From Terriglobia bacterium (GTDB lineage: Bacteria > Acidobacteriota > Terriglobia > Bryobacterales > Bryobacteraceae), in assembly GCA_021324185.1 (NCBI GenBank), contig JAJPJN010000072.1:1-36537 (forward strand): a stretch of DNA of 36,537 nt, written 5' to 3'. Positions 1 to 36,537 of this stretch are shown here, piece after piece. The notes beneath the pieces were generated by a model that did no database searches, was not told where the DNA came from, and saw nothing but the letters and a program-made list of their open reading frames with translations. Within the stretch, counting starts at the first letter, position 1. Each line of letters opens with the position of its first letter. A program made the position numbers and the translations under genes.

Positions 1-1
1 C

Positions 2-400
2 GGTGGCCAAGGCGCCAGCGCGACTCAGATCAGCCCGGTGGTATCAATTTACGGAGGACACAACTCCAGCAGCCCGTATTTCGATGGATCGGCCTTTGCC
101 AATCCACCGAATGGAGTGCTGGGGACCACCGGACATTACCTTGGCGGCGTATTCGGCCCGGGCTTGTTCCAGATGAATGCCACGGTTTCCCGCGTTTTCC
201 CGATCAAGGAGAGATTCAGCTTTCAGTTACAGGGCGAAGCTTACAACCTGACCAACACGCCGGTGTTTGCCAATCCGGGCGGAAGCTGCTGCTGGTCCAC
301 TACTCCGAGCGGAACAATAAATTACAACGGGTTCGGGATAATTTCTTCGACTAATTCGATACCACGCTACCTAGTAGTGGCCGGGTATCTGCGTTTTTAA
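2..400 (+). CDS. TonB-dependent receptor (Oar-like), C-terminal fragment
   Basis: This is the last 132 codons of a gene that begins before the window; the frame is open from base 2, so the GTG at 38 is internal. The residues have the alternating pattern of outer-membrane beta strands (for example FQMNATVSRVFPI, FSFQLQGEAYNLTNTPVF). The protein ends GYLRF, and a terminal aromatic residue is the usual outer-membrane barrel insertion signal. The pattern of N-T-P in the penultimate strands and R-x-F at the end matches the large carboxypeptidase-regulatory/TonB receptors that Acidobacteria carry in many copies. It lies 7 nt upstream of the enolase gene on the same strand, which suggests it is the outer-membrane port for the sugar handled by the following genes. 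The substrate itself cannot be read from this tail. Confidence 0.8.
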   Translation, partial: GGQGASATQISPVVSIYGGHNSSSPYFDGSAFANPPNGVLGTTGHYLGGVFGPGLFQMNATVSRVFPIKERFSFQLQGEAYNLTNTPVFANPGGSCCWSTTPSGTINYNGFGIISSTNSIPRYLVVAGYLRF

Positions 401-407
401 GTAGTCA

Positions 408-1649
408 GTGAAAATTCGTGATATTCGCGCGTACACCGTAACCGTTCCGCTGCATGCTGCTTTGCGGCATGCGAACGGGTGCCATTGGGGCCGGTTTGTC
501 CGAACAGTTATAGAAGTTGAAACCGATAACGGCCTTACCGGCTTAGGCGAGATGGGCGGCGGAGGCGAATCGGCTGAAGCCGCGATTCGCGGGCTGAAAC
601 GCTATTTAGTAGGTCATGATCCGGCGCAGTTGGAAGAGATGCGTTTCCGGATCGCAAACCCGACGGCATCGCTTTATAACAACCGGACTCAGCTACTGGC
701 GGCGCTGGAATTTGCGTGTCTGGACATATTGGGGCAGGCGTGGAATGTTCCGGTGCACGCGATACTCGGCGGCAAGCTGCGCGACCGGGTGCCGTTTGCA
801 TCCTATCTGTTCTGGCGTTTTGCCGATGAAAAAACGGGTAAAAGCGAGGTGCGAACAGCGGAGCAACTGATTGGGCTGGCACGGGAACTGAAACAAAAGT
901 ACGGCTTCAGCAGCCACAAATTGAAAGCCGGCGTTTTTCCGCCAGATTATGAAGTGGAAGCGTTTCGCGCATTGGCGAATGAGTTTCCGGGGGACAATGT
1001 GCGCATCGATCCAAACGGGGCGTGGTCTACCGAGCAGGCTATTCGCGTCGGGCAGGCAATTGAAGATCTGCGCAACGACTATTTAGAAGACCCGGTATAC
1101 GGGTTGAACGGCTTGCGGCGTGTTCGCCAGATGGTACGGATTCCGCTTGCGACGAACACGGTGGTGGTCAACTTCGAGCAGCTTTCGGCGAATATTCTGG
1201 ACATTGCCTGCGACGTTATTCTGCTCGATACGACGTTTTGGGGCGGCATCCGTCCTTGTATCAAAGCGGCGGGCGTGTGCGAGACGTTTCAACTCGGTGT
1301 CGCCGTTCACTCATCGGGCGAGCTGGGCATTCAACTTGCCACCATGCTGCATTTGGGCGCGGTGATTCCCAATCTGTCTTATGCGGCGGATGCGCATTAC
1401 CATCATTTGACCGATGACATTATTGAAGGCGGGCTGATGAAGTATGAAGGCGGTTCGATTGCGGTTCCGCAGGGGCCGGGGCTGGGCGTAAAGTTGAATC
1501 GCGAAAAGCTGCGGCAGTACCAGGAACTGTATCAGGAACTGGGCGGCTACCCCTATGATCAGGACCCGCTACGGCCGGGTTGGGCTCCTATTATTCCGAA
1601 TGACCGCTGGGCAGATCCGAAGGACGATCGTTGTCCGAGCTTGCGATGA
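408..1649 (+). CDS. Enolase-superfamily dehydratase, glucarate dehydratase-like
   Basis: A 413-residue mandelate racemase/muconate-lactonizing family protein with a GTG start at 408. The N-terminal capping domain covers about residues 1-130 and the barrel about 160-390. Glucarate dehydratase hallmarks are visible: K171-L-K173 (KxK acid/base), metal ligands D201, E227 and N250, and the D274/H301 pair (AVHSS). The Asn at the third metal position, in place of Asp/Glu, is typical of the glucarate dehydratase subgroup, and spacings agree closely with E. coli GudD. Expected reaction: dehydration of D-glucarate or a related aldarate to a keto-deoxy acid, in the cytoplasm. It overlaps the GH67 gene by 4 nt (ATGA). 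At 413 residues it is shorter than E. coli GudD (about 446). A related acid-sugar dehydratase activity is possible, so no gene symbol is given. Confidence 0.78.
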
Positions 1650-4168
1650 AGGGTTCTGTCTTACTGCTGTTCGTTTTCGCTGTCACGATGCGGGCCGAGA
1701 CGGGCTATGCCGCCTGGCTGCGCTACGCGCCGGTCCAAGATGCAAACGTTCGCCTGATGTACCAGCGGCTGCCTGCCGTCGCGGTTGCATTAGACTCTTC
1801 TGCTGTTGAGGAAAGCGCGCAGAAAGAGCTGATTCGCGGCGTTCAAAGCATGTTGGGCCGCACGCTGCGCATGGATGCGCGGCTACCGGATGAAGATTGC
1901 ATTCTGCTGGGGACGCTGGCAGCCGTGAAGCAGGCGGCGCCAAGCATGCTGCTGCCGCAGCAGTTGCCTGACGATGCTTATCTGCTGGAGACGACGGCTG
2001 CGCATGGGCACAAAATTCTTTTGATCACGGCGACGAATGATCGCGGTGTTTTGTATGGTACGTTCGCGCTTCTGCGCAAGATGGCACTGCAACAAGACCT
2101 GGATCACGTGATGGAACAGAGCGCGCCATATGCGCCGATTCGCTGGACCAACGAGTGGAACAACCTGGATGGCAGCATTGAACGCGGATATGCGGGGCGC
2201 TCGATATTCTTTGATAACGGCAAAGTTGTTCAGGATTTGAGCCGGGCGGGCGACTACGCCCGTTTGCTGGCATCGCTCGGAATCGATGGCTGCACGGTGA
2301 ACAACGTGAATGCGAACCCGCTGGTGCTCTCGTCCGATTTTTTGCCGCAGATTGCGCGCATAGCCGATGTGTTCCGGCCGTGGGGCGTGCGGCTTTCGAT
2401 TTCTGTGGACTTCAGCAGCCCGAAGACGATCGGGCATCTGGATACATTTGATCCGCTGGACCCGAAAGTCGCCGCGTGGTGGAAAGAAAAGGCCGATGAG
2501 CTCTACAAACTGATTCCGGATTTCGGCGGCATGGTGCTGAAAGCGGATTCTGAAGGACGCGTGGGGCCGTCGACGTATGGCCGCACACATGCGGATGCCG
2601 CGAATGTGATTGCGCGAGCTTTGAAGCCGCATGGCGGCGTGCTGATCTATCGCGGATTCGTTTACAACCACCATATGGACTGGCGCGATCTGAAGAATGA
2701 CCGCGCGCGCGCCGCCTACGACAACTTCGCGAAGCTTGACGGGAAATTCGATGACAATGTTTTGATCCAGATCAAGTACGGGCCGATCGATTTCCAGGTG
2801 AGAGAACCGGTTTCGCCGCTGTTCGGCGCGCTGAAGCACACCAACATGACACTGGAGCTTCAAGTCACGCAAGAGTATACGGGGCAGCAACGCCATCTCT
2901 GTTTTCTGCTGCCGATGTGGGAAGAAATTCTCAACTTCGATATGCGCGTGAACAACCAGCGAACGCTGGTGAAGGACATCGTTTCCGGAAAAACCTTCGG
3001 CCGGCCGCTGGGTGGTTTTGTGGCTGTGACCAATGTTGGGCGGGATGAAAACTGGCTGGGCTACGACCTGGCGATGGCGAACTTATATGCGTTCGGCCGC
3101 ATTGCCTGGAACGCGAATTTATCCGCCGCTCAAATTGTTGATGAATGGACGCGGCTGACATTCGGGCAGAATGACCGGGTGCTGAAAACGATTGACGATC
3201 TGGAACTGGAATCCTGGCGCGTGTACGAAGAGTACACGGGACCGCTGGGCGCCGGCGGCCTGACCGATATCGCGGGGGATGCGCAACATATCTATATCGG
3301 CAGCCATTACGGTCCGGGAATCGAATCATCGGAGCGCAACGGCTGGGGGCAGTGGCATCGAGCGGATAAAAAAGGAATCGGGATGGATCGCACGGTGGCG
3401 ACGGGAACGGGTTACATCGGCCAGTATCCGCCGGAAGTGGCCGCGATGTATGAGTCGCTGAAGACGTGTCCGGACAACCTGCTGCTGTTTTTTCATCATG
3501 TTTCTTATCAGTACGTTCTGCATTCGGGCAAAACGGTTATTCAGCACATCTACGATTCGCATTACGAAGGGGCGGCCGAGGCGCAGACATTCCCCGAGCG
3601 CTGGAAAGCGCTGCGCGGGCTGGTGGATGAACAGCGGTTTGAGGCTGTGTTGAAGAAACTGGAATACCAGGCGGGTCATGCGATTGTGTGGCGCGACACA
3701 GTTTGCAACTGGTTCTTTCACGAATCGGGCATTGCCGATGCGAAAGGCCGCGTGGGTCATCATCCGGATCGAATCGAAGCGGAAGCGATGTCGCTTGCGG
3801 GCTACGCGGTGACGGATGTTTCGCCGTGGGAGGACGCTTCGGGCGCGAAGGCGATTACGTGTCCGGCTGAGAAGTGCAGTGCCAGTGTGAAGTTCGAAGG
3901 CAAGCCGGGATGGTACAACCTGGCGGTGCAGTATTTTGATCAAAATAACGGCGTGTCGCATTTCGAAGCGTTTATCAATGGACAACAAGTGGGGGCGTGG
4001 ACTGCGGATGAGTGGCTGCCGACGCGGAAGCCCGATTCCAATTCGAGCACGCGCTACGTAACGGGCGCGCTGGCGCTGCGTCCGGGTGATGAGGTGAGGA
4101 TTGTGGGAGTTCCGGATGGGGGCGAGCGGGCCGCCATCGATTACATCGAGATCATGCCATGCAAGTGA
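1646..4168 (+). CDS. GH67 alpha-glucuronidase with extra C-terminal domain
   Basis: An 840-residue secreted alpha-glucuronidase. The ATG at 1646 is preferred over an earlier TTG at 1631 because it starts directly with a signal peptide ([16 protein letters not shown]) and forms an ATGA overlap with the upstream stop. GH67 enzymes remove (4-O-methyl)-glucuronic acid from the non-reducing end of xylo-oligosaccharides. Catalytic residues are present: the acid E303 in KADSEG and the base pair D382 (GPIDFQ) and E410 (VTQEYTG), with the same 79- and 28-residue spacing as Geobacillus AguA (E285, D364, E392). Residues about 1-120 form the family's N-terminal beta domain and the barrel follows. About 125 residues after 715 (from [10 protein letters not shown] to the end) are not part of the classical ~700-residue enzyme and look like a beta-sandwich, possibly carbohydrate-binding. 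It overlaps the esterase gene by 10 nt. Confidence 0.95.
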
Positions 4169-5388
4169 CAAAATTTTTTCTTGCCGTTGCGGCGTTTGCG
4201 GTGCTTCAAGCGCAGCCGCCGAACACATGGATAGGCTCCTGGGCGACGTCCCAGCAAATACCGGAGCCGCAAAATTCGATTGCGCCGGACGATCTGCGCG
4301 ATGCGACCCTGCGCCAGATTGTTCATCTTTCTGTGGGAGGCCGGAGGATACGCGTGCATGTGTCGAATGCTTTCGGGACTGCGCCGCTGCGTCTGACCGG
4401 CGTTCATGTGGCGCGCGCGGTTTCTGTGTCCTCGGCGGCGATCGAGAGCGGGACGGATCGGGCTCTTACATTTCACGGGGGCGCGGACGTAACGATTCCG
4501 GCCGGGGCCGAGTTTCTCTCTGATCCGATCGATTACCCAATGGCGGCTTTGAGCGATCTGGTAATCAGTATTCATTACGATGAGCCGCCGGCTCAGGAGA
4601 CCGGGCATCCGGGCTCGCGCGCGACATCTTATCTGGCGCACGGCGATCTGATTTCTGCTCCCGATCTTCCGAACGCGAAGAAGATCGATCACTGGTATCA
4701 GCTCTCCGGTGTGGATGTGCAGGGTTCTGCGAACGGAGCGGCGATTGTGGCGCTTGGGGATTCGATTACGGATGGACATGGGGCGACCACGAACGGGAAT
4801 AACCGCTGGACGGACGTGCTGGCGCGCAGACTGCAAAGCGCGCCTGGGTATCGGAATATCGGCGTTCTCAATCAGGGCATCGGGGGGAACCATCTGCTGA
4901 CGGACGGGCTGGGGCCGAACGCGCTGTCTCGTTTTGACCGAGATGTGCTTGCACAGCCGGGCGTGCGGTATCTGATCGTACTCGAAGGTGTGAATGACTT
5001 GGGCGGGCTGGCGCGCAGAGGCAATGCTACGCCGGCGGAACATGCGGCGCTGGTGCAACAGATTCTTGCGGCTTACGAACAGCTTGTTACGCGGGCGCAT
5101 ACGCACGGCATCAAGGTGATCGGGGGGACGATTCTGCCGTATATGGGCTCGGATTATTATCATCCGGGCGCGGCGGATGAACCGGACCGCGAAGCTGTGA
5201 ACAAGTGGATCCGGGTGCCGGGCCATTTCGATGCGGTGATCGATTTCGATGCAATTACGCGCGACCCGGAGCATCCGGACCGAATGCGGCCGGCGTTCGA
5301 TTCAGGCGATCATCTGCATCCATCGCCAGCGGGATATGCAGCGATGGCAGACGGCATTTCGTTGTCGTTGTTCGGCGCGGCGAAGTAG
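4159..5388 (+). CDS. SGNH/GDSL hydrolase, probable xylan-type esterase
   Basis: A 409-residue secreted esterase starting at the ATG overlapping the GH67 stop. Signal peptide: KFFLAVAAFAVLQAQ. An N-terminal beta domain (about 25-185) precedes the SGNH domain. All blocks are visible: GDS with nucleophile S202 (VALGDSITDGHG), the block II glycine in NQGIGGN, block III GVND with N279, and block V D384-H-L-H387. The layout resembles the XynE-like branch of SGNH hydrolases, which includes acetyl-xylan esterases. Deacetylation of glucuronoxylan would clear the way for the GH67 and GH115 enzymes beside it. The substrate is inferred from context; a rhamnogalacturonan or other acetyl ester is possible. 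It is convergent with the GH115 gene, with two bases between the stops. Confidence 0.88.
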   Translation: MQVTKFFLAVAAFAVLQAQPPNTWIGSWATSQQIPEPQNSIAPDDLRDATLRQIVHLSVGGRRIRVHVSNAFGTAPLRLTGVHVARAVSVSSAAIESGTDRALTFHGGADVTIPAGAEFLSDPIDYPMAALSDLVISIHYDEPPAQETGHPGSRATSYLAHGDLISAPDLPNAKKIDHWYQLSGVDVQGSANGAAIVALGDSITDGHGATTNGNNRWTDVLARRLQSAPGYRNIGVLNQGIGGNHLLTDGLGPNALSRFDRDVLAQPGVRYLIVLEGVNDLGGLARRGNATPAEHAALVQQILAAYEQLVTRAHTHGIKVIGGTILPYMGSDYYHPGAADEPDREAVNKWIRVPGHFDAVIDFDAITRDPEHPDRMRPAFDSGDHLHPSPAGYAAMADGISLSLFGAAK

Positions 5389-5390
5389 AC

Positions 5391-7514
5391 CTATTTCACA
5401 TCCGCCGTGCGGTCGCCTTCATAGTGCATGATGTGGTAGTAAGCTTCCCAGCCGTCCCATAAGACCGGGGGCGCGAGGTGCGTTTCCGGATCGTCGATGA
5501 ACTTTGTCATGACTTCCACGATCTGCCGGGTGCGGTAGATTCCGGTGAGCCAGTCGCCGCGATACCAGTGTTTCCATTTGCCGTATTCGGCGGCTGCTTC
5601 GGCCCGCTCAATTTCATCGAAGGCGCTTAAGGCTTCCGCGAGATCTTTGTGCGCCTGCGCCGTGTCTTTGTTTTGCGCGTCCTGGATGGCTTTCGAAACC
5701 AGGTAGAGAATGCGATTGCTTTGGCGATTGATGGCGATCATCGCGAGCACTTGGGCGTGATAAAAAGGCCGGCGCAGGGTGGGGATGAGCGGCTCAATCG
5801 CAATGGCGTCTTTCCAGACTGCATCCCAGCGCGATTGCGCATCGCCACATTGTTGAATTTCCCTTGCGACGGTCTGGCGCAGCCATTCTTTTCCGGCCGG
5901 CCGCATCGATGCGCCCGGCAGAAGCACATGCGGCGGAGACCACTTGGGGGCTTGGCTCGGTATGGAATAGAGCGGGGCGTCGATCATATAGGTCAGCAAC
6001 ATCATCCGGGATTCAGTGTGATAGAGCTGATCACCGTATTCGCGCGGCGGATCTCCGAAATGCGCCGGCGCTTTGAAGTACTGTTTGTAGAGTTCAACCA
6101 GCTTCGGCGCGGCTTTCTCGCCAAATTCCTTTGTGGACCAGCGGCGGTAAAATTCGTCCGGATTGGTGGCGACGGGCAGGCCATTCCAGGCGGCATCCAT
6201 AACTGCCTGGGTGGACATGGAGACGGGGCGAATGTCGCTGGTGTTGACGAGAAAATAGCTCGTCGCGTCTGCTTTGATGTAGCGGCCCATTTCCGAAAAG
6301 CTCCGCTCCAGCGGAACCATTTCCGTCAGTTGATTGGCACGCCCGTTCATCATGGCGACGTGATCGTAAATGCCCTGCCCGGCAGTTACATCGCCGTGGT
6401 CTTGTATGTAGCCGTAACCGTCGTCCGCCCAAACGGTTGAGACGCCGGAAGGAATCTTGAGTAAGCCTTGCTGCACGAGGCGCGCGCCTTCCTGCCATAG
6501 ATTCGTGACAAATTTCGCATCGGGGCGGACGGCGCGCACGATGCCGATCTGATCTGCAATCGCTTTGCTGATCAGTTGGGCGAGCGCTTTGTTATCGTTC
6601 TGAACGCTGGGGTCCATGGATGCATAGGTCACATCCGATAGCCCGCGCAGTCCAACGGACCAAACGACTTCCTGATTAGGCAGATAGGAATTGACGGCGT
6701 TGCGCCAGGCACGCTCGAGAATCTCCGGGTGCGTTGTGTAGTTGTACGGGACATTCTGCGGCCAGCGCGCGACGTTCAATCCCAGCGGGATGGCGTGATG
6801 CTGGGTTACGATGAGGCCGCGTTTGGCGGCCAGCTTCACTTGCGCATCGTCGGGGAAAATCCAGGTGCCCGGCGCAACCATATTGCCTTTGAGACGCAGG
6901 ATGGTTTCGTAAATTTTGTTCCAAACGTCTAAAGAGATTCCGGTGTTTTCGTTTGAGGGAGCAGGCGCCCAGCCGGTCAGCATGTCTTCGTCGTTGATGA
7001 AGAGGCCGCGGTATTTAAAGACGGGCGGGCGGAAGCGCTCTTCGAGCGGCTCAGGAATGGTGATGGAGCTGCGATGGGCGGGCTCACTGTCGGTCCAGTA
7101 ATACATGGGATCGACGCCGAGATATTTTTCCGAAAATTGATAGACAGCATAGATCGTGCCGCGCATGTCGGCCCCCGCAAGCACGATGTTGTTGGCGCGG
7201 GCTGAGATCGAAAAAGACTCGGGCGCACTTAATCCGGCGGGGCGCAACGGATCGGGAAGGTGCGCCGGTTCGCCGATCAGAATGGCGGGGGCGGCGGCAT
7301 TCGTTTCTGCGCTGAGAATTTTCAGAGGCTCGCCCATGACCTTGCGGAAATCATTGGCCAGATCTTCCGCGGCCTGGCGGACGGGCTCAGGTTCATCCGG
7401 CGCAAGAACGATTACGGCGGTGCGATCGAGGACAATGCCGCGGCTGTTCCGGGCGGACGAAGATGACGTGGCGGCCAGGACGGCGGCGGTAACAACAGCG
7501 AGCACGAATTTCAT
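5391..7514 (-). CDS. GH115 alpha-(4-O-methyl)-glucuronidase
   Basis: A 707-residue exported enzyme. The ATG at 7514 gives a clean signal peptide (MKFVLAVVTAAVLAATSSS); upstream in-frame codons back to 7628 read as non-coding. Residues about 30-160 form the N-terminal domain (AILIGEP, GADMRGTIYAVYQFSE). The barrel begins at RGLFINDEDMLTGWAP (about 169) with KGNMVAPGTW (209), WSVGLRGLSD (285) and VWADDGYGY (361), all GH115 hallmarks. GH115 releases MeGlcA from internal as well as terminal xylose, complementing GH67. It ends about residue 707 (GDRTADVK), so the large C-terminal beta domain of many GH115 proteins (often 800-1000 residues in total) is absent or very short. It runs opposite to the other locus genes and shares a 98-nt upstream region with the MFS gene at 7613. 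Confidence 0.92.
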   Translation of the reverse strand: MKFVLAVVTAAVLAATSSSSARNSRGIVLDRTAVIVLAPDEPEPVRQAAEDLANDFRKVMGEPLKILSAETNAAAPAILIGEPAHLPDPLRPAGLSAPESFSISARANNIVLAGADMRGTIYAVYQFSEKYLGVDPMYYWTDSEPAHRSSITIPEPLEERFRPPVFKYRGLFINDEDMLTGWAPAPSNENTGISLDVWNKIYETILRLKGNMVAPGTWIFPDDAQVKLAAKRGLIVTQHHAIPLGLNVARWPQNVPYNYTTHPEILERAWRNAVNSYLPNQEVVWSVGLRGLSDVTYASMDPSVQNDNKALAQLISKAIADQIGIVRAVRPDAKFVTNLWQEGARLVQQGLLKIPSGVSTVWADDGYGYIQDHGDVTAGQGIYDHVAMMNGRANQLTEMVPLERSFSEMGRYIKADATSYFLVNTSDIRPVSMSTQAVMDAAWNGLPVATNPDEFYRRWSTKEFGEKAAPKLVELYKQYFKAPAHFGDPPREYGDQLYHTESRMMLLTYMIDAPLYSIPSQAPKWSPPHVLLPGASMRPAGKEWLRQTVAREIQQCGDAQSRWDAVWKDAIAIEPLIPTLRRPFYHAQVLAMIAINRQSNRILYLVSKAIQDAQNKDTAQAHKDLAEALSAFDEIERAEAAAEYGKWKHWYRGDWLTGIYRTRQIVEVMTKFIDDPETHLAPPVLWDGWEAYYHIMHYEGDRTADVK

Positions 7515-7590
7515 GAGAATGATTGTATTCCTTTTTGTAGGCGACTCAAACAAATTGACGGCCCGGGGGCTCGATACAATCGCGGGATGT

Positions 7591-7601
7591 GTTCTCAGAA
7601 C
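7591..7601. promoter_or_regulatory. Perfect odd palindrome in the GH115/MFS divergent region
   Basis: GTTCT-C-AGAAC, a perfect 5-bp-arm palindrome 11 nt upstream of the GTG of the sugar porter. A weak promoter-like pair lies just upstream on the plus strand (TTGACG at 7555-7560, TACAAT at 7575-7580), but its 14-nt spacer is short. The position between two divergently read uronoxylan genes suits an operator for a sugar-responsive repressor. No regulator gene is in the window, so the role is an inference. Confidence 0.3.
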
Positions 7602-7612
7602 TGTGAGCCAAC

Positions 7613-8941
7613 GTGCAACTAAATTCATTCCTACTTAGAAGTTCCGGCGTAGCGGCGTTAGGCGGGCTGCTCTTCGGCTTTGATACGGCGGTGATAGCGG
7701 GGACAACGGATGCGCTGCGCGGCACGTATCATTTGACTCCGGGAATGGTTGGCATCACGGTAGCGAGCGCGCTGTGGGGCACCATTTTGGGCGCCATGTT
7801 CGCGGGGATACCGGGGGACCGTTACGGCCGCCGGGACAGCTTGCGCGTTATGGCGGTGTTTTATGTGCTTTCGGCGGTGGGCTGCGCTTTTGCGTGGAAC
7901 TGGTACGCGTTGCTCGCATTTCGGCTCATCGGCGGGCTGGGAATCGGCGGATCCTCTGTTCTGGGGCCGATGTATATCGCGGAGGTTTCACCGGCGAAGT
8001 GGCGGGGGCGTCTGGTCGGTTTCTTTCAATTCAATGTGGTCGTGGGAATTCTGCTGGCGTACCTTTCGAACTATCTGATCGGGCAGGCGGGATTTGGCGC
8101 TACGGAGTGGCGTTGGAAGCTGGGCGTCTCGGCCATTCCGGCGGTTCTTTTCCTCCTGATGCTGTTCGGCATTGCGCGCAGCCCGCGCTGGCTGGTGGCA
8201 AAGAAGCGGCTGGATGAGGCGCGGCACGTGCTGAAGAAGATCGGCGAACCGAACATAGAAGCCGAGATACAAGACATCGCTGCTTCGATTGATATCGAGC
8301 ATTCGCACGAGCGCGAGCCGTTCTTCTCCCGGAAATATGCGCGCCCGATATTTTTGGCGGTGGCCATCGGATTTTTCAATCAGATGCTGGGCGTCAATGC
8401 GATTCTCTACTACCTGAACGATATCTTCTTGCGAGCAGGGTTCAGCAAAGTCTCAGGCGATCTGCAGGCCGTCGCGGTCGGCCTGACAAATCTGGTTGCG
8501 ACGGTGATCGCGATGTCTTTGATCGATCATGCCGGGCGACGTACGCTGCTGCTGATCGGATCGGTGGGGTGCGCTGCATCGCTAGCGGGAGTAGCGTGGG
8601 TGTTTGGAACACAGAGTCATCAGTCGCTGCTGGTTTGGCTGCTGGTAGGCTTTATTGCGTTCTTCTCGTTCTCACAAGGCGCGGTGATCTGGGTCTATAT
8701 CAGCGAGATTTTCCCGAATCGCGTGCGCGCGAAGGGACAGAGCCTCGGGAGCTTTACTCATTGGGCGATGAACGCGGTGGTTTCGGGGCTGTTTCCGGTT
8801 GTGGCCGCGCATTCGCACGCAGCGCCGTTCGCATTCTTCTCCTGCATGGCGATTGTGCAGTTCTTTGTGGTGCTGTTTCTGTTTCCGGAAACCAAGGCAG
8901 TGTCGCTTGAGGATATGCAACGGAGATTGGGAATTGCGTAA
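7613..8941 (+). CDS. MFS sugar porter family transporter
   Basis: A 442-residue inner-membrane symporter. GTG at 7613 is used because an in-frame TGA lies at 7604 and no other good start precedes the first membrane helix. The sugar-porter signature follows at once (GGLLFGFDTAVIAGTTDALR), then the loop motif GDRYGRRDS between helices 2 and 3, RLIGGLGIGGSSVLGPMYIAE in helix 4, an R-S-P-R-W loop and VYISEIFPNRVRAKGQS before helix 11. About twelve hydrophobic segments are visible. Family members import hexoses or pentoses with protons, so xylose or a released oligosaccharide unit is plausible here. It starts the plus-strand operon and ends 11 nt before a second MFS gene. Confidence 0.88.
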   Translation: MQLNSFLLRSSGVAALGGLLFGFDTAVIAGTTDALRGTYHLTPGMVGITVASALWGTILGAMFAGIPGDRYGRRDSLRVMAVFYVLSAVGCAFAWNWYALLAFRLIGGLGIGGSSVLGPMYIAEVSPAKWRGRLVGFFQFNVVVGILLAYLSNYLIGQAGFGATEWRWKLGVSAIPAVLFLLMLFGIARSPRWLVAKKRLDEARHVLKKIGEPNIEAEIQDIAASIDIEHSHEREPFFSRKYARPIFLAVAIGFFNQMLGVNAILYYLNDIFLRAGFSKVSGDLQAVAVGLTNLVATVIAMSLIDHAGRRTLLLIGSVGCAASLAGVAWVFGTQSHQSLLVWLLVGFIAFFSFSQGAVIWVYISEIFPNRVRAKGQSLGSFTHWAMNAVVSGLFPVVAAHSHAAPFAFFSCMAIVQFFVVLFLFPETKAVSLEDMQRRLGIA

Positions 8942-8952
8942 GCCGCGGCAGT

Positions 8953-10227
8953 ATGTCTATGGAAAAGGGCAGTAGTGTCTCCATAACGGATCAACCAAAG
9001 CCCGCCGCGATGTCGCGATCCGAGTGGATTCTGCTGGCGTTGCTGATCGCTTCCATTTTCGTGAACTATATCGATCGCGGCAATTTGTCTATTGCCGCTC
9101 CTTTGATGCAGAAAGACCTGCATCTATCGCCCGTTCAGATCGGCTTGCTGCTTTCCGGTTTCTTTTGGAGCTACGCGGTGCTGCAGCTTATTGGATTTTC
9201 GGGCTGGCTGAGCGATGTTTTGCCGGTGGGATTTGTATTGGCGGGCGGCTTCGTTATCTGGTCTCTAGCGACATTCAGCACCGGGCTTTTATCGAGTTTT
9301 GCAGCTCTGTATGCGGCGCGCATGCTTCTGGGCGCAGGAGAATCGCTGGCGTATCCGTGTTACTCGCGCGTGTTTGCGAGCGACTTCGCGCAACACCATC
9401 GAGGCCGCGCCAACGCTCTGCTGGACGCGGGCTCCAAGCTGGGACCTGCGGTTGGTTCGCTTCTGGGCGGCGTGCTGCTGGTGACTGCCGGATGGCGCTG
9501 GTTCTTTATTCTTCTCGGGGTGGTTGCGCTAGTCTGGCTGATTCCGTGGTTGAAATATATGCCGCATTCCTACGCGAAGCGGCCTTGTCATACACGGCCG
9601 GCTCATATCCTGTCGCTTTTGCGCCGGCGCAGCGCCTGGGGCACTTTTCTGGGACACTTCTGCGGCAACTACTTCTGGTTTTTCCTGCTGACGTGGCTTC
9701 CCACGTATCTGGTGAATGAGCGGCAATTTTCCATTCAGCGGATGACGGTGATCAACTCCGCGGCGCTATTCATTACCGCGGCCGGTACGGTAACGGCGGG
9801 TTTCGTCTCGGATCGTGTGATTGCACGCGGTGCGCCGTTGGGCACGGTCAGGCGGACGGTCGTCGTGAGTGGATTGATCTGCTCGTCGGTGATCCTGGCG
9901 GTGGCGTTTTTACCCGGCACGGTTGCTGCTATTGCACTTTTGTTTTTCTCGTGTCTGGCGTTCGGCGCCTACACATCGAATCATTGGGCGATTACACAGA
10001 CGCTGGCGGGCGCTCGCATGGCGGGCCGCTGGACAAGCATTCAGAACGGCATCGGAAACTTATCAGGCGTGGCTGCACCGCTCGTGGCCGGGTACGCCGT
10101 TGAGGCGACCGGGACGTCGAAAGCCGCATTTGTGGTGTCGGCGATCATTGTGCTCGTTGGCGCAGTGATGTGGGGCGTGGTGGTGGGGCCGATCTCAGAA
10201 GTGGACTGGAGCCCCGATTCGCGGTGA
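8953..10227 (+). CDS. MFS transporter, anion:cation symporter (hexuronate-type)
   Basis: A 424-residue inner-membrane transporter of the ACS branch of the MFS. NYIDRGNLSIAAPLMQKDL in helix 1 is the family fingerprint, followed by GLLLSGFFWSYAVLQLIGFSG, RMLLGAGESLAYPC and SNHWAITQTL near helix 10. ACS members include ExuT and GudP, which carry glucuronate, galacturonate or glucarate with protons. Next to two alpha-glucuronidases and a KDG-kinase-like gene, glucuronate or methyl-glucuronate is the natural cargo. About 12 transmembrane helices are visible. The start at 8953 is followed two codons later by a second ATG (8959), which is equally usable. The stop overlaps the next gene's GTG (GTGA). 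Confidence 0.85.
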   Translation: MSMEKGSSVSITDQPKPAAMSRSEWILLALLIASIFVNYIDRGNLSIAAPLMQKDLHLSPVQIGLLLSGFFWSYAVLQLIGFSGWLSDVLPVGFVLAGGFVIWSLATFSTGLLSSFAALYAARMLLGAGESLAYPCYSRVFASDFAQHHRGRANALLDAGSKLGPAVGSLLGGVLLVTAGWRWFFILLGVVALVWLIPWLKYMPHSYAKRPCHTRPAHILSLLRRRSAWGTFLGHFCGNYFWFFLLTWLPTYLVNERQFSIQRMTVINSAALFITAAGTVTAGFVSDRVIARGAPLGTVRRTVVVSGLICSSVILAVAFLPGTVAAIALLFFSCLAFGAYTSNHWAITQTLAGARMAGRWTSIQNGIGNLSGVAAPLVAGYAVEATGTSKAAFVVSAIIVLVGAVMWGVVVGPISEVDWSPDSR

Positions 10228-11177
10228 AGACTGAAGCCGGCATACTCTGTTGCGGAAATATCGTGTGCGACATTCTGGTGCAGCCCGTGGAGGAGTTGAA
10301 CTGGGGCGAGCCGACGAGCTTTGTGGACACGATCGAGCAGCGATGCGGCGGCAGCGCGGCCAGCACAGCGCGCACGCTGGCAATCCTGGGTGTTCCGGTG
10401 CGTCTGCTGAGCGCCGTGGGACGGGACAATCAGGCGCGATTTGTGCTGGAGGTAATTCGCCTGGCCGGAGTGGATACGGAGCACGTCAGCCGGGATGCGG
10501 GCCGCACGGCATGCACGGTTGCTCTGGTGAATAGCTGCGGCGACCGCAAATTTTTTCACCGGTGCGGGCCGGCCGTTGGCGCATCCGGCATCGATCCTAC
10601 TCTATACGCGGGCATGGCGCATTTTCATCTATGTGGAGTTTTCGTGACGCCTGGTCTTCGAGAGCAAGCACCTGAATTGCTGAAGAGCGCACGGGCGGCA
10701 GGGCTTAGGACGTCGTTCGATACGAATTGGGATCCGCGCCAGCGCTGGCTTGACACACTGGAACCGTGCCTTCCGAGTGTGAACCTTCTTTTTATGAACG
10801 AGGTGGAAGCGGTGAGAATCACGGGACAGACGGAGCCGCGGCTGATGGCGCGGTGGGCTATTGCGCGTGGTGTTCCGACTTGCGTATTGAAGCTGGGCGC
10901 CCGCGGGTGCGCCATCTATACGGATGACGTGGAGATCCTTTGTCCGGCATTTGAGGTGGAGGCGCGCGACACGACCGGAGCGGGCGATTGCTTTGCCGGC
11001 GGTTTTCTTTCGGCACTGCATCGCGGCGCCTCGCTCGCCGAGGCCGGACTGTTTGCTAATGCGGTGGCGGCCATGAGTGTGGAGCAAGTCGGAGCGGTAG
11101 AAGGCGTTCGCAGCGCGGCGGAGACGGAAGCGTGGATGCGCAGGACACCGCAACGAAAGGCTACGGCGAATGTCTGA
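10224..11177 (+). CDS. PfkB-family carbohydrate kinase, probable KDG kinase
   Basis: A 317-residue ribokinase-fold kinase. GTG at 10224 overlaps the stop of the MFS gene (GTGA) and places GILCCGNIVCDILVQP, the usual first strand, at residue 6. PfkB signature 1 region: CGGSAASTARTLAILG (41-56). Signature 2: DTTGAGDCFAGGFL (249-262), with catalytic base D255 and the GAGD anion hole. Expected reaction: ATP-dependent phosphorylation of 2-keto-3-deoxy-gluconate, the last common step of glucuronate or glucarate breakdown before KDPG aldolase. The substrate is inferred from the neighbours; PfkB sequence alone does not separate KDG from fructose or adenosine kinases. The stop overlaps the following ATG by 8 nt. 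Confidence 0.85.
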   Translation: MKTEAGILCCGNIVCDILVQPVEELNWGEPTSFVDTIEQRCGGSAASTARTLAILGVPVRLLSAVGRDNQARFVLEVIRLAGVDTEHVSRDAGRTACTVALVNSCGDRKFFHRCGPAVGASGIDPTLYAGMAHFHLCGVFVTPGLREQAPELLKSARAAGLRTSFDTNWDPRQRWLDTLEPCLPSVNLLFMNEVEAVRITGQTEPRLMARWAIARGVPTCVLKLGARGCAIYTDDVEILCPAFEVEARDTTGAGDCFAGGFLSALHRGASLAEAGLFANAVAAMSVEQVGAVEGVRSAAETEAWMRRTPQRKATANV

Positions 11178-13125
11178 TCAACCGGAAGATCTCTCGCGCC
11201 GGCATTTCCTCAAGCAAAGCGGGGCGAGCATCGCGGCCGCACCCGTTATTTCGGCACAGCAGGGCGACCCCCAACCCCATGGCTTTCAACCGGACGCCAA
11301 GCCGGAGAAGATTTCGGACAATCTTTTTTTGCTGGAAGACACCTGCAACGTGTATTTGATCCGCAGGGGAGATCGCGGGCTGTTGATCGATTTCGGATCG
11401 GGCAAGATTCTCGATTTTCTAGGGGAGCTGGGCGTCTCGCGCATCGATTGGATTCTCCACACGCATCATCATCGCGACCAGGCGCAAGGGGATGGACGCG
11501 CGGTTGCGCAGCGGATTCCGATCGCGGTTCCTGAACATGAGCGCGAATTTTTTGAAGCCGCTGAGAATTTCTGGCGCAACCGGCGCATCTTCGAGCTCTA
11601 CGACGTCAAGAACGATTTTTTTTCGCTGACCCAGAACGTGCCGGTGGCGGCTCTGCTGCACGATTACAGCACGTTCCACTGGGGTACAACGGAACTGTTT
11701 GTTCAACCCACTCCGGGACATACGCCGGGCTCGATTACGCTGATCTGCCAAGTGGACGGGAAGAGAGTTGCGTTTTCGGGCGATCTGATGCACTCGCCGG
11801 GCAAGGTGCAAACGCTCTACGATCTGCAGTATTACTATCAGGAGCACGAGGGCGTCGATCTTTCGATTTATTCGCTGGCGGAGCTTACCAAATTAAAGCC
11901 GGATCTTCTCTGCCCGTCGCACGGCCGGCCCGTTCCGGAGCCGCTGGCGGGGATGGCCGAGCTTTCGCAGAAGCTGCGCGACTGGCATCGCTATTGGTAT
12001 GCCCACCCACCCACATCCGACCTGGAACCGTATGCAGTCACGCCGCATCTGATCGCAAACACGGACACGACGTCTTCGTTCTACGCGATTGTCAGTAACA
12101 GCGGCAAAGCTTTGTTTGTCGATTACGGCTCAGCGAGCTGGACGTTTTTCCAGGTTTTCACGCGTTATGTGGGCGTGCGCAATCACATGCGCTTTGTGGA
12201 ACACAGCATCGAGAAGATACGCGCGCGCTACGGCATGAAGTCCATTGACGTCGCGATGCCAAGCCATGTGCACGACGATCATCTTAATGGCTTCCCGTAT
12301 CTGACGCGGCGTTACAGGACCAAAATCTGGTGCTATGAAAACATGGTGGAGGTTCTGGAGAACCCGCGAGGATTGAATATCGGCTGCATTCTGGGCGAGC
12401 CGATTAAGGTGGACCGCTCCTTTCGCGATAAAGAGACGTTCCGTTGGGAAGAATTCGAATTCACCGTGGTGCACTCGCCCGGCCACACGAATTATCAGAT
12501 GGCGATGTTCGCCACCATTGACGGCGCGCGCATTGCGTTCACCGGGGATGCCTTCTTCAACGATCCGGAGCATCCCAATTCTCTGCGGCATAACCTTATT
12601 TACCGGAACGAGGTGAGGAGCGGCGACCATTTGAAATCGATTCGGAACATTTTGGATTTCGAACCGAACCTGATTGCGCCGGGGCATGGCAGGCCGTTTC
12701 TGGTGGATCGCGAGGCGGCGCTGAATTTCGAAGAGCGGGCCAAGAAGCAGGATGCGTTTTTCCGCGATTTGATTGCCGATCCCGATCCTAATATGGGAAT
12801 CGATCCTTCCTGGCTCAAAATATATCCGTATCAAATGAGCATCCGGCCGGGCGAGGCGAAAAACGTCGAAGTGCGTTTTAGAAATTACCGGCCGCGCCGG
12901 GTTGAGATCGCGGCGATGTTTGTTCTACCCGATGGCTGGCGCGCAAGTCCACCCAGAATTTTAATTTCGGCGGAAGCAAACTCCGAAGCCAAGGTACAGG
13001 CTGCGATTTCAATTCCAGCGGGCTACTCGAATCTTTTTTCCCGCGTTGCGATTGCGCTGGACGTGATGGCGGATAACAAATATCTGGGGCAGATCGCGGA
13101 AGCGGTGGTGGACCTGGGCGCATGA
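11170..13125 (+). CDS. Tat-exported protein with two tandem metallo-beta-lactamase-fold domains
   Basis: A 651-residue protein. Its N-terminus has a Tat motif (SRRHFLKQSGASIAAAPVISA). Domain 1 (about 45-290) has H99-x-H101-x-D103-Q104, so the last His of HxHxDH is Gln. It also keeps H184 (TPGHTPGS), D205 (FSGD) and H251 (PSHG). Domain 2 (about 300-530) has a canonical H366-x-H368-x-D370-H371, H439 (SPGHT), D460 (FTGD) and H506 (APGHG). Residues about 550-651 form a beta-rich Ig-like tail. The fold predicts a zinc or iron hydrolase acting in the periplasm; the substrate is unknown. It overlaps the kinase gene by 8 nt and the GH31 gene by 4 nt, so the three are translated together. A role in ester or lactone cleavage of sugar conjugates is possible but unsupported by sequence. 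Confidence 0.8.
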   Translation: MSDQPEDLSRRHFLKQSGASIAAAPVISAQQGDPQPHGFQPDAKPEKISDNLFLLEDTCNVYLIRRGDRGLLIDFGSGKILDFLGELGVSRIDWILHTHHHRDQAQGDGRAVAQRIPIAVPEHEREFFEAAENFWRNRRIFELYDVKNDFFSLTQNVPVAALLHDYSTFHWGTTELFVQPTPGHTPGSITLICQVDGKRVAFSGDLMHSPGKVQTLYDLQYYYQEHEGVDLSIYSLAELTKLKPDLLCPSHGRPVPEPLAGMAELSQKLRDWHRYWYAHPPTSDLEPYAVTPHLIANTDTTSSFYAIVSNSGKALFVDYGSASWTFFQVFTRYVGVRNHMRFVEHSIEKIRARYGMKSIDVAMPSHVHDDHLNGFPYLTRRYRTKIWCYENMVEVLENPRGLNIGCILGEPIKVDRSFRDKETFRWEEFEFTVVHSPGHTNYQMAMFATIDGARIAFTGDAFFNDPEHPNSLRHNLIYRNEVRSGDHLKSIRNILDFEPNLIAPGHGRPFLVDREAALNFEERAKKQDAFFRDLIADPDPNMGIDPSWLKIYPYQMSIRPGEAKNVEVRFRNYRPRRVEIAAMFVLPDGWRASPPRILISAEANSEAKVQAAISIPAGYSNLFSRVAIALDVMADNKYLGQIAEAVVDLGA

Positions 13126-15266
13126 CGAGAAGACAATTCGGCAAATTTACTGCGGGCCTTAGCGCGCTGGCCGCGGCGAGCGCGCAGCAGACAGCTACGA
13201 AATCCGAACTGCCCGGCGTATGGCGCCTGCGATTCGGGACACCGGAAGCCATAACTCCGGTGAGCACTCGATATTATTCGCCTGCGCTCGACAGAATGGC
13301 GACCCTGCCTGCTGCGGATGCGCCTCCGATCGCGCTCCAATCTATCTCCGGCTATTCATCGAAGCGGGGATATGAAGTCAGGCTGCCGCTGGCGCCCGGC
13401 GAAGTGGTCTACGGACTGGGGCTTCAGTTTCATTCGGTGTTGCAGCGCGGCTTGAAGAAGAAGCTGCGCGTGAATGCGGACCCGGTGGCCGATTTAGGCG
13501 ATTCACACGCGCCGGTACCTTTTTATGTATCTGCGCAGGGCTACGGAGTGTTCATCGACTCGGCGCGTTACGTGAACATCTATTGCGGAAACAAGATCAA
13601 GAAGCATCGCGGCCAGACGCCCCCAGACGCCGCAGTGGCGGCGCGCATCGCGCAATTGCCTGCTGCCTATGAGCGCTATCACATAGCGGAAGCGAGCGAA
13701 GTTCTGATTGAGGTCCCCAAGGCGCAGGGTGTCGATATTTATCTGTTTGCCGGGCCTACGATGCGCGAGGCGGTGCAGCGCTATAACCTGTTCGCGGGCG
13801 GTGGGCCGTTGCCGCCACGGTGGGGCCTGGGGTTTTGGTACCGCTGCTACGAAAAGTTCAGCCAGAAAGAAGTTTTGGATTTGGCCGCCGGGCTACGGAA
13901 TGAACGCATCCCGTGCGATGTGATCGGGCTGGAGCCGGGCTGGCAATCGCATTCGTATTCGTGCTCGTTCGTATGGAGCGATCTTTTTCCCGATCCTGCG
14001 GCGATGATCGCAGAGTTGAAGAAATCAAACTACAACATTAACCTCTGGGAGCACGCTTTTACGCATCCGAGTTCGCCGCTGCACGCGCCACTCTATGACG
14101 TGTCCGGCGATTACGAAGTGTGGCGCGGTCTGGTTCCGGATTTTCTGGACGCGCGCGCGAGAGAGATCTTCGGCGGCTATCATGACCGCGAATTTGTCTC
14201 GAAGGGCGTTTCCGGATTCAAATTAGACGAGTGCGATAACTCCGATTACACCGGCAACTGGTCGTTTCCGGAACTCGGACAATTTCCTTCGCAGGCGGAT
14301 GGAGAGCAGATGCACTGTCTGTTTGGCCTGCACTATCAGCAAACGATTCAATCGCAGTACGACCGGCGGCAGACGCGGACGTTCGGCCTGGTCCGGTCAT
14401 CGCATGCTTTAGCTGCGCCATTCCCTTACGTGCTTTATAGCGATTTATACGATCACCGGCAGTTTGTACGCGCGTTGGTGAACAGCGGATTTTCCGGCTT
14501 GCTGTGGTGCCCGGAAGTGCGCGATGCGGCGAATACGGAGGATCTCATCCGGCGCTTACAAACGGTGATCTTCTCACCCCTCGCAATGGTGAATGCGTGG
14601 TACATCAAAAATCCGCCGTGGAAGCAGGTGGAACGGGAGGCGAACAACGCCGGCAAATTCAGCAAAGACTGGGAAGACACGGCAGCGATTTGCCGCCGCC
14701 TGATCGAGGTGCGGATGCAGTTCGTGCCGTATCTCTACGCGGCTTTCGCCCGTTATCATCTCGAGGGCGTTCCGCCGGTGCGCGCGCTGGTAATGGATTA
14801 TCCGGACGACCTGAAGGCGTGGACCGTTGACGATCAATATATGTTCGGGGACGACCTGCTTGTTGCACCGCTGTTTGCCGGTCAAAGCGGCCGCGTTGTC
14901 TATCTGCCCGAAGGCGAATGGTTCGACTTCTGGACCGGAGCTAAAACGGCCGGCTCACAAAGCGTGATGCGGAGCGGCCCGCTCGACTACATTCCGGTGT
15001 TCGTCAAGTCGGGCGCGCTTCTGCCTTTGGCGCAGCCTACTTTACACACGAACGATCCCGAATCGTTCACGCTTACGGTGCGTGCATACGGCAGCGGTGA
15101 ACGTGGAGCGGTGCTGTACGAGGATGATGGCTCGATCAAGCCGGTGTTCACGCGTGTGAATCTGACGTGGGATCCGCGGCAGCCTTCCGGAAACATGGAA
15201 CGTTCGGGGACGGGACCGGCTGCGCGATACACGGTGAAGCGATGGGAGCGGGTTCAGCCGGGCTAA
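13122..15266 (+). CDS. GH31 glycoside hydrolase, Tat-exported, substrate unknown
   Basis: A 714-residue enzyme beginning ATG at 13122 (ATGA overlap). A Tat-like leader is present (TRRQFGKFTAGLSALAAASA). The N-terminal beta domain (about 30-225) includes VVYGLGLQF and YGVFIDSARYVNIY. The barrel starts at PPRWGLGFWYRCYEKFSQ (231), with CDVIGLEPGWQ in strand 1. The nucleophile is D369 in GFKLDECDN, and the likely acid/base is D441 in VLYSDLYDH. The C-terminal beta domains carry DDLLVAPLF and VLYEDDGS. GH31 includes alpha-glucosidases, alpha-xylosidases and others; the KLDECD nucleophile neighbourhood is not the KTDFGE seen in YicI-type alpha-xylosidases. In this locus an alpha-xylosidase or alpha-galactosidase-type activity on hemicellulose side chains is a fair guess. 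It is convergent with the SDR gene 21 nt downstream; no clear terminator is seen between them. Confidence 0.88.
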   Translation: MTRRQFGKFTAGLSALAAASAQQTATKSELPGVWRLRFGTPEAITPVSTRYYSPALDRMATLPAADAPPIALQSISGYSSKRGYEVRLPLAPGEVVYGLGLQFHSVLQRGLKKKLRVNADPVADLGDSHAPVPFYVSAQGYGVFIDSARYVNIYCGNKIKKHRGQTPPDAAVAARIAQLPAAYERYHIAEASEVLIEVPKAQGVDIYLFAGPTMREAVQRYNLFAGGGPLPPRWGLGFWYRCYEKFSQKEVLDLAAGLRNERIPCDVIGLEPGWQSHSYSCSFVWSDLFPDPAAMIAELKKSNYNINLWEHAFTHPSSPLHAPLYDVSGDYEVWRGLVPDFLDARAREIFGGYHDREFVSKGVSGFKLDECDNSDYTGNWSFPELGQFPSQADGEQMHCLFGLHYQQTIQSQYDRRQTRTFGLVRSSHALAAPFPYVLYSDLYDHRQFVRALVNSGFSGLLWCPEVRDAANTEDLIRRLQTVIFSPLAMVNAWYIKNPPWKQVEREANNAGKFSKDWEDTAAICRRLIEVRMQFVPYLYAAFARYHLEGVPPVRALVMDYPDDLKAWTVDDQYMFGDDLLVAPLFAGQSGRVVYLPEGEWFDFWTGAKTAGSQSVMRSGPLDYIPVFVKSGALLPLAQPTLHTNDPESFTLTVRAYGSGERGAVLYEDDGSIKPVFTRVNLTWDPRQPSGNMERSGTGPAARYTVKRWERVQPG

Positions 15267-15287
15267 TGCGCGGCGCAGCCAGGCGGC

Positions 15288-16307
15288 TTACTTCTTCGCC
15301 TTCCAGAACAGCGCCGCTGCCCCGGCTACACTGGCCGCAATCAACGCGATGGGCACGCGGTGCAGATTGACCCAGTTCTGGCCACTGTAGGGCTTTGCGA
15401 CGGCATCGAATATGCCGTGTGCCTCGTAATCGCCTTCTACCGGCGCAAACAGGTTGTCGGGTCGATTGGCAGGAACCGGCTGGTCCGTTTGCTGGGAAGA
15501 ATAACCGTTCTTGCCGAGATACCAATCCGCAAAACCAGGCGCCACGTCCTGGGCATAAATCGCCTTGATGGTCGGGATGCCGACGAATACTTCACGCCGC
15601 TTGTGGTGGGCTGCCCAGTAGACGGCGCGCGCCGGAACTTCGGGCTCGAAGATCGGCGGCACGGGCTGGGGATGGCGCGGGAGGCGCGTGCGGCACCAGC
15701 TAAACTGCGGCGTATTGACGGCTGGCAGATGAACAACTGTGACATGTACGTTGCTGCGGTTGTGGATGAGTTCGGAGCGCAGGGAATCCGTAAAGCCGAC
15801 GATGGCGTGCTTGGCCCCGCAATAGGGTGCTTGCAGCGGAATAGAACGATAGGCGAGAGCCGAGCCGATCTGCACGATGGTGCCTTTATCGCGCGGCAGC
15901 ATTCGCCGCAACGCCGCCATGGTGCCATAGACGCATCCCAAGTACGTAACTTCGGTGGCGCGGCGGAACTCTTCCGGCGTGATCTCGGAGAGCGGCGCAA
16001 AGATGGTGGTCATGGCGTTGTTGATCCAGATGTCGATAGGACCGAATTCATTTTCAAGCGTTTGAGCAGCATTTTCGACGGCCGCGGAATCCGCGACATC
16101 GATGGAAAACGTAAGTGCCCGGCCGCCTTTTTCTTCCACTTCCGCTTTGGCGGCTTCCAGCCGCTGTTTTCCGCGCGCGATAAGCCCGATGGACGCTTGC
16201 CGGTTTGCGAACTCGCGCGTAATGGCGCGTCCCACACCGGCGGATGCACCCGTGATCATAACCACTTCGTGCGTTCGATCACCTGATTTTCCGTTTACCC
16301 GATTCAA
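15288..16307 (-). CDS. SDR-family oxidoreductase with C-terminal membrane anchor
   Basis: A 339-residue classical short-chain dehydrogenase. The TTG at 16307 is chosen because GGGAGG (16313-16318 on the plus strand) sits 5 nt before it; the next in-frame ATG (codon 17) falls inside the first beta strand. NAD(P) site: TGASAGVG (19-26); NNA at 96-98; catalytic S149 and Y162-x3-K166 (YCGAK). After about residue 260 the protein has a Pro-rich stretch and ends with a transmembrane helix (VPIALIAASVAGAAALFW, about 317-334) followed by KAKK. This anchored layout is seen in a widespread group of bacterial SDRs of unknown substrate, often near stress or lipid genes. It stands alone on its strand, divergent from the hypothetical gene at 16555. 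Confidence 0.87.
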   Translation of the reverse strand: MNRVNGKSGDRTHEVVMITGASAGVGRAITREFANRQASIGLIARGKQRLEAAKAEVEEKGGRALTFSIDVADSAAVENAAQTLENEFGPIDIWINNAMTTIFAPLSEITPEEFRRATEVTYLGCVYGTMAALRRMLPRDKGTIVQIGSALAYRSIPLQAPYCGAKHAIVGFTDSLRSELIHNRSNVHVTVVHLPAVNTPQFSWCRTRLPRHPQPVPPIFEPEVPARAVYWAAHHKRREVFVGIPTIKAIYAQDVAPGFADWYLGKNGYSSQQTDQPVPANRPDNLFAPVEGDYEAHGIFDAVAKPYSGQNWVNLHRVPIALIAASVAGAAALFWKAKK

Positions 16308-16312
16308 TTTTT

Positions 16313-16318
16313 CCTCCC
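16313..16318 (-). promoter_or_regulatory. Shine-Dalgarno that fixes a TTG start
   Basis: GGGAGG on the minus strand, 5 nt before the TTG of the SDR gene. It is one of the strongest ribosome binding sites in the window, and it supports a TTG start where an in-frame ATG exists 16 codons further in. Confidence 0.75.
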
Positions 16319-16554
16319 GTTGGGGGGATTGCGCGAGGTCGACACCTGTTACTGAACTTCTGCGGCGCGGGGGACTGTAACTTAGTGCAGGTAATGGTCA
16401 AGGTATGTAGATCGTCCTCTAGTCAGCAAGGCTCAGTGGAAAATGCAGGGCGCCCGCTCTTTCGATGCGCATAATGACTCGGTGCACCGGCGGTCAGGGT
16501 GGCAGGAGTTTCGCCCTGAGCAGTTGCCTGAACGATGTAAAAGGGGAATCCAAG

Positions 16555-17025
16555 ATGTGTGATTATTCGCTTTACGCGGTTCCGAACCGCTTAGCAGAGG
16601 ATGGAGAGACGGTGGTTCTGCACAAGTTCGGCACCGGAACGATTGGCTTCGCTTCCGTGATGGACGTACCACCCAAGCAGATTGCAAAGGCGACCGGCTG
16701 GAAGGGATTTTGCGTCGGCTTCAAGTCGTTATTCACGCCACGGAGCTGCCCGGTGGTTCCGGCTGTGTGCATGCCGCCCGGGACCCGGCTGATGATTACC
16801 GAAATGCCTTCGGAAAGCAGCCGCCGTCTTTGGCTGCGGCCCGGCGATAGCGCAATAGTGACCGAAATCACGAGTCAAAGCTATTCCTATCGGGATGCGC
16901 TGATTCTTCCCAACGGCAGGTGCGTGCTCCTGCAGGAACTGCCGGAAGGGATGAAAGCCATGGTGGTATCTACCGGTGTCGAGACACCCGAAATCGGGAT
17001 GCCATCGGAGGTCTATGCCAGTTAA
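16555..17025 (+). CDS. Conserved hypothetical protein (MCDYS-type)
   Basis: A 156-residue soluble protein. ATG at 16555 follows AAAAGGGGAA at a normal distance; upstream in-frame codons back to 16465 look non-coding. It starts MCDYSLYAVPNRLAEDGE, a start I recognise from small hypothetical proteins in several bacterial phyla, but I know no function for them. There are Cys residues at 2, 41, 55 and 62 (approximate) and a C-terminal part rich in beta strand (TRLMITEMP, SAIVTEITS, CVLLQELPEG). No signal peptide, membrane helix or catalytic motif is seen. It lies 60 nt upstream of the Mla genes on the same strand, so co-transcription is possible. The preceding 247 bases (16308-16554) hold no gene; a weak 6-bp dyad (TCAGGG/CCCTGA, 16494-16519) is the only structure I see there. 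Confidence 0.7.
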   Translation: MCDYSLYAVPNRLAEDGETVVLHKFGTGTIGFASVMDVPPKQIAKATGWKGFCVGFKSLFTPRSCPVVPAVCMPPGTRLMITEMPSESSRRLWLRPGDSAIVTEITSQSYSYRDALILPNGRCVLLQELPEGMKAMVVSTGVETPEIGMPSEVYAS

Positions 17026-17033
17026 GCTCGAAA

Positions 17034-17078
17034 TGGAGCCCGAAACGCCAGCGCCACGGAGCGCAACTGAAGGCTCCA
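17034..17078 (+). other. Inverted repeat before mlaE
   Basis: TGGAGCC (17034-17040) and GGCTCCA (17072-17078) are perfect 7-base arms separated by 31 nt, in the 60-nt gap between the hypothetical gene and mlaE, ending 7 nt before the GTG. In RNA this could fold into a stem with a long loop covering the start region. There is no U-tract, so it is not a standard terminator, and it may be chance. Confidence 0.3.
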
Positions 17079-17085
17079 GCGAAGC

Positions 17086-17862
17086 GTGAAAACCATAATT
17101 GGCTGGGTCGTTTCATTTTTCCGGTTCGCGGGTGAGTTGGGAGTTTTCGCATCCCGGGCATTCCGCGATCTATTCAGGCGCCCGTTTGAAATCGGAGAGA
17201 CGGTCGATCAGATTTTCGAAGCCGGGCTTCGTTCCGTTCCGCTGATCGCGCTCTCCGGTTTCGCTTTCGGGGTGGTGCTCTCGCTGCAGACCAGGTCCTC
17301 CATGGAACAGTTCGGCGCTGAGTCCATGGTGCCGCAAGCGATTTCATTCGGGATGTTTAAGGACATCGGCGCCGTGATTACCAGCCTGCTGGTCGCCGGG
17401 CGCGTGGGCGCGGGTATCGGAGCGCAGCTTGCGGGCATGCGCGTGACGGAGCAGATTGACGCCCTGGAGGCGCTGGCGGTCGATTCCTTCAAATATCTGG
17501 TTGTCACCCGCATTACGGCGTGTGTGATTGCCCTGCCGCTTTTGACAACGCTGCTCGATTTTTCGGGCGTGATGGGCGGCATGATATCGGAAATGATTGT
17601 TCCGGGCGGAATGCCGGCCGAGTTGTATTGGAGGGACGCTTTCGCGCCCATGGGGTGGTCGGATTACGTTCCATCCATTCTGAAGACGGTCGTGTTCGGA
17701 TTCATTATCGGAACGGTCTCCTGCTATCTGGGGTACACTGCGACACAAGGCGCGACGGGGGTAGGACGCGCCTCCACCAGGAGCGTGGTGTATTCATCGC
17801 TTCTGGTCATTTTGTCCGACGTGATACTCGTAAAACTGATCTTCTTCTGGTTCCCCGAATGA
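17086..17862 (+). CDS. mlaE: MlaE-type ABC transporter permease
   Basis: A 258-residue inner-membrane permease of the MlaE/YrbE family, with a GTG start. Family hallmarks: an amphipathic N-terminal segment, then VPLIALSGFAFGVVLSLQT, GMFKDIGAVITSLLVAGRVGAGIGAQLAGMRVTEQIDALE (the conserved coupling-helix region) and about five further hydrophobic segments ending LVILSDVILVKLIFFWF. With MlaF and MlaD it forms a complex that moves phospholipids between inner and outer membranes in Gram-negative bacteria. The stop overlaps mlaF by ATGA. There is no MlaB or MlaC gene next to it, which is common outside Proteobacteria. Direction of transport cannot be read from sequence. Confidence 0.93.
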   Translation: MKTIIGWVVSFFRFAGELGVFASRAFRDLFRRPFEIGETVDQIFEAGLRSVPLIALSGFAFGVVLSLQTRSSMEQFGAESMVPQAISFGMFKDIGAVITSLLVAGRVGAGIGAQLAGMRVTEQIDALEALAVDSFKYLVVTRITACVIALPLLTTLLDFSGVMGGMISEMIVPGGMPAELYWRDAFAPMGWSDYVPSILKTVVFGFIIGTVSCYLGYTATQGATGVGRASTRSVVYSSLLVILSDVILVKLIFFWFPE

Positions 17863-18614
17863 GTGAACGCGGCAATGCGCAGCCAGCAGTACTTCTCGAT
17901 CACGTCTCCAAAACATTTGAGAAGCGGAAGGTTCTGGAGGACGTTTCCTTCCAGGTGGGTTCGGGCGAAGCATTCGGCCTGCTTGGGCGCAGCGGGGCCG
18001 GTAAGAGCGTCACGCTCAAACTCATCATTGGGCTTTTAAAACCGGATCAGGGAAAGATTTTGGTGCTGGGCCAGGAGATGCAAACGTTAGCGCGCGACAA
18101 ACTCGGGGAAGTGCGCAAGAAGATCGGGTTTCTGTTTCAGGACGCGGCGTTGTTTGATTCCATCTCGGTTTATGAGAATGTCGCCTTCCCGCTGCGCCGG
18201 CACACCGGTAAGTCGGATGCAGAGATCAAAGACATCGTGCAACAAAGGCTGGATGATGTGGGTCTCAGCAAAGAAGGCCGCAAGATGCCGTCTGAACTTT
18301 CCGGAGGGATGAGAAAACGCGCGGGCCTGGCGCGCGCGCTGGCACTCGAACCGGAGGTGGTGCTTGTGGATGAGCCGAGCAGCGGGCTGGACCACATCAC
18401 GGCCGGAGAGATTTACGATCTGCTGCTGGAGATGAAGCAAAAGCGTCACGTGACGCTGATCGCCGTTACCCACGACGTGGCAGGGGCGCGCAAATTCGCG
18501 GACAAGTTTGCGGTCCTCAATCGCGGCAGGATTGTCGAGTGCGGCTCTTTTCAGGAACTGGAAGAAAGCGACGATCCGGTAGTTCGCAATTTAGCCGCGG
18601 GAGCCGAAACATGA
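17859..18614 (+). CDS. mlaF: MlaF-type ABC transporter ATPase
   Basis: A 251-residue ABC ATPase. The start is the ATG overlapping the mlaE stop; an open frame extends further upstream but lies wholly inside mlaE. Walker A GRSGAGKS (43-50), Q-loop FLFQDAALFDSISVYENVAFP, signature LSGGMRKRAGLARAL, Walker B VVLVDEPSSGLD and switch His in VTHD. The signature LSGGMRKR and the sequence DAALFDS after the Q-loop are typical of MlaF. It energises the MlaE permease at the cytoplasmic face. The stop overlaps mlaD by ATGA, so the three genes are translationally coupled. Confidence 0.95.
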   Translation: MSERGNAQPAVLLDHVSKTFEKRKVLEDVSFQVGSGEAFGLLGRSGAGKSVTLKLIIGLLKPDQGKILVLGQEMQTLARDKLGEVRKKIGFLFQDAALFDSISVYENVAFPLRRHTGKSDAEIKDIVQQRLDDVGLSKEGRKMPSELSGGMRKRAGLARALALEPEVVLVDEPSSGLDHITAGEIYDLLLEMKQKRHVTLIAVTHDVAGARKFADKFAVLNRGRIVECGSFQELEESDDPVVRNLAAGAET

Positions 18615-20029
18615 GGTCTTTTTCCAAAAAATTCTGGGTCGGAGTCTTTATCGTTGGGGGGCTGCTGCTGTTTACTGTCGGCCTGTATGTGATTGGCAGC
18701 TACAACCAGGTCTTCGGAGGACATTTCGAAGTGTATACGGATTTCGTTTCCGTGGACACGCTGACGAAAGGCGCGCGTGTGCGCGTGTCGGGAATGGATG
18801 CAGGGCAGATCGGCGCAATTGATGTTCCCCGAAATGCCGGCAATAAATTTCATTTGCATCTCAAAGTGGACGAGAAGTTCCGCCAGTTGGTGCGCGAGGA
18901 TTCAGTCACCACAATCGATACGGCAGGAATGGTGGGCGCCAAGTATGTCGACATCAAAATGGGCAGCGCCAATTCCCCGCTGTGTAACGGTTGCACGCTG
19001 CCCAGCCAGGCGCCATTCGACATGACCGCATTGATGAAACAAGGCAGTGGGCTGGTGACATCGGTACAGAGCACAATTGACGATGTTCACAAGCATGTCG
19101 ATGCGGCCATTGATAACTATTCCAGCATTGCCAGTAATGTGAATGGCGTGATCGGGCAGGTTCGTCCCAACGTCCAAAAAATCACATCGAATGCCGCCCA
19201 GCTAACCGGGAATGCAAATGCGATTGCAGTTGGGCTTCGACACGGCCAGGGCACGGCGGGCAAGCTGTTGACCGATGAAGAGATGGCGGAAAACGTCGCG
19301 AAAACAATTGCGAACGCCAACCAGACCAGCGCGAATGCGGTGCAGGCTTCGCAAAACGTCGACTCTATGATCTCGAGCATCCAGCAGAACGATTTGCCGG
19401 ACGTACATGCCACTGTCGCAAATGCCAAGGATATGTCGGGGCAGCTTGATCAGGCCGTGGGGACTTTTTTGGCCGCCGGCAAGAACAGCAACGAGACGAC
19501 CGCGGAGGCGCTGCACAACACCATCCAGCAAGCCAACCAGGCGATGGGGAACTTAGCCGATGATACAGAGGCCGTCAAACATAACTTCTTTTTGCGGGGC
19601 TTCTTTCACCGGCGCGGCTTTTTTAATTTGAGCGACATCAGCCGCAATCAATATGCAGGTACGGATTTCGTCAAGAAACCCACCGTGCGCGTGTGGATAC
19701 CCGATACCGGCCTGTTCACTATGAAACCTGACGGGACTTTGGAGCTAACCGACCAGGGCCAGAACATTGTGAACCAGAATATGTCCGATCTGGTGCCTTA
19801 TTTACCGCATAATCCGGTAATGGTTGAGGGTTATTCGGAGACCGGCTTGCCGGATCAGCAGTACCTGGTTTCGCGGCAGAAAGCGCTGGCTGTTCGAACG
19901 TACCTTCAGTCCCACTTTCATTTGAATTCGAAATTGCTCGGCATCATGCCGATGGGCAATCATCCTCCGCAAAACACCGGCAAGAGCGAGTGGAGCGGAG
20001 TGTCGTTGGTGCTGATCAAATCGCGTTGA
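18611..20029 (+). CDS. mlaD: MCE-domain protein (MlaD-like) fused to an OmpA-like C-terminal domain
   Basis: A 472-residue protein with an N-terminal inner-membrane anchor (about 8-28, FWVGVFIVGGLLLFTVGLYV). The MCE domain spans about 37-118 (GARVRVSGMDAGQIGAI, AGMVGAKYVDIKMG). A long helical Asn/Gln/Ala-rich segment (about 140-325) and the motif HNFFLRGFFHRRGFFNL (324-340) follow. Residues about 355-472 resemble an OmpA-like domain: VMVEGYSETGLPDQQYLVSR, then QKALAVRTYLQSHF and LLGIMPMGNHPPQ, equivalent to the GHTD...LSxxRAxAVxxYL pattern. MlaD binds lipid in its MCE hexamer; an OmpA-like tail could bind peptidoglycan or span the periplasm. The usual OmpA peptidoglycan-binding Asp and Arg are only partly matched (E409 and R422 approximately), so binding is uncertain. 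It overlaps mlaF by 4 nt. Confidence 0.85.
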   Translation: MRSFSKKFWVGVFIVGGLLLFTVGLYVIGSYNQVFGGHFEVYTDFVSVDTLTKGARVRVSGMDAGQIGAIDVPRNAGNKFHLHLKVDEKFRQLVREDSVTTIDTAGMVGAKYVDIKMGSANSPLCNGCTLPSQAPFDMTALMKQGSGLVTSVQSTIDDVHKHVDAAIDNYSSIASNVNGVIGQVRPNVQKITSNAAQLTGNANAIAVGLRHGQGTAGKLLTDEEMAENVAKTIANANQTSANAVQASQNVDSMISSIQQNDLPDVHATVANAKDMSGQLDQAVGTFLAAGKNSNETTAEALHNTIQQANQAMGNLADDTEAVKHNFFLRGFFHRRGFFNLSDISRNQYAGTDFVKKPTVRVWIPDTGLFTMKPDGTLELTDQGQNIVNQNMSDLVPYLPHNPVMVEGYSETGLPDQQYLVSRQKALAVRTYLQSHFHLNSKLLGIMPMGNHPPQNTGKSEWSGVSLVLIKSR

Positions 20030-20182
20030 GGTGGGCTAGTGGCGTTTGGCGTGAGGTGTCTGCCGTCCTCAAAGCAATTATCACGCTAATCACCATAGAA
20101 CAAACGACATGTGATATGTTTTTAGCTTGGCCGAAGCGCATGAATAGCGGGAGCTGTTCCGCCACGTGAGAGGGATTTGTGA

Positions 20183-21253
20183 ATGGCCGTTGCACGACAG
20201 AAAGAGAAATCGGGTGAAGATGCCAGGGCGGCTCGGCCAAAACGAACCAGTCAGTTCGTCGAAGTTCGGAGCCACGCTGAAGTTGTTTTCAAACTTCCCA
20301 CTGACGCAAACTCACCGGAGGGGCTGAAGGCGCTTCAAGTTGCAAACGCGCACTTCAGGACGGTACCCTGGCCCGCACCATGGAATCGGACAACGCACAA
20401 ACTTTGCTTGGGTGACGCGCGAGACCTATTTTGGATTCCCGATGAATCGGTCCATCTGATCGTTACTTCTCCGCCCTATTGGACCTTGAAGGATTACAAA
20501 GAAGACAATCCGGGGCAACTGGGTGACGTTGCTGATTACGAGCATTTCCTGGATCAGTTGGACAAAGTTTGGCGTGAGTGCAAGAGGGTTCTGGTCGGAG
20601 GTGGCCGGATCTGCTGTATCGTCGGTGATGTCTGTGTTTCAAGAAGACGAGAGGGGCGGCACTACATCGTTCCGCTCCATGCGGACATTCAAGTTAGGGC
20701 CAGAGCACTTGGCCTCGATTGTTTGACGCCCATTCTGTGGCACAAAATCGCAAATGGCGTCACTGAAGCGGAGGGAAATGGCGCGGGCTTCTACGGCAAG
20801 CCATACCAGCCGGGTGCGATAGTCAAAAACGACACCGAGCACATCCTTTTCCTGCGAAAGGGCGGCGAATACCGTTCGGTCGACCCGCTTCGTCGAGCTT
20901 TGTCAATGCTGACGAAGGAGGAAATGCAGAGATGGCTGCGTTCATATTGGTCTGACCTTCGTGGTGCATCAACCCGTGATGGACATCCAGCTCCGTTTCC
21001 GCAGGAGCTCGCCGAACGCCTTATCAAGCTGTTCTCATTTGCGGGCGATACGGTACTCGATCCATTTGTAGGAACCGGATCAACAATCCAAGCTGCTATT
21101 TCCACGGGGCGAAATTCCATAGCGGTTGAGATCGAACCTGCGTACGTAGAAATCGCGAAGAAGCGCATCCGTCGCACAATGAACGTCAACCGGATGGCTG
21201 GAGCTATAGACGCGGAACTCGTCATTGAGAATTACGCGGGCCGCACTAGATAG
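20183..21253 (+). CDS. DNA methyltransferase, beta-class, probable N4-cytosine type II
   Basis: A 356-residue methyltransferase. ATG at 20183 follows GAGGGA by 8 nt. Motif IV TSPPYW (95-100) comes before the SAM-binding motif I DPFVGTGS (293-300), giving the beta arrangement; SPP[YW] is typical of N4-cytosine enzymes, though some N6-adenine enzymes carry similar motifs. The target-recognition region is about 110-260. It would methylate the site cut by the nuclease encoded 12 nt downstream. The preceding gap (20030-20182) shows no controller gene. Base composition looks lower in GC than the flanking catabolic genes: a 60-base sample at 21301 has 32 G+C and one at 21481 has 26, against 39 at 10381. 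This suggests recent transfer. Confidence 0.88.
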   Translation: MAVARQKEKSGEDARAARPKRTSQFVEVRSHAEVVFKLPTDANSPEGLKALQVANAHFRTVPWPAPWNRTTHKLCLGDARDLFWIPDESVHLIVTSPPYWTLKDYKEDNPGQLGDVADYEHFLDQLDKVWRECKRVLVGGGRICCIVGDVCVSRRREGRHYIVPLHADIQVRARALGLDCLTPILWHKIANGVTEAEGNGAGFYGKPYQPGAIVKNDTEHILFLRKGGEYRSVDPLRRALSMLTKEEMQRWLRSYWSDLRGASTRDGHPAPFPQELAERLIKLFSFAGDTVLDPFVGTGSTIQAAISTGRNSIAVEIEPAYVEIAKKRIRRTMNVNRMAGAIDAELVIENYAGRTR

Positions 21254-21265
21254 TGCTCGGTTGCA

Positions 21266-21907
21266 ATGCAGCCAGTTAAGCAACTCAATTCGTGCCTTGA
21301 CGAACTGTTCAGCAAGGCGAAACAATCGCCCAACAGACTCGGTACCCTTGCTGACTTCTGTACGCGGCAGTTGAAGCTACACGGTTTACCGGGCGTCAAA
21401 GGTGGAAGTTCAGGTGAACTGACGGTCAAAGGACTGGCGCGTCGCAAGGAGTGGGATGTAGCGTACGAGTTCGCCGGAAAATTTCGGCTCCTAATTTCCC
21501 TTAAGTCCATTCTCAAGAATGTTGGTGGGTCAGTTCCCAACCGATTAGATGACCTGATGGGCGAAGCCTCCAATGTCCAGCAACTGGCTCCAGAGGTTGG
21601 GATCGGGTATGTCCTTGTTTTCGATTTGGCGAACGACACGAAACGCAAGGAGGACGGCCTGATGTGGTCTCAATATTTGGAGAAGGCTATCAAGAGTATC
21701 GCGATACGGGGAGCGCCGCTGTGGAACCAAGGGCTCCTGGAAGGAACGTGGTTTGTTCGAGTAAACTCGTCGCATCCGAAGGGAAACAGGGTAGTTGACA
21801 GCCAGAAAACGCTGGCCGAGGGAGAAGCGTTCTTTCAGTCCATGATTCAAAAGTTGGCACAGCGGGAGCCTGCCATACCATTTACAAAGCCGATCAATCC
21901 ACTTTGA
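21266..21907 (+). CDS. Putative type II restriction endonuclease (PD-(D/E)xK-like, S-x-K variant)
   Basis: A 213-residue protein I do not recognise by family name. It is called a nuclease from position, 12 nt after a type II methyltransferase, and from a candidate active site. D64 (KEWDVAYEF) is followed after 13 residues by S78-L-K80 (LLISLKSIL), which fits D-xn-(E/S)xK with Ser in place of the usual acid. A further NR-LDD-GE cluster follows (92-100, E100), as in enzymes of the Cfr10I/NgoMIV type where the second acid is displaced downstream. The segment PNRLDDLMGEASN is followed by a hydrophobic strand (GIGYVLVFDL). There is no signal peptide or helix-turn-helix. Recognition site unknown. 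Alternative: a non-nuclease partner of the methyltransferase. Confidence 0.6.
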   Translation: MQPVKQLNSCLDELFSKAKQSPNRLGTLADFCTRQLKLHGLPGVKGGSSGELTVKGLARRKEWDVAYEFAGKFRLLISLKSILKNVGGSVPNRLDDLMGEASNVQQLAPEVGIGYVLVFDLANDTKRKEDGLMWSQYLEKAIKSIAIRGAPLWNQGLLEGTWFVRVNSSHPKGNRVVDSQKTLAEGEAFFQSMIQKLAQREPAIPFTKPINPL

Positions 21908-22045
21908 ACCGCTGGAGGGTGAAGCCTGATCTTTGTTGCGCCTTAGCCGAACGAGCTGCTTTACTGCACGCGCTTCGACTCCCTGTGAAAGTCCCTGTTA
22001 GAGGCGCCGCGATTCAAATAGTTATAAGCGATTTGATTTGGTTAG

Positions 22046-22118
22046 TGGGCCCTGAAGGATTTGAACCTTCGACCAAAGGATTATGAGTCCTCTGCTCTGA
22101 CCGCTGAGCTAAGGGCCC
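22046..22118 (-). tRNA. tRNA with CAT anticodon (tRNA-Ile2 or elongator Met)
   Basis: A full 73-nt cloverleaf on the minus strand: acceptor GGGCCCT/AGGGCCC, D-arm GCTC...GAGC, anticodon arm GAGGA-CTCATAA-TCCTT, T-arm GAAGG-TTCAAAT-CCTTC, discriminator A; CCA is not encoded. Anticodon CAT means methionine or, after lysidine modification, isoleucine. Acceptor pairs C4-G69 and C5-G68 are the determinants TilS uses on E. coli tRNA-Ile2, and GGGCCCU differs from E. coli Ile2 GGCCCCU at only one position, so Ile2 is favoured. The first ten bases overlap the end of the membrane-protein gene upstream. The 138 bases between the nuclease stop and the tRNA hold no gene and no obvious terminator. Confidence 0.92.
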
Positions 22119-24439
22119 GCGTGTGTTTCACCGACTACCGTAGCATGATCCGTAGCCAGGCTCAGGTCCGCCCTCATGCTCTGCCCGCGCAGGCGCTCCG
22201 CGTAGCGAAAAACAAAGGCGTAGAGCACGAATGCCGGCGTAAAGATGACGGCAAGTGCAACCGTGTCGCTGAGAATCCATGGTTGCTGCACGAACGCGTG
22301 CTGCGAGGCAATGGTGGGCAGCAGCAACACGCAAATCGTCTCCACGCCCCTGAACAACAGCGTCCAGTTCACCACGCGAAAAAAACAATTGGCGGTGCGC
22401 AGATGCCGGTACCAGATGATCACCACAAACATCATGAGTCCTAGAAACCAGGCATGCAGGCCTTCGCGAAGTAGGCCGCTGCTGCCCCAACCCCAATACG
22501 GTACGAACAACGCAAAAGGAATGACGAACAGCGCCATGAGCCAAGCGCGCGCTTTTCGATAACCCACATAGACCAGCCGCAGCAGCGCCGCCAGGAAGAA
22601 TGCGATGCCTGCACCGAACGGAAGCGTGCTCCAATACGAGACGAAGAACTGGATAACAGGCGGCGAGAATTCATAAATGGATTGAAGTTCGAGACTCTGG
22701 CGGTGAAAAAGGATCAGGTTCAGCGGTACCAGCGTATTCAGAAGAGAATCAGCCCGCGAGCGAAACCAATTGGCGACCGTGGGCGGCGCGCCGGCTGTCA
22801 TTTTGAAATATTCGAAAAAGTAATCCTGCGCATAGTGCCTCTCATTGATTACGCGCCAAAGCACGAGCCAGAAGCCAACGCCTAGACTCATCGGAAAAAT
22901 TTCGCGAATCCAGCTATACGGAACGGAGGGCTTCCGCTTCTGCAGGATGATGATGCCAATGAGAGCCGGAAGGCAAATCAAGGCAGAAGGATGTACCAGA
23001 TACCCGAAACCCAGCACTAATCCTGCAAGCAAGTACCGAGTTTTGAAGAGCAGGTACGCGGCGAGCAGAACGCATCCGGCCTCCGGAAGCTTGGGCCAAG
23101 TGAAGTAAATCTCGTGAACTGTGAACGGGGCTGTGGCGGCGATCAGAAATGCGAAGAACGCCCACATATCCGGCAGAAACAGTTTCGCAAGACCGAATAC
23201 GGTGAGAAGTCCACAGCACGCGAGAACAATCATAGCGATGCGATACGCTTCTAATCCCTCGGGATCGAAGGGGCACCAGGCTTGGTCAGGCCAGGTGTGC
23301 AGCACATTCACACGCGCGGAGAGGACAATTGGCGTTGCGGCAAGACCGGCGATCGGGCCGCGATGCGAAAAGCTCCAGGGCGCGTACATACTGCCGGCAA
23401 ACTGCCCGAATGGAGATTCGCGGAAGCGCACGAGCTGTATCGTGTGGTACGAAAAGCGGCTATCAGAGCGTGCGCCTACCTCGTAGGTCCGCGAATTTTT
23501 TGCGGCGAATAATTCGCCCTCCGGACCCAGCGAGTAAATCGTCTTGGCCGTTGCAAGCGATACAAGTAATAGGAAGACCAACAACACCTGCCGTTCCGCT
23601 GTCACAATGTAAGTCGACAAAGGAAAACGGATGACGTTATAAGTAGCAAACCCGATCATCAGAAATAGGCCTATGCGGCAGATCAGGCGCGGGCTGAGTT
23701 GGGGCGGCCCGATCCATGCAGCCAGTCCGACGAATGCGAACAGTGCCATCCCAAGCAGAGGAATCCAGATGAAGGGCAGGTTGGGCCGCTTCCGCCTCAG
23801 AATCAAACCAGGAGATAGAAAGGCGACAATTGCGGTGGCGGCAGTAAGTAGAATCCAGAGCAGTTGCTTACAGATCTCAACATTGTTCACGGAACGGATG
23901 ACAAAGGGCTCGGAGAAACCGAGCCAGCCTTGCCAATCGCGCGGCGCTGCGATAGCGAAGATTCGAAATTTTAGCGGCCGTTCATCTTCCGGGAGTGAAA
24001 ACGTTTTTAACCACCACGCCTGTCCGGGAATCAATTCGGGCGGAACGGGGAGACGGATTACGCCGGCTTTGGCGGTTTGAACTTCAATGCCAAGCTGATT
24101 ATCGAAGCGATTCGGATAACCTGCGATGAATATTCCAAAGTGAGCGGCCGGTTTGTACCAGGCGCTGTAAGCCCAGCCTGCAGGGGGCAACGGAGTCCCC
24201 CAAGACGCGTACATTTTGACTGATCCCTTAAATGGCGGCACATCCATGTAGCCAGGTACTTTATCCGGTGCGAAGGCGCGCCCCGAAATCTCGGGTGCGG
24301 CGGGGTCCGTCTGCGGGAGCGCGGCAACATCGATCGAGACGCGGTGCAGCTTCAACGCCGCGCAACAGATGCAGTAGGCGACAGCCGTTAAACAGAGGGC
24401 GATAGCAAGTCTATCCGTCGTTCGCGAACGTACGGCCAT
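22109..24439 (-). CDS. Multi-pass membrane protein, possible GT-C-like glycosyltransferase
   Basis: A 776-residue integral membrane protein from ATG 24439; an alternative ATG at 24484 would overlap hutF by 26 nt. The first helix is LAIALCLTAVAYCICCAAL. An extracytoplasmic segment of roughly 170 residues, rich in W/Y/G and beta strand, follows (about 40-205). About ten to twelve helices follow, beginning LLWILLTAATAIVAFLSPGL, with WSFSHRGPIAGL and FTWPKLPEAG in loops. The size, helix pattern and a charged first long loop resemble GT-C glycosyltransferases that use lipid-linked sugars, but I see no diagnostic motif, so the function is open. Only 20 nt separate hutF from its start, yet it has no obvious link to histidine. 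The stop codon TAG (22109-22111) lies inside the tRNA gene. Confidence 0.7.
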   Translation of the reverse strand: MAVRSRTTDRLAIALCLTAVAYCICCAALKLHRVSIDVAALPQTDPAAPEISGRAFAPDKVPGYMDVPPFKGSVKMYASWGTPLPPAGWAYSAWYKPAAHFGIFIAGYPNRFDNQLGIEVQTAKAGVIRLPVPPELIPGQAWWLKTFSLPEDERPLKFRIFAIAAPRDWQGWLGFSEPFVIRSVNNVEICKQLLWILLTAATAIVAFLSPGLILRRKRPNLPFIWIPLLGMALFAFVGLAAWIGPPQLSPRLICRIGLFLMIGFATYNVIRFPLSTYIVTAERQVLLVFLLLVSLATAKTIYSLGPEGELFAAKNSRTYEVGARSDSRFSYHTIQLVRFRESPFGQFAGSMYAPWSFSHRGPIAGLAATPIVLSARVNVLHTWPDQAWCPFDPEGLEAYRIAMIVLACCGLLTVFGLAKLFLPDMWAFFAFLIAATAPFTVHEIYFTWPKLPEAGCVLLAAYLLFKTRYLLAGLVLGFGYLVHPSALICLPALIGIIILQKRKPSVPYSWIREIFPMSLGVGFWLVLWRVINERHYAQDYFFEYFKMTAGAPPTVANWFRSRADSLLNTLVPLNLILFHRQSLELQSIYEFSPPVIQFFVSYWSTLPFGAGIAFFLAALLRLVYVGYRKARAWLMALFVIPFALFVPYWGWGSSGLLREGLHAWFLGLMMFVVIIWYRHLRTANCFFRVVNWTLLFRGVETICVLLLPTIASQHAFVQQPWILSDTVALAVIFTPAFVLYAFVFRYAERLRGQSMRADLSLATDHATVVGETHAGP

Positions 24440-24458
24440 CGGAAATCGGAACAGATCC

Positions 24459-25670
24459 TTATCGCCACAACCGCTCTTGGACATTCTGAAACGCGCTGAT
24501 GATTTCGTCTTGATCCGGGTGACGGCCTGCTGAGATAACCTGTTTGCCGTTTACAAAGATATCGCGAATCGCCGCCGTGTGCGCAGCAAATACGATCTGA
24601 GCAGCTAAGTCGCCGCCTTCCGATCCGGCCAGCGATGGATGGTCCGGGTCGATGGTAAGGTAGTCGCCTTCGGTTGGAGGCATCTTCAGAGCGTGAGATC
24701 CGCTTTCTGCCAGCCCCCGGTAAAGCACGACGGCGGGCAAGATAGCGCGCGACAGTTTCTTCATGCGCAGGTGATACTCCAGGCAGCGCGCATCTTCGAG
24801 CAAATCAATCTGGGCGTTGCTATCGGTGCCGAAGCAGATCTTCACACCTTTCTGAAGCAAAAGATCCGCGGGGACCGGGCCGTCGCCCAGATTCCGTTCC
24901 GTGGTGGGACAAGCGCATACGGTGGATTGCGCGGCGCCCAGGCAGGTTGCTTCCTGCTCGGTGATATGGATGGCGTGAACGGCGGTGAAGTCGGCGCCGG
25001 GAATGCCGTTCTCACGCAGCAGCTCGACCGGGCGCTGCCGGTGCTCCGCCATGCATTCTTCAATTTCAGCGGGCTGTTCAGCCACGTGCATATGAAGGGG
25101 TAGATTTTTTGACCGCGCATATTCGGCAAGGCGCACCATGGAACGAAGTTCCAGCGCACGCACGCTGTGCAAAGCGATTCCGACCGGCGCGGCGGCGGAT
25201 TTTATTAGTTCCTCCGTTTCGTGAATAAAAGCATCCACATCGCGAAAAATAAATCTGCTTTGCAACGGGTTGGCAGGCTTTCGCCACCCGGCGCGTTCGT
25301 ACGCGGTCCGCAAAAGAACAATCCGGATGCCTACATCGCCGGCCGCGCGGATCACCTGATGCGCCAGCAGATTGGGATCTTCGTAACGCGAGCCGCCCGG
25401 CGCATGATGCAGATAATGAAACTCGGCGACTGTGGTGATGCCGGCGAGCAGCATTTCCATATAGGCCATGCGCGCGACATCGTAAACGTCCTCTGGGGTG
25501 AGGCGATTGGCAGCACGATACATGGCTTCACGCCAGGTCCAAAAACTGTCGGCCGCCGCCGCTGTGCGATGCTCGGTGCGCCCGCGAATGACTCGCTGGA
25601 AGGCGTGCGAATGCGCGTTTACGAAACCCGGAACCATGCTCCGCTCGTTGAACCCTGCCGTAGCGGCCAC
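24459..25670 (-). CDS. hutF: Formimidoylglutamate deiminase, N-terminally short
   Basis: HutF converts N-formimino-glutamate to N-formyl-glutamate and ammonia. The amidohydrolase core is clear: [49 protein letters not shown] and [22 protein letters not shown] at 25670 (403 residues) and ATG at 25637 (392 residues) are the realistic starts. HutF proteins are usually about 450 residues, so around 45 N-terminal residues, which should build the small beta domain, are missing. The longer frame back to 25784 is Arg-rich and lies out of frame within hutI, so it is not believed. The gene overlaps hutI by 52 nt with the preferred start. An indel, sequence error or real loss could explain this. It needs HutG to finish the pathway; hutG is not in the window. 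Confidence 0.85.
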
Positions 25671-26935
25671 ATGGATTCGTCGCCGCCTCCCTCTACTCGC
25701 GCATAGGCTGCATCTCCGCCGATATACACACTGGAAGCCAACTCCACGCCGGCGAAATAGGGGAGTTCGCGGAAATCCTCGCAATCATAAATCACGAAAT
25801 CAGCGCGCTTGCCCTGCTCCAACGAACCGATTTTGTCCCCGCGCCCGAGGCTATACGCGGCATTGATTGTGGCTGCGGTAATGGCTTCCGCTGGCGTCAT
25901 TCGCATGTGCGTGCAGGCTAGCGAAAGCACAAACGGCATGGAAGGAGTAGGCGATGAACCGGGATTGAAATCTGTTGCGAGCACGACGGCCAGCCCGGCT
26001 TCGATCATTTGCCGCGCCGGTGCGAAGCGATTGAGGCCCAAACAGTAGACCGAAGCAGGCAAAAGCACCGGCTGCACACCCGCCCTCGCAAGCGCATCGA
26101 TGGCGCGAGCATCTGCGTGCTCCAGGTGATCGGCAGTCGCGGTGTGCAATTCGGCTGCCAGCTCTGCCCCGCCGCTTGCGGATAGCTGGTCGGCATGAAG
26201 GCGCAGGCCGAGCCCCAGTTCGTTCGCTCGCGTCAGAATGGCTCGCGATTGCTCTATGGTGAAGACGTTGCGCTCGCAAAAGACATCGCAATATTCGGCC
26301 AGATTTTGCTCGACGACGGCGGGCAGCATTTCGTTGATCACGAGGTCGACATACGCATCCGGATTCTCGCGGTATTCATCCGGTATTTCGTGCGCGCCCA
26401 AAAAGGTAGGAATAAAACCCAGCCGGCCGATGACGCGCAGCATCTTTAGTTCATCTTCCGTGGTGAGGCCGTAACCGGATTTCGCCTCAACGGTTGTTGT
26501 ACCGCAGCGCGTAAACCAGTTCGCGTAGCGCCGTGAGGCCTCGATCAGATCATCTTCCGCTGCTGCGCGCGTTTTTTCGACGGTGGAACGAATCCCGCCA
26601 CCGGCGGCAGCAATCTCCTGGTACGTTTCCCCGCGCGCGCGCCGTTCATATTCATCGACGCGAGTGCCCGCAAAGACAGCGTGCGTGTGGGCATCCACGA
26701 AACCGGGGAGCACAACGCCGCCGCCCGCGTCCACTGTGGGAATTTCATCGAAGAGCAGAGAATCGATCTCTTTCTGAGTACCCACCGCCTCAATGACGCC
26801 GCCGCGCATCAACATGGCGCCGCCTTCGACGATAGAAAGCTCGTTCATTTCGGCGCGTATTCGCGGCCTCTTGGGTCCGGCGATGGTGACGAGCTGGCCG
26901 CAATTGACGACTGCTAAAAGATCTGCGCCTTCCAT
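25619..26935 (-). CDS. hutI: Imidazolonepropionase
   Basis: A 438-residue metal-dependent amidohydrolase that opens 4-imidazolone-5-propanoate to formiminoglutamate. Core motifs: [51 protein letters not shown] and [16 protein letters not shown], which contain the metal-binding His and Asp residues. The last ~30 residues (from VEGGGDES on) extend beyond the usual ~405-residue length and read through the beginning of hutF in another frame; see the hutF entry. The ATG follows the hutU stop with no gap (TGAATG), so the two are translationally coupled. Confidence 0.93.
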
Positions 26936-28594
26936 TCAGCGGGCCATGGGAATACGCACAGCTTTCGCGCGAGCCACTCGTTCGGCTTCGGGATAGCCTG
27001 CATCCACGTGGCGCATGATGCCGGTACCGGGGTCGGTCGTGAGCACGCGTTCCAGCCGGCGGTCACTTGCCGCGGAGCCATCGGCTACGACAACCATTCC
27101 GGCATGCAAGGAATACCCGATTCCCACTCCGCCGCCGTTGTGAATCGAAACCCAGGAAGCACCGGCTGCGGTATTGACAAGCGCGTTTAATAACGGCCAG
27201 TCCGCAATGGCATCTGAACCATCGCGCATGTTCTCGGTTTCGCGATAAGGCGAAGCAACTGAACCTGCGTCGAGGTGATCGCGGCCGATCACGATAGGCG
27301 CACGAATCTCTCCCGAGCGCACCAGAGCATTCATCGCCAATCCGAATTCGGCGCGTTCGCCATATCCGAGCCAGCAGATGCGAGCGGGCAAGCCCTGGAA
27401 TTGAATCTTCTCGCCCGCGAGACGAATCCAGCGCGCCAGATCTTCATTACTGCCGAACATGTCCATCACCAGACGATCCGTTCGACGAATATCCTGCGGA
27501 TCGCCCGATAGTGCGACCCAGCGAAACGGGCCGCGGCCTTCGCAGAACATGGGCCGTATGTATTCGGGAACAAATCCCGGAATTTCAAACGCGTCCTTCA
27601 CTCCGGCGGCTTGCGCCTGCGCGCGGATATTGTTGCCGTAATCGAAGGCGACCGCCCCGGCGCGTTTCAGCGCCAGCATCCCTTCCACATGGCGCGCCAT
27701 CGCTTCCATGGATCGCGCCGTGTATTCCGCCGGATTCGACTTGCGGAGCTGGCGCGCCTGCTCCAGGCTCATGCCGTTGGGAACATAGCCGTTCAGAGGA
27801 TCGTGAGCGCTGGTTTGATCAGTGATGATGTCCGGAACAAAACCGCGCCGCGCTAGTTCAGGAACAACGTCGGCACAATTTCCTACCAATCCGACCGATA
27901 GCGAGCGCTCCTGCGACTTTGCGTCTTCGAGTAAACGAAGAGCTTCATCCAAGTCATGCACCAGGCGATCGCAATATCCGGTGCGCACTCGCTTCTCGAT
28001 ACGCGCGGCGTCCACGTCGATGCCGAGAAAGCGCGCGCCGTTCATGGTTGCAGCCAGGGGCTGAGCACCGCCCATTCCTCCCATACCGCCGCTCACGATC
28101 AACTTGCGAGCGAGGGCTCCGCCGAAATGCTTCCGTCCGGCGGCTGCGAAGGTTTCATACGTGCCTTGCACAATGCCCTGGCTGCCGATGTAAATCCAGG
28201 AACCGGCGGTCATCTGGCCGTACATGGTCAGCCCCAGTTTTTCGAGACGGTGAAACTCATCCCAATTCGACCACCTGCCGACGAGGTTTCCATTTGCAAT
28301 CAGAACGCGCGGCGCTTCGCTGTGGGTGCGGACAACTCCAACCGGTTTGCCTGATTGCACCAGCAGCGTTTCGTCGTTTTCCAATTGCTGCAGCGAGCGA
28401 ACGATGGCTTCGAAGCACGTCCAATTGCGTGCCGCTTTGCCTGTTCCTCCATAGACGATCAACTCATCGGGCTTTTCGGCCACGTCGGGATCGAGGTTGT
28501 TCATCAGCATCCGCATGGCGGCTTCCTGATGCCAGCCTTTACAGCTCAGGCCTGAACCGCGCGGAGCTCTTATTGCAACAGCGGTATCACTCAC
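26936..28594 (-). CDS. hutU: Urocanate hydratase
   Basis: A 552-residue cytosolic enzyme, full length for the family (about 555). It adds water across urocanate to give imidazolonepropionate, using tightly bound NAD. Characteristic sequence: [63 protein letters not shown] (the NAD-binding glycine run) and [17 protein letters not shown] in the C-terminal part. It lies 12 nt after hutH on the same strand and directly abuts hutI. It is step two of histidine breakdown. Confidence 0.96.
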
Positions 28595-28606
28595 TTGCGT
28601 TCTCCC

Positions 28607-30112
28607 TCAGTTCATAAATTCGTCGAAGCCGCCACGCTGGATTGCAATGGCAATGGCTTCCATATCGCGCGACAGCGGGCGGTCAGCCGTCAACCTGGGG
28701 ACCAGCGCGCGGATCGAAGCGCGCGCTTTCTCGATGTATGGCGATGAGCGCAGGGGCGCGCGATAGTCGAGTCCTTCGGCGGCCGCCAGCAGCTCAATAG
28801 CAAGCACGTGCTCGGCGTTCGAAACCACTTCGCGCAGCTTCACGGCCGCCGTCATCCCCATAGACACATGATCTTCCTTGTCGCCTGAGGTTGGGACGTT
28901 ATCGATGCTGGCAGGATGCGCCAACACCTTTGCCTCATTGAGCAACGACACGGCACAGATCTGCGCAATCATAAATCCGGATCCAAGGCCGGGATGGGAA
29001 GAAAGAAACGGCGGCAGTCCTTCATTTACGTCTGGATTCACGAGCCGGTCGATGCGGCGCTCGCAGATGCTCATCAGATCCGTCATTGCGAGGCAGGCAT
29101 AATCGAAAACCGCGGCGAGCGGTGCCCCGTGAAAATTGCCGCCGCTCAAAATGTCTCCGTTTTCAAACACCAGCGGGTTGTCGGTTGCCGAACCGCTTTC
29201 GATTTCGACTACGGATTTAGCGTGCTCCAGCGCATTGCGAACGGCCCCGTGGACCTGCGGCATGCAGCGAAGGCTGTAAGCATCCTGCACGCGAGGATCA
29301 TTGAGCAGATGCGAGCGCCGGATTTCACTGTTTTCGAGCAATTTCCGCAAGTGCGTAGCTGCGGCGATCTGTCCCGGGTGCGGGCGGGCTGCATGGATGC
29401 GTTCGTCGAATGCCACGGGCGTACCAAGCAGCGCTTCGAGAGTCATTGCACCCGCGAGATCCGCCAGCGCGACGACACGCAAAGCGCGATGTAACGCCAA
29501 AGCTCCAATCGCGCCCATGGCCTGCGTTCCGTTCAGCAGCGCCAGCCCCTCTTTGGCTGCGAGGCGAACCGGCTCGATTCCGGCTGCGCGTAATGCGGCC
29601 TGGCTACTCATTCGCTCGCCGCGAAACCAGCATTCGCCTTCACCGATCATCGAAAGCGCGAGATGGGCCAACGGCGCGAGATCACCGCTCGCGCCGACCG
29701 AACCCTTTTCAGGTATCACCGGATGAACGCCGCGCGCCAGCATGTTCAACAGCGTTTCGAGCACGATGAGCCGGCAGCCACTAAAGCCGAGACTCAAGAC
29801 ATTCGCGCGCAAAAGCATCATGGCGCGCGTTTCCGGCTCTGAAAGCGGCCGCCCCAACCCGCACGAATGGCTGCGCACCAGGTTGGTTTGCAGCGCGTCC
29901 AGATCGGCAGGTGCGATGTGGACGTCGGAAAGTTTGCCGAAACCGGTATTGATGCCGTACACAATGCGGCCTTCACTAATGACGCGGTCTACCAGTTGCC
30001 GCGAAGCCAGCACACGATCTCTGGCGCCGGTTGTGAGTTGCGCAGCCGTGCGCCCAGCGGCAACGGCCGCTATCTCTGCCAGGGAAAGTGGACTTCCGGA
30101 AAGCTCTAACAT
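28607..30112 (-). CDS. hutH: Histidine ammonia-lyase
   Basis: A 501-residue aromatic amino acid lyase, full length. It deaminates L-histidine to urocanate. The A141-S142-G143 triad (GSVGASGDLAPLAH) forms the self-made MIO cofactor. Also seen: YGINTGFGKLSDV near the N-terminus with the catalytic Tyr, and QDAYSLRCMPQVHGA and NFHGAPLA in the core. The start follows ribA by 18 nt. The Arg- and Ala-rich stretches are normal for high-GC codon use. No separate operon promoter is visible before it other than any inside ribA. Confidence 0.96.
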   Translation of the reverse strand: MLELSGSPLSLAEIAAVAAGRTAAQLTTGARDRVLASRQLVDRVISEGRIVYGINTGFGKLSDVHIAPADLDALQTNLVRSHSCGLGRPLSEPETRAMMLLRANVLSLGFSGCRLIVLETLLNMLARGVHPVIPEKGSVGASGDLAPLAHLALSMIGEGECWFRGERMSSQAALRAAGIEPVRLAAKEGLALLNGTQAMGAIGALALHRALRVVALADLAGAMTLEALLGTPVAFDERIHAARPHPGQIAAATHLRKLLENSEIRRSHLLNDPRVQDAYSLRCMPQVHGAVRNALEHAKSVVEIESGSATDNPLVFENGDILSGGNFHGAPLAAVFDYACLAMTDLMSICERRIDRLVNPDVNEGLPPFLSSHPGLGSGFMIAQICAVSLLNEAKVLAHPASIDNVPTSGDKEDHVSMGMTAAVKLREVVSNAEHVLAIELLAAAEGLDYRAPLRSSPYIEKARASIRALVPRLTADRPLSRDMEAIAIAIQRGGFDEFMN

Positions 30113-30130
30113 AAGGACGCGAGAGCTACT

Positions 30131-30778
30131 TCAATAGAGGTGACCTAATTTCTCCCGCTTTGTCCGAAGATACTCGGCCGTGGTTTCGAGCGGCGGCACC
30201 ACAATGGGAGCGCGCTCCACCACCCGGATACCGGCGTTTTCAAGTGCGGCCACTTTCTCCGGGTTATTAGAAAGAAGGCGCAGCGAAGTCACACCGAAAT
30301 ACCGGAGTATGGCAGCCGGCAGCGCGTAATCGCGCAGGTCGGCTTCGAAGCCCAGTTGCTCATTGGCTTGCACCGTATCGAGCCCTTCGTCCTGCAATTC
30401 ATAGGCGCGCAATTTGTTCAGCAAACCGATGCCACGCCCCTCCTGATGCTCATAGATAAGCAGACCGCGGGTTTCGGCAACGATTTGATCGAGCGCCAGT
30501 TCGAGTTGTGATCTGCAATCGCAACGCAAGCTGTGGAACACGTCCCCGGTGAGGCATTGCGAGTGGATGCGCACGAGCGGAGGCCCGAAATTCGGCTCCA
30601 AGCCTCCCAATTTCAGCACGACCGCTTCTTCGGTTCCGGCGGGGCGCACCCCCTCGAAGCCGAAAATGCGGAAGCGGCCGAAGCGCGTCGGGAAATCGGC
30701 TTCAGCGACCTTACGCAACTGTAATTCGGTTTGAGGGCCTGCCAACCTTTTATTATCAGGGAAGCAAGTTACACGCAT
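30131..30778 (-). CDS. ribA: GTP cyclohydrolase II
   Basis: A 215-residue enzyme for the first step of riboflavin synthesis (GTP to the diaminopyrimidinone phosphate, formate and pyrophosphate). Zn ligands are in SQCLTGDVFHSLRCDC (Cys-x10-Cys-x-Cys); the catalytic region is YEHQEGRGIGLLNKL and the substrate loop is SNNPEKVAALENAGI. It stands alone, without the RibB domain usually fused in bacteria. The start is uncertain. ATG at 30778 uses the same CATG as the divergent kinase gene and has no Shine-Dalgarno; TTG at 30745 or 30718 are alternatives that still keep ADFPTRFGRF. It lies 18 nt before hutH on the same strand, an odd partner for histidine genes, though both consume or use purine- and histidine-linked metabolites. 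Confidence 0.9.
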   Translation of the reverse strand: MRVTCFPDNKRLAGPQTELQLRKVAEADFPTRFGRFRIFGFEGVRPAGTEEAVVLKLGGLEPNFGPPLVRIHSQCLTGDVFHSLRCDCRSQLELALDQIVAETRGLLIYEHQEGRGIGLLNKLRAYELQDEGLDTVQANEQLGFEADLRDYALPAAILRYFGVTSLRLLSNNPEKVAALENAGIRVVERAPIVVPPLETTAEYLRTKREKLGHLY

Positions 30779-32147
30779 GCTGGACAAGCAGGAAGTTGCG
30801 GCGCTCCTCATTAAGGTCGCGGTGTCGGCTTCGATCGCCAGTATTCTGATGCGCTTTGCACGCATCGAGAAAATTCTGCTGCGAGACGAACGGACCATCG
30901 CCGACCGCCTGCAGCTTGCGTTGATCTTTTCCATTCTTTTTGGCGCAACGGCTGAGATCCGTATCCTCAGCCACAATCAATATCCGGCGATTGATTTAGC
31001 GCTGGAAGGCGCGCAGATAGCCGGGATGTTGGGCGGGTATGTGAGCGGGCTCGTGACGGGATTGTGCGTCTCGGCGCCCGGAATGTTTCATGGCGAATAC
31101 ATGTCGATGCCGCTGTTTGCGGCAGCGGGCATTCTGGGGGCGGTTATGCACGATCTGGCTCCGCAGAAAGAAGACATCTGGTACTTTTCGCCGTTCGTCG
31201 ATCTGAACCTCTACCGGCTGTTCAAGCAGGTGGTTCGCCTGGGGCATGGCGCCATTCAGCGGCGGCTGGTCGAACGCGCGGCGTTCAACGTGGCGTGCAA
31301 TGCCATTGTCGTGCTCACGGAAGTGTTGCGCTGGGGCGTGCGAATCGAGTTTCGAGAACGCTATGCGTTCTTTCTGTTCGGCAATGTTCCCCAAGGGAAT
31401 CCGCTGCCGCTGTTTGCGGCGTGCGCGGCCACCACGTTGTTTGCCGTCTCCCTGCCGCTGCGCATCTGGAGCAGCTATCGCGCGGAAAAACAACTGGAAA
31501 TGGAGCGCGTGCGCCTGACGGAAGCGCAGCTCGCCGCACTGACGAATCAGATCAACCCGCATTTTCTGTTCAACACGTTGAATTCGGTTGCCTCGCTCAT
31601 CCGCGTCGACCCGGAGCGGGCTCGCAGCATGATCTACAGACTTTCGAGCATCCTGCGCCGATTACTGCGAAAGACAGAAAATCTGGCTACCTTGCGCGAC
31701 GAGCTTTCCTTTATCGACGACTATCTGGCTATTGAGATGGTTCGATTCGGCGAAAAACTACGCTTTCACAAAGAGGTCGATCCGAAAGCGCTGAATCTGC
31801 TCGTGCCGGCGATGATTCTGCAGCCCATTATCGAGAACTCCATCCGGCATGGCCTGTCGAACAAGGTGGAAGGTGGAACCATATCTTTGCGCGTGTGGCT
31901 GGAGGAGGCGCGCCTCTGCATCTCGATTGCGGATGACGGCTTGGGCATGCCGGAATCGAAACTCAAGACATTGTTCCAGCGCGGTATCGGCGTCAATAAC
32001 GTAAAGGAACGGCTGCGGGTTCTGTTTGGAGAGAGTTATCAGATGTCGATTCACAGCAAGGTCGGCGCAGGCACGCGAACGGTGATTGAAATTCCCGAGC
32101 TGGAGGTGGTTCAGCAGCCGGAAGTGGCGGCGGGAGCAAAGAGCTAG
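30777..32147 (+). CDS. LytS/YehU-type sensor histidine kinase (orphan)
   Basis: A 456-residue membrane kinase. The N-terminal half (1-230) has about six helices, starting EVAALLIKVAVSASIASILM, with LAGLLGG-like loops (IAGMLGGYVSGLVTGL) in the style of 5TMR-LYT sensors. The dimerisation/His box is NQINPHFLFNTLNS with phospho-acceptor H262, the mark of the His_kinase family used by LytS, YehU and BtsS. The ATP-binding domain has the N-box IIENSIRHGLSNK, ADDGLGMPES and the GIGVNNVKERL lid. LytS-type kinases normally pair with a LytTR response regulator, but none is adjacent. The first hydrophobic segment begins soon after the ATG at 30777, and no later start would keep it. Confidence 0.9.
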   Translation: MLDKQEVAALLIKVAVSASIASILMRFARIEKILLRDERTIADRLQLALIFSILFGATAEIRILSHNQYPAIDLALEGAQIAGMLGGYVSGLVTGLCVSAPGMFHGEYMSMPLFAAAGILGAVMHDLAPQKEDIWYFSPFVDLNLYRLFKQVVRLGHGAIQRRLVERAAFNVACNAIVVLTEVLRWGVRIEFRERYAFFLFGNVPQGNPLPLFAACAATTLFAVSLPLRIWSSYRAEKQLEMERVRLTEAQLAALTNQINPHFLFNTLNSVASLIRVDPERARSMIYRLSSILRRLLRKTENLATLRDELSFIDDYLAIEMVRFGEKLRFHKEVDPKALNLLVPAMILQPIIENSIRHGLSNKVEGGTISLRVWLEEARLCISIADDGLGMPESKLKTLFQRGIGVNNVKERLRVLFGESYQMSIHSKVGAGTRTVIEIPELEVVQQPEVAAGAKS

Positions 32148-32164
32148 AGGAGCCTAAAAACAAG

Positions 32165-32183
32165 TACTTTACAAAACAAAGTA
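32165..32183. promoter_or_regulatory. Dyad operator-like site upstream of ferritin-like gene
   Basis: TACTTT-N7-AAAGTA is a perfect 6-bp-arm inverted repeat overlapping the candidate -35 box (TTTACA). A second perfect palindrome, CATAC-T-GTATG, lies at 32192-32202 just before the start codon. Such placement suits repressor binding. The regulator is unknown. Confidence 0.4.
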
Positions 32184-32197
32184 GATCCGCTCATACT
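32168..32197 (+). promoter_or_regulatory. Candidate promoter giving a leaderless mRNA
   Basis: TTTACA (32168-32173) and CATACT (32192-32197) are 18 nt apart, a plausible -35/-10 pair. Transcription would begin close to the ATG at 32204, and there is no Shine-Dalgarno before that ATG, so translation could be leaderless. Consensus matches are partial. Confidence 0.35.
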
Positions 32198-32203
32198 GTA
32201 TGT

Positions 32204-32965
32204 ATGCACAAAGTCGCTGTCCAAAAGACAGGCGCTACCGCTTACGATTGGGTCGAATATTTCTATCAAAACGCTCGCGAGCCCGTGCTTCCTTGGGAGG
32301 ATGCCACCCGGCTGTCCGGAGCGGAACGGCTGGTGGTGATTGCCTCCATTCAACAGTTTCAGCTTGGAGAAAGCGCGAGCGGCGCCCGCATGCTGGAACG
32401 GGCCAGGCAATTTTCACGAGCCAGCGGCGATCTGGGCCTGCTGGCCGCATTGAAGCTTTTCCTGAGGGAAGAGCAGCGGCACAGCCGGATTCTGGCGCGA
32501 TTTCTTGAGGTGGAAAATGCGCCTTGCCTGCGGAAGCACTGGGTCCATAGCGCTTTCCGATGGATTCGCGGCGCTGCCGGCCTGGAGCTTTGCCTGAAGG
32601 TCCTGGCGACGGCGGAGGTATTGGCCCGCCCCTACTATGCCGCTTTGGGCGACGCGACAGGTTCGCCCTTGCTCAAGAGCATCTGCAATCGTATCTTCGA
32701 TGAAGAAGGCGCGCACCTGCGTTTTCAGGCGTTCGCATTGAGCCGTCTTCAACAACGGCATTCGCCGCTCGCACGCACGCTGGGCAAGGCGTGCCACGTT
32801 GCGCTGTTAAGCTGCACAGCGGCGCTTGTGTGGATGGAACATCAGTCTGTCTTTCGAGCAGCCGGCCGGACCTTCAGCCGGTTCTGGAAAGAGACGTGGC
32901 AGGAGTTCCAGGCGCTTTATCAGGCAGCGCTGGTCTTCAACTGCCCCAGAACGCCGCGCATATAG
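32204..32965 (+). CDS. Ferritin-like diiron protein
   Basis: A 253-residue helical protein with a complete six-ligand diiron set: E56 (LGESASG), E90-x2-H93 (LREEQRHS), E138 (LATAEVLARPYY) and E168-x2-H171 (FDEEGAHLRF), that is E, ExxH, E, ExxH across four helices. This is the geometry of ferritin-like oxygen-activating or peroxide-handling proteins. Residues about 195-215 (CHVALLSCTAALVWMEHQ) are hydrophobic enough to touch a membrane. Size and order differ from ferritin, bacterioferritin and rubrerythrin, so the activity (oxidase, desaturase-like or storage) is open. Its own promoter signals lie just upstream. The 3' end overlaps the convergent TIM-barrel gene by 46 nt. Confidence 0.8.
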   Translation: MHKVAVQKTGATAYDWVEYFYQNAREPVLPWEDATRLSGAERLVVIASIQQFQLGESASGARMLERARQFSRASGDLGLLAALKLFLREEQRHSRILARFLEVENAPCLRKHWVHSAFRWIRGAAGLELCLKVLATAEVLARPYYAALGDATGSPLLKSICNRIFDEEGAHLRFQAFALSRLQQRHSPLARTLGKACHVALLSCTAALVWMEHQSVFRAAGRTFSRFWKETWQEFQALYQAALVFNCPRTPRI

Positions 32966-33786
32966 GCAAAGCTTTTCTTCATGCCGGGCAGGGGGTCATC
33001 CGGATGAATCTCGTATTCCAGATTGACGCAGCCGTTGTATTTGATCCTGACAAGCTCTGCAAAAATCTGCCGGATGGGCAATTTGCCCTCGCCCACGTCA
33101 ACTTGACTGTCTCGTGCGGCTTTCCAGTCGGAATTGTGGGGATCGGCCAGATCCTTGGCATGCATGTCCAGTAAACGCGGCCCGGCTTGCTGAATGGACG
33201 CGACCAGATCGGCGCCGGTCCGAGCGGCGTGGCCGATATCCATACAGAGCCCCATGCGCGGGTCCATATCCTTGACCGCTTCCAGCACGCTTTGCGGCGT
33301 GGGGAAGTTCTTGTCTTCGGGACCGTGGTCGTGAATCGCAATCTTGATGTCGTATTCCTTGACAAATTTTTCCAATCTCGGCAAGACCGCATGGGTCGGC
33401 GCTGAAACGATCAACGGAAAGCCGGCGCGCTTGGCATATTCAAACTTCTGCCGGATGTCGGCGTCATCATCCTTGTTGAAGGTAACGGTGCCGCAGCCGA
33501 CCAAAATGATGCCCGCGTCGTGAAACTCTTTCACCGCGGCGTCGATCTGCTCCGGCGTGCTGTCGAGAGGCAGATGCACGTCTTTCACATTCAGGTAGGG
33601 CGTGCCGAGTTCCTTGGTCATGCTGATGGCCTGCGCGCGCGGGAACTTCCTGAATGAGTACGATGCAACGCCCAGTTTGATATCGGCGCCGCGCAACCGG
33701 TACTCCTGTGCACGCAAGATGCTGTTAGCTGCTGAAGCAGCCCCCAAAACGGCTGGAACTCTCTTTAATAATGTTCTGCGTGTCAT
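32920..33786 (-). CDS. Tat-exported sugar phosphate isomerase/epimerase-like TIM barrel
   Basis: A 288-residue protein. The ATG at 33786 is chosen because GAGAGG lies 8 nt upstream; an earlier GTG at 33795 has its ribosome site too close. A Tat motif (MTRRTLLKRVPAVLGAASAA) leads to a xylose-isomerase-like barrel: LGVASYSFRKFP, NVKDVHLPLDSTPEQI, IAIHDHGPEDK, GLCMDIGHAARTG, LLDMHAKD and VNLEYEIHPDDP. Metal-binding E/D/H residues of that fold are present (DIGH, LEYE). In Acidobacteria and Planctomycetes many such exported paralogs exist, with unknown sugar or inositol-type substrates. It ends the minus-strand operon, 13 nt after the ABC exporter stop. Confidence 0.82.
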   Translation of the reverse strand: MTRRTLLKRVPAVLGAASAANSILRAQEYRLRGADIKLGVASYSFRKFPRAQAISMTKELGTPYLNVKDVHLPLDSTPEQIDAAVKEFHDAGIILVGCGTVTFNKDDDADIRQKFEYAKRAGFPLIVSAPTHAVLPRLEKFVKEYDIKIAIHDHGPEDKNFPTPQSVLEAVKDMDPRMGLCMDIGHAARTGADLVASIQQAGPRLLDMHAKDLADPHNSDWKAARDSQVDVGEGKLPIRQIFAELVRIKYNGCVNLEYEIHPDDPLPGMKKSFAYMRGVLGQLKTSAA

Positions 33787-33799
33787 CCTGTTCACCTCT

Positions 33800-35545
33800 C
33801 TAGATCGCCTGCAACTCTTCTTCTAGCAATTGTTTCTGATACAGCTCGGCGTAATAGCCGCCCAGACGCTGCAATTCGTCGTGCGTGCCCATCTCGACCA
33901 CTGAGCCATGCCTCAACACTATGATGCGGCCGGCATTCTGAACTGTCGAGACCCGGTGCGAGATCAGTATTGTAGTGCGGTCATGCATCAGGCCCGCTAA
34001 TCCATTCAATATCTTCTCCTCGGTCACGGTATCGACACTGGACAGAGCGTCATCAAGTATCAGAATACGCGGATTACGCAGAATGGCGCGCGCGATGGCG
34101 GTGCGCTGTTTTTGACCACCGGACAAGGTGAGGCCGCGCTCGCCGATGACCGTTTCGAGGCCGTTCGGAAAAGTTTCTATATCGCTGCTGAGGCCGGCGA
34201 CGTCCGCCGCCCATTCGATTTCGCTGCGTGACGCGCCGGGCACGCCCCAGGCGATGTTTTCCGCGAGCGTTGCGCTGAATAAAAATGTCTCCTGCGGAAC
34301 AAAGCCGACTTGCCGGCGTAGTTCTTCCGGATCAAACCGTCTCAGATCTACGCCGCCCAGTTCAACCACGCCGCTGGTGGGATCGAAAAGGCGCGGAATC
34401 AGGCTGACCAAGGTCGTCTTGCCGCTTCCGGTGTGTCCGACGATGGCGACGGTCTCGCCGGAGCGAATCGTCAGCTCTATATCTGAAAGCGCCTCGCGAT
34501 CGCCAAAGCTCATCGAGACATTTCGGAAACGAATCTCAGGTTCATACATGGCGGGATCGGGCACGCTACCCTGGGCCGGCCGCGCGATCCGCGGCTTCTC
34601 ATGCAGCATTTCATTGATGCGGTTGAGCGAGGCCGTGCCGCGCTGCATCAGGTTCACCACCCATCCGAATGCGATCATGGGCCAGATCAGCATGCCCATA
34701 TAAGTGTTGAACATGACGAAGCTGCCCAAACCGATTTTGCCCGCCAGCAACTGCCGCCCGCCTGCCCCTAAAACCAGCAGGAAGGTAAATCCGATCAGCG
34801 CTTGCAGCAGCGGCATGAACATGCCCTGAATGCGGGCAAGCCCGATGTTCTCGCGAATGTAATCTTTATTGAGCGCTTCAAACTGCTCGACTTCGGCTTT
34901 TTCCTGCGCATAGGCGCGGATGACGCGCACGCCGGCCAGGTTCTCCTGAACCTTGCTGCTGATATCGGAGAACATCTTCTGGATGTGCTCGAAGCGGGTA
35001 TGGATGCGCCGGCCGAAGAAGATGACCGCAACCGAGACCAGCGGGGCGGGTGTCAGGGCCATCAGCGTCAGACGCCAGTCGGCCTGAATCATGACGGCCA
35101 CGGCCAGCACCAGCATTACGGAAGTTTCCGTCCAGTACATGATGCCGGGGCCGAGCATCATGCGAACGGCGTTCAGATCGTTGGTGCTGCGGGCCATGAT
35201 GTCGCCCGTTCGATAGCGCGAATAGAAGTCCTGTGAGAGCCTCACAAGATGCGCAAACAGATCGTTGCGCAGATCGAATTCGATGTCGCGCGAGATGCCG
35301 ATGATGATGACGCGCATCCAGTACTGAAAAATGCCTTTGACGAGCGATAGCGCAATCAGCAAGGCGGCCAGTTGCACCACGATGCGGACTTGAAATCCGC
35401 GCGTGAGCGAATCCACGCCGCTCTTGATGACGAGCGGCAGCGCCACCGCCAGCAGGTCCTTCATCAGCAGGGCGCCGATCCCCAGCGCCAGGCCGCCCCG
35501 ATAACGCCGCACATAAGGCCAGAGTGTGGATAAGGATTTCAGCAT
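33800..35545 (-). CDS. ABC exporter, fused permease-ATPase (MsbA/LmrA-like)
   Basis: A 581-residue half-transporter that must dimerise. The N-terminal ABC transmembrane domain (about 1-310) has six helices, beginning GGLALGIGALLMKDLLAVALPLV, with FGRRIHTRFEHIQ and VQENLAGVRVIRAYAQE coupling sequences. The C-terminal ATPase carries Walker A GHTGSGKTT, Q-loop FVPQETFLFSATLAENIAWG, signature LSGGQKQR, Walker B ILILDDALSSVD and switch His in ISHR. Type I exporters of this class move lipids, drugs or peptides out of the cytoplasm; the substrate cannot be named. Its ATG directly follows the YdcF stop (TAGATG), so the two are coupled. Confidence 0.93.
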   Translation of the reverse strand: MLKSLSTLWPYVRRYRGGLALGIGALLMKDLLAVALPLVIKSGVDSLTRGFQVRIVVQLAALLIALSLVKGIFQYWMRVIIIGISRDIEFDLRNDLFAHLVRLSQDFYSRYRTGDIMARSTNDLNAVRMMLGPGIMYWTETSVMLVLAVAVMIQADWRLTLMALTPAPLVSVAVIFFGRRIHTRFEHIQKMFSDISSKVQENLAGVRVIRAYAQEKAEVEQFEALNKDYIRENIGLARIQGMFMPLLQALIGFTFLLVLGAGGRQLLAGKIGLGSFVMFNTYMGMLIWPMIAFGWVVNLMQRGTASLNRINEMLHEKPRIARPAQGSVPDPAMYEPEIRFRNVSMSFGDREALSDIELTIRSGETVAIVGHTGSGKTTLVSLIPRLFDPTSGVVELGGVDLRRFDPEELRRQVGFVPQETFLFSATLAENIAWGVPGASRSEIEWAADVAGLSSDIETFPNGLETVIGERGLTLSGGQKQRTAIARAILRNPRILILDDALSSVDTVTEEKILNGLAGLMHDRTTILISHRVSTVQNAGRIIVLRHGSVVEMGTHDELQRLGGYYAELYQKQLLEEELQAI

Positions 35546-36166
35546 CTAAATGTCTAAATAGGCTGCTATGGTCTTCAACCATTCCATGAGGAATGTCTTT
35601 TGACCATCGCGATAAGTCCACCACGAACGGGGATTGAAGTCAGGGTCCTGAGCCGGTACCGCGATCACGTCCAGCCCTGGATTCATCTTCCGAAACAGGT
35701 AAGCCGCCCGATGGGTGTGAAAGTTGCTTGTGACTAATAAGATTTTATGAATATGCTGCCGGCGCAAGTATTTGCCGGCGTATTGGGCCTCCGCTTTCGT
35801 CGAGTTCACATTGTCAGGCAACGGCAAAGCGTGAAACAGCGCAGCCGGGTAGCCATGCTGCTCCGCATACACGATGGTGACATCGGATTCGTGGCCCATC
35901 AATGACTTGGGGCCGTCGACGAGCACATCCGGCACATAACCGGCCTGGGCCAACTGAGCTGCCTTCAAAATACGGACACCATTCGAATCACCCCCGAGCA
36001 CGACTGCGGCCTGCGCCTTCTGGACACCATCATCTTCCACTAGAGCACTCCCAAGTGCGGTCAGGATGGGTGTTGAAAACAGGAAGGCCGCGGCTATTAT
36101 GGCGGCGACAATCAGCAGCAGCGCAAGACAGCCCCGCTTTCGCCGGGGCCTTGGGGGCCTAGGCAG
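35546..36166 (-). CDS. YdcF/DUF218 family protein with N-terminal membrane helix, probable CTG start
   Basis: A 206-residue protein if begun at CTG 36166. DUF218 signatures: AAVVLGGDSNGVRILKAA, YVPDVLVDGPKSL and TSNFHTHRAAYLFRK. The shorter GTG start at 36040 would remove a perfect transmembrane signal. Upstream codons read PRPPRPRRKRGC then LALLLIVAAIIAAAFLF, a positively charged start and a helix of the kind YdcF-type proteins usually have, and these codons contain no ATG, GTG or TTG. CTG (36164-36166) has GAGG 7 nt upstream, and the frame is closed by TGA at 36176. DUF218 proteins sit in the inner membrane facing the periplasm and are implicated in envelope carbohydrate metabolism. It lies directly between the PH-like gene and the exporter. 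Confidence 0.78.
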   Translation of the reverse strand: MPRPPRPRRKRGCLALLLIVAAIIAAAFLFSTPILTALGSALVEDDGVQKAQAAVVLGGDSNGVRILKAAQLAQAGYVPDVLVDGPKSLMGHESDVTIVYAEQHGYPAALFHALPLPDNVNSTKAEAQYAGKYLRRQHIHKILLVTSNFHTHRAAYLFRKMNPGLDVIAVPAQDPDFNPRSWWTYRDGQKTFLMEWLKTIAAYLDI

Positions 36167-36168
36167 CG

Positions 36169-36537
36169 CTAGTCCTCATGCGCGGTGCTGGAATCGGCGT
36201 GCGTGTCTAGCCGGCCGGCCGTTTTGAGCGTCTGGTACATCCGCTCGATCTCGTCCTCTTCGTCCGGAGTCAGCATGCGCACGGGTTGCTCCATCACGGG
36301 GGTGTCATTGGGCAGGCCGGTCAAACTCGCCCAGGTCCAGAAATCGCGATAGGCGACACCGTCGAAGCTGGCGAGATAGGAGTTCTTGCGGAGTTGAGCA
36401 ATCAGATGGGCGATGCGGTGGGGTTCCCCAGGAAAGATCAGCACTTTGCGGCGGGAATTTGTCAGCTTTAAGAAAAGGACCAGCGGCGAGACGAATTTGC
36501 TGCTGTTGATTTCGCGTACTTCGCGCCAGGCAATCGC
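36169..36537 (-). CDS. Hypothetical protein with PH-like fold, partial
   Basis: The gene begins beyond the window; the frame is open to base 36537, and the GTG at 36444 is internal. The visible 122 residues begin AIAWREVREINSSKFVSP and continue LTNSRRKVLIFPGEPHRI, a strand pattern (W-x-E-V, followed by basic residues and a Pro-Gly turn) typical of bacterial PH-domain membrane proteins. Then come a helical stretch (LIAQLRKNSYLA) and an acidic tail (TPDEEDEIERMYQTLKTAG). No catalytic motif is seen. It ends TAHED and runs directly into the ydcF-like gene. I do not recognise a named family. Confidence 0.5.
   Translation of the reverse strand, partial: AIAWREVREINSSKFVSPLVLFLKLTNSRRKVLIFPGEPHRIAHLIAQLRKNSYLASFDGVAYRDFWTWASLTGLPNDTPVMEQPVRMLTPDEEDEIERMYQTLKTAGRLDTHADSSTAHED

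Follow-up and report, generated by a model that had tools for sequence, protein, structure and literature searches.

The 651-residue protein encoded at 11170–13125 of the window (the whole 36,537-nucleotide stretch of Terriglobia bacterium contig JAJPJN010000072.1 that was analysed) carries two complete metallo-β-lactamase (MBL) folds in a single chain and belongs to a tandem MBL family that reaches several bacterial phyla and some archaea and is apparently undescribed. In the first half of this protein (half 1) one of the seven metal-ligand positions is changed, with Gln104 in place of the usual last motif His, and the other six are standard. As a whole explanation, which is tentative and held with somewhat less than even confidence, the protein would be an exported di-metal hydrolase of an old tandem-MBL family, acting mainly through its second half (half 2) on a sugar-derived lactone or ester. 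The host of the gene is a soil bacterium. The gene and its parts are as follows.

11170–13125, forward strand: tandem MBL gene with a NEW3-like domain (open reading frame from ATG, 651 aa).
11170–11280, forward strand: N-terminus with the twin-arginine (Tat-like) motif SRRHFLK, R10 and R11 (open reading frame, row conservation, low pLDDT).
11284–12000, forward strand: MBL fold 1, aa 39–277 (Pfam, AlphaFold2, structural alignment).
12022–12771, forward strand: MBL fold 2, aa 285–534 (Pfam, AlphaFold2, structural alignment).
12802–13122, forward strand: C-terminal Ig-like, NEW3/NPCBM-associated-like domain, aa 545–651 (Pfam, model, Foldseek).

The Pfam family Lactamase_B exceeded its cut-off in the 651-aa protein with 107.5 bits over two stretches, and PF00753 detected 11338–11922 and 12220–12687 separately. 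In the AlphaFold2 model, built on 35 homologues, the whole protein reached a pLDDT of 89 and showed two full MBL folds, with aa 1–37 below 50. When the Foldseek matches were aligned with VIA-align 2, residues 39–277 corresponded to B1-type lactamases (best Z 20.8) and residues 285–534 to L1 and other B3 lactamases (best Z 22.1), which in both cases concerns fold and not function. The C-terminal tail modelled alone gave a pLDDT of 93.5 and Ig- and MSP-like PDB matches in Foldseek; 32 of 35 family members matched Pfam NEW3/NPCBM_assoc with E no higher than 0.1 (best 1.8e-07), the window's own score of E 0.0066 and 17 bits being below the curated cut-off of 24.4. The open reading frame, Pfam, AlphaFold2, and VIA-align 2 together confirm the sequence-only reading, which had described two complete MBL folds and an Ig-like tail in one chain and had proposed structure prediction as a check. 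The twin-arginine motif SRRHFLK lies near the N-terminus; of the 40 rows (window and related loci) with a residue there, all keep R11 and 39 keep R10, and the protein is predicted to be exported by this Tat-like start.

The metal-ligand positions of the two folds are located as follows, the counts being rows of the alignment of the window and 45 related loci unless the wide set of tandem proteins is named.

11458–11481, forward strand: HTHHHRDQ motif of fold 1, aa 97–104, with Q104 (11479–11481) at the usual last motif His; Gln in 46 of 46.
11719–11721, forward strand: H184 (PGH), fold 1 ligand position; 46 of 46.
11782–11784, forward strand: D205 (SGD), fold 1 bridging ligand position; 46 of 46.
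11920–11922, forward strand: H251 (SHG), fold 1 ligand position; 46 of 46.
12265–12282, forward strand: canonical HxHxDH motif of fold 2, aa 366–371; H366, H368, D370, and H371 in 46 of 46, and in 64 of 64 of the wide set.
12484–12486, forward strand: H439 (PGH), fold 2; His in 42 of 45, and 46 His and 18 Gln among 64 of the wide set.
12547–12549, forward strand: D460 (TGD), fold 2 bridging ligand position; 45 of 45.
12685–12687, forward strand: H506 (GHG), fold 2; 43 of 43.

Half 1 thus reads H99-x-H101-x-D103-Q104 with H184, D205, and H251 as further ligand positions, and half 2 reads H366-x-H368-x-D370-H371 with H439, D460, and H506; the HxHxDQ of the first and the canonical HxHxDH of the second half, as claimed earlier, were found in place in the 46-row alignment. 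The fold and ligand set of the MBL superfamily are present, full in half 2 and in half 1 complete except for the last motif His. All 46 rows share H99, H101, Q104, H184, D205, and H251, and two of them have Glu instead of D103. Among the control MBLs (26 others, 25 of them readable; the row of L101 is a fragment) all 25 readable motifs end in His. Because Gln104 is invariant and all control motifs end in His, the Gln is regarded as a trait of half 1 in the tandem family and not as random decay. A degenerate half 1 in the window's protein is ruled out by the invariant ligand positions, and the word itself, used in the sequence-only reading, is too strong for a site with six of seven positions standard and the seventh fixed in the family.

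Both halves are equally conserved in mean column identity (63% each; tail 54%). In the five of eight homologue pairs with estimable dS omega was 0.04–0.14 in half 1 and 0.02–0.07 in half 2; dS was saturated in all three pairings of the window, L029, and L030 with one another, and the omega figures thus exclude the window. The dN value was higher in half 1 than in half 2 in 7 of the 8 pairs.

The scan of genome contigs gave 45 related loci, 36 of them Acidobacteriota as titled, together with two Chloroflexi, one Gemmatimonadetes MAG, one Latescibacteria MAG, two unplaced bacteria, the rhizobial isolates Mesorhizobium loti and Bradyrhizobium agreste, and one Roseovarius bin. Among these loci the closest named relatives of the window's genome are Acidobacteriaceae and Bryobacterales MAGs. 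Further members come from plasmid records of Sinorhizobium terangae, M. loti 582, three strains of the archaeal genus Haladaptatus, Nonomuraea, and two Deinococcus, and the product name of these plasmid-borne members, where given, is just “MBL fold metallo-hydrolase”. A partial Priestia match (36% of the query) and 18 partial plasmid matches were left out, and alignment A1 holds 35 of the 46 rows, free of fragments, interrupted frames, and near-copies. Mis-binning is possible for the MAG loci; named strains or isolates are the source of the rhizobial, Haladaptatus, Nonomuraea, and Deinococcus records. The distribution of the gene is patchy, with a match at E 1e-80 or better in 12 of 59 other genomes and, in a second genome sample, at 1e-30 or better in 9 of 296. 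No signal is present at the start of the rhizobial and Roseovarius versions, nor, by its annotated start, of the Haladaptatus version.

Among the literature matches listed, in a scope that left most subscription papers outside, none described a family of tandem MBLs in bacteria. Among the matches listed, the searches on tandem bacterial MBLs returned tRNase Z, CPSF, and unrelated senses, the motif search returned B3-RQK and HARLDQ papers, and the searches on MBLs with sugar acids or glucuronoxylan and on rhizobial MBLs gave nothing useful. No characterised homologue of the tandem MBL was found, nor, in particular, one that shares Gln104 and has a known function. The earlier statement that no characterised protein of this make-up is known in sugar catabolism agrees with the literature matches listed, where tRNase ZL is a tandem MBL of another kind.

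The eukaryotic tRNase ZL (ELAC2, Trz1) likewise possesses two MBL units per chain, the C-terminal one being fully canonical; its N-domain has lost the metal residues (PMC3714273, PMC7785958) and its C-domain is active (PMC3714273). Half 1 is unlike this N-terminal unit, since six of the seven standard positions and the Gln are kept, and even the side branches of the family are part-way, with up to four of seven positions lost. The RNase Z model TIGR02651 scored 16.1 bits against a cut-off of 292.95. Another comparison is with the B3-RQK or HARLDQ MBLs (CSR-1, SPR-1, and SER-1), which have the same Gln, residue 121, for the last HxHxDH His and also His118 replaced by Arg, His263 by Lys, and a lowered metal affinity (PMC10318434). 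In the window's half 1, by contrast, the Gln alone is changed and H101 and H251 are still His; Arg118, Gln121, and Lys263 do not occur together, and the NCBIfam HARLDQ model gave 20.2 bits against 350. The subclass B3 model NF033105 gave 61.2 bits against 240, and an antibiotic lactamase was rejected, as the NCBIfam lactamase models among the best 25 of 27 matching families were far under their cut-offs.

The MBLs of LACTB2, glyoxalase II, and persulfide dioxygenase type (4ad9, 1xm8, 5ve3) rank with the best matches by sequence and by Foldseek and, unlike the tandem protein, have one MBL domain each; the glyoxalase II model GloB (TIGR03413) scored 53.6 bits against 200.8. The AHL lactonase models likewise stayed under their cut-offs by NCBIfam equivalog scores (AidB 29.4 against 360, YtnP 21.4 against 425). 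In the PDB, lactonase and organophosphate-hydrolase lineages are represented among the proteins related in sequence to half 1. Since the nearest structural and sequence relatives, LACTB2 first, are functionally mixed, the reaction proposed here is a guess. The UlaG-type sugar lactonase is an MBL fold which acts on a sugar lactone and is single-domain and cytoplasmic.

As to the origin of this architecture, the two halves are judged homologous by profile comparison (hhalign probability 99.9, E 8e-35, 213 columns), and both belong to the same superfamily, where halves from different families would have spoken against the sequence-only reading. The half 1 profile gave the window's half 2 78.6 bits (best control 58.5), and the half 2 profile gave the window's half 1 68.5 bits (best control 46.1), the controls being other frames of the fetched loci, including MBLs from eight genomes, so that either half of the window favours its partner; the most decayed members scored under these controls (minima 23.3 and 11.2 bits). 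In the domain trees, based on 24 of the 65 tandem proteins, the careful version, which omits the half 1 rows d1_L091 and d1_L026 as well as six other MBLs that were long or poorly filled, recovered half 2 as one clade (100/100) and half 1 as one clade (98/92). A single origin of the tandem arrangement is well supported by the sequences of this sample, and internal duplication of one MBL is plausible.

A fusion of two related, separately evolved MBLs is a possible alternative to duplication, although well short of an even chance. The careful tree placed half 1 nearer to seven single-domain MBLs, with support 60/61, and grouped the halves in 31% of bootstraps, and in 121 class genomes the half 1 profile gave half 2 44–80 bits and single-domain frames up to 65, both of which favour fusion. 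On the other hand, the quick tree with more rows joined the halves in a group, supported at 96, that also took in one other, poorly filled MBL, and their grouping was not rejected when they were held together in the careful tree (p-AU 0.45), as was likewise the case for half 2 with the seven single-domain MBLs (p-AU 0.38). The half 2 profile also stands against fusion, since in the same genomes it scored half 1 at 42–70 bits and clearly single-domain frames at 43–47; a 275-aa frame with 56.8 bits to this profile (G422:C293), situated next to a half 1 match, is apparently a broken tandem. Of the internal duplication suggested earlier, the homology of the halves stands; as a whole it is plausible, with 31% of bootstraps for the grouping of the halves and, by the half 1 profile, about equal scores for half 2 and the best single-domain MBLs.

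The proposed substrate follows from the genes that surround the tandem MBL gene in the window.

8953–10227, forward strand: MFS transporter, matched best by TIGR00893 (galactonate type) with a score under the cut-off; orthologues in L057 and L031.
10170–11177, forward strand: PfkB sugar kinase gene, own start uncertain, with an 8-base overlap with the MBL start (open reading frame, Pfam; orthologue in L057).
13122–15266, forward strand: GH31 glycosidase gene, with a 4-base overlap with the MBL end (open reading frame, Pfam).

The 8- and 4-base overlaps suggest that MFS-MFS-PfkB-MBL-GH31 form one transcript, and GH115, GDSL, GH67, and enolase-superfamily genes lie nearby. From the suggested co-transcription with MFS, PfkB, and GH31 the substrate is most likely a sugar-derived lactone or ester, with that of a sugar acid as the best guess, which is a weak assignment. 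In L057 orthologues of the second MFS (57%) and PfkB (51%) adjoin the MBL gene, and in L031 an orthologue of the second MFS (59%) does so, in both with a gene order different from that of the window; the short contig of L067 contains a fragment 84% like the window's first MFS. Sugar-related settings were also seen in distant homologues: the Haladaptatus gene lies among sugar-acid genes, including one of the gluconolactonase family, the two Deinococcus genes are within glycosidase and kinase operons, a solute-binding protein and a melibiase are near the MBL of a Chloroflexi locus, and in L032 the MBL adjoins a ROK gene and a D-arabinono-lactone-oxidase-like gene. A long outer-membrane-type protein, forming one BLAST cluster, flanks the MBL in 10 of 46 loci, window excluded, and its L057 member, the one of the ten that Pfam named, is a beta-barrel with a carboxypeptidase-regulatory domain.

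Around the MBL gene of S. terangae, however, fatty-acid, 3-keto-acid, and amino-acid transport genes were found, and around that of Roseovarius TRAP transport genes. The tally of 84 orthologue neighbours out of 112 (12 loci passed over by choice, L042 without an MBL frame) revealed no theme, SRP54, sigma-54 regulators, and MFS being commonest with 4 each and PfkB occurring in 2; of the 28 neighbours outside the tally 13 exceed 800 aa (five scanned separately) and 15 are others (13 scanned separately). The window's GH67, GH115, GDSL, and GH31 had no match at 1e-10 in the flanks of 45 loci, whose genes were called by a simple script and many of which are shortened by contig ends, and with this qualification a conserved glucuronoxylan operon was ruled out. 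Given neighbours without a theme and the non-sugar rhizobial and Roseovarius settings, the sugar link of the tandem MBL is local. The role in sugar catabolism put forward earlier is supported by neighbour genes in the window and L057 and not in most acidobacterial orthologues or the rhizobial ones; sugar surroundings are also seen in the distant Haladaptatus and Deinococcus.

It may be asked whether the enzyme is tied to sugars at all. A general detoxifying or signal hydrolase, acting on a lactone or thioester and only recently placed among sugar genes here, is rather unlikely; it would suit the variable neighbours among orthologues, the signal-less rhizobial, Roseovarius, and Haladaptatus versions, and the S. 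terangae and Roseovarius surroundings, but it is at odds with the MFS and PfkB orthologues retained beside the MBL under another gene order and with the sugar settings of the Haladaptatus, Deinococcus, and Chloroflexi loci.

The further question is whether half 1 has already ceased to be catalytic. The wide set included 65 aligned tandem proteins, among them those of rhizobia, Haladaptatus, Nonomuraea, and Deinococcus, 64 with half 2 (63 of these rows distinct), its distant rows being aligned automatically. In half 2 the HxHxDH motif, D460, and H506 are kept in 64 of 64. H439 is Gln in 18 of these 64 proteins, which belong to rhizobial, archaeal, and further branches, and half 2 is therefore not canonical throughout the family. 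A His-to-Gln exchange is thus seen at the last motif His of half 1 and at the PGH His of half 2. In half 1, 53 of 65 proteins agree with the window at all seven positions, counting two in which Glu replaces D103, and Q104 is present in 54 of 64; the remaining 12 of 65, all side branches, lack one to four ligand positions. L020 and L078 have lost the PGH His of half 1 and nothing else, L021 the PGH His and Gln104, and L081 the PGH His, Gln104, and D103; in the Deinococcus rows three (L129) and four (L091) positions are missing. L022 and L024–L028 share the same four losses (H101, Q104, H184, and H251) and retain H99, D103, and D205. Lipoprotein-like starts were observed in L022, L025, and L028 and a twin-arginine start in L027. 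On the whole-protein tree the fewest changes are four for Q104, three for H184, and two each for H251 and H439. By this alignment the decay of half 1 occurred in side branches and not in the window's protein. The earlier proposal that one half became structural fits the four-loss and other side branches better than the window's protein, where invariant ligand positions leave it unsupported.

That half 1 of the window's protein is a non-catalytic binding or scaffold half, with at most a structural metal, is unlikely. The losses in 12 of 65 homologues and the higher dN of half 1 in 7 of 8 pairs speak for it, as does the precedent of tRNase ZL, with N-domain metal residues lost and an active C-domain (PMC3714273); against it are the 53 of 65 proteins that preserve the seven positions (D103 as Glu in two) and the six residues, Q104 among them, invariant in 46 of 46.

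The preferred reading remains that of an exported hydrolase working mainly through half 2, which is taken as the main catalyst because of its canonical di-metal site and a motif kept everywhere, and which would account for the larger part of the hydrolysis. Half 1, where Gln takes the place of the last motif His, may hold one metal firmly and a second weakly, or may have an altered chemistry; metal binding with a weakened second site is probable. The Ig-like tail may assist in docking, and the substrate would be opened outside the cytoplasm and then taken up and phosphorylated. Catalysis by both halves, on different substrates or in successive steps and with the Gln site of half 1 tuned to another chemistry, is quite unlikely, as half 1 is damaged in side branches, and the B3-RQK enzymes, which are active MBLs with Gln at the same place (PMC10318434), carry two further ligand changes and have low metal affinity, although each ligand set is fixed among the window's relatives and both halves are under constraint in the measurable pairs.

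A broader proposal, put forward with considerable doubt, is that the proteins could constitute an undescribed family of two-site enzymes with a recurrent His-to-Gln exchange in each half, in which the two sites would carry out successive or cooperating steps on one sugar-derived substrate and the side branches would represent several stages of half 1 decay. The family as a whole offers a natural series: some members have both ligand sets full, others show single losses, and at the far end the first half is without four of its seven positions. This series makes the change from catalyst to scaffold in one half of a double enzyme directly testable.

Six loci with homologues of the tandem metallo-β-lactamase (MBL) protein (L022, L024, L025, L026, L027, and L028) form one deeply diverged branch, in which four of the seven metal-ligand positions of the first half are gone and the second half carries PGQ, while the starts are lipoprotein-like in three of the four members examined for this. 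Immediately downstream of the closest homologue, on the opposite strand, lies a separate single-domain MBL gene (L029, 6972–7907).

An acidobacterial homologue (L016, 1501–3429) contains an in-frame TGA, and that at L055 is similarly shortened, its contig being as long as that of L016; these interruptions represent either pseudogenes or assembly errors. An intact homologue is located on a plasmid of the archaeon Haladaptatus (L090, 10001–11857), where it is 48% identical to the Mesorhizobium homologue and surrounded by a sugar-acid gene cluster, which looks like transfer between domains.

In the window itself, the 791-aa ORF at 22109–24484, which gave no Pfam match at 1e-3, adjoins a histidine-utilisation-like cluster of amidohydrolases, urocanase, and aromatic amino acid lyase. 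Like the tandem MBL, the product of the GH31 glycosidase gene adjoining it (13122–15266) starts with a twin-arginine-like stretch, in this case MTRRQFGKF, and may therefore share the export route predicted for the MBL protein.
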